Shown: piece after piece, positions 1 through 50,719 of the stretch
Numbering within the stretch: position 1 is the stretch's first letter
Layout: each line of letters opens with the position of its first letter
DNA from: Synechococcus sp. UW140
Lineage (GTDB): Bacteria; Cyanobacteriota; Cyanobacteriia; PCC-6307; Cyanobiaceae
Length of the DNA stretch: 50,719 bases
Assembly (NCBI GenBank): GCA_945875915.1
Contig: CAMCMT010000017.1
Location: 1 to 50,719 of the forward strand
Direction of reading: 5' to 3'
The notes under the pieces: generated by a model
The model's database searches: none
What the model was told of the DNA's origin: nothing
Seen by the model: only the letters and a program-made list of their open reading frames with translations
Made by a program: the position numbers and the translations under genes

Positions 1-483
1 GTTCTCGAGCAGGCCGATGGCCAGGGCGCGCTCCAGCAGCACCGGGCCGGTGTCTAGGCCGGCCTCCATCGCCATGATCCCCACCCCGGTTTTGGCATCG
101 CCCTCGAGCAGGCTCCACTGGATTGGGCCGGCGCCGCGCCAGCGGGGTAGCAGGGAGCCGTGGCCGTTCCAGCAGCCCAGGGGTGGCTGGTCCAGCACCG
201 CCTCGGGCAGGATCTGGCCAAAGGCCACCACCACCGAAAGGTCGGCCGCCAGGGCGGCCAGTTGGTCCTGGCAGTGGCGATCACGGCGGATCCGTTCGGG
301 CGTGAACACGGGCACCCCTAGCTCCAGGGCCCGGGCCTTCACGGGGGAGGCCACCAGCTCCTTGCCCCGGCCCCGGCGCCGGTCCGGCTGACTCACCACG
401 CCCACCAGGTGGTGGCCGGCGACCACCAGGGCCTCCAGGCTGGGAACAGCGTAGGCGGGGGTGCCCCAGAACAGGATCTTCAT
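1..483 (-). CDS. fmt: Methionyl-tRNA formyltransferase, 5' part (gene runs off the window)
   Basis: The first 161 codons are present; the 3' end lies beyond position 1. Fmt formylates Met-tRNA(fMet) with 10-formyl-tetrahydrofolate, in the cytoplasm, before translation initiation. The N-terminus MKILFWGTPAYAVPSLEAL is the usual Fmt start, and the family core NGHGSLLPRWRGAGPIQW (Asn and His of the catalytic region) follows at about residues 107-124, then the GLDTG motif. It reads in the same direction as tldD-tldE and starts 36 bases after the tldE stop, so it is probably the last visible gene of that run. No stop codon or frameshift is seen. Identification is secure; only its length is unknown. 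Confidence 0.93.
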   Translation of the reverse strand, partial: MKILFWGTPAYAVPSLEALVVAGHHLVGVVSQPDRRRGRGKELVASPVKARALELGVPVFTPERIRRDRHCQDQLAALAADLSVVVAFGQILPEAVLDQPPLGCWNGHGSLLPRWRGAGPIQWSLLEGDAKTGVGIMAMEAGLDTGPVLLERALAIGLLEN

Positions 484-519
484 GGCGGCAGGCAGGGGGG
501 CTGGTCTCCCGTCGGGGCC

Positions 520-1893
520 TCAGGCCTCGCCCGTGATCGAGAGTCCCTCCACCCACACGTGGGGGCAGAGGCCATCTGGGGTGACCTTGGCTTCGCCCTC
601 AAAGCCGACGATCGCCATGAGCAGGCTGCGGATATCGCCGGCGACGGTGGCCGCTTCGATCGAGCGGGTTTCGCCGCCCTGGAGCAACCAGCCGTCGAAG
701 GGCAGGGAGAAGGAGCCCTGGCTGGCCTTCACCCCGGCATGCAGGGCCGAGAGGGAATCGATCAGTACCAGGCCAGCGCCGCCCTGGCTGCTGGCGGCCA
801 GGCGATCGAGGCCCAAGGCGGCGCCTGCGGCCCCTGGGGTGGCACCAATCTCAAACCAGTCAGGCCCCACCGACACCTTGGCCCCCAGGCCGGCGTGGCC
901 AGTGGGGGCCACCTTGAAGGCCCGGGCCGTGGCTTCGGAATGGAGGAAGTTCTCCAGCACGCCCCCCTCCACCAGGCTGAGCCGGCGGGTGGGAGTGCCT
1001 TCGCCATCGAAGTTGGAGGCGCCGATGTTGCCAGGGTGAAGGCCGTTGTCGGCGATCGAGAGGAAGGGAACCGCCAGGCTCTGGCCCAGGGAGCTGCGGC
1101 TACTGAGGCTGACGCCATCGAGCACGGCGCGGGCGTTGAACAGGCTGCTAAACGCCCCAATTAAATCCAGAAAGGCCTCGGGGCTAAACACGCAGGTGTA
1201 GTGGCCCGTAGGGATCGGCGCGTAGTCCAGGTGGGCGATGGTGCGGTCGGCCGCCTCGGTGATGCAGCCAGCGAGATCGAGGTCGGAGGCGCCGTAGGCA
1301 AGGCGCACGGCGCCGGCGCTGCGCGGTTTGCGGCCGGCCTGTTCGGCGCGGGCATAGAGGTAGACGCTGGCGGTGGTGAGCTGCTGCTGGCGGCAGGCGC
1401 CGTCGCTATTGAGATAGAGGCGCTCGCTGCTGCGTTCGGCCAGGCCGTTATACGGAACGGTGGTCAGGGCCGGATGGCGATCAAGCAGCTGGCGTTCGGC
1501 GTCCTTGAGGCTGGTGAGCAGCTCCAAGATGCCGCGGGGCTCATGCAAGGGCTGCTCCAGCACTTGCAGGGGCGCCGTTGCCAGGGGCGAAAAGGCCGGG
1601 CAGTCATCGGGATTGCCAAAGGCGCTGGCGTCCTGGGCCCCGGCCAGGGCCTTTTGCAGGCCGCTATCGGAGAGGTCGGAGGTGCTGGTGATGCCCACCA
1701 AGCCATCGCCATTCCAGACCCGCACCGTGATCGAACTGCGCTGGGCCGCCTTCATCTGCTTGGCTTCGCCCCGGTCCACCTGCACGGAGCTGTCGTTGCT
1801 ACTGGCCGCCCCCAGGTCCCAACGGCCAATGGCCTGGGCCTGGGCGAAGGTCTCGATCCGGCTTCTCAAGGCGGGCGCGTCAAGCTTGTCCAT
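520..1893 (-). CDS. tldE: TldE/PmbA-type metalloprotease subunit (inactive partner of TldD)
   Basis: The 457-residue protein has the usual length for the TldE/PmbA half of the TldD-TldE protease, which trims peptides and removes leaders from some modified peptides in E. coli. It lacks the HExxxH zinc motif, as expected for the non-metal-binding subunit. Recognisable family stretches include GVSLSSRSSLGQ, a LADNG-like SIADNGLHPGN segment and the C-terminal GEAKVTPDG. It starts two bases after the tldD stop on the same strand, so the two subunits are very likely made from one mRNA in equal amounts. No obvious peptide substrate gene is next to it. TldD/TldE assignment is secure; the cellular substrate is not known from sequence. 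Confidence 0.88.
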   Translation of the reverse strand: MDKLDAPALRSRIETFAQAQAIGRWDLGAASSNDSSVQVDRGEAKQMKAAQRSSITVRVWNGDGLVGITSTSDLSDSGLQKALAGAQDASAFGNPDDCPAFSPLATAPLQVLEQPLHEPRGILELLTSLKDAERQLLDRHPALTTVPYNGLAERSSERLYLNSDGACRQQQLTTASVYLYARAEQAGRKPRSAGAVRLAYGASDLDLAGCITEAADRTIAHLDYAPIPTGHYTCVFSPEAFLDLIGAFSSLFNARAVLDGVSLSSRSSLGQSLAVPFLSIADNGLHPGNIGASNFDGEGTPTRRLSLVEGGVLENFLHSEATARAFKVAPTGHAGLGAKVSVGPDWFEIGATPGAAGAALGLDRLAASSQGGAGLVLIDSLSALHAGVKASQGSFSLPFDGWLLQGGETRSIEAATVAGDIRSLLMAIVGFEGEAKVTPDGLCPHVWVEGLSITGEA

Positions 1894-1895
1894 GC

Positions 1896-3353
1896 TCAGC
1901 GTCCTCCGACGGTGATCGAATCCACCTTGATGTGGGGTTGGCCGACGGTGACAAAAATGCTGCCGCTTACCGACCCACAGAAGCCCGCGGCCAGTTCCAG
2001 GTCATTGGCACACATGGAGATGCGGGGCATCACTTCTTTTGCTTCTCCAATCAAGGTGGCACCCTTCACAGACTTGGTTAGCTGGCCGTCTTCGATTAAA
2101 TAACCCTCCTCAACTGCAAAATTGAACTGGCCCGTGGGGCCGACGCTGCCGCCGCCCATGGCCTTGCAATAGAGGCCCTTCTCCACCGAGGCGATCAGCT
2201 CTGCGGGGCTGTGGGGTCCGGCGGCGATATAGGTGTTGCGCATGCGGCTGGCGGCGGCAAAGGCATGGCTCTGGCGCCGGCCACTGCCGGTGCGTTCGTG
2301 GCCGGTGCGGCGCTCGCCGGCCCGGTCGCTGAGGAAGCGGCGCAACACGCCGTTTTCAATCAACACCGTGCGCTGGGGTTCCATGCCCTCGTCATCCATC
2401 GAGAGGGAGCCAAAGGCGCCCTCGCTGAGGCCCTCATCAATGGCGGTCACGGCCTCGTGGGCAATCAGCTCGCCCACCTGGTCGGCAAAGGGGGTGGTGC
2501 CCCGCTCCACCTGGGTGGTTTCCAGTAGGTGGCCGCAGGCCTCGTGGAAGATCACGCCGCCGAATCGGTTTGCCAGCACCACAGGTACCTGGCAGGCCTC
2601 CACGTAATCGGAATAGAGCATGGTGCCGGCGCTAGTGCACACCTCCTGGGCCGAGGCCTCCACGTCCCACTGGGCCAGGTGTTCGGGCCGGCCGGAGCTG
2701 CCGTAGCGGCGACCGGCGCTGGCGCGGTGCTCGCCATCGGCGGCCAGCACGGTGAGGCCCAGGGATTGGTGCAGGCGGATGTCCCGGGCAAAGGTGCCGT
2801 CACTGGCAGCCACCAGCACCTCCTGCCAGTCGCGGGCGTAGCTACCGCGGCGGGCCTGCAGGTGGGCGCCTTGGCGTTCGAGCTGGTTGGTGCCCTCCAA
2901 CAGCCGGGTGGTGGCCTCGGCCAGGGTTGGACAGGCCCCGAGCCAGGGGGCCTTGCTAGCGCCGAAATCCCTCAGGGTTGCCAGGCCGTTGAAGCCGGAG
3001 GGTGCGGGGGTGGCCAGGCTGGGAGCGGCCAACCCGAGCATGCCCAGGGCCTGCTCGAGGGCGCGGCGCAGGCCGGCTTCGCTCAAGTCGTTGGTGGACA
3101 CAAAGCCATCCCGTTCGCCCAGAAAGACGCGAATGCCGGCCCCGGTGCCAAAGGCGGGGCTGACGCTGGTGATGCGCTCCTGTTCGGCCAGCACCCCCAG
3201 GTGGTCGGTGCGTTCGAGGAACACCTCGACCAGGTCGGCGCCAGCGGCGCTGCCCAGGCCCAGCAGGCTCTCCAGGGGCGATCGCCAGGCTTGGTCGAAG
3301 CGGTCGGCCAGGCCCGAGGGACTGGCGCTAGAGGGGGACAGGGTGACGACCAA
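1896..3353 (-). CDS. tldD: TldD zinc metalloprotease subunit
   Basis: This 485-residue protein is the catalytic partner of TldE. The zinc-binding motif HEACGH (HExxxH) is at residues 270-275, preceded by the typical NRFGGVIF strand. The C-terminal [19 protein letters not shown] segment is typical of TldD. The ATG at 3353 gives a normal family length. tldE begins two bases after its stop codon, and acsF ends 59 bases upstream. In other bacteria TldD/E degrades unfolded peptides and matures microcins or gyrase-inhibitor peptides; which of these applies here cannot be read from the window. Confidence 0.93.
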
Positions 3354-3412
3354 CGGATGGGGAGCGGAGGGAAAGGGCCTTGTGGGGAGCTGGTCGACCG
3401 AGGGCTGGGTGC

Positions 3413-4510
3413 TCAGCGCACCGCCGGTTGGAACTGCTCGCTGCGAATCGGTGCCATCAGGAACAACTTGGCCATCTCGGCGCCGTTGGCAATCCAGAGG
3501 GGCAGCTTGCGCAGCAGCCGCAGGGGGGCCGGGGCGCCACTGGCGTCGGCGGCGCTGAGGGCCTCATTGTTTTGAATCAGGCGCTCAAGGCGCACATAGA
3601 ACTTCGGATGGTCCACGTTCAACACAACGGGGAAGACGCGCGCCGAGGTTTCATTAGTTTTGGCAATCACCATCTTGTCGTATTCGCGGGCATCCAGGCC
3701 CAGGGCCTCGTAGAACTCCTTGCGGGCCACATCGCGCACATACATGGTGGCAAACACGGCCAACAGGAAGAAGCGGCACCAGAGGCGAGCCTGCAGCCCC
3801 CGCACCGTGTCTGGCTGGGCCTTCATCAGGGCATCAAAGAAATCGCCGTGGCGATTTTCGTCTTGACACCAGTTTTCAAAGAAGTTGAAGATCGGGAAGA
3901 TCTTGCTTTCGGGGTGCTTCTCTAAGTGGCGGAAGATGGCGATGTAGCGCCAGTAGCCAATTTTCTCGGAGAGATAGGTAGCGTAGAAGATGAACTTGGG
4001 TTGGAAGAAGGTGTAGGCCTTGCTGGCGGTGAGGAAGCCCAGGTCCAGTTGCAGACCAAAATCGCCCATGGCTTTATTGAGGAAGCCGGCGTGGCGGGCC
4101 TCATCACGGGCCATGTGGGCGAAGCATTCCGCCAGCAGGGGATTTTTCGCCTTGATGCGGCGGCTCAGTTCCTTGTAGAGCAGGAAGCCCGAGAATTCCG
4201 AGGTGCAGCTCTGCTCGAGGAATTCAACAAAGACCCGACGGGTGTCAGGGTCGAGCTTGTCGGCGGCGCCTTCGAATTCGCCCTGGCGCACGAAGTGGTG
4301 GCGGTTGTAATCCTTGCGGAATTCTTCACAGATCGCTTCGAGCTCCACCACGTTGGGTTGGAGGTCCATCGCCGCCATGGCGTCGAAGTCCGTGGTGTAA
4401 AAGCGGGGGGTCAGGATTGTGTCCTTGGCCGGTGCTTTGGTCGAGGGGCCCCCGGGGGTGCCCAGGTTCGGGCCCGTGGTGGGCAGGGCGGTGGCGGTGG
4501 GGGGCACCAT
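3413..4510 (-). CDS. acsF: Mg-protoporphyrin IX monomethyl ester (oxidative) cyclase, AcsF
   Basis: AcsF is the oxygen-dependent di-iron cyclase that forms the fifth ring of chlorophyll at the membrane, making divinyl-protochlorophyllide. The 365-residue product has the two iron-binding helices: [11 protein letters not shown] near the middle and [12 protein letters not shown] further on, with [11 protein letters not shown] before them. I chose the ATG at 4510 because the 49 codons upstream, open in the same frame, are not AcsF-like, and residues shortly after the start ([19 protein letters not shown]) match the family N-terminus. It follows the DUF2996 gene by 118 bases and precedes tldD. The gene marks the host as an oxygenic phototroph. 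Very confident. Confidence 0.97.
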
Positions 4511-4628
4511 CGGGCAACGCGGCAGCAGAATCTCAGACCATGGTAGAAGCCGTGGGGACGTCCCTGGTGGCGCTGTTAAGCCTGGTTGCTTAGGGGTGGT
4601 CTGCCGCCTGCCCTGGTGGGGCCTGGGC

Positions 4629-5129
4629 TCAATTGGCTCCCAGCCATTTCTGGCCATTGAGCCGGGACATCAGCCGGGACACCAGCAGGGCCAGGGTCAT
4701 TTTCTTCTCATCGATCAGGAAGGATTCCAGCAGGCTGGCCTCGGCGCCCGGTTCGGCCAGGGCAATCGTTTTCAGCGAGCCGATGTCCTCGGCGGTGAAA
4801 CAGAGCCAGAAACGACGACCGCCCGCAAAGGTTCCCTTGACCATGGAACAGGGGCTGCCCACTACGGGCATCGGACCCTGCTCGAAGTCCAGCTCCACCG
4901 CGGGGCCGCCGTAGGCCTGGATCTCCTTGGCTAGGGCCGGCAGCAGCAGATTTGGCACAAATTGGCCGAAGGGCTGCTCCTCCGGGGCTGGCGGTTTGGG
5001 CTTGGCTGCGGGAGCGGCTACTGGGGCAGCGGCTGCTGGCGGCTGGACGGCCGGTCTGGCTTGACTGGCCGGACGGGTTTGGCTGGACAGGCCGTCGTTC
5101 TGGGGCGCAGGGGTGGCGGAGTCAGTCAC
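4629..5129 (-). CDS. DUF2996 family protein (cyanobacterial conserved protein)
   Basis: Function is unknown. The C-terminal 115 residues look like the DUF2996 domain found in cyanobacteria and plastid lineages: a [14 protein letters not shown] helix, then a central [15 protein letters not shown] strand pair and the conserved end [16 protein letters not shown]. The N-terminus is a Pro/Ala-rich linker. The start is uncertain: GTG at 5129 leads into [12 protein letters not shown], while a GTG at 5210 would add 27 residues of no family likeness. It lies between the membrane-protein gene and acsF on the same strand, which suggests a photosynthesis-related role by association only. Confidence 0.75.
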
Positions 5130-5265
5130 CGGCTCAGGCCTCAGGCGTATCACTAGGGCAACTGTAGGGAGGGGAGCCCTACCCCCTGCAGCCTGGCCAA
5201 GCCAACTCACCCCTCCAGAGTCTTCGATGTAACCCGGGAACTTGGCCTTGGCCCGGGCCTGGGCC

Positions 5266-5979
5266 TCACCAATCGGCGTCCGGTCCCAGCTGCCAGCTGC
5301 GATCGACGGCCGCCGGGTCTCCGGGGTTGGGGCCTCCAGGGGCTTGGGCTGGCTGGCTCTGCTGGCGGTTTCCCAGGGGCCAGGGGCCTTTGCGGCGATT
5401 GTCCTGCTGGGCGGCCTGGGGGTCTTGCTGGGGCCTGGAAGGGCGATTTTCGCCTGCCACGGTGCCGGTATCGGGCGCTGGGGCCGTCCCGCGGCGGATC
5501 ACCCGGAAAGGTACCGAGAGGGTGGGCTGGGGTTCGGCTGGATGGCGACTCGGCCCTGCCCAGGCCTGGCCCGGCCAGGGGGCGGTAGGCCCTTCCCGGC
5601 TGTCCCGGCCCCAGGTCGAAGCGGGCTTCTGGCCGGGCCCGTCCACCCAGGATTGCGCTGGCCCGTTCGCCTCGCTCTCGCCTCGGCCCCACGGCCAAAC
5701 GCGCCGGGAACGTCCTTCGGGGATGGGGCGGCGCAGCTGGCGTTGGTTGCTGGCCCCACCTGCCTGCAGTGCCAGGGCGGTGGCCGTCGCGCTCAGGGCA
5801 GCACCGCCCCCGGCCGCCAGGGCTATCCAGCTGCCGATAGTCCATTCCGGCGAGCGCCAGATCAAGAGCCGCAGGCCCACCCAGGGCCTGGGATTGATCG
5901 CCCCCACCAGCAGCACCGCCAGCAGGGGCGCCAGCAGGGGAACCAGCAACAGGCGACGCAGCAGCACGGCGGGGGGCAT
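5266..5979 (-). CDS. Small membrane protein with two N-terminal helices and a Pro/Arg-rich cytoplasmic tail
   Basis: The 237-residue product starts with two hydrophobic segments: about residues 6-28 (LLRRLLLVPLLAPLLAVLLV) and about residues 45-68, containing SWIALAAGGGAALSATATAL. The rest is low-complexity Pro/Arg/Gly/Gln with one ordered-looking patch, PTLSVPFRVIRRG, near residue 165. The ATG at 5979 overlaps the ubiX stop codon as TGATG, so the two genes are translationally coupled. The two-helix layout recalls LapA-type membrane proteins, but I cannot assign a family firmly. The opposite strand is also open here because of the high GC content; the minus-strand reading is favoured by the membrane segments and the coupling. 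Confidence 0.6.
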   Translation of the reverse strand: MPPAVLLRRLLLVPLLAPLLAVLLVGAINPRPWVGLRLLIWRSPEWTIGSWIALAAGGGAALSATATALALQAGGASNQRQLRRPIPEGRSRRVWPWGRGESEANGPAQSWVDGPGQKPASTWGRDSREGPTAPWPGQAWAGPSRHPAEPQPTLSVPFRVIRRGTAPAPDTGTVAGENRPSRPQQDPQAAQQDNRRKGPWPLGNRQQSQPAQAPGGPNPGDPAAVDRSWQLGPDADW

Positions 5980-6632
5980 CAGGGGGGCGGGCCTCCTGCT
6001 GGGGGGACTTGGCTTGATGGGAGACCTTCGACGGGGCCCTGCCAACGCTGAAGCGCCCCCAGGTCATAGCCAAGGCAGTCGAACACCCGGATCACCAGGA
6101 AATCAACCATCTCCTCGATCGTGGTGGGCTGGGAATACCAGGCCGGCACCGGCGGGGCGATGCGGGCGCCGGCTTCGGCCAGGGTGGTGAGGTTGCGCAA
6201 GTGGATCAGGCTCCAGGGCAGTTCCCGGGGGGCGATCACCAGGGGCCGGCCTTCCTTGAGGTGCACGTCAGCGGCCCGCTCGAGCAGGTCGGTGGCAACG
6301 CCGGCGGCGATGCGGCCGACGCTGCCCATGCTCGCCGGCAGGATCACCATGCCGCGGGTGCGAAAGCTGCCACTGGCAATGGCTGCTGCCTGGTCGTTCC
6401 AGCGGTGGCAGCGCAGTTCGCCGCTCTGGCAGCCGGTGCGCTCGCGCCAAAAGACCTCCTGGGCCCCGGGCTCGCTCGGCACCCGGATGCCCAATTCGGC
6501 CTGCCAGACCGTAATCGCGCCACGGCTGGTGACCAGTTCGACCCGCTCACCGGCCTCCAGCAGCAACTGCAGGGCCCGTTGGGCCAGGGGTTGGCCTGAG
6601 GCACCGGACACGGCCAGTACCAGGGGATCCAT
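5979..6632 (-). CDS. ubiX: Flavin prenyltransferase UbiX
   Basis: UbiX makes prenylated FMN, the cofactor of UbiD-type decarboxylases. The 217-residue protein opens with LVLAVSGASG (flavin-binding loop), carries the MVILPASMGSVGRIAAGVATDLLERAADV core split over two helices, and ends with LVIAPRELPWSLIHLRNL and a PPVPAWYSQP segment, all typical of the family. I chose the ATG at 6632: the 51 open codons upstream overlap the end of the RNB gene and are not conserved. It starts four bases after that gene's stop and its own stop overlaps the start of the next gene. No ubiD is visible in the window, so the decarboxylase partner is elsewhere. Confidence 0.93.
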   Translation of the reverse strand: MDPLVLAVSGASGQPLAQRALQLLLEAGERVELVTSRGAITVWQAELGIRVPSEPGAQEVFWRERTGCQSGELRCHRWNDQAAAIASGSFRTRGMVILPASMGSVGRIAAGVATDLLERAADVHLKEGRPLVIAPRELPWSLIHLRNLTTLAEAGARIAPPVPAWYSQPTTIEEMVDFLVIRVFDCLGYDLGALQRWQGPVEGLPSSQVPPAGGPPP

Positions 6633-6636
6633 GGCG

Positions 6637-9009
6637 TTAGCCCTCGCTGGTACTGCTGGCCCCGGAGTTGTCCTCGCTGTCCGGCCCGCCAGCTGGCCCT
6701 GGGTCGTGGGCTTCGGCTGCGAAAGCCCCTTGGGGGTCGGCTGGGGCCGTGGCAGGGCTGCCATCGGCAGCGGCTTCCACCCCATCGCCTTCAGCCAGCA
6801 CCACGGCTAGATCGATCTGGTGGCGCAGCACATCCACCTTCAGGATCACCACCTCCACCCGGTCGCCAAGCATGTAGGTGCGGCGGTTCTTGCGGCCCAC
6901 CAGCCGGTTTTGGCGGGAGCGGAACTCATACCAATCATCCACCAGCGAACTGACATGGACCAGGCCCTCCACCTGGCTGGGGGGCACCTCCACAAAGAAG
7001 CCGTAGCTCTGCACTCCGCTGATCACCCCCTGCAGGGTCTGGCCGACCAGGGGTTCGGCTTCGCGAGCCTGGGCCATGGCCAGGCTGTCGAGCCGTAGCT
7101 CCTGGACAAAACGGGAGCGGCCATTGAGGCGCTGGATCATGGCCTCGCTGCGGCCCTCCTGGTAGGGGTTGAGCTGGCTGGGGGCCAGCAGGGGCCAGTC
7201 GATGCTGCCGTGGCAGCTGTCGGAGGCCAGGTCGACCCGGGTCTTGTGGCGAACTGAGGGGCGGTCCTTGCCTTCGACTAGAAGCAACACCAGGAGCTGC
7301 TGATTCCAGAGGTCGGCGTAGTGAAGGGAGGGGAAACACCAGGCGGCCAGGGCGCGCGGTCCGCCGGCGAGCAGGTTCGGGCCCGGTTCGGCGGCCAGGG
7401 CCATGGGCCGCATCGTGTCACAAAGCTGCTGCTGCAGCACCCGGGCCCGGTCCGTGCCGGCAAAGGCCGTGGCCAGCTCCTGGGCGCTGGCGTTGCCATC
7501 GGCGGAGAGCTCCAGGGGAACCTCTAGGGCCAGGGCGGCCTTGGCCACCTCATTGACGTCCTCCGCTTCCGGCGCCGGGTTGACCGCGTACAGGGCGGGC
7601 AGTTCTAGGGCCTCCAAGTGCTGGCCCAGGGCCTGGTGGGCCGGCAGGGTCAGTTCCCGCAGCAGGGCCGTGGCCTGGGTGGCCTCAAAGCGGGGCAGCC
7701 AACCTTCCCGGGCCAGGTCCGGATCGGGGGCCAGCAGGTCCCCCAGGCTGTCAATCGCGGGGGTGGCCAGATCGAGATCGAGGGAACCGGCCGCCAGGCG
7801 CCGGTCGCGCAGCTGGCCGGCCAGGACGATCAGGCGCTCCAGCAGCGGGAGCTGGTCCTTGAGGCCCTTAAGGACCGCTGGCAGGGTGCGGCTCTTCGGT
7901 TTGCGTTCGGCGAGGGCCTGCAATACGGCGCCATCCACCAGGCCATCCGGGCGGATGCGGCTGCGGCAGAAGCGGAAATGCTGGAGGGCGCCATCGGCGT
8001 CCAGGTCGAGGGCCACCGAGAGGGCCGCTTCGCTCTGGCCCGGGGCGAAGGTTGCCGCCTTGCTGAGGGCGCTGGGCACCAGGGGCAGCCAGGCCCGGCC
8101 CAGGCAGAGGGCTTCGGCCTGCTCCCGCAGCCAGAGATCCAGGGGACCTCCGGCGCTGAGCCGTTCGGCCAGGGCCGGGGCGTGGATCCAGAGACGCACG
8201 CCGGTGTCGCTCTCCTCTAGGGAAACGGCTGGCAGGATCGGGGCATTGGTGCCAGTCCAGCCGCCCAGCACCAGGGTGGGGAGGCCGGTGAGATCGTCCC
8301 GGTCCTTGTCGGCGATGGCCTTCGGGGTGGAGCGGGGCGCGGCCGGCCGATCGTGCAGGCCGTGTTTGGTCAGCAGCAGGTCCCGATCGGCGTCCTCGCC
8401 GGCGTTGATCGCCAGGCTGCGGGCCACGTGGCCCTGGGGCGCCAGCTGGGCCACCGGGTAGCGGTCCACCCGAACTTCCACCACAGCCTCCTCAGGGGGA
8501 TTGAGGTGCACCGCATCGGCGGTGGGCAGTTCCAGGGCGGTGAGGAGGCGATCGTCGAGGGGGACGGCCACGAGGCGATCGTTCTGCTGCTCCACCTGGG
8601 CCAACAGGCTGGTGGTTTGGCGCTTCAGGATGCATTGGATGCTGCCCTCGGGTGAGCGGCGCCGACCGCCCTCCCGGGTAATGCGCACCAAAACCCGGTC
8701 CCCATTCCAGGCGTGGTTGAGCTGGTGATCGCGGATATAGATGTCTTCTTCGCCGTCGTCGCGCAGGGCGAAGCAGAAGCCCTTGCTGCTGCAACGGAGG
8801 CGTGCCTCAATCAGACCCGCATCACTGCTGCGGCTGATGCCATGGTCGCCTTCTTCGAGCACTCCTACGCGTCCGAGGCCGGTGAGGGCGATGCGGAGTA
8901 GCTCCTGGTCGCCTGTGGCGGTGAGCCCGAGCGCTTTTTCGAGCTTGGCGATGGGCAAGGGCTCCTGGCCAGGGAGCTGGTTAAGCAGGTCAGCGACCGA
9001 GAACTTCAT
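6637..9009 (-). CDS. RNB-domain (RNase II/R-like, Zam-type) protein, apparently lacking the catalytic residues
   Basis: The 790-residue protein has the RNase II/R layout: a short N-terminal helical part, a cold-shock-like segment (FCFALRDDGEEDIYI near residue 78), an RNB domain (about residues 230-620) and a C-terminal S1 domain (LQGVISGVQSYGFFVEVPPS, about residues 670-755). In active enzymes RxDLT is followed by TIDxxxxxDxDDA, whose aspartates bind Mg2+. Here RDDLTGLP is followed by TLVLGGWTGTNAPILPAVSLE, with none of them. The conserved SPIRRYxDL is also altered to FPSLHYADL. It may therefore bind RNA without cutting it, or be one of the Zam-like homologues of picocyanobacteria. It leads the ubiX-acsF run. 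The ATG at 9009 fits the usual start. Confidence 0.85.
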   Translation of the reverse strand: MKFSVADLLNQLPGQEPLPIAKLEKALGLTATGDQELLRIALTGLGRVGVLEEGDHGISRSSDAGLIEARLRCSSKGFCFALRDDGEEDIYIRDHQLNHAWNGDRVLVRITREGGRRRSPEGSIQCILKRQTTSLLAQVEQQNDRLVAVPLDDRLLTALELPTADAVHLNPPEEAVVEVRVDRYPVAQLAPQGHVARSLAINAGEDADRDLLLTKHGLHDRPAAPRSTPKAIADKDRDDLTGLPTLVLGGWTGTNAPILPAVSLEESDTGVRLWIHAPALAERLSAGGPLDLWLREQAEALCLGRAWLPLVPSALSKAATFAPGQSEAALSVALDLDADGALQHFRFCRSRIRPDGLVDGAVLQALAERKPKSRTLPAVLKGLKDQLPLLERLIVLAGQLRDRRLAAGSLDLDLATPAIDSLGDLLAPDPDLAREGWLPRFEATQATALLRELTLPAHQALGQHLEALELPALYAVNPAPEAEDVNEVAKAALALEVPLELSADGNASAQELATAFAGTDRARVLQQQLCDTMRPMALAAEPGPNLLAGGPRALAAWCFPSLHYADLWNQQLLVLLLVEGKDRPSVRHKTRVDLASDSCHGSIDWPLLAPSQLNPYQEGRSEAMIQRLNGRSRFVQELRLDSLAMAQAREAEPLVGQTLQGVISGVQSYGFFVEVPPSQVEGLVHVSSLVDDWYEFRSRQNRLVGRKNRRTYMLGDRVEVVILKVDVLRHQIDLAVVLAEGDGVEAAADGSPATAPADPQGAFAAEAHDPGPAGGPDSEDNSGASSTSEG

Positions 9010-9170
9010 CGGGAGACGGGGTGCAGCGGGATAGGCCCGCCCGTCGGGGCGTGTAGCGCTGCCCCGGGGGAGGTGAGATTGCAATGACTTTAGGCAGCCA
9101 TGGGTTGGGGGCTGGCTTGATCAGGTCCAGAACCGGTTTGCTCCTGAGCCGGACCCTTCACCATCTGGTC

Positions 9171-9467
9171 TTAGCCAGGCTCTGAAGCTTCGCTCTGGCC
9201 GGCCTTGATGACCAGGCGCAGGCCGATCACCAGAAAGCCCACCGAGGCGGCCAGCTGCAGGGCATTGGGGGGAATCACGCTGGAGAGGGAACCGCCAGCG
9301 CCTGCACCTAAAAGGCTGGCGAACACCAGGGCCAGGGCACTGCCCGCAAACACGGCACCGCTGCGGTTGGAGGTGCCGCTGATCGTGACGATGGCTAGCT
9401 GGGTTTTATCGCCCAGTTCGGCCAGGAAGACCGTGGCAAAGGTGGAGACCAGCAAGGGGAATTCCAA
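9171..9467 (-). CDS. Half-size UPF0016/Gdt1 family cation exchanger (Hmx-like)
   Basis: This 98-residue membrane protein has three hydrophobic segments and one copy of the family motif ELGDKTQ, at residues 17-23. Full-size UPF0016 proteins (TMEM165, yeast Gdt1, cyanobacterial Mnx, plastid PAM71) have two such motifs; here each half is a separate gene. Half-size members in cyanobacteria have been described as hemi manganese exchangers that work as a pair and deliver Mn2+ toward photosystem II. This gene follows its sister by 45 bases on the same strand, so a heterodimer is likely. Metal specificity is inferred from the family. Confidence 0.88.
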   Translation of the reverse strand: MEFPLLVSTFATVFLAELGDKTQLAIVTISGTSNRSGAVFAGSALALVFASLLGAGAGGSLSSVIPPNALQLAASVGFLVIGLRLVIKAGQSEASEPG

Positions 9468-9512
9468 GGTTGGATCGGCGGCAGGACTTCGGTGGGGGCT
9501 GGACAGGGTGTG

Positions 9513-9956
9513 TTAAGGCAGGGGTACAAGGGGAGTTGGGGGCAGGAAACTCAGCACCGCCTGGCGCCCCAGCCAGAGGCCTAGGGCTACCATTAAAATG
9601 CCTGCAAGCCGTTCCAGCATCTGGGCGGGGATGAAGCGGGCCAGCCACCGGCCCATGAGTACCCCCACCAGGCTGGAGCAGATCAGGGCCAGGGAGGCCC
9701 CAAGGAACACGATCACGGGCCGGCCCGATTCGGCCGAAAGCAGCAGGGCGGCTAGCTGGGTCTTGTCGCCGAGCTCCGCCAGAAAGACCGTGCTGAAAGT
9801 GGCCAGAAACACCGACGCGTAGGTGCTCTTGTCGGCCTTTGCCTCCGGGGTCGGGCCTGGATCGCTGCTGGCCGAACCCCCGCTTGCCCCAGGCCCGATC
9901 TCGGGGCTGGCCCCGCCGGGAGGTGGGCTGGCGGCGGGCTGGGAATCCATGGCCAT
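9513..9956 (-). CDS. Half-size UPF0016/Gdt1 family cation exchanger, partner of the next gene
   Basis: The 147-residue product has a 45-residue Pro/Ser/Gly-rich N-terminal extension, then the same three-helix unit as its neighbour, with ELGDKTQLA at about residues 60-68. The likeness of the two halves (FLATFSTVFLAELGDKTQ here, VSTFATVFLAELGDKTQ there) shows an ancient duplication. The two genes probably encode the two halves of one manganese/proton exchanger. ATG at 9956 or 9950 are both possible starts. The gene begins 36 bases after the YkgJ-like gene's stop on the same strand. Confidence 0.88.
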   Translation of the reverse strand: MAMDSQPAASPPPGGASPEIGPGASGGSASSDPGPTPEAKADKSTYASVFLATFSTVFLAELGDKTQLAALLLSAESGRPVIVFLGASLALICSSLVGVLMGRWLARFIPAQMLERLAGILMVALGLWLGRQAVLSFLPPTPLVPLP

Positions 9957-9992
9957 GGAGCGGGTTTCGGGCGGACGAGGGACTGGAAAGGT

Positions 9993-10397
9993 TCAGTCGG
10001 GGCAGGGGGAGGGCGGCTGGCGCTGGGCCCACTCGAACCGTCTCAGCACCCTGCCACGGCCGCCGTGTTCGCTGCGGATCTGTTGGCGACAGCAGGCGAT
10101 CGCGAAGTCATTGGCCTCCGCCTCGGCCACCTCAAAAATGCTGGCCAAATTGGTGACGCGGCAAAATCTGGGTCGGCTTTCGTAGATGCGGCAGCGTTGG
10201 CTCCCCGTGTCGTAGTGGCGGCACCAACCATCGGCTCCCACCATCGAGAGGTAAAGCTCCTGCTCCTCGGCGCCTAGGGCCTCGAGGGCTTCTGGCCGTT
10301 CGCCCGGATCGAGCCTGCAGCAGGCGCCGCAACCGTTGATGCACTGCCAGGTCAGCCCCTTGGAAGTCTGGTGCTGGGCCGGGTGATCGGGGTGCAT
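9993..10397 (-). CDS. YkgJ family cysteine-cluster protein
   Basis: The 134-residue product carries the family's putative zinc- or iron-binding cysteines: CINGCGACC near the N-terminus, then WCRHYDTGSQRCRIYESRP, RFCRV and ACC. Such proteins are widespread in cyanobacteria and of unknown function. Two starts are possible: the ATG at 10397 used here and a GTG at 10424 that adds nine residues. It is followed after 36 bases by the paired UPF0016 genes, which invites a link to metal handling, but that is inference. Confidence 0.82.
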   Translation of the reverse strand: MHPDHPAQHQTSKGLTWQCINGCGACCRLDPGERPEALEALGAEEQELYLSMVGADGWCRHYDTGSQRCRIYESRPRFCRVTNLASIFEVAEAEANDFAIACCRQQIRSEHGGRGRVLRRFEWAQRQPPSPCPD

Positions 10398-10551
10398 CCC
10401 TGGATGAAGCGTTCCTTTCTCCACGCTAAACGTCGCCTTAGGCTGTTGGCCGGCCGGGGCGAAGCCTGGCCCACGCCCTTAAACCGTCCTCCGCTACCGG
10501 GGGGGCCATAAATGACGCTTAAATGGGGATTCGCTCCTAGTTCTTTTTTTA

Positions 10552-10830
10552 ATGGCCCCTTCCGGACGCCGCCCCTGCGAGCACCTTGCCGCGATCACGG
10601 AATTGCCGGAGCCGGCCAACCATGTCTGCCAGGACTGTGTGGCCCTCGGCGATAGCTGGGTGCATTTGCGCCTTTGCCTGGACTGCGGCCATATCGGCTG
10701 CTGCGATTCCTCGAAGAATCGCCATGCCACCGCCCACTACCGCCACTCGGGCCATCGGGTAATCCGGGGGATTGAACCGGGCGAGCGCTGGATTTGGTGT
10801 TTTGAGGACGAGCAGGCCATCCAGCTTTGA
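10552..10830 (+). CDS. UBP-type zinc-finger protein
   Basis: A 92-residue protein consisting almost wholly of a UBP-type zinc finger: CEH near residue 9, CQDC, CLDCGHIGCCDSSKNRHATAHY, then HRVIRGIEPGERWIWCF. In eukaryotes this fold binds the free C-terminus of ubiquitin; small stand-alone bacterial versions are common and their ligand is unknown. The ATG at 10552 follows an A/T stretch (seven T and two A) with no Shine-Dalgarno-like sequence. It is divergent from the YkgJ-like gene, with about 150 bases between the starts. Confident on the domain, not on the role. Confidence 0.87.
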   Translation: MAPSGRRPCEHLAAITELPEPANHVCQDCVALGDSWVHLRLCLDCGHIGCCDSSKNRHATAHYRHSGHRVIRGIEPGERWIWCFEDEQAIQL

Positions 10831-10889
10831 GCGGTGGTCTTCAGTCCGGCGGCGGGTGAATCCCATCGGTGGACATCCCTCCGCTTCGG

Positions 10890-10930
10890 AAAAGATCCCC
10901 AGGCAATCCGGGTAGGATTGACTTGGGGAT
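10890..10930 (-). terminator. Rho-independent terminator of the type I secretion operon
   Basis: Read on the minus strand, ATCCCCAAGTCAATCC pairs with GGATTGCCTGGGGAT across a five-base loop and is followed by CTTTT. It lies 18 bases past the hlyD-type gene's stop, so it ends the two-gene secretion operon. Confidence 0.8.
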
Positions 10931-10947
10931 TAGATTGATTTCGTTGA

Positions 10948-12111
10948 TTAAAGTTGCTTCAAGGAATCGGTTTTACTCTTGAACTCACCGAGTAGTAATT
11001 GTAGCCAGGTTACCTTGCGCAACTTTATGTTGGCCGTGAGGGACATGCCGACTTGTAGGGGCAAAGACGTTCCCGATTTCAGCTTTAACTGCTGGGTATT
11101 GAGGGCAATCATGGCTGGGAATCGATAGGTTTTGTGTTGCTCATCCGGGGGCAGGGCATCCGATCCAAAGGATTTCACCGTTCCTTCGACCACGCCGAAG
11201 TCGTTGGAGGGGAAGGAGTCGATGCTGATGTCCACCGACTTGCCCACGCGCACGAAGCCGATGTCCTTGCTTTCGATCTCCACTTTGGCCTGTAGGGCGT
11301 CATAGGGAACGATCTTCATCACAGGCTCACTGCCCTGGGCCACAAAGCCCACCCCCGTGGGCTTCAGATCAAACACCACCCCATCCACTGGGGAGCGGAT
11401 GTCTTGGTAGCGGATGTTGACATCGAGCTCGGTGAGCTTGCTGCGTAGATCAGCCAATTCACCATTGAGCTGTTCCACGGCTTGTTGCAGAATCGCCAGC
11501 TGACGCAGCCGGTCCACCCGGCTCTTGGCGATCTCGCCTTCGACTTCCCGCACCTTGTTGCGCTGTTGCAGGTACTGGAGTTCGGCGGAAGCGCCTACTT
11601 TCTTGAGGATCTCGAGCCGATCGAGAATCTCTTTCTCTAAGCCGAGATTCTGTTTTAGAACGGCCTGCTCGGTTTCGTTGAGGTTGAGGTAGCGGTCGAG
11701 CTCAACCTTCTTGAGGGCTAGCTGCTGTTCCTTGGCGGCGATTGATTGCCGGGTACGGGCCTGGCGATCCAGGCTGGCCTCGTTATCGAGCCGCAGCAAC
11801 ACCTGGCCTTTTATGACCTTTTCACCATCTTTGACAAGCATGTTTTGCAGCACGCCACCCACGGGCATTTGCACGACCTTGACATCGCCGATTGGTTGCA
11901 GTTTCCCGGTTGCGATAAGCACCTCATCGGTTTTAGCAAAGGCCAGCCAGGCCAAAGCCGAGCCTGTGGTGGCGATCAGGGCCCAAGTGATCGCTTTGGC
12001 AAGGAAGTTGGATTGCTGCAACACCATTTCTTCATGGCTGCTTTGCACCCGCCTTTCCAGGGCATTCTGGGCGGCGCGCACGATTGCACCGGGCTTATTA
12101 GCTGGGGACAT
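10948..12111 (-). CDS. HlyD-family periplasmic adaptor of a type I secretion system
   Basis: The 387-residue membrane-fusion protein has one N-terminal membrane helix (about residues 36-58, ITWALIATTGSALAWLAF), a lipoyl-like strand (GVLQNMLVKDGEKVIKGQVLLRLD), a long alpha-helical coiled coil (about residues 110-225) and the second lipoyl half IRSPVDGVVFDLKPTGVGFV, followed by a beta-barrel domain. It links the inner-membrane ABC transporter to an outer-membrane TolC-like channel, which is not in this window. Its ATG at 12111 is directly adjacent to the transporter's stop codon, so the two are co-translated. A strong terminator follows. Confidence 0.93.
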   Translation of the reverse strand: MSPANKPGAIVRAAQNALERRVQSSHEEMVLQQSNFLAKAITWALIATTGSALAWLAFAKTDEVLIATGKLQPIGDVKVVQMPVGGVLQNMLVKDGEKVIKGQVLLRLDNEASLDRQARTRQSIAAKEQQLALKKVELDRYLNLNETEQAVLKQNLGLEKEILDRLEILKKVGASAELQYLQQRNKVREVEGEIAKSRVDRLRQLAILQQAVEQLNGELADLRSKLTELDVNIRYQDIRSPVDGVVFDLKPTGVGFVAQGSEPVMKIVPYDALQAKVEIESKDIGFVRVGKSVDISIDSFPSNDFGVVEGTVKSFGSDALPPDEQHKTYRFPAMIALNTQQLKLKSGTSLPLQVGMSLTANIKLRKVTWLQLLLGEFKSKTDSLKQL

Positions 12112-15081
12112 TTAGGCAACCTCCTGTTGGCAGTAAAGGGCGTAATAGCGGCCGCGGCCTTCCATCAGCTCATCGTGGGTGCCGGTTTCAACGATGGCAC
12201 CTTCATGCATCATCACGATCAGCTCGGCCCGGCGAATGGTGGACAGTCTGTGGGTGATGAAGAACACCGTGCAATGGTCCAGGTTGTCGAGCAGGTTGTC
12301 GCAGACCCGCCGTTCGGTGTCGTAATCAAGGGCGCTGGTGGCCTCATCGAGAATTAGTAGGCGGGGATTGCTGAGCAGGGTGCGGGCGAGGGCAAGCCGC
12401 TGGCGCTGGCCTCCGGAGAGGCCTGCTCCCCGTTCCCCTACCCCACTGCTGTAGCCACTGGGGAGTTCCATAATGAAGTCATGGGCGCAGGCCATTCGGG
12501 CCGCCTCCATGATCGCGTCGCTGCTGGCATCTGGATCGGTGAGGGCGATATTTTCCGACACCGAACCACTAAATAGCAGCGGTTCCTGGGGCACCATGCC
12601 GATCTGACGGCGCAGGGAATAGAGCTCCACCTTGTCGATGTCGTAACCGTCGATGAGGATGCGGCCACTATTGGGGGCATAGAGCCGCGGCAACATCTTG
12701 GTGAGGGTGCTCTTGCCGCTTCCGCTCTGGCCAACGACCCCGACAAAGGTGCCGGCCGGGATGATTAGGTCAATGTGCCGCAGCACCTGGGCCGCCGATG
12801 GATTGAAGGAAAAGCAGAGATCCTCAAATTTCACTTCCCCATGGATCGGGGGCAGGGGAATCTTCTGCTTGTCACTGTCGTCGGACTCTTCGGGGGTATC
12901 CACCACATCGGCGAGCCTTTCAAAGGACACCTTCAGCTCCTGGATGTTTTGCCAAATGCCGGAGAGACGCAGCAGGGGCTGGGTGACATAGCCGGAAATG
13001 ATCCGGAAGGCGATCAGCTGGCCCAGGCTCAACTCGCCATTGAGCACCATCGAGGCGCCCACCCAAAGCACCAGCAGCTGGGAGAGCTTCTGCAACACCT
13101 GGGAGGTTTCGGTGAGGGCCGTGCCCGTGATCGTTTTCTCAAAGGTGCGAGAGATATATTTGCTGTAGAAGTCTTGCCATTTCCAGCGGCTGATCATCTC
13201 CACGTTCTGGGCCTTCACCGTTTGGATGCCGGTCAGCACTTCAACGAGGTGGCTTTGGGTATTGGCATTCTCTTGGGCGGCATCCCGATATTGACGCCTA
13301 AACAGGGGCGCTCCGATGATAGTAAGGCCGATTTGGATGGGCAACACACTCAGGGCAATAGCCGTGAGCACCAAGCTATAGAACACCATCACGACGATGT
13401 AAATCACCGAGAAGGCCGTATCCAGCAAGGTGGTCAGGGCCTGGCCGGTGAGGAAGCTGCGGATCTTTTCGAGTTCGGCGATGCGGGTGCCCAGTTCCCC
13501 TACCGGCCGGCGATCGAAGTAGCTGAGCGGTAAGCGCAGCAGGTGGTCGATCACCTCTGAACCCAGCCGCAGGTCGATGCGATTGGTGGTTTCGGTAAAC
13601 AGGAAGGTGCGCAGCGCGCCGATGACGCCCTCCATCAGGGTGACAACGACTAGGGCAAAGCCGAGCACCTGCAGGGTGTCGAGGCTGCGCTGGTTGATCA
13701 CCTTATCGATGATCACCTGAATCAGCAGGGGGTTGGCCAGGCTGAACAGCTGCACCACAAACGAGGCGATCAACACCTGGGTGAGCACGCCGCGATAGCG
13801 CTTCAGGGCCGGCCAGAACCAGCTGAAGTTGAAGCGTTGTTCCTGGCTGCTGTTGCTGCGCTCCAGCAGCAGTAATTCAATCCCTTCCGGGAAGGCCTCC
13901 TCAATCTGTTGGGGGGGAAGTTCGATCCAGCCCTGCCGCGGAGAGGCCAGTAACAGGCCGCGGGCATTGGAGCTGCGCACCACGGCAAATCCCCCCTGCC
14001 AGGGGATCAGGGCTGGGGTTTGCAGCCGGGTTCCCTGGTTGGCGGGCACCTTGACGCCACTGACATGCAAGCCCATCAGGGCGGCGATATTGCCACAAAG
14101 TTGCAGGTCGGGGGTCTGGCCACGGCGCAGGGCATCGCGCAGGATCTTGTCGATCGCATCGCGACGGAAGGGCAGCTTCAGTTCGGCGGCCAGCATCTGG
14201 AAGCAAGCCAGGGTTTCCTCCAGGGGGCCAGTCCCCCGCAGCAGGGTGAAACTGGGCCGATCCCGCTGACCCAGTTCCAGGCCGGAAGCCAGGGGTGGTA
14301 GCGCCACGGCTTCGGCGTAGGTTGCAGGCTCCTCGTTGCCAGTGTTGGCGGTGGCCAGCCCAGTCGGGCCGTTGCCATCGCGGCCAGGGGGCAGGCCGGC
14401 AACCGCGTCAAATAGATCTGCGGGCAGGGCGATCAGGCGGGGCGGCAGGGGCGGCAGGCTCGTGGGCACCCCACCGGCTGGATTGAGCCGGGCGCCCAAC
14501 GGGTGGGATTCGATGTTGTGGCTGGCCACCAGCAGCAGCATCCCTGGGGGGAGCTCGGCCAGGCCGGCCTGGGTGGCTGGCACCAGGCGAGCCACCTCCC
14601 GGGCCCTGGCCAGCAGGTTGGGCAGGGAGGCCGAACCCTGGGGGTGGCGCTCCAGCTGGAGGGCAAGCAGGGCGACTAATTCGGCGCTGAACAGGTGGTC
14701 GGCGCACCAGGCGGCAAATCCCTGCTCGTTCTGAAGCAGCTCCAGCACCAGGGCATCCGGCAGCGCGATCACCTCAACCCCAAGGGAGGCGCTCACCTCT
14801 TCGCAGGGCGAGGCCCGCAGCAGGGAGGCCAGGCCCACTAGCTCACCGGGTCCCAACTTGGTGACCGTGCGCAGGCGCCCGTCGGTGCGCGCCAGGAGCC
14901 GGGCCTCACCGGACACGATGAGCAGCAACTCGCTGGGGATGAGGGCCCCGCTGCTGAGCAGCTGGCCGGGACCATAGCTGCGCTGGCTGCTGCCCTCCTG
15001 CAGGCGCCGCTGGGCGGGGGCCGAGAGGGCGACAAAGGCGGGATGGTCCCTGAGGAGGGGATGGAAGGCGGCCTGGGTCAT
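12112..15081 (-). CDS. Type I secretion ABC transporter with N-terminal cyclic-nucleotide-binding-like domain
   Basis: The 989-residue protein has four parts. Residues 10-130 look like a Crp-type cNMP-binding domain (LLLIVSGEARLLARTDG, LGPGELVGLASLL). A variable linker follows. Residues about 300-420 resemble the C39-like domain of HlyB transporters but show no catalytic Cys/His pair. Residues about 435-720 are the membrane domain. The ATPase ends the protein, with Walker A GQSGSGKST, signature LSGGQRQR, Walker B LLILDEATSALD and the H-loop FFITHRLST. It probably exports a protein substrate together with the adjacent HlyD protein. The cNMP-like domain may sense a ligand or the substrate. No substrate gene was recognised upstream. 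Confidence 0.92.
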   Translation of the reverse strand: MTQAAFHPLLRDHPAFVALSAPAQRRLQEGSSQRSYGPGQLLSSGALIPSELLLIVSGEARLLARTDGRLRTVTKLGPGELVGLASLLRASPCEEVSASLGVEVIALPDALVLELLQNEQGFAAWCADHLFSAELVALLALQLERHPQGSASLPNLLARAREVARLVPATQAGLAELPPGMLLLVASHNIESHPLGARLNPAGGVPTSLPPLPPRLIALPADLFDAVAGLPPGRDGNGPTGLATANTGNEEPATYAEAVALPPLASGLELGQRDRPSFTLLRGTGPLEETLACFQMLAAELKLPFRRDAIDKILRDALRRGQTPDLQLCGNIAALMGLHVSGVKVPANQGTRLQTPALIPWQGGFAVVRSSNARGLLLASPRQGWIELPPQQIEEAFPEGIELLLLERSNSSQEQRFNFSWFWPALKRYRGVLTQVLIASFVVQLFSLANPLLIQVIIDKVINQRSLDTLQVLGFALVVVTLMEGVIGALRTFLFTETTNRIDLRLGSEVIDHLLRLPLSYFDRRPVGELGTRIAELEKIRSFLTGQALTTLLDTAFSVIYIVVMVFYSLVLTAIALSVLPIQIGLTIIGAPLFRRQYRDAAQENANTQSHLVEVLTGIQTVKAQNVEMISRWKWQDFYSKYISRTFEKTITGTALTETSQVLQKLSQLLVLWVGASMVLNGELSLGQLIAFRIISGYVTQPLLRLSGIWQNIQELKVSFERLADVVDTPEESDDSDKQKIPLPPIHGEVKFEDLCFSFNPSAAQVLRHIDLIIPAGTFVGVVGQSGSGKSTLTKMLPRLYAPNSGRILIDGYDIDKVELYSLRRQIGMVPQEPLLFSGSVSENIALTDPDASSDAIMEAARMACAHDFIMELPSGYSSGVGERGAGLSGGQRQRLALARTLLSNPRLLILDEATSALDYDTERRVCDNLLDNLDHCTVFFITHRLSTIRRAELIVMMHEGAIVETGTHDELMEGRGRYYALYCQQEVA

Positions 15082-16227
15082 GACATGGGTAGGGGAGCTT
15101 GCGGAGTCGCCTTCAGGGCTGGAGCTGGAAGCGAATTGCGGCAGAGCCAGGGTCGGAACAGGGTGAGAGAGGGAAGTGGGGCTGGATCGACGCGCTAACT
15201 AGGGGCCATCAAGGCCCTGGCCGGGTCCTTGCGAGATTAGAGTAATGGTGAGGCAAGTTAGTCATCAGAGGGATTGAATTCCTGTGGCGGAGTGCTAAGT
15301 GAATTGTTCTTTTGAATAGCTGTCTACCACGAATTGGGTCAATAGGACTAGGGTTATGTCCGTCAACCGGACTTCAGTAAGCCTGCTGCGAGGGGTGGTG
15401 TTACACACCAGTTTACTGCAACATCAGGTCATTTTAACCAGGTGTCAGCTTGGGCCACCCTTGGTGCCACACCAGGTGGTCAGTCGGAGCATGGGGTGCT
15501 ACCCGAATCGATGGCCCCAGCAGGGCCGCTCCCCGCTCAAGGGGCGCCGAGCCCCCAGATCTCTCGGGATCACTGGGAAGATCGCAGCTTTAACGGCCGT
15601 CTGATCGGTTATCAGGACCTGGAGCTGGCCGATGGGGTGAGGCTTGATTGGCGGTAGCCGCTCGATGAGCTACCGGCTGATCAGCAAAGGGCTCCTCCTG
15701 TCGCGGCGACGCGATCGCTACGGCGGCCTGTTCTTGGCCGCGTTGGCGCCAGCGGATGGGGACCATCCTGGGTTTAACCAAACCTGCCGGGGGCAAGAGT
15801 CAAGACTTGGGCTGTCTCCGGGGGGGGGTCTATGCAGGGGCTAAGTCTGCTTGCTTGGATCCCTGCGTGATAACTTTGGCGGGGCTCTGTTTTATGCTGG
15901 CCACTGCGATGGTCTGAATTCCTGGTCCAATTCCTGCTCGAGGTGAGCCCCGTAGCTGAAATGGTTTAGCTCGTTTCAACACTTCTGGCGGTCTTGAGTC
16001 GCCGGGCCTCGATTAGTGTCTCACCAGGCGATTGCGCCCAGCGGATCTATCCCTCCTTGCCGATGATCCCTGCCGGCTGGCCCCCTTTACTTGCCGGGAG
16101 AGGCCTTTCGTTGCCAGATCAACAAGCCCCACGGTCTGGTGATCTTCGCCCAGGTGGAGCGCTTCGTCGCCCAGGTTCTGGTGCGACAGGTTTAGGTACC
16201 CCCCTATCGGGCAGCTCGGCCGCAGCT
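15082..16227. other. About 1.1 kb without a recognisable gene, upstream of the secretion operon
   Basis: Only short, poorly coding-like open frames are present. Two stretches look like decayed protein-coding DNA on the plus strand: one ending in a TAG near 16195, reading KPHGLVIFAQVERF close to its end, and one near 15870-15950 reading DNFGGALFYAGHCDG. Neither has a convincing start codon. The 71-codon frame 15442-15657 has an unremarkable composition. The region must hold the promoter of the secretion operon, but I could not pick a clear -35/-10 pair. It looks like a degraded segment. Confidence 0.5.
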
Positions 16228-16914
16228 TCAGGGGCTGGGGGGTTTGTGCCAGAGGCCCAGCCATTCGTTTTCCCGCGGTTGCTGTTGACGGCCCGTGGCC
16301 CCGTTAGGGACCGCTTGCCAGAGCGCCTGGATAAAGCCCGCTTCGGCCAGCGCGCCGGCGAGCTCGCCGGGATCACTGCCGTAGGGAGGGCCGGCGGGAC
16401 GGCCATGGCACCAGAACAGCCCCAGCAACCAGCCCCCCGGGACCAGCAGTTCCGCCACGATTCGTAGATAGGCCGGCCGTTGCTGGGGCTCGATCGCGCA
16501 GTAGCAGGTGTGCTCTACCACCCCCTGGAGGCTGGCGGCACCCAGACCCGCGGCGGCCAGGGCCTGGCCATCAAATAGGTTCGCCTGCAGCCAAACTAGG
16601 TTCGCGCCCGGGGGGGCGGCCAACTGGCGGGCGGCGGCGATCGCCTCAGCGCTGAAATCCAAGCCCACCACCGCAAACCCCAGCTGGGCCAGCAACCGCG
16701 CCTCGTGGCCCCGGCCGCAGCCGGGCACGAGCACCCGGCCGGGCGGTTGGGGTGCCAGGGGATGGCAGCTGAAGAACTCCTGCAGGGGCGGAGCCGGCTG
16801 GCCCAGTTCCCAGCCGTCGCGGCCCTCCAGGTACCGCTGATCCCAAAACAGGGCTGAGGCCGGCGTCGCCCCGGCGTCCTCGTGCAGCACCTTGGGCTCA
16901 GGATCGGGCACCAT
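16228..16914 (-). CDS. TPMT-like SAM-dependent methyltransferase
   Basis: The 228-residue protein matches the thiopurine S-methyltransferase family: FWDQRYLEGRDGWELGQPAP at the N-terminus is the family signature, VLVPGCGRGHEARLLA is the SAM-binding loop I, and VVGLDFSAEAI is motif II. Bacterial members methylate small thiol-, halide-, selenium- or tellurium-type substrates; the substrate here is unknown. The ATG at 16914 is only 25 bases from the divergent start of the next gene, so its promoter must lie within that gene. The end carries ENEWLGLWHKP. Family assignment is firm, substrate is not. Confidence 0.88.
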   Translation of the reverse strand: MVPDPEPKVLHEDAGATPASALFWDQRYLEGRDGWELGQPAPPLQEFFSCHPLAPQPPGRVLVPGCGRGHEARLLAQLGFAVVGLDFSAEAIAAARQLAAPPGANLVWLQANLFDGQALAAAGLGAASLQGVVEHTCYCAIEPQQRPAYLRIVAELLVPGGWLLGLFWCHGRPAGPPYGSDPGELAGALAEAGFIQALWQAVPNGATGRQQQPRENEWLGLWHKPPSP

Positions 16915-16939
16915 AACGTTCGCCCCTTCGCCCTTCACC

Positions 16940-17164
16940 ATGACAGGCAACCTGACTGCGATTGGCTTCATTGCTAGTTGGGTGCTGGCCTGGGGCATCG
17001 GCGGCTCCCTGATAGATGCCGGCTTGATCGAAGCCGGGGTCTATTCGCTCGAAACCGGCCAGACGGGCACCCTGGCTACCTTCGGCGGCTGGACGATCCT
17101 CTGGGCCGGCTTCGGTGTGTGGCTCTACGGCCGTGCCACCCGCCCGGCCCCCCCAAAGGTTTGA
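16940..17164 (+). CDS. Small two-helix membrane protein, conserved-hypothetical type
   Basis: The 74-residue product has two hydrophobic segments (about residues 5-26 and 42-60) joined by a short Gly/Glu-rich loop, and a basic-proline tail. No family is recognised with certainty. The ATG at 16940 is preferred over an upstream ATG at 16892 because that one would overlap the divergent methyltransferase and adds residues unlike a membrane-protein start. With 25 bases between the two divergent starts, a promoter in front of this gene must overlap the neighbour's coding sequence. Confidence 0.6.
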   Translation: MTGNLTAIGFIASWVLAWGIGGSLIDAGLIEAGVYSLETGQTGTLATFGGWTILWAGFGVWLYGRATRPAPPKV

Positions 17165-17257
17165 GCTGCTGATCCACCGTGGTGTTAGGGCCAGCTTGAT
17201 TTCCTTGACAGGGATATTTTTGGGCCTGAGCGGTTGTTGATCTTCCCTTAGCTGCTT

Positions 17258-18409
17258 TTGGCAAAACGTCATTCCATTCAACGCTTGCTTCCCCAGACCG
17301 CCGGGATCACCGCTGGGTTGGTTGGTTGCCTGCTGCTGCTGCAATCCGGTCCGGCCCAACCCCCTCTAGCGGCCCCAGGGCCCGCCGGCTCCCCCCCAGG
17401 CCCGGCGGCCGGGGTCAGCGCGCTTGAGCCTCACGACCAGTCCCCAGGCGGCCGCATCCTGGATCTGGCCCCCCGCCAGCAATGGAACGCCAATTTCGGC
17501 TACTGCGGCGAGAGCTCCTTCATCGTGGCGGGCCTGTCTTTCGGCCAGTACCTGTCCCAATACGAGGCTCGGGCGGTGGCCTCAGCTTCGGCCAGTCAGA
17601 GCGCTGAGGGCAGCCAGCTACTGCTGGGTGTCAACGACGGAGCCTTCGCGGCCCGCAGCCACTTAGAGGTCAGCCGCTGGTCTGGCGGCACCGTCGCCGA
17701 GTTCCTGGCCTGGATCCGGGGCCATGTCCTCCAGAGCCACCCGGTGATCATCGGGCTCTACGCCAACCAACGGCGCTTTTATGGCCGGCGCGATCCCCAG
17801 GCCGGTTCCCCGGAGTACGACCACATCGTGTCGGTTCTAGGCGTGCTGCCTGGGGCCCAAACCCGCGCTGCCGCTGGCCCTGGCGGGCCCGATTGGGAGC
17901 TGCTGTTCAGCGACCACGGCCTCCTCGATGCGGACCTGGCGGGCAACAGCACCTACCGCTTCCAGGTGCCCTTCAGCAGCTTTGCCCGAACGCGCTCCCA
18001 GGCCAACCAGGAGCAGGCCCCCTTTTATTCGTTGCCTGAGGGCACGCCTGCCTACGGCGTCGCCGTGCTGGGCGTGAAGGATCGGAGCCGGGACACCCTG
18101 CCGGTGCACATAAGCCCCAGCAGCAGCTCCGAAATCCCTGAAATCGCCAACGGCTCCAGCCTGCGGCCGGCCGGCCGCCCCCTGGAGCTGACGATCACCG
18201 TGACCGGCCTGCGGCCCGCTCAGCCCTACCGCCTCTATCGCTACGACTCCCTGGTGGCGATCCCGGAGGGCAATTTCAATGCCCATGCCGATGCTGCCGC
18301 CAGGCAATGGAGCCTCTCGATCCCCAGCGGCACCAGCATCAGCCTCACGGACACGATCCGATCCGATGCCGTGGCGGCCTACCGGGCCGTGCCGCTTTCG
18401 GCCCCCTGA
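17258..18409 (+). CDS. Exported protein with a C39/papain-like cysteine-protease core
   Basis: The 383-residue product starts at a TTG (17258); no ATG precedes the hydrophobic signal segment (about residues 12-33, rich in Leu). The core begins with NANFGYCGESSFIVAGLSFG, in which YCGE looks like the catalytic-cysteine helix of C39/papain-like folds, and continues with SPEYDHIVSVLGV, a likely catalytic His, and LLFSDHG. The C-terminal third resembles a beta-sandwich (LELTITVTGLRPAQPYRLYRYD). It is probably secreted to the periplasm or outside. It may be a peptidase, transglutaminase-like enzyme or inactive relative; none is proven. It ends 75 bases before a convergent gene. Confidence 0.65.
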   Translation: MAKRHSIQRLLPQTAGITAGLVGCLLLLQSGPAQPPLAAPGPAGSPPGPAAGVSALEPHDQSPGGRILDLAPRQQWNANFGYCGESSFIVAGLSFGQYLSQYEARAVASASASQSAEGSQLLLGVNDGAFAARSHLEVSRWSGGTVAEFLAWIRGHVLQSHPVIIGLYANQRRFYGRRDPQAGSPEYDHIVSVLGVLPGAQTRAAAGPGGPDWELLFSDHGLLDADLAGNSTYRFQVPFSSFARTRSQANQEQAPFYSLPEGTPAYGVAVLGVKDRSRDTLPVHISPSSSSEIPEIANGSSLRPAGRPLELTITVTGLRPAQPYRLYRYDSLVAIPEGNFNAHADAAARQWSLSIPSGTSISLTDTIRSDAVAAYRAVPLSAP

Positions 18410-18422
18410 AGCCAGCCCCATA

Positions 18423-18436
18423 CCCGTGATCACGGG
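18423..18436. other. Perfect 14-base palindrome between convergent genes
   Basis: CCCGTGATCACGGG lies between the convergent stops at 18409 and 18485. It could fold as a short hairpin, but no T-run follows on either strand, so a terminator role is weak. Confidence 0.35.
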
Positions 18437-18484
18437 GGCCTCAAAAGCGGCCCTTGATTCCGCGTGCCTAAGCCCTGGATGCCA

Positions 18485-19354
18485 TCAGGCGTTGCCGAAG
18501 GCCACCTGGCAGGCAGCGTTGAGCAGTTGGGCTTCGGCGGCGCTGGCCGGATCGGCCCCATTCAGCAGGCCGGCGTTGCAATCCGCCGTGAGCTGGTAGG
18601 TGCTGCCATTGGCACTCACCGCGAAATTAATCGTCGAGCTGCCGCTGGGTTGGACGCTGCCATAGAGGAGTTGGTAGTCGCTCTCTGGGACCACGATGTA
18701 GGTGGTTTGCGCAGCGATTGAGGCATTAACGGCGTTGTTAATGGCGGCGGCGGTGGCCAGGCTGCCAATGCCCCACACCGCAGCCCGGGCGCCCCACCAG
18801 CCCCAGGGTGGTGAGCCCCAACCGCCGTACCAGCCTGTATTCCAGGGCCGGGCGACGCCCCAACCGGGCCGGGCCCAGCCGGGGTGGACATTGACGTTGT
18901 TGATGTTGACCGTGGTGGTCCAGTTGCGGTTGACCGGCCGGTTGGCGTAGCGGTTGCCCGTGCCGTAGCCCGGTCGGGCCGCGGGGATGGTGCCGGGGCG
19001 ATTGGCGCCGATGCCCGCGCCATTGGCGGGAAATTGGCCAGGGCTGGGCCGGCCCGTTGGGTTAAAGCCGTTGCCGCCAAAGCCACCCGGGCTGGCGCTG
19101 GGCCGATCGAGTGAGGGCCTGGCCTGGGGACTGTTGACCCGGTTACTCCAGCCGCCCGTGGGCCGGCTGGAGCCGCGATCGAAGCCACCACCGGCCTGCT
19201 GGAAGCCCGTCTGGGCACGGCCAGCACTGGCCCCGCCCCGGCCGCCGCCGCCACCGCGGGCCTGGGCCGGCTGGTCTGCCCCAGCCCCCAGCCCCATCGG
19301 CAAGCCCGCCAGGGCGGCCAGGACCACCCCCGTCCATGCGCGTGTCGTGGTCAT
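18485..19354 (-). CDS. Exported Gly/Asn/Trp-rich protein, paralogue of the protein at 37.9-39.0 kb
   Basis: The 289-residue protein has a signal peptide (MTTTRAWTGVVLAALAGLPM, cut probably near AQA), a Gly/Arg/Pro/Asn-rich low-complexity middle, a Trp/Gly-rich patch (WYGGWGSPPWGWWG) and an ordered C-terminal domain of about 90 residues containing VVPESDYQLLYGSVQP and AQLLNAACQVAFG. The last domain recurs in the gene at 37,859. The ATG at 19354 overlaps the upstream gene's stop as ATGA, so the two exported proteins are made together. Function is unknown; an extracellular or envelope structural role is a guess from composition. Confidence 0.75.
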   Translation of the reverse strand: MTTTRAWTGVVLAALAGLPMGLGAGADQPAQARGGGGGRGGASAGRAQTGFQQAGGGFDRGSSRPTGGWSNRVNSPQARPSLDRPSASPGGFGGNGFNPTGRPSPGQFPANGAGIGANRPGTIPAARPGYGTGNRYANRPVNRNWTTTVNINNVNVHPGWARPGWGVARPWNTGWYGGWGSPPWGWWGARAAVWGIGSLATAAAINNAVNASIAAQTTYIVVPESDYQLLYGSVQPSGSSTINFAVSANGSTYQLTADCNAGLLNGADPASAAEAQLLNAACQVAFGNA

Positions 19355-19899
19355 GGCTTGCTCGCGCTGCAGCCGGCGTCGTAGCAGCTGGCATCGATGC
19401 GGCCATCGGCGCCGAAGTGGACCCGCACCAGATCCCGGCCCTCCGTGTTGCTGCTGTTGGCCTGGCGGACGCTGTTGAGGTAGTTGGGGTTCACCACACA
19501 GAGATCGCTGCCGTTGAAGCAAACGGTGTTGGTCGAGAAGCGGGCCGCGGCCCCCGTGAGGGAGACAAAGGCTTTGCTGGCCTGATCCCAGCGGGCCATG
19601 CGCACGGGCTTAGCCAGGATCCGCACCGTTTCCAGCCGGGGGGCCGTCCCGCTGGTGCCGCCGATCTGGTGGCGGTAGAGGGTGGCCCCACCCTCCCCAA
19701 TCGCATCCACCGAGCAGGGCACCGTCGCGGCCCCCTGGAGGCTGCAACGGGTGTCGAGCCGATAGAGCAGCTCCGCCTGGGCGGGCTTGGCCTGGCCCAG
19801 CAGGATGCCGCCGCAGAGCAGGGCTAGGCCCCAGCCCCAGCCCTGGGGCGTGCGCTGGACCTGGCTTGGAGGACAGGCGGATCGACAGGGATGGGCCAT
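19351..19899 (-). CDS. Exported cysteine-containing protein of unknown function
   Basis: The 182-residue product has a signal peptide ending in KPAQA before ELLYRLDTRC. The mature part has six cysteines (TRCSL, VPCSV, TVCFN, DLCVV, SCYD, GCSAS), which suggests disulfide bonds in the periplasm or outside. The repeated pattern of short strands (VSLTGAAARFSTNTVC) suggests a small beta domain. Its stop codon overlaps the start of the next exported-protein gene (ATGA), so the pair is translationally coupled and probably works together. I do not recognise the family. Confidence 0.68.
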   Translation of the reverse strand: MAHPCRSACPPSQVQRTPQGWGWGLALLCGGILLGQAKPAQAELLYRLDTRCSLQGAATVPCSVDAIGEGGATLYRHQIGGTSGTAPRLETVRILAKPVRMARWDQASKAFVSLTGAAARFSTNTVCFNGSDLCVVNPNYLNSVRQANSSNTEGRDLVRVHFGADGRIDASCYDAGCSASKP

Positions 19900-20140
19900 G
19901 GCGTTGGGCTTGACGAGGGTGGGTGGGATGCAGTTGGGCTGGGCTCTGGGCCGGGTTCGTTGAGCTGGCTAGGGGAGCCCTGGCGGGCCTGCAGAGCCAA
20001 CTTTGGCCAGGGGCTTTCGTAGCAATCAATCGTGACACCAATCGACAGATTGGCCGGGGCCCAGTGTCCGTGGAAAACCGCCCGCCAGGAGCGGGCCGGC
20101 ATTTGTAACTTGATGTAAAGCTTTCTGTCTCCCTGCCTTC

Positions 20141-20329
20141 ATGTCCCCCTCTTTCTCCCTGGGTCGCCAGTTCGCCATCGAGGCCCACTCCCGGGCCATC
20201 GATTCCTGCGCCGACCTCGAGGAGCTGCGCCAGGTTGCCAAGTCGTTGCTTCACGCCTGGCAACTGCAGGCCTGCTTCAGTGAGGACTACGCAGCCCAGT
20301 TGATGGTGTTCCAGCGCAGAGGCTTCTGA
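20141..20329 (+). CDS. Small alpha-helical protein, distantly NblA-like
   Basis: The 62-residue product is nearly all helix (SLGRQFAIEAHSRAIDSC, then LEELRQVAKSLLHAWQLQ). The spacing of the first helix, QF-I-A, and the total length recall NblA, the small adaptor that brings phycobilisomes to the Clp protease, but the likeness is weak and no NblA-specific C-terminus is evident. Small proteins of this kind are common in picocyanobacteria. The ATG at 20141 is the only good start. clpC, the chaperone with which NblA acts, is 9 kb away in this window. The gene is divergent from the exported-protein pair. Confidence 0.6.
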   Translation: MSPSFSLGRQFAIEAHSRAIDSCADLEELRQVAKSLLHAWQLQACFSEDYAAQLMVFQRRGF

Positions 20330-20404
20330 GGCGGTTGGTTGAGGAGCTGATGCTGCGTTGTCAAGGCTTGCTAGTGGCCCCCACCAGCTTTGGGCAAATT
20401 TTGC

Positions 20405-21457
20405 TCAACAACAGGCGGCTTGCCCTGGGGCCTTATCACCAGAAGCGGAAGCAAATGGCAGGCTTTCGCCACAGCCGGGGAACAGGCCGTAGTGGTGGCT
20501 GAAATCGCCAACTCCGATGAAGTGGTCCGCAAAACGGCTTTCCGTGAGCATGCGGTAGGTGTTGCCGCAAACCGGAAAACAACGGCCCGTTTCGATGGCA
20601 TGGTGGCCATCGAGATCGAAGTGGTTGGGGTAATGGGGAATCGTGCCTTGATAGATCACCGCCTGGCCATGGTCTTCGCAGGCATCCTCCAGGCCATCAA
20701 GATTGAAGAGGCGATAGGTGGCTGAAAAGAAGCGGGTGTCGCCCAACAAGTCCTGGATCCGCGGATCTGAGAAGGTGATCGGTCGGTCGTCCACGAGGCG
20801 GGGATCGGCAAACCCGGCGGCCCGGGCCAGCCGCAGAAAGTCTTTCCAATAGAGCGCACCGCCCAGGCATTCTCCATACAGCACCGGGTCGCTGCGCAGC
20901 GCAGCCGGCAGGCGCCGATCGGCATAAACATCGGCGAAGTAGAACTCGCCGCCTGGTTTGAGCAGGCGCTTGACCCCCCGCAGCACGGCCCCCTTGTCGG
21001 TGGCGAGGTTCAGCACGCAGTTGGACACGATCACATCAAACTGGCCCGCTTCCAGCGGCAGGGCGTCTAGCTGTTCGATGGTTCCCTCCAGGAAGGAGAC
21101 ATTGGCGTACCCAAACAGCTCGGCGTGATGGGGCGCATACTCCCGGGCAATCGTCAGTTGTTCCCGGGTCATGTCAACCCCCACCACCTGGCCGCTGGCT
21201 CCCACCAGTTGGGAGAGCAGATAGGCGTCCCGCCCCGTTCCGCAGCCCAGATCGAGAACCCGACAGCCTTCCAAAAGGGGCGGGCAGACCAGGCCGCAGC
21301 CGTAATAGCGGTTGGTGACCTCGGGATGGATGCGGCCGAGCAGGGGCTTCAACCAGGCGGGCAGGGCCTCGGCATCACAGCAGGCGTTGGTTTTGAGGTC
21401 GGCGCTGCCGCCCAGCTCCTGGCCGTAATAGGCCTGCACGGCGGCGTGGGTGGGCAT
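20405..21457 (-). CDS. arsM: Arsenite S-adenosylmethionine methyltransferase
   Basis: ArsM methylates As(III) stepwise with SAM and thiols. The 350-residue protein has the SAM loop VLDLGCGTGRDAYLLS and the four cysteines of characterised ArsM enzymes: one of the pair at 26-27 (TNACC), C54 (YYGCG), C147 (SNCVLNL) and C197 (YGECLGGALY). The 50-residue spacing between the last two equals that in algal ArsM. A terminal AACC is present, as in several family members. The ATG at 21457 gives the usual start. No other ars gene is visible, so the gene seems to be a stand-alone copy. It lies 64 bases downstream of the long overlapping run. Confidence 0.92.
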   Translation of the reverse strand: MPTHAAVQAYYGQELGGSADLKTNACCDAEALPAWLKPLLGRIHPEVTNRYYGCGLVCPPLLEGCRVLDLGCGTGRDAYLLSQLVGASGQVVGVDMTREQLTIAREYAPHHAELFGYANVSFLEGTIEQLDALPLEAGQFDVIVSNCVLNLATDKGAVLRGVKRLLKPGGEFYFADVYADRRLPAALRSDPVLYGECLGGALYWKDFLRLARAAGFADPRLVDDRPITFSDPRIQDLLGDTRFFSATYRLFNLDGLEDACEDHGQAVIYQGTIPHYPNHFDLDGHHAIETGRCFPVCGNTYRMLTESRFADHFIGVGDFSHHYGLFPGCGESLPFASASGDKAPGQAACC

Positions 21458-21521
21458 GGCGGCGGCGAATTGATGGACGTCTGGGCCCAGCAAAGCCCAT
21501 CGACGGTTTCAGTCCAGGCGT

Positions 21522-22079
21522 TCAGCCCAGCCCTTGGGTGGGATCCAGCCCGATTCCGAGGCGCCGGGCGCTGCGGCGGAGCCCCCCTGCGCAGGAGCCT
21601 TCCATCAGCAGGCCGGCCCCACCCCAGAGCAGCCGGGGAGCCAGGTCGCCGGCGCCGCCCTCCAGGGGCCTCAACGGCTCGAAGCCCAGTTGGCTGAAGT
21701 AGCGCACCAGGCGGCGGTGTTGGGTCTCCTCATCTCGGATGGCGAGCAGCCGGGCCCGGCGGCAGGGGGTGGCCTCGAGGGCCCAGGCAAAGGTGGCAGC
21801 CCAGATCAGGGCGCCGACGCCGGCGGTGTCTTCGCCCTGTACCCGCATCGTGTCGAGCCGCAGGCCTGCCGCCAGGGGCAGGGCCCAGCCCTTGAGCTCC
21901 CCCAGTAACAGCAGGCCCTGGGACTGGCGCCGGGCCACCCCCACCCTCAGGCTCCAGGCCACCCCCAGGGGGCGCCCCACCTGGAGGCGCAACAGCAGGC
22001 CGCGGCGCCGGGCCTCCGCCTCGAGCGCGGCCAGGCTTGGTCGCCCCTGGGCTGGGGGCTGGGCCGCAGCAGCGCTCAC
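21522..22079 (-). CDS. Probable GNAT-like acetyltransferase, cyanobacterial conserved protein
   Basis: The 185-residue product starts at a GTG that overlaps the upstream stop codon as GTGA. The pattern of a central strand (DTMRVQG), an ALIWAATFAWALE helix, then RARLLAIRDEETQHRRLVRYFSQLGFEPLRPL is typical of GNAT folds, where the last piece covers the acetyl-CoA-binding helix and the final strand. I cannot name a substrate. The protein is Arg/Leu/Gly-rich like its neighbours. It is the last gene of the overlapping series, before arsM. Confidence 0.6.
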   Translation of the reverse strand: MSAAAAQPPAQGRPSLAALEAEARRRGLLLRLQVGRPLGVAWSLRVGVARRQSQGLLLLGELKGWALPLAAGLRLDTMRVQGEDTAGVGALIWAATFAWALEATPCRRARLLAIRDEETQHRRLVRYFSQLGFEPLRPLEGGAGDLAPRLLWGGAGLLMEGSCAGGLRRSARRLGIGLDPTQGLG

Positions 22080-23230
22080 GGCTGATCAGGATCGGCGGCC
22101 CGCACCGCCGCCAGGGGCAGGGGGCCATAGAGGTGGGGAAACCGTTCAGCGCCCGCTTCAAGCTGCGATCCGGCCGGCTCGGCCCGCACGGCCACTCCGG
22201 CCTGCTCCAGCCGGCCTGGATCGATCGTGAGCAGCACCACGGGGCCGGCATCGCCATAGAAGCGGGCATAGGTGGCGGCCAGTTGGTGGGCGTAGCTGGC
22301 ATGGATGAACCCCACCTGCTCCAGCCCCAGCCCCCGGGTGGAACGGGCATAAACCCCCGCGGCCCTGGCCTGGCGCCACTCCTCCGCCAGGGCCAGGTGG
22401 TAAAGCCAGCGGGGCGATCGCCAGGTTTGGCGCTGGCCCCAGGGGGGCTCCATCACGGCGGTGAGCTCGGCGGAGGCCTCAAAGCGCCCTAGCCAGTTCT
22501 GCAGGGCGGCCAGGTTGGGTTCGGCGTCAAAGCCGGCCGGATCGGCCCGGCGGAATTGGCGCACAAAGGGCAGCAGGGCCCAGTCGGCCAGGGAAGGGCA
22601 CTGGCCAAGCAGCCAACCACCTTGATGGAGGCGTTGGTTCCAGCGGTGCAGGATCGTCAGGGCGGCGGCGCGATGGCCCTGGTGATCGTTAGCGGGATTG
22701 GCAGGGGAATCGCCTGCCTGAAAGCGATCCGGGTATTTGAAACGATCAAGGTGCTGTTTGAAGGGACCGTCGTTTTCGGCGACCAAGGCGGCGATCTCAG
22801 CCCGGTTGGCCTGGGCGGTGGGGCTGGCGCCCAGGCGTAACCAGTCGCCCGGGTCGTGGCGCGTCAGGGCCCAGGTCATCAGGGACAAGCTTTGGTCAAT
22901 CACCCGCTGGGCGGAACCACGGGTGCCCGGGTTTGGGCCCGTCTCGCTGCCTGGATCCAGGGCCGGCTTGGTGCAGGCCCGCGGGGGGACCACCAACACG
23001 GGCACGGTCCCCTTGGGAGATGCCAGCAGCAGTTCGGGTGGCTTGCAGGCCAGGCTCACCTCCCGCACCCACAGATCGCGCTCCGGCACTAGCCCTGCTG
23101 CCGCCAGGGCCAGACGGGCCCGCATCGCATAGGGGCAGCGGCGGAAGCTGTAGAGCACCGGCAAGCCAGCCGCTTGGGCTGGCACCAAGACTGGGGCCGT
23201 CGGGCCCGCCCCGCCCTGATTAGGGGCCAT
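22076..23230 (-). CDS. Glutathione S-transferase-like protein fused to a DUF952 domain
   Basis: The 384-residue protein has two parts. Residues about 20-245 are a GST: thioredoxin-fold N-terminus with YSFRRCPYAMRARLAL, then a helical domain ending with WLLGQCPSLADWALLPFV. Residues about 270-384 look like DUF952: IYHLALAEEW-like start (WLYHLALAEEWRQA), then GFIHASYAHQLAATYARFYG and RFPHLYGPLPLAAV. The gene overlaps trhO by 11 bases and the next gene by four, so it is translated from a tightly coupled mRNA. The catalytic role of the fusion is unknown. I see no frame change at the junction, so it is a true fusion. Confidence 0.82.
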   Translation of the reverse strand: MAPNQGGAGPTAPVLVPAQAAGLPVLYSFRRCPYAMRARLALAAAGLVPERDLWVREVSLACKPPELLLASPKGTVPVLVVPPRACTKPALDPGSETGPNPGTRGSAQRVIDQSLSLMTWALTRHDPGDWLRLGASPTAQANRAEIAALVAENDGPFKQHLDRFKYPDRFQAGDSPANPANDHQGHRAAALTILHRWNQRLHQGGWLLGQCPSLADWALLPFVRQFRRADPAGFDAEPNLAALQNWLGRFEASAELTAVMEPPWGQRQTWRSPRWLYHLALAEEWRQARAAGVYARSTRGLGLEQVGFIHASYAHQLAATYARFYGDAGPVVLLTIDPGRLEQAGVAVRAEPAGSQLEAGAERFPHLYGPLPLAAVRAADPDQP

Positions 23231-24212
23231 CGGTTGCTGGGGGGCTGGGGCCCACGCCGATGTGGCCCTGGCCCCGGGCGGCGGCCAGGGCGATCTGACG
23301 CTGGCGTTCGCTGAAACGGCGACGATCCCTTTCGCTGAAGCGGCTGAGGCAATGGCGGCAACTCACCCCCTCCACGTAGCTCTCCAGCTCGCAATCGACG
23401 GGTGAGAGCGGCAGGCCGCAGGCATGGCAGAGCCGGTAGCGGCCTGGCTGAAGCTGGTGGTTGACGCTCACCCGCTGGTCAAACACGAAACATTCGCCCT
23501 GCCAGCGGCTGCCGGCCTCGGGCACGTCTTCTAGGTATTGCAGGATCCCCCCCTGCAGGTGGTGAACCCCCTCAAAGCCCTGCTGCAGCAGGTAGGCGGT
23601 GGCCTTCTCGCAGCGGATGCCGCCGGTGCAGAACAGGGCCAGGGCCTGGGGCTGGCGTTCCGCCACCAGGGGCCGCAGGTGCTGCTCCACCCAAGCTGGG
23701 AAGTCCCGAAACGTCTCGGTGCCCGGATCTAGGGCCCCCTCGAAGCTGCCCACCGCCACTTCGTAGGTGTTGCGGGTGTCGATCACCAGGGTGCCCGGAT
23801 CGGTGATTAGTCGGTCCCAGTCCTCGGGCTTCACGTAGGTGCCCACCGGGGAGCCTTCGGCCTGGTGGCCAGGGGCTGGGCCCGCCATCGGATTCACCGT
23901 GGGGCAGCCCATGGTGACGATCTCGCGCTTCAGCCGCACCTTGAGCCGATGGAAGGCCTGCTCGGGCGCCCAGCTCAACTTGGCGGTGAGCCCCTCCAGG
24001 CCAGGCCGGCGCTGTAGCAGGGAGAGCAGGTCCTGCACCGCCGTCTCCGGTCCGCACACCGTGCCGTTTACCCCCTCGTCGGCGAGCAGCACCGTGCCAA
24101 ACACCTGGCCCCCCTGGGCTTCGGCCAGCAACTCGCCCCGCAGCTCAGCCAGGTCCTCCATCGGGGCAAAGGCGTAAAAAGCCGCCACCTGCAGGGCCCC
24201 AGCAGGCGCCAT
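23220..24212 (-). CDS. trhO: tRNA uridine(34) hydroxylase TrhO (rhodanese family)
   Basis: TrhO (YceA) hydroxylates U34 of certain tRNAs using molecular oxygen. The 330-residue protein has an N-terminal ferredoxin-like part, a rhodanese domain with LVIDTRNTYEVAVGSFEGA, and the active-site loop FCTGGIRCEKA (catalytic Cys). The C-terminal part has the family's CHACGLPLSP and VSCRHC pairs, possibly metal binding. Its ATG at 24212 overlaps the bioB stop as TGATG. Its stop lies within the next gene's start region. Confidence 0.92.
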   Translation of the reverse strand: MAPAGALQVAAFYAFAPMEDLAELRGELLAEAQGGQVFGTVLLADEGVNGTVCGPETAVQDLLSLLQRRPGLEGLTAKLSWAPEQAFHRLKVRLKREIVTMGCPTVNPMAGPAPGHQAEGSPVGTYVKPEDWDRLITDPGTLVIDTRNTYEVAVGSFEGALDPGTETFRDFPAWVEQHLRPLVAERQPQALALFCTGGIRCEKATAYLLQQGFEGVHHLQGGILQYLEDVPEAGSRWQGECFVFDQRVSVNHQLQPGRYRLCHACGLPLSPVDCELESYVEGVSCRHCLSRFSERDRRRFSERQRQIALAAARGQGHIGVGPSPPATDGP

Positions 24213-25342
24213 CAGGACTCCAGGGCGTCCCAGGGGACGACGCCGGCAGCGGCCAGTAGCTCCTGGTCTTCTGTCACGGCGGGGTTAGCGGTAGTTAGCA
24301 GGGTGTCGCCGTAGAAGATCGAATCGGCCCCAGCCAGCAGGCAGAGCAGCTGGCCTTCGCGGCCGAGGGCCTCCCGGCCGGCGCTGAGCCGCACCCGGCT
24401 GAAGGGCATCAGGATTCGGGCCACGGCCACCATCCGCACCATCTCGAGGGGATCCACGGGCGCCTGCTTCTCCAGGGGGGTGCCTTCCACCGCCACCAGG
24501 GCGTTGATCGGCACGCTTTCCGGGTGGGGATTGAGGCCGGCGAGCACGGCCAGCAGGGAAGCCCGATCCCGCCCGGATTCGCCTAGGCCGATGATGCCGC
24601 CGCAGCAGAGGCCGATGCCGGCGCCCCGCACCCGGGCCAGGGTTTCGAGCCGTTCCTGGAAGGTGCGGGTGCTGATGATCTGGTCGTAGTGCTCGGGGCT
24701 GGTGTCGAGGTTGTGGTTGTAGGCGGTGAGGCCGGCCTCCGCCAGGCGCTGGGCCTGGGGGTCGCTGAGCATGCCGGCGGTAACGCAGGCCTCGAGCCCC
24801 AGCTCCCGCACGCCCCGCACCATCTCGAGCATGGCCTCGAATGGGGCTCCGTCGCGGATTTCGCGCCAGGCCCAGCCCATGCAGAAGCGCTGGGCGCCGG
24901 CCGCTTTGGCGGCCCGGGCCCGTTCCAGCACAGGCGCTACCTCCAGGTTGGGGCGGCCGTTGAGGTCGCTGCTGTTGTGCAGGGACTGGGGGCAGTAGGC
25001 GCAGTCCTCTTCGCAGCCGCCGGTTTTAACGCTGAGCAGGGAGGCGAGTTGCACCCGGTAGCCGGGATTGGCCTGGCGATGCACCGCCTGGGCGCGCCAG
25101 AGCAGGTCCACTAGGGGCAGGCCCAGCAGGGCTTCGATCTCGGCCACGCTCCAGTCGTGGCGCAGCCCGACCCCGTGGCCCAGGCCGGGAGCCATCTCCA
25201 GGCCGGGACCCATCTCCAGGCCTGGCTCGGCGCCGGCTAGGGGGAAGGTCTGGACCAGGGCCTGGCCTGGATCCTGGGTGGTCGGCGCAGCGGGGGAGAG
25301 GGTCAAGGGCCCGGTGTCAGGGGGTGGGGGAGTGGACGCCAC
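24212..25342 (-). CDS. bioB: Biotin synthase
   Basis: BioB is the radical-SAM enzyme that inserts sulfur into dethiobiotin. The radical-SAM cluster motif [10 protein letters not shown] and the substrate-binding [11 protein letters not shown] and [10 protein letters not shown] are clear. The open frame starts at an ATG (25342) inside the uppS 3' end, giving a long Pro/Gly-rich extension with an internal repeat; starts within that extension (Met44 or Met50) would also work. Other bio genes are not in the window. The gene overlaps uppS upstream and trhO downstream. Confidence 0.95.
25183..25218 (-). repeat. 18-base direct repeat in the bioB N-terminal extension
   Basis: Two adjacent 18-base units differ at a single position and encode consecutive LEM-type hexapeptides ([14 protein letters not shown]). 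A partial third unit follows. The repeat is in frame. Confidence 0.75.
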
Positions 25343-26111
25343 CGAAGCGGCGTTGGCGGCTCTGGTAGTCGAGCAGGGCCTGGGTTAGGGCCGCTTCGTT
25401 GAAGTCGGGCCAGAGCACATCGGTGATGTGGAGCTCGGCGTAGGCCAGTTGCCAGAGCAGGAAGTTACTGATCCGGTGTTCGCCGCTGGTGCGGATCAGC
25501 AGGTCCGGATCCACCTCCCCGGCCGTGTGCAGTTCGGCGGCAAAGCTGTGTTCATCAATGGCGGCCGGATCGAGCTGGCCGGCGGCCACCTGCTCGGCTA
25601 GGCGCCGGGCGGCCAGCACCAATTCACGGCGGCCGCCGTAGTTCGTGCAGACGTTGAAATGGATGCCGGTGTTTTGGGCCGTGCGCGCGGTGGCATCGGC
25701 GATGCGGTGCTGCAAGCCCAAGGGGAGCTGCTGCAACTCCCCCAGGAAGCGGATCCGCACCTGCTCCCGTTCCAAGGCTTCCAGCTCCCGGGCCAGCACC
25801 CGCTCAAATAGGGCCATTAAGAAGCTCACTTCCTCCCCGGGCCGGCTCCAGTTCTCAGTCGAAAAGGCGTAGGCGGTGAGGGCACCGATGCCCCAGTCGC
25901 TGCAGAGGCGCAGGGTGCGTTTCAGGGCTTCGACCCCCTCGCGATGGCCCATTACCCGCGGCAGGTTGCGCTGGCGAGCCCAGCGGCCGTTGCCATCCAT
26001 GATTACGGCCACGTGGGCCGGCAGGCGGGCGGGATCAAGGGATTCAGGCAGGGTCTGGACCAACGGACGGCTCGCCTGGGGGGTCTCCGTGGTCGCCAGG
26101 GAGCGACTCAT
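25317..26111 (-). CDS. uppS: Isoprenyl diphosphate synthase (undecaprenyl-PP synthase type)
   Basis: UppS makes the polyprenyl carrier for peptidoglycan and other envelope polymers by adding isopentenyl units in cis. The 264-residue protein has the pyrophosphate-binding loop [16 protein letters not shown], then [25 protein letters not shown] and the C-terminal [19 protein letters not shown]. Its start overlaps the cdaA stop as ATGA and its end overlaps the long bioB frame, so it is part of a coupled run. Prenyl chain length cannot be told from sequence. Confidence 0.95.
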
Positions 26112-27076
26112 GCGTGGGGGTCTGGGCCTTCCTTAGCCACGGTACGTCCTGTGCTGACAGGGGACTTGGGGCCATCCGCCGGGCTGGGTCCATTGCCGGA
26201 ACGGGCCGCGGCAGGGCCATGGGTGGGCGCAGGGACCTGGGCGGCCCGCCTGGCACTGGCTTGGGTGAGAGCTTTGGCCTGGGACTTAGCGGGTGCCTTG
26301 TTGCCGTGCTTGGCGGCGGACTGGGCCATGGCGTCGGCGAGCAGCTCCTGCAAGCGGCCGCTGGTGATCGGCCGCTCCAGCCGGCCCTGGCGGGCCAGGG
26401 ACAGGGTGCCCGTTTCTTCTGAAACCACGATGCAGAGGCAGCGATCGAAGCGCTCGGTGATCCCCAGGGCGGCCAGGTGGCGGGTGCCGAAGCGGTTGAG
26501 CCCCTGCCGCGAGATCGGCAGGATCACCCCGGCCGAGAGGATGCGGTTGCCTTTCACCAGCAGGGCGCCGTCGTGCAGAGGCGTATTGGCGGTGAACAGG
26601 TTCAAGATCAGGTCCACCGATAGCTGGGCATCGAGGGCGATGCCGGGATTGAGGAAGTCTTCTGGCCGCAGGTCACTGCCGAGGTCAAGCACGATTAGGC
26701 CGCCGCGCCGCAGCTGGGAGAGCTTCCCCGCCGCATCCGCCAGCACCGCCACGGCCCCGGAGGCCAGCTTGTCGGCTCCCTGGCTGCCAAACAGCACATC
26801 GAGGCGGCCGGTGCCGAGCAGCTCCATCAGCCGGCGCAGATCCCCCTGCCAGAGGATCGCTAGGGCCAGGCTGCAGGCCAACACAAGCGCATCCACCAGC
26901 TTGCTGGTGAGGGGCAGGTTGGCGTAGCGCTGCACAACCCAGGCCAGGGCCACCAGCAGCAGGTAGCCCCTTAGCAACCAGAGAGTGCGGGGTTCCTTAA
27001 CCCGGGCCAGGAGCACCAGGCCAAGGGCTGTCGCCAGCAGCAGATCGAGCAGCAGCCTCAGATCGACAAACCCCAA
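26108..27076 (-). CDS. cdaA: Diadenylate cyclase CdaA (c-di-AMP synthase)
   Basis: The 322-residue protein has three N-terminal membrane helices (about residues 7-95) and a DisA_N cyclase domain with the catalytic DGA ([13 protein letters not shown]) and the nucleotide-binding loop [13 protein letters not shown]. The second motif reads RHL where Gram-positive enzymes have RHR. A 60-residue Ala/Lys/Pro-rich tail follows. In bacteria c-di-AMP controls potassium and osmotic balance and affects the cell wall. It lies between lysA (32 bases upstream) and uppS (four-base overlap), both of which feed peptidoglycan synthesis. It lacks a visible cdaR/glmM neighbour. Confidence 0.92.
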
Positions 27077-27108
27077 CCCGATCCCCTCAGCAAACCACCG
27101 TAATGGGG

Positions 27109-28539
27109 TCAGGTTACCGGCGCTAACCGTTCTGGCAGCAGGTCGTAGCGCAGCAACTCCTCTGGCTGTTCGCGTCGTTGCACCAGATCCGCCGCTCCCT
27201 CGTGTACGAGCACGGCCGCTGGTTTGGGGATGCGGTTGTAATTGGAGGCCATGGAGGCGTTGTAGGCACCGGTGGCAAAAACGGCGAGCACATCGCCGCT
27301 TTGGGCCGGTGGCAGGGCCAGATCCTTCAACAAAATATCGCCCGATTCGCAGTGTTTGCCGGCCAGGGTGACCCGCTCGCTGGCCCCGGCCCGGGGCTGC
27401 TCCACCAACACGGCCGTGTATTGGGATTGATAGGTAATCGGCCGGGGGTTGTCGCTCATGCCGCCATCCACCGACAGGTAAGTGCGGATGCCGGGCACCT
27501 CCTTGCGGCTACCGATGCGATAGAGGGTGAGGCCGGCGCTGGCCACCAGGGAGCGGCCCGGTTCACAGAGCAGGCGGGGCAGCGCCAGGCCCCGTTGCTG
27601 GCAGGCCTGGTGCACCGCTTCGGCCACCCCCCGGACCCACTCCTGGATCGAGGGGGGATCGTCACTGGCCACGTAGCGAATGCCGAGGCCGCCGCCGACG
27701 TTGAGATCGCGCACGGGATGGCCGAGGGAGCGGGCCAGGGCCAGGGCATCGGCGAGCACCCCGGCCAGGTCCCGGTGCGGTTGCAGTTCGAAGATTTGGG
27801 AGCCGATGTGGGCATGGAGGCCGGTGAGCTGGGCCCAGGGGTGCCGGGTGAGTTCCCGCAGCACCGTTTCGAGCTGGTCAGGGTCAAAGCCGAACTTGCT
27901 ATCGAGGTGGCCGGTCTGGATGTACTCGTGGGTGTGGCACTCGATGCCCGGGGTAAGCCGCAGCATCAGGGACACGGGGGCCGCCGGCGCCAGTTCGTCC
28001 AGCAGCGCCAGGTCGTGCCAGTTGTCGAGCACCACGGTGACGCCAGCCCCGATCGCCAGGGTTAGCTCCTCGCGGGATTTGTTATTGCCGTGCAGCACGA
28101 TCCGCTCAGCGGGCATGCCGCCCTCCAGGGCGGTGAGCAGCTCACCCGAGGACACCGCATCGAGGCCCAGGCCTTCCGAGGCCACCAGGGCGGAGATCGC
28201 CAGGCTGCTGTTGGCCTTGGAGGCGTAGATGGCCAGCGACGGGCCCGGGTAGTGGGCTTCAAGGGCCTGGCGATAGGCCCGGCAGGTGGCCCGCAGGGTG
28301 GCCTCATCGAGCACATAAAGGGGCGTGCCGTAGCGCTGGGCAAGGTCTGCCAGGTCACAGCCCCCCACCTGCAGACGGCCCTTGGCGTCAAGGGCGCTGC
28401 TGATCGGCGTCAGGTTGCGGTTGGGACTTTCGATGTCCCGCTCCAGCTCGTAGGGGCCGGCGGCTTCCGGGGTGGTCGCCACCACCGCTGCAGAGGTCAG
28501 CCCAGCTGCCACTGCAGCTGACTCAGTGGTGATGGTCAT
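27109..28539 (-). CDS. lysA: Diaminopimelate decarboxylase
   Basis: LysA makes lysine from meso-diaminopimelate with PLP. The 476-residue protein has the PLP lysine in SLAIYASKANSSLAI, then HIGSQIFELQPHRD, the glycine loop LNVGGGLGI, and CEPGRSLVASAG near the C-terminus. I chose the ATG at 28539: the open frame extends 48 codons further, but into the divergent rimI region. The first 35 residues are a loosely conserved leader. It heads the run lysA-cdaA-uppS-bioB-trhO and is divergent from rimI. Confidence 0.95.
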   Translation of the reverse strand: MTITTESAAVAAGLTSAAVVATTPEAAGPYELERDIESPNRNLTPISSALDAKGRLQVGGCDLADLAQRYGTPLYVLDEATLRATCRAYRQALEAHYPGPSLAIYASKANSSLAISALVASEGLGLDAVSSGELLTALEGGMPAERIVLHGNNKSREELTLAIGAGVTVVLDNWHDLALLDELAPAAPVSLMLRLTPGIECHTHEYIQTGHLDSKFGFDPDQLETVLRELTRHPWAQLTGLHAHIGSQIFELQPHRDLAGVLADALALARSLGHPVRDLNVGGGLGIRYVASDDPPSIQEWVRGVAEAVHQACQQRGLALPRLLCEPGRSLVASAGLTLYRIGSRKEVPGIRTYLSVDGGMSDNPRPITYQSQYTAVLVEQPRAGASERVTLAGKHCESGDILLKDLALPPAQSGDVLAVFATGAYNASMASNYNRIPKPAAVLVHEGAADLVQRREQPEELLRYDLLPERLAPVT

Positions 28540-28595
28540 CAGGGTGCCCGAATCCAGCAAGGGCAATAATCGTAGGCAGAACGGGTTGAGGGGCT

Positions 28596-29141
28596 GTGCC
28601 CGATCCAACCGATGCTGCCCTGGATCTCGCCCAGCCAGCCCCCCCGGCACCCGAACCTTCCTCAGAGCTGCCCTTGAGGCCAATCCCTGCCCGGCTGCTG
28701 CAAGCCCTTGATCTGCAGGCTTGCCTCGCCCTCGATGCTGCAGCCCTAGGCAGCTTCTGGAGCGAAAGCCAATGGCGCTCCGAGCTGGAGGGGGCCGGCC
28801 GCCTTTGCCTGGGAATCGACCAGCCCAATCCCGGGGACCCCGGCGGCCTGGTGGGGGTGGCCTGCGGCTGGCTGGTGGTGGATGAACTGCACATCACCGT
28901 GCTGGCCGTCCATCCCGCGGGCCGCCGCCAGGGCCTGGGGCGCCAGTTGCTCGAGGCCCTGCTGGCTGGGGCCCGGGCCCGGGGCGCCCTGCACGCCACC
29001 TTGGAGGTGGCAGCTGACAACCAGGCGGCCCTAGCCCTCTATGGCGCCAGTGCTTTCCAGACGGCGGGAACCCGCCGCGGTTACTACCGCGGCGGCCAGG
29101 ATGCCCTGATCCAATGGAAAAGGATCGCTACCGTTGCATAG
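28596..29141 (+). CDS. rimI: Ribosomal-protein-alanine N-acetyltransferase RimI-like (GNAT)
   Basis: The 181-residue protein has the GNAT acetyl-CoA loop VHPAGRRQGLGRQLLEAL and the RimI-like end EVAADNQAALALYGASAFQ followed by GTRRGYYRGGQDALIQ. RimI acetylates the N-terminus of a ribosomal protein in E. coli; in other bacteria homologues modify several proteins. The GTG at 28596 is the first in-frame start. It diverges from lysA with about 55 bases between the starts, so a shared promoter region is likely. It is followed by clpC after 217 bases. Confidence 0.85.
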   Translation: MPDPTDAALDLAQPAPPAPEPSSELPLRPIPARLLQALDLQACLALDAAALGSFWSESQWRSELEGAGRLCLGIDQPNPGDPGGLVGVACGWLVVDELHITVLAVHPAGRRQGLGRQLLEALLAGARARGALHATLEVAADNQAALALYGASAFQTAGTRRGYYRGGQDALIQWKRIATVA

Positions 29142-29358
29142 GGCGGGACCAGCGTGAGAGCGGCCTTCGCTAACTGTCAGCTTTGGTACGGATTGCCGCC
29201 TATTTTTGTCGCAAACGCCCAAAAGTTTCACCGGTTACGTTGTTGCGCCAACTGGGGCTCTGCCCTGTCAGGCCAAGGCTTATTCCCCTGTCCCTGCGCC
29301 ACCCCCAATCCCCTGACAATCCTGATAGCTTGGGGACACCTGCAACTGGCACCGCATC

Positions 29359-31929
29359 ATGTTCGAGCGGTTTACCGAGAAAGCCATCAAGGTGATCATG
29401 CTGGCCCAGGAGGAGGCCCGCCGCCTTGGCCACAACTTCGTCGGCACCGAGCAGATCTTGCTGGGCTTGATCGGCGAGGGCACCGGGGTGGCAGCCAAGG
29501 TGCTGAAGTCGATGGGGGTCAACCTCAAGGACGCCCGGGTCGAGGTCGAAAAGATCATCGGCCGCGGCTCCGGCTTTGTGGCCGTGGAGATCCCCTTCAC
29601 GCCCCGGGCCAAGCGGGTCTTGGAGCTGTCCCTCGAAGAAGCGCGCCAACTCGGCCACAACTACATCGGTACCGAACACCTACTGCTAGGCCTGATCCGC
29701 GAGGGTGAAGGCGTGGCCGCCCGGGTGCTGGAAAACCTCGGCGTCGACCTGGCCAAGGTGCGCACCCAGGTGATCCGCATGCTGGGCGAAACGGCCGAGG
29801 TGGCCTCCGGTGGCGGCAGCAAGGGCTCTACAAAAACCCCAACGCTGGATGAATTCGGCACCAACCTCACCCAGCTGGCCGCAGAAGGCAAGCTCGATCC
29901 GGTGGTGGGTCGCCAGAATGAAATTGAACGGGTCATCCAGATCCTTGGCCGTCGCACTAAGAACAACCCGGTGCTCATTGGTGAGCCTGGGGTGGGTAAA
30001 ACGGCCCTTGCTGAAGGCCTGGCCCAGCGCATTACCCAGGGTGAAATTCCGGACATTCTCGAAGATAAGCGCGTTCTCACCCTTGATGTCGGCCTGCTGG
30101 TGGCCGGCACCAAATATCGGGGTGAGTTTGAGGAGCGCCTCAAAAAAATCATGGAGGAGATCCGCAGCGCCGGCAATGTGATCCTCGTGATTGATGAGGT
30201 TCACACCTTGATTGGCGCTGGAGCGGCCGAAGGCGCCATTGATGCTGCCAATATTCTGAAGCCGGCCCTAGCCCGGGGCGAGCTGCAATGCATCGGCGCC
30301 ACTACTCTTGATGAATACCGCAAGCACATCGAACGGGATGCGGCCCTAGAGCGGCGCTTCCAGCCGGTGATGGTGGGCGAGCCTTCCGTGGCCGACACGA
30401 TTGAAATCCTGCGGGGCCTGCGGGAGCGCTATGAACAACATCACCGCCTCAAGATCAGCGACGAAGCTGTTGTGGCAGCAGCCACCCTCGGAGATCGCTA
30501 CATTTCCGATCGCTTCCTACCCGATAAGGCCATCGACCTGATCGATGAGGCTGGCAGCCGCGTCCGCCTGCTCAATTCCAAGCTGCCGGTGGCTGCTAAG
30601 GAAGTGGATAAGCAGCTGCGCGATGTGCAGAAGCGCAAGGAAGCTGCAGTGCGCGAGCAGGACTTTGGCAAGGCCGGCGAACTGCGCGATAAGGAAGTGG
30701 AATTGCGCGAGCAGATCCGTACGATCCTCCAGTCCCGCCGCGACGAGGAGCCCAACACGGCCAGCGATTCTGGTGAGGGCGCAGCTGAGGCAGAGTCGGC
30801 CCCAGCCGGGGCTTTCTCCGAGGGCCAATCGGTCTATGACGCCAGCGGTGAGCGCACCCCCGTGGTCACCGAGGAGGACATTGCCCAGATCGTCGCGTCC
30901 TGGACCGGGGTGCCCGTGCAAAAACTCACCGAGAGCGAATCGGTGAAGTTGCTGAACATGGAGGAAACCCTCCACCAGCGCCTGATCGGCCAGGACGAGG
31001 CTGTTAAGGCCGTGTCCAAGGCGATCCGCCGGGCCCGGGTTGGTCTCAAAAATCCCAACCGCCCGATTGCCAGCTTTATCTTCTCCGGCCCCACCGGCGT
31101 CGGCAAAACCGAGCTCACCAAAGCGCTGGCCGCCTACTTCTTCGGCAGCGAAGAGTCGATGATCCGTCTCGACATGTCGGAATACATGGAGCGCCACACG
31201 GTCAGCAAGCTTATCGGTTCGCCCCCGGGCTATGTGGGCTTCAATGAAGGCGGCCAGCTCACCGAGGCTGTACGCCGGCGGCCCTACACCGTGATTCTGT
31301 TCGATGAAATCGAAAAGGCCCACCCTGATGTCTTCAACCTGCTGCTGCAGCTGCTCGAAGATGGTCGCCTCACCGATTCCAAAGGCCGCACGGTGGACTT
31401 CAAGAACACCATGATCATCATGACCTCGAACATCGGTTCGAAGGTGATTGAGAAGGGCGGCGGCGGCCTCGGTTTTGAGTTCTCCGGCAGCAGTGTCGAA
31501 GACACCCAGTACACGCGAATCCGTTCGCTGGTGAACGAGGAGCTGAAGCAATACTTCCGCCCCGAATTCCTCAACAGGCTTGATGAGATCATCGTGTTCC
31601 GCCAACTCAGCCGCGACGAAGTGAAGCTGATCGCCGAGATCATGCTTCGCGAAGTCTTTGTCCGCATGCAAGACAAGGGCATCACCCTGTCGGTTTCGGA
31701 ATCCTTCAAGGAGCGGCTAGTCGAAGAGGGCTACAACCCCAGCTACGGTGCCCGGCCCCTGCGCCGCGCCGTGATGCGCCTGCTCGAAGATTCCCTGGCC
31801 GAGGAATTCCTCTCCGGTCGTATCAGCGACGGCGACTCAGCCCTCGTTGACGTGGATGACAGTAAGCAGGTGGTGATCCGTAAGGATGTCGTTGCTCCTC
31901 AGCCGGAGCTTGCGGCCGCTGGGGTTTAG
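29359..31929 (+). CDS. clpC: Clp protease ATP-binding chaperone ClpC
   Basis: The 856-residue AAA+ unfoldase hands proteins to ClpP. It has an N-terminal repeat domain ([19 protein letters not shown]), AAA1 with Walker A GEPGVGKT near residue 208, a UVR motif ([19 protein letters not shown], about residue 435), and AAA2 with Walker A GPTGVGKT near residue 577. It is the cyanobacterial/plastid ClpC type, known to serve in phycobilisome breakdown with NblA. The product is full length. A strong terminator follows about 100 bases downstream. The 217 bases upstream hold no gene and no convincing sigma-70 pair was seen. Confidence 0.98.
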
Positions 31930-32342
31930 GACCCCATGGGAGTGCCTTTAATCTTGCCCTTTGGGCATCCAATCACAATTGTTTAAGGGCATTAGAACAG
32001 ATACCACTATCTCGAGCATTTTTCTTAAGCCCGGCCGTTAGGCCGGGTTTTCTTATGGTCTTGTATTGGTGTGTTCGTATCGCCAGCGCCTAACTTGAAA
32101 TCACGTCAAAAATCAAGGCTTGGCAGAGCTATGTTGTACGGCTATGCGGTTGAAAGGCCTACCGAATTGGCCTTGACCGAGTGGGGGCGCTTTTGGGCTG
32201 GAACAGGACCCGACAGCGCAGTTAGGCTAGACCTGTGATGCGTGACGTCGAATTCAAGAGGCTGTCCGGTGGGAATTAATGGGCCCAGCAAGCGCTTAGT
32301 GGCAATCGCTGGGGTTTCCCTGGTTGTTGCTAAACGATGGCA
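31930..32342. other. Gene-poor spacer after clpC
   Basis: Apart from the terminator at 32,030 there is no recognisable gene. A short hairpin (AAGGCC, nine-base loop, GGCCTT) lies at 32,154-32,174 without a T-run. The base composition becomes visibly more AT-rich from here to about 36.1 kb. Confidence 0.5.
32030..32053 (+). terminator. Rho-independent terminator of clpC
   Basis: CCCGGCC (32030-32036), loop GTTA, GGCCGGG (32041-32047), then TTTTCTT. A perfect seven-base-pair stem with a T-run downstream of clpC. Confidence 0.93.
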
Positions 32343-32798
32343 TCAGAACTTAAACCGGAAGCCACCCCCATAGCCAACCTGATTCCCGGTGGAAAAGGCC
32401 TCAACATTCACGTTGGCATAGAGGGCGGTGGATGGGCTCAAGGACAAATCAGCACCAGCGGCAATAGAGAAGCCATTCACCCCGCGGTTTTGCCCCTGGT
32501 TGAGGAAGGAGCCAGAACCAGAAGCGGGCATGGAGGCCGAGGGGGAACTGTTGCCAGTTTCACCGACGAGGGTGACGAGGACATCCACCTGATAGGCCAG
32601 GGCAAGCCTGGGAATCAGGCTGATGGATTTGGTCTTGTTGAGGGGGATGGGGCCTGAGGTGCGCTCGATGCCGATGGTGCCAATGGGGGTCGTCTCCTTG
32701 GATTGCCCTATTGGGGACCCTGCCAGGTTGGCGTCCTGAGGTCTGAGCTGATCAATTAGAAGGCTTCGACCTCTCCAGGATCCCTGCCTTGAATGCAC
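32343..32798 (-). CDS. Hypothetical protein with a beta-barrel-like C-terminus, possibly an outer-membrane-protein fragment
   Basis: The 151-codon frame has no convincing start and overlaps the upstream gene's 3' end by 43 bases. Its last 100 residues alternate like outer-membrane beta strands (ISLIPRLALAYQVDVLV, FSIAAGADLSLSPSTALYANVNVEAF) and end GGGFRFKF, with the terminal Phe typical of BAM substrates. I read it as the last few strands of a barrel, either a small protein or the remains of a longer one. It carries one N-glycosylation sequon (NSS). Confidence 0.5.
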   Translation of the reverse strand: MHSRQGSWRGRSLLIDQLRPQDANLAGSPIGQSKETTPIGTIGIERTSGPIPLNKTKSISLIPRLALAYQVDVLVTLVGETGNSSPSASMPASGSGSFLNQGQNRGVNGFSIAAGADLSLSPSTALYANVNVEAFSTGNQVGYGGGFRFKF

Positions 32799-33268
32799 AG
32801 GCGTCTGAATTGGCCCACCACCCCATCGCCGTAGCCCGCCCGCACGCTTTGCCAGGCCTTGCCATCGCCTTTGGCGTCATAGGTTTGATCAGTGCAGTCG
32901 TATTGGACTTGTAGGAGTTTGGTGGTGCTGCGGCTAGGAATCACCCTGGGGGGGATGGTGGTGCAGGTGGTGTAGGTCGAGCTTGTCTGATTATATTTGG
33001 CATTGCCGTTCCAGTTGTTATTCCAGTTGTTGCGGTTGTTTTGGCGCCGGCCGCCGTTGTCGTAGTTGTCGGTGACGCAGGTTGTTTTGCCCTCGATCAC
33101 CCGCTCGGGCGTCACGAAGGTGAAGGGCAGTTCTCCCCAAACGTAGAGATGGCCAGGAATCTCCGCCTTGGCTGGGCCTAGGGCTAGCAACAGCCAGGTT
33201 CCGCTCGTGACTAGGGCCGAAAGCCTTGGCAGCCGAACTGGCATGGGTTGGGAGTGGTATCTTTTCAT
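32756..33268 (-). CDS. Exported Asn-rich protein of unknown function
   Basis: The product of 170 residues has a signal peptide (about residues 9-34, SALVTSGTWLLLALGPAKA before EIPGHL). The mature part includes a tract very rich in Asn and Arg (NNRNNWNNNWNGNAKYNQTS) with an NQT sequon, cysteines at CVTD, TCTT, DCTD and LCIQ, and Tyr/Thr-rich strands. Start choice between ATG 33268 and ATG 33244 is open; neither has a clear ribosome-binding site. No family recognised. It sits about 1 kb from the divergently oriented glycosyltransferase gene, which is on the other strand. Confidence 0.65.
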   Translation of the reverse strand: MKRYHSQPMPVRLPRLSALVTSGTWLLLALGPAKAEIPGHLYVWGELPFTFVTPERVIEGKTTCVTDNYDNGGRRQNNRNNWNNNWNGNAKYNQTSSTYTTCTTIPPRVIPSRSTTKLLQVQYDCTDQTYDAKGDGKAWQSVRAGYGDGVVGQFRRLCIQGRDPGEVEAF

Positions 33269-33513
33269 CCCAATTATGATGGCATTCGGATTGACTTCGG
33301 TGCCTCGGCCTTCTTTAGGGGCGCTTAACACCGAGCCCGTACTTGCTGCCGGGAGCTGGCTTGCAATGGATGCGTTTGCGGTGCTTGGTTGGGTGCTCTC
33401 TCGTTGTCCCCATCGCCATCAAGAGAGCACCTACGAAGTCCTAATAGAAGACTTCTTTTGATCTTAGTATTCTACTCGCTATTGGACGTAATTGCGGAGT
33501 TCTTCGATACCAA

Positions 33514-34058
33514 TTGCCCCTTCCCTTTTCCAATCAATGCTGGCCATTTATGCTGTTGCTGTTTGCACAAGGTGCTTTGGATTCGCGGTATTGGGCCTCG
33601 CCAGCGCCGGCTTGGGCAAGTCGGCGTCCTTGGCCAGGGCTCCACCTGCTCAGTGTTGCTTTGGTGGCTGCAGGTTTGCGGTTGGTCCTGGTCGACCTGG
33701 CTATCGCCGCTGTTCCCCCCAGCCGGGTCGGCACCTGTTCCGAGTCGTTGGTGCTCTCCAAGCGTTTTCGCATGGTGCCCAGCCCCGGTGATCAGGACTA
33801 CCAACGCACCACCGACCCCTTCGGCAAAGAGGTGATTATCAGTCTCACTAATGGCTTGCGTCTTTTTCTGGTGAGGGTGATGATTACATCCTCTCAAGTG
33901 CTTTTGCGACCGGCCATCGGGTGCGGGCTTGTTTGCAGTCTTTACCTCAGAACTGCCCCCCGGGTGATGACCGGGGCAAGCGCTATCGCCTTGTGGATCT
34001 GCAAACGGGGGCTCGAGCTGAGGGGTTGGACTCCTGGCACCTCTGCGGTGGCGCCTAG
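33514..34058 (+). pseudogene. Exported cysteine-containing protein with a frameshift in a T-run
   Basis: The frame from 33514 runs through a hydrophobic segment, then GTCSESLVLSKRFRMVPSP and TTDPFGKEVIISLTNGLR, and loses sense near 33,864. From the T5 run at 33,862-33,866 a second frame continues in protein-like fashion: SGEGDDYILSSAFATGHRV, then ACLQSLPQNCPPGDDRGKR, and ends with SWHLCGGA and TAG at 34058. Adding one T would join both. The combined protein would have four cysteines and an N-terminal membrane/signal segment. Either an assembly error, a true mutation or frameshifting could explain it. The start is uncertain. Confidence 0.62.
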
Positions 34059-34207
34059 GCAGTTGCCACCCAAGTGTTTTATCCAGGCTGCTCCTGGTTG
34101 GTAAGCAGCCCCCTCCCCCCTGGATGTTTGGGTCCGTGCTCAGCAGGGCTAATCTAACGCAAGTGAGTTGTTTTGTTCAATCCGGAAGTCTAATGCCAGT
34201 CAATACG

Positions 34208-34236
34208 TTGACGGGGCAATGCTTCTACAGTATGAT
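34208..34236 (+). promoter_or_regulatory. Near-consensus sigma-70 promoter for the HMW1C-like gene
   Basis: TTGACG (34208-34213), a 17-base spacer and TATGAT (34231-34236). The expected transcription start, about 7 bases later, falls at or next to the proposed GTG start codon (34244), which would make the mRNA leaderless or nearly so. Confidence 0.75.
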
Positions 34237-34243
34237 CACATGA

Positions 34244-36088
34244 GTGGACTATAGCGCGTTGAAGTCGAATCTAGAAGCCTTTGAATTAACGGTCTATCGC
34301 CGTGAGCCGGAGCAGGCCGCCAAGCAGCTGCAGGCGATCCTGGCCACCTTGGATTCTGTCGCAGGCATGATTGATGAGCGCATCCATCCCCAGTCTCCCG
34401 ACAATTCTTCGCTCGATTCCTATCTCGACCATGTGATTCATCGCCTAGCGGCAGCAATCACTTCGTTGTTTTCCGATCCCGGCTTCCAGCTCAGTGCCCA
34501 AGGTTTTAGCGAATTGATGCGCTGGCAGCGCTGGATTTCAGCGATATTTGGCGCCAGTGATTTTCACTCCACCGACCATATTCTGGAAACCTTCAACCTA
34601 CCCCAAGCCAGCGACTCCCCCGAATACACCCTGAACCTCGAAGACCTGCCCAAATTCGCCTTCCTCTACTCCCCTGAATCCCAGATTCCCCTCAATATTG
34701 ATTTGCTCTGGCAGCATTACCCGGAGATGGCCGTGTCCCTGGCGATGGTGCTGCTGTCACCACGTTTTCTAGGTACCAATTCTGCCCACCATAAGCGCAA
34801 TCAACTCCTCCCCTGGCTCACCGATAAACTCAACCAGTTGTCCCGTTTGGAGGCAATTCCTACCCAAACGTTGCATGACGTTTATATGCATTGTAGCTAT
34901 GCCACTATCGACAATCGCCATGCCATCAAGGGCTCGATCAATCGCTTAGTGCGGCAATGGATTGTGGAGCAAGGCCTGGAGGATTTGCCGGTCCAGCCCT
35001 TGCCCGTTGCTACGACCGCTGGCAAGCCGGTCGCCCTGGTGGTGTTGGAATGGTTTGGCAGCAACCATTCGATTTATCGCACCCATTCCAAAACGATTGA
35101 GGCGATGCGAGCCGATTTTTATGTGATTGGCCTGGGCTATGGCAAGTGTGTGGACCACTACGTGCGCAACGTTTTTGATCAGTTTGTTGAAGTTACCGAA
35201 GTGGAGATGGCTCAACAGTTGCAGCAGGTGCGTCAGCTCTGTGAAGAGAACAACGTTGCAGTGATTTATATGGTGAGCATTGGCATGAGCCCACTCAACA
35301 TCTTCCTTTCCAATCTCAGGCTGTCGCCCCTGCAGGCCACCAGCTGGGGCCATCCCGCCACCAGCAATTCTCCCTTTATCGACTATTACATCGCCGAGCG
35401 CGATCTCGTGCCCGACCCAAGCCTGTTCTCCGAGCAGCTCCTTTGGCTGGAGTCCGATGAAATGCCTTTTCGCATCACCGAAACGATGGCCAATGCCATG
35501 GCCCAGCGCCAGGCCATCCCCGGCAAGGGCGTGTTGCAGATCGCTATCTGTGCCTCAACGATGAAGCTCAACCCTGCTTTCCTGACCTCATTAGTACGAA
35601 TCGTTCAGGCGGCTGAGGTGCCGGTGCATTTTCACTTTTTAGTGGCCGGTTGCATTGGCATTGTGTATCGGCAGATCAGTAAAGCCGTCGCTAGTTATCT
35701 GCCGGGTATTAGCAGCGTCTATCCCCAGCTGGGCTTTGATGTCTACATGCAAGTGATTGCCAATTGTGATCTAGCCCTCAACCCCTATCCATTTGGTAAT
35801 TGCAATGGCATTGTCGATGTCTTGCTTAATGGCGTTGTTGGCGTGTGCATGCAGGGTCCCCACCTGTTTGAATCGATTGACCAGGCCCTCTACCGGCGCC
35901 TTGGCCTGCCGGATTGGTTGATTGCAACCGACGAGGAGAGCTATATCCAGGCGGCCCTGCGCCTGATCCGCGACGAGGACTTGCGTCACCAGTTAGCAGC
36001 CCAGTTCGGCACCATCGACAGCGTCCAGGCCCTCCATCAAGGCCAAGACTCCCAGCTGTCGGCCCAATTGTTGGCAAAAATCAGCTGA
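34244..36088 (+). CDS. HMW1C-like protein N-glycosyltransferase (GT41-type)
   Basis: The 614-residue protein has an N-terminal all-helical region (about residues 1-260) and a C-terminal GT-B glycosyltransferase. The latter shows the HMW1C hallmarks ATSWGHPATSNSPFIDYY, a nucleotide-sugar-binding part DLALNPYPFGNCNGIVDVLL and GPHLFESIDQALYRRLGLPD. In Haemophilus and Actinobacillus such enzymes add glucose or galactose to Asn in NxS/T sequons of adhesins in the cytoplasm before export. The GTG at 34244 is the first start in frame; an ATG four bases earlier (34240) opens a four-codon frame only. Base composition is visibly lower in GC than the neighbours. No adhesin gene is adjacent; nearby exported proteins carry sequons. 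Confidence 0.9.
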   Translation: MDYSALKSNLEAFELTVYRREPEQAAKQLQAILATLDSVAGMIDERIHPQSPDNSSLDSYLDHVIHRLAAAITSLFSDPGFQLSAQGFSELMRWQRWISAIFGASDFHSTDHILETFNLPQASDSPEYTLNLEDLPKFAFLYSPESQIPLNIDLLWQHYPEMAVSLAMVLLSPRFLGTNSAHHKRNQLLPWLTDKLNQLSRLEAIPTQTLHDVYMHCSYATIDNRHAIKGSINRLVRQWIVEQGLEDLPVQPLPVATTAGKPVALVVLEWFGSNHSIYRTHSKTIEAMRADFYVIGLGYGKCVDHYVRNVFDQFVEVTEVEMAQQLQQVRQLCEENNVAVIYMVSIGMSPLNIFLSNLRLSPLQATSWGHPATSNSPFIDYYIAERDLVPDPSLFSEQLLWLESDEMPFRITETMANAMAQRQAIPGKGVLQIAICASTMKLNPAFLTSLVRIVQAAEVPVHFHFLVAGCIGIVYRQISKAVASYLPGISSVYPQLGFDVYMQVIANCDLALNPYPFGNCNGIVDVLLNGVVGVCMQGPHLFESIDQALYRRLGLPDWLIATDEESYIQAALRLIRDEDLRHQLAAQFGTIDSVQALHQGQDSQLSAQLLAKIS

Positions 36089-36465
36089 GGACCCCACCGT
36101 TCTGTATGCGGTGTCATTTGGTTCGGGTTTCTTTGGCTTCTCAAACGGTTCGCCCCGTTTTGGCTCCGTCCATGGCCGCAGGCATGCCCTAACAGTTGCC
36201 CTGGTTCTGGGGATCTTTGAACCTGTCCTTGCTTTCCCGCTCTTTGGGCCGGTCCCAACAGGCATGGCTGCGGCTCCCCCAAGGCTGTTAGCGGGCACCC
36301 ACTCCGGGCTCGAAAGGCTGGCCAGTCCTCGGTTTTCCCCTGTCAGGGACTGGCCGCTCAGCGCCTTAGACTGGCTTTCAGATCGGCTCTTGCAGGCCTG
36401 TCCCCCTTGGGACTTGGCTGGGGCAAGGGTTGCTACCACCTCAAACCCCAGGCGGAGACACCACT
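36089..36465. other. Spacer between the glycosyltransferase gene and pdhC
   Basis: No recognisable gene. A short imperfect terminator-like hairpin (AAACGG, six-base loop, CCGTTTT) lies at 36,143-36,161. The remainder must hold the pdhC promoter and leader, but no clear -35/-10 pair was found. Confidence 0.5.
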
Positions 36466-37809
36466 TTGGCGACCCACGAGATCTTCATGCCCGCCCTCAG
36501 TTCCACGATGACGGAGGGCAAGATCGTGGAGTGGCTCAAAAAACCTGGCGACCGGGTCGGCCGGGGGGAGTCGGTGTTGGTGGTGGAGTCCGATAAGGCC
36601 GATATGGATGTGGAGTCGTTTAACGAGGGCTTCCTGGCGGTGGTGTTGATGCCGGCGGGTGGCACGGCGCCGGTGGGCGAAACGATTGGCTTGATTGTGG
36701 AAACGGAGACGGAAATCGCTGGCGTTCAGGCCCAAGCCCCCGCCGCCCCCGCTGCCCCCGCCGCCGCTGCGCTGCCAACTCTGGCTGCGACCCCCGTTGC
36801 CGTTGCCGCGGCGCCCGTTGCTCCCGCTGCCGTGGTGGCCCCCACTCCAGTGGCTGTTCCGGTGCCGGTTTCGCCTGTTGCTCCAGCCGACGGCAGGGTG
36901 ATGGCCTCGCCTAGGGCCAAAAAGCTCGCTTCCCAGTTGGGCGTTGCCCTCGGTTCCCTGCGCGGCAGCGGTCCCCATGGGCGTATCCAGGGCGAAGACG
37001 TGCTGGCCGCCGCCGGCCAATCCGCCGGCATCCCCCGCGTGGCCGAGGGCACGGGCCCTGCCGTGGCCCCAGCCTCCGGTAACGGCAAAGGTGTCCCCGC
37101 GGCGCCGGCTGCGGTGGGCCAAACCTTCGGCCAGCCCGGCGACACCACCACCTTCAACACCCTGCAGCAGGCGGTGAACCGCAACATGCTGGCCAGCCTG
37201 GAGGTGCCCTGTTTCCACGTGGGCTACACCATCACCACCGACAAACTCGATGCTTTTTATAAGCAGGTGAAGCCCAAAGGGGTCACGATGACGGCCCTGC
37301 TCGCCAAGGCGGTGGCTGTGGTGTTGGCCCGCCATCCCCAAGTGAATGCGGCGACAAGCCCCGCCGGCATGGCCTATCCGCTTGCAGTGAATGTGGCGGT
37401 GGCTGTGGCCATGGACGACGGCGGCCTGATCACCCCCGTGCTGGCCAACGCGGACAAAACCGATTTGTATTCCCTCTCCCGTAACTGGGCCGATTTAGTC
37501 GCCCGCTCCCGTACTAAACAACTCAAGCCCGAGGAATACAGCACCGGCACCTTCACCCTTTCCAACCTGGGCATGTTTGGCGTGGATCGTTTTGATGCGA
37601 TCCTGCCGCCCGGCACGGGCGCGATCTTGGCGGTGGCGGCCTCCCGTCCCACGGTGGTGGCGGGCAAGGACGGTTCGATTTCCGTGAAGCCCCAGATGCA
37701 GGTGAACCTCACCTGTGATCACCGCGTGATCTATGGGGCCCATGGGGCGGCGTTCCTTAAGGATTTAGCCCAGTTAATTGAAACCAATCCGGAGAGCCTG
37801 GCGATCTGA
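36466..37809 (+). CDS. pdhC: Dihydrolipoyl acetyltransferase (pyruvate dehydrogenase E2)
   Basis: E2 transfers the acetyl group from lipoamide to CoA in the pyruvate dehydrogenase complex. The 447-residue product has a lipoyl domain with MPALSSTMTEGKIVEW and the lipoyl-lysine ESDKADMDVESF, an Ala/Pro/Val-rich linker, an E1/E3-binding domain (ASPRAKKLASQLGV) and the catalytic domain ending in CDHRVIYGAHGAAFLKDL. DHRVIYG, in place of the usual DHRxxDG, is typical of cyanobacterial and plastid E2. I chose a TTG at 36466 because it follows a GGAG at good spacing and begins LATHEIFMPAL; the ATG at 36430 adds 12 residues without family likeness. Confidence 0.95.
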   Translation: MATHEIFMPALSSTMTEGKIVEWLKKPGDRVGRGESVLVVESDKADMDVESFNEGFLAVVLMPAGGTAPVGETIGLIVETETEIAGVQAQAPAAPAAPAAAALPTLAATPVAVAAAPVAPAAVVAPTPVAVPVPVSPVAPADGRVMASPRAKKLASQLGVALGSLRGSGPHGRIQGEDVLAAAGQSAGIPRVAEGTGPAVAPASGNGKGVPAAPAAVGQTFGQPGDTTTFNTLQQAVNRNMLASLEVPCFHVGYTITTDKLDAFYKQVKPKGVTMTALLAKAVAVVLARHPQVNAATSPAGMAYPLAVNVAVAVAMDDGGLITPVLANADKTDLYSLSRNWADLVARSRTKQLKPEEYSTGTFTLSNLGMFGVDRFDAILPPGTGAILAVAASRPTVVAGKDGSISVKPQMQVNLTCDHRVIYGAHGAAFLKDLAQLIETNPESLAI

Positions 37810-37858
37810 TGTCAAATCCCCCCTGAGGGCTTGTAATGCTTGAAGCCATCTCCTAGGT

Positions 37859-38998
37859 ATGGAACTAGAAATAATCCGATTGGCACTGATGGTCCTTAAG
37901 TTCAAGTTTGTTCGCAGGCTGGGCCTGTCGGTTGGCCTTGGTGCCTTGGGAGGCTTGGTGCTTTTCGGCGCTGCCCCGGCTCCGTGTTCCGCGCGGGACT
38001 TTGGCGGCGGCGGTTTTCGCGGTGGCGGTGGTGGCGGCATTAGTGAGCGCAGTTTTTCTGGTGGGGGATTTGCGCCCCGCAGTTTTGGCGGAGGTGGGGG
38101 CGGTAGCTACCGCTTCAGCGGCGGCGGCTCCGTTGCCAGGGCGCCGGAACGGGTGGCTGAGCCCCGATTGAGCGCTCCTGGGGCGTCCTATCGCGCCCCC
38201 GCCCTGGTCGCTCCCAGGGAGGCCCGGCTAGCTCAGGGCTATGGCGGTTCCCATCCCTTCTATGGCGCTGGATCGCGCACCCCTTGGACGGGCCACAACA
38301 TTTCGTCGGAGCAGTTCCGTTCCGGCCGCTATCCCGGAGGCCCTAATGATGCCTTTGGCCGTGGAGGTTGGGGCCGCCAGGGCTGGCAAGGGCGCGGCTT
38401 TAACGAGGCCAACTACAACCAGAACAATTTCTACAACCGCAACCTCGAGGGTTGGAATTCCCAGTGGAATAACGGTGGCTACTGGGGCAACCGGCCCTGG
38501 GGCTACGGCTGGTACAACTGGTCGCCCAATAGCTGGGGCTGGTGGGGCGGCAACTCCGCCGGCTGGGATCTGGCGGCCCTGGCTACCGGCGCTGTGATTT
38601 CGGATCTAGTTGACCAGGCTGCAAACCAGCAATCGCCCTTGATTGCGGTGCCTGATAGCAATTACCAGCTCAACTACGGCTCGGTCGATGGGGTAGGCAC
38701 CAGCGGTGCCAATTTCAGCTATGCCGTGGCCAACACCCCTACCCCGATCAAGGGAGAGGCCAACTGCCAGGAGGGCCTGCTTGATGGCCAGATTCCCTCC
38801 ACCGCCTCCCAGGCCCAGCTCCTGAATGCCGCCTGCCAGGTGGCCTACGGCCCCGATCCCAAGGGCAGCGCCCAGCCGGAGCCATCGGCCCTTTGGCCCC
38901 CATCCCCGGCCGTCAGCCATGGGCTCACCCTGTTGCTGGGTCTGGGTTTGGGGGTGGGCGGCTTTGCCCTGCTGAACCGCCGCAAAGCCCAGGGTTAA
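37859..38998 (+). CDS. Exported Gly/Asn/Trp-rich protein with C-terminal membrane anchor, paralogue of the protein at 18.5-19.4 kb
   Basis: The 379-residue product (ATG 37859; ATG 37889 also possible) has a signal peptide ending near PCSARDF, a glycine-rich stretch with repeats of GGGG, an Asn/Tyr/Trp-rich middle (WNNGGYWGNRPWGYGWYNW) and a C-terminal domain with AVPDSNYQLNYGSVDG and AQLLNAACQVAYG that matches the protein encoded at 18,485-19,354. Unlike that protein it ends in a hydrophobic segment (SHGLTLLLGLGLGVGGFALL) and NRRKAQG, which resembles a membrane anchor or sorting signal. Function unknown; envelope localisation is inferred. Three N-glycosylation sequons are present (NIS, NWS, NFS). 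Confidence 0.75.
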   Translation: MELEIIRLALMVLKFKFVRRLGLSVGLGALGGLVLFGAAPAPCSARDFGGGGFRGGGGGGISERSFSGGGFAPRSFGGGGGGSYRFSGGGSVARAPERVAEPRLSAPGASYRAPALVAPREARLAQGYGGSHPFYGAGSRTPWTGHNISSEQFRSGRYPGGPNDAFGRGGWGRQGWQGRGFNEANYNQNNFYNRNLEGWNSQWNNGGYWGNRPWGYGWYNWSPNSWGWWGGNSAGWDLAALATGAVISDLVDQAANQQSPLIAVPDSNYQLNYGSVDGVGTSGANFSYAVANTPTPIKGEANCQEGLLDGQIPSTASQAQLLNAACQVAYGPDPKGSAQPEPSALWPPSPAVSHGLTLLLGLGLGVGGFALLNRRKAQG

Positions 38999-39016
38999 CC
39001 GACTGTGGCGGCAGGC

Positions 39017-40273
39017 ATGACCACCCATTCCAGAGCTGGCGGCAGCCTTCGGGACCCCAGCGATGGCCTGGGCCAGGGGGGCCTAGAAGGTGCTTCTAGG
39101 GATGGAGCCAGCCCTGGCCAATCAGCAGGGTCGAGCGCTGAGGCCGTTGCTGGCCCCGGCGCAGCCTCCCCCCCCGATCCCGCCGATCAATGGCTCTCGA
39201 ATTACGGCTTTGACCTGCCCGAGGCCGCCATTGCCCAGCGGCCGGTGGAGCCCCGCCACGATGCCAGGCTTCTGGTCGTGCAGCCCCAGGCTGGGGCCCA
39301 GCACCGGCGGGTTTGGGACCTGGCGGCCAGCCTCGAAGCCGGGGACCTGTTGGTGGTCAACGACACCCGCGTGTTGCAGGCCCGGTTGGCGGCCCGGCGG
39401 GCTAGTGGCGGGGCGGTGGAGTTGTTGGTGCTTGAGCCCCAGGGGGAAGGGCGCTGGTGTTGCCTGGCCAAACCCGCCAAAAAGCTCCGGCCCGGCGACT
39501 GGCTCACGGTGGAGGCCCCCGGCCAGCCGCCCCTGGCCCTTCAGGTGCTGGCGCTCGATCCGTCCACGGGCGGGCGTCTTGTCCAGTTCCCTGCCGACTG
39601 CATCGATGCGGTGGCCCTAGAGCCCCTGCTGCTGCGCTACGGCGCCATCCCCCTGCCGCCTTACATCCACCAGCACAGCGCCAGCGATAGCGAGCGCTAC
39701 CAGACCCGCTACGCCACCCAGCCCGGGGCCGTGGCCGCGCCCACGGCAGGCTTGCACCTCAGTGATGCGCTCCTGGCCGAATTGGAGGCCCGGGGCGTGG
39801 AGCTGGCCCGGGTCACCCTGCACGTGGGCCTCGGCACCTTTCGCCCGGTGGAAACGGAAGACCTCAGCCAGTTGGAGCTCCACAGCGAATGGGTGGAAGT
39901 GACCCCAGCCCTGGTGACGGCGGTGGCGGCCTGCCGGGCCCGGGGTGGCCGGGTGATTGCCGTGGGCACCACCAGCGTGCGCAGCCTCGAGGCGGTGGCG
40001 GCCCTCCATGGCGGCCAGCTCGCCCCCCACCGCGGTCCGGTGAACCTGGTGATCCAGCCGGGTTACCGCTTTGCCGTGGTTCAGGGTCTGCTCACCAATT
40101 TCCACCTGCCTAACAGTTCCCTGCTCCTGCTGGTGAGTGCCCTGATTGGTCGCAAGCGCCTGCTCGATCTGTATGCCGAGGCCATCAGCGAGGGCTACCG
40201 CTTCTTTTCCTATGGCGACGCCATGTGGATCGATCCGGCGGCGGTGTTGGAGTCTGCCCGGCCGCCCAACTGA
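39017..40273 (+). CDS. queA: S-adenosylmethionine:tRNA ribosyltransferase-isomerase
   Basis: QueA transfers the ribosyl part of SAM to preQ1 in tRNA, a step of queuosine synthesis. The 418-residue protein shows [15 protein letters not shown] near residue 63, [14 protein letters not shown], the substrate-binding [28 protein letters not shown], and [14 protein letters not shown]. The N-terminal 60 residues are a Gly/Ser/Ala-rich extension not found in typical QueA. The only starts in frame are ATG 39017 and GTG 39005, so the extension seems genuine. It ends 115 bases before the sodB terminator. Confidence 0.95.
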
Positions 40274-40388
40274 CCTGCCTGACGATTCCCCTGGTGGCGA
40301 CTCAACGATTGGGTCAACTCAACGATTGGGTTGATTCCACTCCGGCTCGGTTGATGGGGTCAGCGTTGGGGGGGGTCTGTTGGCGGAC

Positions 40389-40417
40389 AAAAAAGCCCCC
40401 GGGTTGGCCGGGGGCTT
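40389..40417 (-). terminator. Rho-independent terminator of sodB
   Basis: On the minus strand, AAGCCCCCGG and CCGGGGGCTT form a strong stem around a short loop and are followed by TTTTTT. It lies about 60 bases past the sodB stop. Confidence 0.88.
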
Positions 40418-40478
40418 GGGGTGTGTGATGGGGGTCGCGGTTCCTAGCCGGTCAAGCCAGGGCCCTGGCGCCTCGGGA

Positions 40479-41078
40479 TCAGGCAGCGGCCAGGTTGGCG
40501 GCGACGAAGTCCCAGTTCACCAGCTTGTCAAGGAAGGTGGTCATGTAGTCGGGACGGCGGTTCTGGTAGTCCAGGTAATAGGCGTGCTCCCACACATCCA
40601 TGGTCAGCAGGGCCGTTTGGCCGTGGGCAAGGGGCAGGTCGGCGTTGGCGGTTTTGGTCACCTTGAGGGTGCCACCATCAAGAACCAGCCAGGCCCAGCC
40701 GCTGCCGAACTGGGTGGCTCCGGCGGTTTTGAACGCCTCGACAAACTTGTCGAAACCGCCGAAATCAGCGGCTATCTTGTCGGCCAGGGCACCAGTAGGG
40801 CTGCCGCCGCCACTGGGTTTGATGCACTGCCAGTAGAAGCTGTGGTTCCACACCTGGGCAGCGTTGTTGAACACTCCGGCCTTGCTGGCATCACCCGCCA
40901 CGGCGGTGATGGTGTCTTCGAGGCTTTTGGCTTCGAGCTCGGTGCCAGCTACAAGGTTATTGAGGTTGGTCACATAGCCAGCGTGGTGCTTGCCGTGGTG
41001 AAACTCCAGGGTCTGGCGTGAGATGTGGGGCTCGAGCGCATCGGGGCCGTAGGGCAGCGCGGGCAGCGTATGAGCCAT
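40479..41078 (-). CDS. sodB: Iron superoxide dismutase
   Basis: The 199-residue enzyme removes superoxide. Metal ligands and context are visible: LEFHHGKHHAGY (first His), NNAAQVWNHSFYW (second His), TMDVWEHAYYLDYQN (Asp and His). The AQVWNHSFYW and FGSGWAWLV stretches are of the iron type. I chose ATG 41078; the long open frame upstream is not part of the enzyme. A pyrimidine-rich leader (TTTTTTCCCTCTCC) sits just before it and no ribosome-binding site is clear. The gene is transcribed alone, with the terminator noted above. Confidence 0.96.
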   Translation of the reverse strand: MAHTLPALPYGPDALEPHISRQTLEFHHGKHHAGYVTNLNNLVAGTELEAKSLEDTITAVAGDASKAGVFNNAAQVWNHSFYWQCIKPSGGGSPTGALADKIAADFGGFDKFVEAFKTAGATQFGSGWAWLVLDGGTLKVTKTANADLPLAHGQTALLTMDVWEHAYYLDYQNRRPDYMTTFLDKLVNWDFVAANLAAA

Positions 41079-41223
41079 GGAGAGGGAAAAAAGAGTGTCT
41101 TGTCCGACTAGCGACTGGGCGTTTGCCAGCGAACTGGGCAGGTAGCCAACGGGCTGGTTCAGCCGATAACCGGTCATACCCATCCTAACGATTTGGGCCG
41201 GTGTTTCTGGTGGGGAAACCGCC

Positions 41224-41862
41224 TCAGCGGCCCACCTGGAGCAGTTCCACCTCAAAGACCAAGGTTGCGTTGGGGGGGATCACGCCACCAGCGCCCCGCT
41301 CGCCGTAGGCCAGGTCTGGGGGGATTACCAGTTTGCGCTTGCCGCCCACTTTCATGCCGGCTACACCCTCATCCCAACCCTTGATTACCCGGCCACCGCC
41401 GAGGGGGAAGGCAAACGGACCCCGTCCATAGCTGCTGTCAAATTCCTGGCCGCTGAGCAGGGTGCCGCGGTAATTGACGCTCACGGTCTGGCCGGCCACG
41501 GCCTCGGCGCCAGTGCCGATCACCAGGTCGGTGATGCGTAGGCCCGTGTCGGTTGTGCGTTCCTTCGGGGCATCCATCGAACCCCCCAGGGCGGAGGCAC
41601 CGGCCTGGGCCAGCTCGTCGTTGGCCGGGGCACTGGAGTCGGGAGCCATGGTGAAAAGCGAGGGGTTGGAGTCGTCAGGATCCAGTTCCAGGCGGCCGGA
41701 TGGCACCGCAGCACTGGCTCTGACGGGGGGCGCGCTGAGGGCGCCGGTGGTGGAGGGCCTGGGCGCTGCAGCCTGCACGGTGGACGGCGAAACCAGCTGG
41801 CTGACCAGGGCCAGCACCAGGCAGGCCACGCAAACCGCAGAGCTGATCAGGATGTCGCGCAT
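41224..41862 (-). CDS. FKBP-type peptidyl-prolyl isomerase, exported
   Basis: The 212-residue protein has an N-terminal hydrophobic segment (about residues 5-25, [19 protein letters not shown]) that would export or anchor it, an Ala/Pro/Ser-rich linker and a C-terminal FKBP domain: [54 protein letters not shown] and VFEVELLQV. The active-site aromatic residues are present. It probably folds periplasmic or lumenal proteins. ATG 41862 was chosen because MRDILIS begins directly before the hydrophobic stretch. sodB starts 145 bases downstream. Confidence 0.93.
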
Positions 41863-41958
41863 GGGGAGGCAACTCCACACCAATTGGTCAATTCTGCCAG
41901 GGTCCCGCCGCGGGCCTCTAACGGGACTTTAGGGGCCTGGGCCTTGGGGCTACGGCCC

Positions 41959-42336
41959 CTAATTTGGTGCTCCATCGGCATCATCCACCGGGGGGAGCGG
42001 ATCGCTGGCATCGCGTTGCTGGCGCAGGGTTTGCTCCAGCCGGTCGATGCGGCCGCGCAGTTCATCCAGTTCCCGTTGCCGGGCCAGTCCCAGGTCCTGC
42101 AGGAAATTGTCGAGGTTGCGCTCCATCTTTCGGCCAGTCTGCTGCTCCAGTTCCGGGTTCTCACCCCTCAGGCTGGCCATCACCTCATCCACCAGCCTGC
42201 TTGCCTCGCTCGGATCAAGACGCCCGCTGCCTACCCAGGCCTGGGTCACCAGCCGCAACCGGTCGGCCACCAGGGAGGTGGTGCCGAGGCCGCGCAGCAG
42301 CAGCTGTTGGAGCGGATTGGCGGGATCCATGGACAT
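41959..42336 (-). CDS. Phasin-like coiled-coil protein
   Basis: The 125-residue product is almost entirely alpha-helical: an amphipathic N-terminal helix (LLLRGLGTTSLVADRLRLV), then a leucine/arginine coiled coil (ARQRELDELRGRIDRLEQTL, about residues 85-105) and an acidic tail (DDADG). The layout is that of phasin family proteins, which coat polyhydroxyalkanoate granules, and of similar helical proteins widespread in cyanobacteria. No pha gene is in the window, so a granule role is uncertain. ATG 42336 or 42330 are both possible starts. Confidence 0.6.
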   Translation of the reverse strand: MSMDPANPLQQLLLRGLGTTSLVADRLRLVTQAWVGSGRLDPSEASRLVDEVMASLRGENPELEQQTGRKMERNLDNFLQDLGLARQRELDELRGRIDRLEQTLRQQRDASDPLPPVDDADGAPN

Positions 42337-42387
42337 GGGGCCGAGCTCAAGTGATTTAGACCCTGGCGCTTCCTAAGGTCCATTGCC

Positions 42388-43857
42388 ATGGCAGAGAACC
42401 GGCCTATTGCGTGGCAGTCCCCCCTGGCGGTCGGCTGTCTAGCGGGTCTGCTCGCGGGCCTGGCCCTGCCGCCCCAGGGCTGGTCGCCCCTGCTTTGGCT
42501 GGCCTTAGTGCCCCTCTGGGGCTCGGGGCCCCTGGCTGCTGGAGCGGGCGCCGGCGTCGCCGTTCTGGTCAGCCATCGCTGGCTGCTATGGCTCCACCCC
42601 CTTGATTGGGTGGGGGTGCCAGGGCCGCTGAGCCTGCCCCTTTGCCTGGCCCTTTGGGCAGCGTGTGGCCTGCTGGCAGGCCTGTTGGTGGCCAGTTGGC
42701 GCGCCCTGGTTGGTCGGCTAGGGCCGGAGCGCCCGGCCACCGCCCTTGCCGCTGCCGCCCTCTGGGGCCTGCTGGAAGTGGCCCTGGCCCGGGGCCCGTT
42801 GTTTTGGCTGGGCCTCGGATCGGCAGCTTTGCCGGGGGACCGGTCCCTGGCAGGACTGGCCGTGGTGATTGGGGCGGGCGGGCTGGCGGCAGTTCAGCTG
42901 CTGTTCGGCTGGGGGCTCTGGCGGGTGCTGGTGGCGGCCCGTTCGGGCCGGGGCCCCTGGCGAAGGCTTGCCGTGCTCTGGTGCGCCTCCGTTCTGATCG
43001 GGCACGGCTTGGGTTGGGGCCTTTTAGCGGTCCAATCCCCCTCCAGCGCCCAGCCCATTGCCCTCTTGCTATTGCAGCCGGCGATTCCCACCCGTCAAAA
43101 ATTTGAGGTTGGCCAACAGCAACGGCTGCTCCAGCGCCTGGCCGCCGCCCAGCAGGAGGCCAGCGAGCGGGGCGTGCAGGCGGTGCTGTTGCCGGAGGGC
43201 GCCCTGGCCCTGGCCCAGGGCCTGCCCCTGGAGGCGCCTGTGGAGGTGCTCAGTGGTGGCTTCCGCTTCAACGGTGGCGACCGCCGCAGCAGCCTGTTGC
43301 GCTTTGCGCCAGGCCAAATCGTGCCGACGGGCTGGGTGGATAAACACCGGCTAGTGCCCCTGGGCGAGTGGGTGCCTTTTGCGGGCCTATTTCAGTGGAG
43401 TGGCCTGTCGGCCGTGGGCGGGCTGACCCCCGGAAGCCCATCGCGGCTGCTGCCTCGGCCCGATGGGGCGATCGGTGTGGCCATTTGCTACGAGATCGCC
43501 GATGGCCATGGCCTGGCCGCCGCCAGCCGCGACGGGGCCCAATGGTTGCTGGCCAGCGCCAACCTCGACCCCTATCCGCCGCTCCTGCAGCATCAGTTCT
43601 CGGCCCTGGCCCAATTGCGGGCCATCGAATCGGGCCGTTGGTTAGTGAGCGTGGCCAACACGGGCCCCAGCTTGGTGGTGAACCATCAGGGGGTTGTGCA
43701 AAACAGTCTGTCCTCAGGACGCGCCGGCACGAGTTTGGTTGCGGTGCATCCACGGTTTAACCAGACTCCCTATAGCCGTTGGGGGGAATGGCCCCTGCTG
43801 CTACTTGGGGCTTGGGGAGTGATCTGGCGACTGGGCAGAACTCGATCGTCGCCGTGA
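42388..43857 (+). CDS. lnt: Apolipoprotein N-acyltransferase
   Basis: Lnt adds the third acyl chain to lipoproteins at the outer face of the inner membrane. The 489-residue protein has about six N-terminal hydrophobic segments and a C-terminal nitrilase-like domain with the catalytic triad: Glu near 270 (LLPEGALA), Lys near 319 (VDKHRLVPLGEWVPF) and Cys near 367 (GVAICYEI). The periplasmic part ends in a final membrane helix (LLLLGAWGVIW). ATG 42388 is used. It is divergent from the phasin-like gene. A putative lipoprotein is encoded at 47.2 kb. Confidence 0.94.
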   Translation: MAENRPIAWQSPLAVGCLAGLLAGLALPPQGWSPLLWLALVPLWGSGPLAAGAGAGVAVLVSHRWLLWLHPLDWVGVPGPLSLPLCLALWAACGLLAGLLVASWRALVGRLGPERPATALAAAALWGLLEVALARGPLFWLGLGSAALPGDRSLAGLAVVIGAGGLAAVQLLFGWGLWRVLVAARSGRGPWRRLAVLWCASVLIGHGLGWGLLAVQSPSSAQPIALLLLQPAIPTRQKFEVGQQQRLLQRLAAAQQEASERGVQAVLLPEGALALAQGLPLEAPVEVLSGGFRFNGGDRRSSLLRFAPGQIVPTGWVDKHRLVPLGEWVPFAGLFQWSGLSAVGGLTPGSPSRLLPRPDGAIGVAICYEIADGHGLAAASRDGAQWLLASANLDPYPPLLQHQFSALAQLRAIESGRWLVSVANTGPSLVVNHQGVVQNSLSSGRAGTSLVAVHPRFNQTPYSRWGEWPLLLLGAWGVIWRLGRTRSSP

Positions 43858-44172
43858 GTCCGGGCGGTTCAGATGGGCCAGTTGATGAGCATGGATTAGG
43901 GCTGATGCCAAAACAAACCGGCGCCGACTAGCGCGCACACCGCCTCAGGATTGCCAGGGCGGTTGCCAGGAGCGGACCGGCTGGGTGCAAAAGGAGCGAT
44001 AGCACCACAAACGCTTCTGAGCTTGCCTCCAATGAACCGATCCCTTGGGATCGCTTCCGGTGGCAGAGTTTTTGGGTCCAGGGCCCAGCCGGCTCGGCCG
44101 ATCTCACCCAAGCCCAGGGCCAGGGCAAGCTGCCTGGGACGAAGTTCTTTCTCAGCACCGAGAGGGGGCCAC
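43858..44172. other. Spacer with decayed coding-like stretches after lnt
   Basis: No intact gene. One frame between about 43,930 and 44,230 reads like protein (EPIPWDRFRWQSFWVQG, GTKFFLSTERGPLAISGLD) but has no start codon and ends at a TAG near 44,234. It may be a relic of a small gene. Confidence 0.4.
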
Positions 44173-44424
44173 TTGCCATCTCGGGATTGGATTGGGCATG
44201 GAGGTGGGCGCGTTCAAGTAACAATCGCCGATAGGGGAGAAAGCTTCAAAATTGAGTGGTCTGACGGCCCTAAAATGACCTATGTACAATTAAACGTAGG
44301 CCCAGGCCGCCCGAATGTTGTTGACAAGCTAGGTGGCTATTGGTATTGGAATTCCCACCGCGATGGCGTTGGGTTTAACCTCTACAATCCCAGCAATCGT
44401 AATACCATTAATTGTGAGGTGTGA
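44173..44424 (+). pseudogene. Short hypothetical protein or gene remnant
   Basis: The last 65 codons read convincingly as protein (ESFKIEWSDGPKMTYVQLN, then GGYWYWNSHRDGVGFNLYN and NTINCEV), but the 5' side lacks a good start; a TTG at 44173 or nothing at all could serve. The stretch is less GC-rich than its surroundings. I read it as a truncated gene or a small gene with an unusual start. No family recognised. Confidence 0.42.
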
Positions 44425-44750
44425 TTGGATTTTGTTTCCTAGTATTTGGTGATTTAGGGGTTGTGTTGCAATGGCTGCAACAGGGGGATTTGATCTAGTT
44501 GTTTGCTTGATGAAAACACCCTATTCCCTGATGCCCCACCAGGTTTGAGAATGGAAGTCACCCCATTGATTCCCAACCCCAGGGGCTTGATGACATGGCC
44601 CACCCACCCAGCTCAGATGACTGATCAGTGGCCGGCTGGTCGCAGCCATCAAGGGGGCTCGGGAGCTGCGACGCCTGCCGGCCATCGACTAGCACCTGTC
44701 ATGGCTGCGGCTGATCCGTGACCTGAAGACGCCAAAGGTGCACCAGATAC
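44425..44750. other. Spacer between the gene remnant and the tRNA terminator
   Basis: No recognisable gene. A short fragment near 44,635-44,697 (frame AAIKGARELRRLPAID) looks coding-like but is stopped at once. Confidence 0.45.
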
Positions 44751-44774
44751 AAGAAAACCCAGGCCAGGCCTGGG
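44751..44774 (-). terminator. Rho-independent terminator of the tRNA-Ala gene
   Basis: On the minus strand CCCAGGC, loop CTG, GCCTGGG, then TTTTCTT. It starts about 10 bases past the tRNA 3' end. Confidence 0.85.
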
Positions 44775-44783
44775 ATCTTTAAA

Positions 44784-44856
44784 TGGAGCCAAGCGGATTC
44801 GAACCGCTGACCCCCTGCATGCCATGCAGGTGCTCTACCAGCTGAGCTATGGCCCC
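44784..44856 (-). tRNA. tRNA-Ala (GGC)
   Basis: The 73-base gene folds as a cloverleaf. The acceptor stem pairs GGGGCCA with TGGCTCC and has discriminator A; the D-arm contains AGCTCAGCTGGTAGAGC, the anticodon arm is CCTGC-ATGGCAT-GCAGG with anticodon GGC, and the T-arm contains GGTTCGAATCC. The 3' CCA is not encoded. A terminator follows directly. Confidence 0.95.
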
Positions 44857-44953
44857 ATTGGTGCGTTGGATGTCCCAGATCTTGGTGGTCTGGTTGGGCT
44901 TGGAAGCCCTTGTTCAGCGCTTTCAAAGCCTACACCGCAGCGGGTGCAGCCCC

Positions 44954-45676
44954 TCAGAGTTGGCGCCACACGGCCACAAGCTTGCCCTGGACGGTGACCT
45001 GCTCCGCATCCACCAGGATCGGCGCGTAGTTGGGGTTGGCGGCCTCCAGGCGCACCTGGGCTCCCTGGCGATGGAAATGCTTGAGGGTGGTGCCGCTGCC
45101 TGGCACCAGGGCGCTCACGATCGTTCCCTCCTTGAGCCTGAGGGGATCGGGCACCGGTTCGAGCAGCACCACGTCGCCGTCGGCGATATGGGCGTCCACC
45201 ATGGAATCGCCATTCACGGTGAGGGCAAACAGGCCGCGGGTTTCCAGTACCGGAGCCAGATCCAGCCGCTCCTTGACGTCGTTGTAGGTGTCAATCAGGC
45301 CGCCAGCCGCTACGGCCCCGAGCAGGGGGATGCCGGCCGCAGGGCCGCCGAGGAGCTGCAGGGTGCGGGCCTGGCCTTCCTGCCAGGTGAGCCAGCCCTT
45401 CTGCTGCAGGTGGCGCAGCCGGCTCTGGACCGGGGCCGGCGAGCGCAAGCCCATGGCCTCCATCATCTGGCGAATCGAAGGGCTGTGGCGATGGCTGCCG
45501 ATGTAGTCCGCAAGCCAGTCATAGAGCTCCTGCTGGGCAGGGGTGAGTTCCTCCGTTTCACTGGCAAGACCAGGGACCGATCCAGTGAGGCGGCTCGCGT
45601 GCTCTTGGCGGCCTAGCCCGGCTTGGGGGGCGGAGCTGGACAGGCTGGCGCGGGAGGACCTGGCAATCACCGGCAA
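44954..45676 (-). CDS. lexA: LexA-type repressor
   Basis: The 240-residue protein has a winged-helix DNA-binding part (about residues 45-110, SIRQMMEAMGLRSPAPVQSR) and a self-cleavage domain. Both the Ala-Gly cleavage site (AVAAGGLI, about residues 124-125) and the catalytic Ser158 (NGDSMVDAHI) and Lys199 (GTTLKHF) are present, unlike several cyanobacterial LexA proteins that have lost them. So damage-induced cleavage seems possible. The N-terminal 40 residues are variable and the start may be further in. It follows argF by 68 bases on the same strand. Confidence 0.93.
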   Translation of the reverse strand: MPVIARSSRASLSSSAPQAGLGRQEHASRLTGSVPGLASETEELTPAQQELYDWLADYIGSHRHSPSIRQMMEAMGLRSPAPVQSRLRHLQQKGWLTWQEGQARTLQLLGGPAAGIPLLGAVAAGGLIDTYNDVKERLDLAPVLETRGLFALTVNGDSMVDAHIADGDVVLLEPVPDPLRLKEGTIVSALVPGSGTTLKHFHRQGAQVRLEAANPNYAPILVDAEQVTVQGKLVAVWRQL

Positions 45677-45744
45677 TACGGATGAACCACTGCACCATTG
45701 ATGTCATGGCTGGGGCAATTTGTCCAGTGCGGTGGGCCAAGGGC

Positions 45745-46695
45745 TCAGGCGTCCAGGAGGGCAGCCAGCAGCGCCTGTTGGCCATGGAGGCGGTTTTCAG
45801 CCTGGTCAAATACCCGGCTCGCCGTGCCTTCGATCGCGTCGGCGCTGATCTCTTCGCCCCGGTGGGCCGGCAGGCAGTGCAGCACGATGGCGCCGCTATC
45901 GGCTTCGGCCAGGAGCGCCTCGTCTAGGCACCAGCCGGCAAAGGCCTGTTCCCGTTCCAGCTGTTCTTGCTCCTGGCCCATCGAGGCCCACACATCGGTG
46001 TAAACGGCATGGGCGCCGCGCACCGCTGCGATCGGGTCGTGCACCACCTCAATGTTGCAGCCGGCCGGAGCTAGGGAGCGGGCCTGCTCCACCAGCTCCC
46101 GGATCGGCTCAAACCCCCTGGGGCAGCCGATGCGCACGTTCACCCCCAGCAGGGCGCCACTGAGCAGTAGGGAGTGGGCCACGTTGTTGCCATCGCCCAC
46201 GTAGGCCAGGGTCAGGCCCGCCAGCTGGCCGAATTCTTCCTGCAGGGTTTGGTAGTCGGCTAGGGCCTGACAGGGATGCTCCAGGTCGGTGAGGGCGTTG
46301 ATGATCGGGATCGAGGCCCAGTGGGCGTACTCCTCGAGTTCGGCCTGGGCGAAGGTGCGAATCGCTAGGGCATCCACATACCGGCTCAGCACCCGGGCCG
46401 TATCGGCCACGGGTTCCCCCCGGCCCACTTGGGTGACTTGGGGGTTGAGGTCAATGGTCTGGCCCCCTAGCCGGGCCATGGCCACGGTGAAGCTCACCCG
46501 GGTGCGGGTGGAGGCTTTGCTGAAGATCAACCCCAACACCTTGCCGCCTAGGTCAACCTGGCAGCGGCCTGCCTTGAGGTCCGTCGCAAGCTCGATCAGG
46601 GCCCGGGTCTCGTCCCCACTGAGATCCGCAGAGGAGAGCAGATCACGGCCGGCTAGGGCAGCTAGATCGGGATAGGAACTGAGCTGGGAGCCCAT
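45745..46695 (-). CDS. argF: Ornithine carbamoyltransferase
   Basis: ArgF makes citrulline in arginine synthesis. The 316-residue protein has the carbamoyl-phosphate motif SKASTRTRVSF, the HPCQALADYQT segment, GDGNNVAHSLL and the ornithine-binding HCLPAHRGEEI. The ATG at 46695 is used and the length is normal. It precedes lexA; the pair may be co-transcribed, though unrelated in role. No other arg gene is in the window. Confidence 0.96.
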   Translation of the reverse strand: MGSQLSSYPDLAALAGRDLLSSADLSGDETRALIELATDLKAGRCQVDLGGKVLGLIFSKASTRTRVSFTVAMARLGGQTIDLNPQVTQVGRGEPVADTARVLSRYVDALAIRTFAQAELEEYAHWASIPIINALTDLEHPCQALADYQTLQEEFGQLAGLTLAYVGDGNNVAHSLLLSGALLGVNVRIGCPRGFEPIRELVEQARSLAPAGCNIEVVHDPIAAVRGAHAVYTDVWASMGQEQEQLEREQAFAGWCLDEALLAEADSGAIVLHCLPAHRGEEISADAIEGTASRVFDQAENRLHGQQALLAALLDA

Positions 46696-47214
46696 GGACC
46701 CATTTTAAAAAACCCTTGTAAGCCAAAACCCGGCGACCTGTCTAGCTAAGGCCCTGCCAGCGGTCGCCATGATCGGGCGGCGTAGCGCAGTGGCCGATGG
46801 CTCCCGCCAGAGCCTACGGCCATCCGATTCCCGGGGGAACTTGGCTGGACCGATCCCGGTTCTAGGGATTCAACCCATGCATTCCGGGTCCTTCTTGTTA
46901 AACAGTCTACTTCAATTAAATTGCTTCATTCAAATTCTTTTTGGATTCTTCGTAGCCAGCAACTGGCCAGTCATTGTTTGGCTTAGGCCATCCGTGCTAA
47001 TCGTTCAGTAACCCCATTCCATTGGGTAGGGAACTGAGGTGGGTGCCCCGGGCTTGAAGGCAGGCTGTCCGCCATTTGAACGGTCACGGCTTGTCCGCCT
47101 AGATCGCCCTATGGATGATCTTCAATGGCTCCAATATCTTTCGCTAGTCGGAGGTCCTGAATGGGGTTCCAGTAAGGTTAATGGGTCCTAGCCAAGCCAT
47201 CTGGCCTGGAAATA
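46696..47214. other. About 520 bases without a recognisable gene
   Basis: The only frame above 60 codons (46769-47011) has no protein-like character. An AT-rich tract at 46,900-46,960 may contain the promoter of the lipoprotein gene or of argF's leader, but no clear -35/-10 pair was identified. Confidence 0.5.
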
Positions 47215-47607
47215 ATGCAGATTCCAAGTCCATCAACGTTGCTGGCGTTCCTGCTGATTGGTGCTTTGCAGGGCTGTATTTTGGCTCCTAAGCTGCGTCT
47301 CCATGGCCCTTCGGCTAAGGCGCCTGAGACCGAGATCGCCACGCCGCCGGTGGCCGCTGAAGGCCCTAAGGACTGGAAGCCCGGCGATGACTTTCGTGAT
47401 GATCAATGCAAATCGGACCAGGATGACGAGGCGGTTCCTGTGCAAGTTTGCCGTGCCCAGTATGATCAAGGTAAGACCTATTTGGCGGTCTATTGGGATG
47501 ATGGTAAGGCAAGTATTATGGGCCCATGTGCCACGCCAGATGACTTTGAGGTTGAGGGTCTAGGCAAGGACGATGCCCAGACCTGGATTGATTACTATTG
47601 CAAGTGA
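47215..47607 (+). CDS. Putative lipoprotein of unknown function
   Basis: The 130-residue product has a signal segment (LLAFLLIGALQGC, residues 9-21); Cys21 could be the lipidated residue, although Gln at -2 is unusual in a lipobox. The mature protein is acidic (DDFRDDQCKSDQDDEA) with further cysteines (VQVCRAQ, GPCATP, DYYCK), suggesting disulfides. It ends shortly before the gene for a membrane protease, on the same strand, which suggests a joint function. Lnt (43 kb) would complete its acylation. No family recognised. Confidence 0.62.
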   Translation: MQIPSPSTLLAFLLIGALQGCILAPKLRLHGPSAKAPETEIATPPVAAEGPKDWKPGDDFRDDQCKSDQDDEAVPVQVCRAQYDQGKTYLAVYWDDGKASIMGPCATPDDFEVEGLGKDDAQTWIDYYCK

Positions 47608-47685
47608 GCATGAGAAGTTTTCTCCCACCCCTTTTAGGTGCTGGTGAGTAAGCCAGATTTATTCCTACTTAATGAATTTTCTGTC

Positions 47686-48597
47686 ATGACATCGGCGCCA
47701 AATTCCTCCAGCGAGTCGCTCTTAAGGCGCCGCCTCAAGGCGCGCCCATTTGTTTGGATGGCCCTGTTCGTTGGCATCCCCTTAGTCGCCGTGCCCGGCT
47801 ACGCAATCTATTGCCTGTCATGGCGGCCAATCCTTCATTGGATCGGAGCATTTATCGGCGCATTTGCCAGTTCTGCCCTCATTTACTTTGGCTGCGAATT
47901 GGCCGGATTTGCCTATGAAGACTCCTGGGCTGAAGGTGTTGTTACGCCGCTGATTTACGGGTTGGCGTCTGGCTTGGCTGGCCTGCAGGCGGCCCGCCAG
48001 CTCCGCTTGCAGGCCAAATCCCGCCAGCACCAGCAGGCTCCAGGGGATTTCACTGCGGTGCTGCCGAATCGCCCTGGGCAGGTCTCCAGGCTGCGAGGGC
48101 TTGGTTTCGTCTCCTTTGTCGTTGTTGTGCTGCCAATCAGCTGCTATGGGGCCTACCGCATCGCTGAAGATCGCACCATCATGCAGAACCCTATTCTGGC
48201 ATCGGTTGAATCAACCAGCACCAAGGTGCTAATTAAGCATTCTGGGTGTGATGATACCTACGGTTACTACGATTTAGACTCTAATCAGTTGGTGATTTGT
48301 ACGGCGATTCATGGCAACACATGGGATACCTCAAAGGAGTCGACGATTCGCCATGAGGCCTGGCATTTGGTGCAAGCTTGTGTGGCTGGTAGGGATAATG
48401 AGGGAAAGTTGGTTGATTTGGTTGTGGTTAACCATCCTGGTCTGATTGATAAAAGCCTAGGCGCTGATATTCAGGACATCGTGAATTCCTATCCTGAAGA
48501 TCAGCGTTTGACCGAAGGGGAGGCCCGGTTGGCCGAGCTTTACCTGACTGACAAGCAGGTGATTGATGGACTGGTCGAGCATTGTGGCGCCCACTGA
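47686..48597 (+). CDS. Membrane protein with a gluzincin-like HExxH protease motif
   Basis: The 303-residue product has hydrophobic segments at about residues 21-40, 45-68 and 143-166 and a C-terminal domain with HEAWH (TIRHEAWHLVQAC). Some 50 residues later comes EGEARLAE, a likely third zinc ligand of the gluzincin type. The substrate is unknown. The GTG at 47638 would add 16 residues; the ATG at 47686 leads into a normal-looking N-terminus (MTSAPNSSS). It follows the lipoprotein gene with no terminator between them. Confidence 0.7.
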   Translation: MTSAPNSSSESLLRRRLKARPFVWMALFVGIPLVAVPGYAIYCLSWRPILHWIGAFIGAFASSALIYFGCELAGFAYEDSWAEGVVTPLIYGLASGLAGLQAARQLRLQAKSRQHQQAPGDFTAVLPNRPGQVSRLRGLGFVSFVVVVLPISCYGAYRIAEDRTIMQNPILASVESTSTKVLIKHSGCDDTYGYYDLDSNQLVICTAIHGNTWDTSKESTIRHEAWHLVQACVAGRDNEGKLVDLVVVNHPGLIDKSLGADIQDIVNSYPEDQRLTEGEARLAELYLTDKQVIDGLVEHCGAH

Positions 48598-48728
48598 TCG
48601 CTATTTGCCTGGCTATTAAGGCCATGCCCTAGGGACAAAAAAGAGAAGCCCTGCGGGGGGCGCTGGAAAGGCTCCCGTAAGGCTGGTTATGACTGGTTAT
48701 GGGGGCCGGACTTCGGCCCTGCAATTGA

Positions 48729-50600
<1,872 letters not shown>

Positions 50601-50719
50601 GGGGCGAACGGGCGATTGGCGGGTCGGTGGGCTCAAACTAGGTGGCCCTTGCCCCGCCGGAGCCCACCGTTGAGGGTGAGAACCGAACGCCTAGGGCCTT
50701 GCTGGCGATCGGGCGGGCT

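Follow-up and report, generated by a model that had tools for sequence, protein, structure and literature searches.

An HMW1C-like N-glycosyltransferase in picocyanobacteria and its probable substrate, a giant sequon-rich autotransporter

Glycosylation of adhesins by HMW1C-like N-glycosyltransferases (NGTs) is known from proteobacteria. In the HMW1A/B/C loci and the NGT-TPS loci of Yersinia, Herbaspirillum and Pseudomonas, the partner of the NGT is a large secreted adhesin of the TPS type, rich in sequons and used together with TpsB. The orphan NGTs of Kingella kingae, Aggregatibacter aphrophilus and A. pleuropneumoniae have no adhesin gene next to them, their target autotransporters being encoded at a distance; the targets in Kingella and A. 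aphrophilus are trimeric autotransporters, and the A. aphrophilus enzyme modifies one encoded elsewhere (PMC5303269). Classical autotransporters such as Ag43, AIDA-I and TibA are also glycosylated in the cytoplasm prior to export, but by BAHT heptosyltransferases, an unrelated enzyme family that attaches O-linked heptose to Ser/Thr and uses no sequon. We found no published report of an NGT in cyanobacteria in the open-licence literature searched.

The gene described here lies in a 50,719-nucleotide stretch of Synechococcus sp. UW140 DNA (the window) at positions 34244..36088 of the plus strand. Its frame is open from a GTG at 34244 (with a TTG at 34259 as an alternative start) to the stop codon at 36086-36088 and encodes 614 amino acids. 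The original prediction of an HMW1C-like protein at this place holds, although not from position 34208, because an in-frame stop (34241-34243) precedes the true start, GTG 34244; both HMW1C signatures that it named (GHPATSNSPFIDYY and GPHLFESIDQALYRRL) are present in the protein. The two HMW1 N-terminal domains were recognized by Pfam (HMW1C_N, 8.6e-22; HMw1_D2, 3.4e-26), and the NCBIfam NGTferase profile matched over the full length (profile residues 2-609 of 614, 2.2e-177), with a score of 591 bits that misses the 1000-bit cut-off by which the equivalog is named but which does not define the wider family. A PDB search returned matches at 1e-138 to 1e-140, the only close solved relatives being AaNGT (41% identity across 596 aligned residues) and ApNGT. 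The Pfam, NCBIfam and PDB E-values exclude a chance match.

An AlphaFold (AF2) model built from an input alignment of 26 NGTs (mean pLDDT 89.7) superimposed on AaNGT (8p0q) with a TM-score of 0.94 and an rmsd of 1.9, compared with TM-scores of 0.5-0.58 for the next-best GT41 structures, those of O-GlcNAc transferase (OGT) and SPINDLY (SPY). The predicted protein resembles HMW1C, ApNGT and AaNGT in length, in its all-alpha N-terminal domain followed by a GT-B fold, in the Arg/Asp dyad and Lys441, and in overall sequence (~40% identity). In AaNGT, Arg177, His214 and Asp215 read the Ser/Thr at position +2 of the sequon, and the R177A and D215A variants are inactive (PMC10507012); the corresponding residues of the window protein, R174, H211 and D212, are invariant across 72 other NGTs. 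The UDP-sugar site is also kept (His276, Ser277, Arg280, Gly369, His370, Lys440, Tyr500, Asn520, Gly521 and Asp524 in AaNGT numbering). Among the substitutions (T437S, Q468G, H494Q, S495L and T519C in the same numbering), T437S and S495L (S438 and L496 of the window protein) are common in other NGTs; the remainder place G469, Q495 and C520 where AaNGT has Q468, H494 and T519. At the Gln468-equivalent position of ApNGT, a change to Ala raises activity (PMC10507012), whereas the K441A variant of ApNGT has no activity (PMC5303269), and this lysine is present in the window protein. Given the kept sequon-reading and UDP-sugar residues and K441, the enzyme is likely to be catalytically active. Its assignment as an HMW1C-type NGT is borne out by the domains, the full-length profile match, the fold and the sequon-reading residues, and in both sequence and structure comparisons it groups with NGTs, apart from the OGT/SPY-like GT41 enzymes.

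A search for homologues and their neighbours in 400 sampled genomes of the picocyanobacterial family found full-length NGTs in just four: this genome (G000), two genomes of the same genus (G001 and G003, 83-85% identity) and Cyanobium sp. C1_MAG_00004 (G074, 79%), the last with a divergent adhesin neighbour. A fifth genome (G004) has only the last 61 NGT residues, at a contig edge. In a sample of 388 genomes across the class, matches at 1e-40 came from G000 and G074 only. Next in similarity are betaproteobacterial proteins (43-45% identity). Unlike HMW1C, ApNGT and AaNGT, the four picocyanobacterial NGTs group in a well-supported cyanobacterial clade of their own (SH-aLRT 99) that falls outside the proteobacterial groups; its stem is long and the tree backbone partly unresolved, so that a transfer donor cannot be named. 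Two other picocyanobacteria, G265 and G368, encode distant NGT-like proteins (31% and 25% identity; L065 3257-5266, minus strand, and L066 2890-4758, plus strand) that lack the sequon-reading Arg/His/Asp and possibly have a different GT41 activity. Another NGT, from a 'Cytophagales' MAG (L081 10001-11836), nests in Comamonadaceae and has neighbours resembling those of locus L143; this contig is probably mis-binned.

In the window, the NGT gene lies between genes for a clpC-type ATPase (29359..31929, plus strand; Pfam/NCBIfam; 98% identical in the relative G002) and the pyruvate dehydrogenase E2 component, pdhC E2 (36475..37809, plus strand; Pfam; syntenic in G002 and G004). The G004 fragment also adjoins pdhC E2; the G001 and G003 genes lie in a hydrogenase-gene neighbourhood (neighbours identified by eye), and the G074 gene adjoins that of the adhesin. 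G002 is continuous and syntenic on either side of the NGT locus, with ~0.4 kb in place of the 2.86-kb accessory segment that carries the NGT (33322..36177, no strand assigned; by blastn against G002 contig C97, window 33321 = 8432 and window 36178 = 8026). As judged from these alignments, the NGT is an accessory gene that occupies a variable spot, in three chromosomal contexts. Its GC content is lower than that of its surroundings, as first noted (0.543 versus 0.644 for the window), and in G074 the gene has 48.6% GC compared with 63.6% for the sequence after it. GC alone is no proof of transfer, because similarly low values (0.53-0.59) recur in two other stretches of the window, 10.5-13.5 kb and 47-48.5 kb. 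Nevertheless, taken with the patchy distribution, the empty site in G002 and the several contexts, the gene does look acquired, in line with the original prediction.

A candidate partner is encoded in G074: the gene divergently adjacent to that of the NGT specifies an autotransporter of 1948 aa that contains 69 sequons and, according to the genome search, a PF03797 barrel (2.0e-37). This adhesin is a single chain with a signal-peptide-like stretch (by eye); a profile scan matched its PATR repeats, the barrel being unlisted by that scan for so long a protein. The counterpart in this genome comes in two pieces, each at a contig edge: C44 (2437 aa, 105 sequons, 16 PATR stretches at 7.8e-91 and eight T5SS/PEP-CTERM repeats) and C26 (1089 aa, with a C-terminal barrel at 2.5e-28). 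Since both contig ends carry the same repeat type, albeit with no exact overlap, C44 and C26 are likely to be parts of a single gene encoding 3,500 aa or more. With its C-terminal PF03797 barrel and PATR-repeat passenger, the candidate is classed as a classical (type Va) autotransporter, unlike both the two-partner HMW1A/B/C-type adhesins and the trimeric targets in Kingella and A. aphrophilus. In G000, G001 and G003, the N-terminal part of the adhesin gene occupies a similar locus, where its divergent neighbour is a conserved regulator-like gene of 246 aa; unlike in G074, it is unlinked to the NGT. In these three genomes, the others with a full-length NGT, the sequon-rich repeat region is 64-80% identical over long stretches; elsewhere in the 400 family genomes its matches were weaker and repeat-generic only. 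NGT-lacking Cyanobium genomes encode the C-terminal half of the adhesin at 55-64% identity without the sequon-rich repeat region, and a search of G004, which is fragmented and 90% complete, found no adhesin. The predicted structure of a 450-aa adhesin stretch was all-beta but unusable (mean pLDDT 55). An in-frame TAG separates the N-terminal extension of the G000 adhesin gene from its signal-peptide-like stretch (L233 7312-7878); a TTG is available after it, and the frame is open at this site in G001 and G003. The G001 frame ends at the contig end, by a transposase-like fragment (L235 9264-9752, minus strand; ISXO2-like by eye).

The original prediction cited the adhesin gene adjacent to such enzymes in Pasteurellaceae; unlike in the HMW locus, no intact adhesin lies beside the NGT gene of the window. 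Neither a TPS adhesin nor TpsB was found among the neighbours, which are clpC, a 191-aa ORF and pdhC E2, so the locus is not of the HMW type; nor was an alpha6GlcT gene (agt) recognized among them. What is present is a remnant of an autotransporter beta-barrel, its last 113 aa (32346..32690, minus strand; ORF 32343-32798; PF03797 residues 192-255), which shares 48% identity with the G074 adhesin and 81% with the C-terminus of C26, the genome's own large autotransporter. It has the same side and strand relative to the NGT as the adhesin in G074, and its copy in G002 is broken by a stop. The remnant fits the loss of an adjacent adhesin copy, although it could be unrelated to the NGT.

Sequon densities per 100 aa in the repeat regions of the four adhesins are 4.61 (G074), 4.82 (G000), 4.38 (G001) and 4.85 (G003), values that represent a single evolutionary contrast with dependent counts because these proteins are orthologues with duplicated repeats. 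By comparison, 34 picocyanobacterial autotransporter passengers, mostly from NGT-lacking genomes, had a median of 1.21 and a maximum of 2.99, and controls of similar Asn content (9.5%) had 2.0-2.2. The value is 0.94 for a second G074 autotransporter, and the C-terminal passenger and barrel that the adhesins have in common with NGT-lacking relatives show no sequon enrichment. NxT outnumbers NxS in the adhesin repeats (139 : 84) compared with 157 : 155 in the 34 passengers; part of this bias is inherent to the repeats, as NGT-lacking homologues partly exceed the shuffle expectation. A shuffle-based excess was too weak to serve as the sole argument for the same reason, and we relied instead on sequon density relative to homologous controls. 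TIGR04393 repeats were of no use as a control set, with just one other cyanobacterium in 242 genomes having them. GNWT, the motif at the core of the model peptide for AaNGT, was counted 11 times in the adhesins (six in G000, four in G001 and one in G074) and was absent from 10 control proteins; the adhesins also concentrate NLT, GNGT and GGN[VI]S. A contrast between GNNTYTG and GANTYTG at the PATR turn is suggestive only.

Other NGT loci served as calibration. A large Asn-rich neighbour, with a median of 3.56 sequons per 100 aa, was found at 31 of 77 of them, and at the N-termini of such neighbours a TPS domain was seen in 23 of 27 and a YadA stalk in one of 27. A Chlorobiaceae NGT (L107 9977-11842, plus strand; also L110) is accompanied by a 1292-aa classical autotransporter (13531-17406, minus strand) with a PF03797 barrel, which has 32 sequons in its first 1000 residues and two in the last 290; a 511-aa gene there is methyltransferase-like by eye. 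Its passenger has no sequence relation to the cyanobacterial one. From the Chlorobiaceae and picocyanobacterial loci, NGTs appear to be paired with classical autotransporters in two phototrophic phyla. As a tentative generalization, NGTs of phototrophs outside the Proteobacteria may have become paired on at least two occasions, in Cyanobacteriota and in Chlorobiota, with classical autotransporters that are unrelated to each other and evolved sequon-dense repeats, a glyco-adhesin module distinct from the proteobacterial ones with TPS adhesins and trimeric autotransporters. The adhesin beside the NGT of Sapientia aquatica (L122 1-9867, plus strand) is 3289 aa long with 404 sequons, or 12.3 per 100 aa, and an Asn content of 17.8%, which places it far above all other NGT neighbours. 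A 2688-aa 'fusion' in L079 was discarded as a shadow frame over the adjacent adhesin.

Based on these comparisons, we consider it probable that the window gene encodes a functional cytoplasmic NGT whose main substrate is the giant type Va autotransporter encoded on C44 and C26. The enzyme would attach single hexose units, most likely glucose donated by UDP-glucose, to the Asn of N-x-S/T sequons in the repeats of the autotransporter while it is in the cytoplasm; the glycosylated protein would then be exported by Sec, and the C-terminal barrel would display its passenger at the cell surface, where it may act in adhesion or aggregation. Such an action is known in kind, because orphan NGTs modify autotransporters encoded elsewhere. 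The novelty lies in the phylum, in a partner that is a repeat autotransporter, and in the contrast to homologues from genomes that lack the NGT.

The enzyme might instead be active as an N-glucosyltransferase of general use in the cytoplasm, serving other or many substrates, the giant autotransporter being incidental or one target among them. According to a review (PMC8151025), NGTs can also act on proteins that have no relation to type V secretion, and the NGT and adhesin genes are unlinked in three of the four genomes. We regard this alternative as unlikely in view of sequon loading that is confined to a repeat region whose close relatives were seen only in genomes with an NGT, the divergent adjacency of the two genes in G074 and the barrel remnant at the window locus.

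It is still less likely that the window gene encodes a decaying or neofunctionalized GT41 enzyme that has lost Asn glycosylation. Some donor-site residues do differ, the profile score falls under the equivalog cut-off and the adjacent barrel is a remnant, but the reading frame has been kept open at 79-85% identity across two genera, the sequon-reading dyad and K441 are invariant, S438 and L496 recur in other NGTs, and the truly divergent proteins of L065 and L066 are the ones that lose the dyad.

Finally, the original prediction pointed to exported proteins nearby as candidate substrates, namely an Asn-rich, small exported-looking protein of 191 aa (32759..33331, minus strand) and a Gly-rich exported protein of 379 aa from a widespread paralogous family (37859..38998, plus strand), both of which we judge to be outside the system. 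They lie within 2 kb of the NGT gene, look exported and contain NQT, NIS, NWS and NFS, and the NQT, NSS, NWS and NFS sequons noted originally do exist in the nearby ORFs, but three such ORFs, the barrel remnant included, have two, one and three sequons against shuffle expectations of 1.6, 1.9 and 2.4. The 191-aa gene, which flanks the NGT, is 84-88% identical in G005 and G002, genomes in which no NGT was found (less certainly so in G005, whose contig ends near the NGT place); relatives of the 379-aa protein occur in 14 of 20 genomes searched, mostly without an NGT, and there is no full gene at the matching place in G002 and G004. With sequons at chance level and both proteins present in genomes without a detected NGT, their role as its substrates is highly improbable.

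If the giant autotransporter is indeed the main substrate, some freshwater (lake) picocyanobacteria would bear a hyper-glucosylated surface protein of several thousand residues, with possible consequences for aggregation, grazing or phage resistance. The enzyme and the adhesin would then form a natural enzyme-substrate pair. Comparing its sequon-dense repeats with close autotransporters that lack the enzyme would offer a direct route to how glycosylation shapes adhesin evolution.
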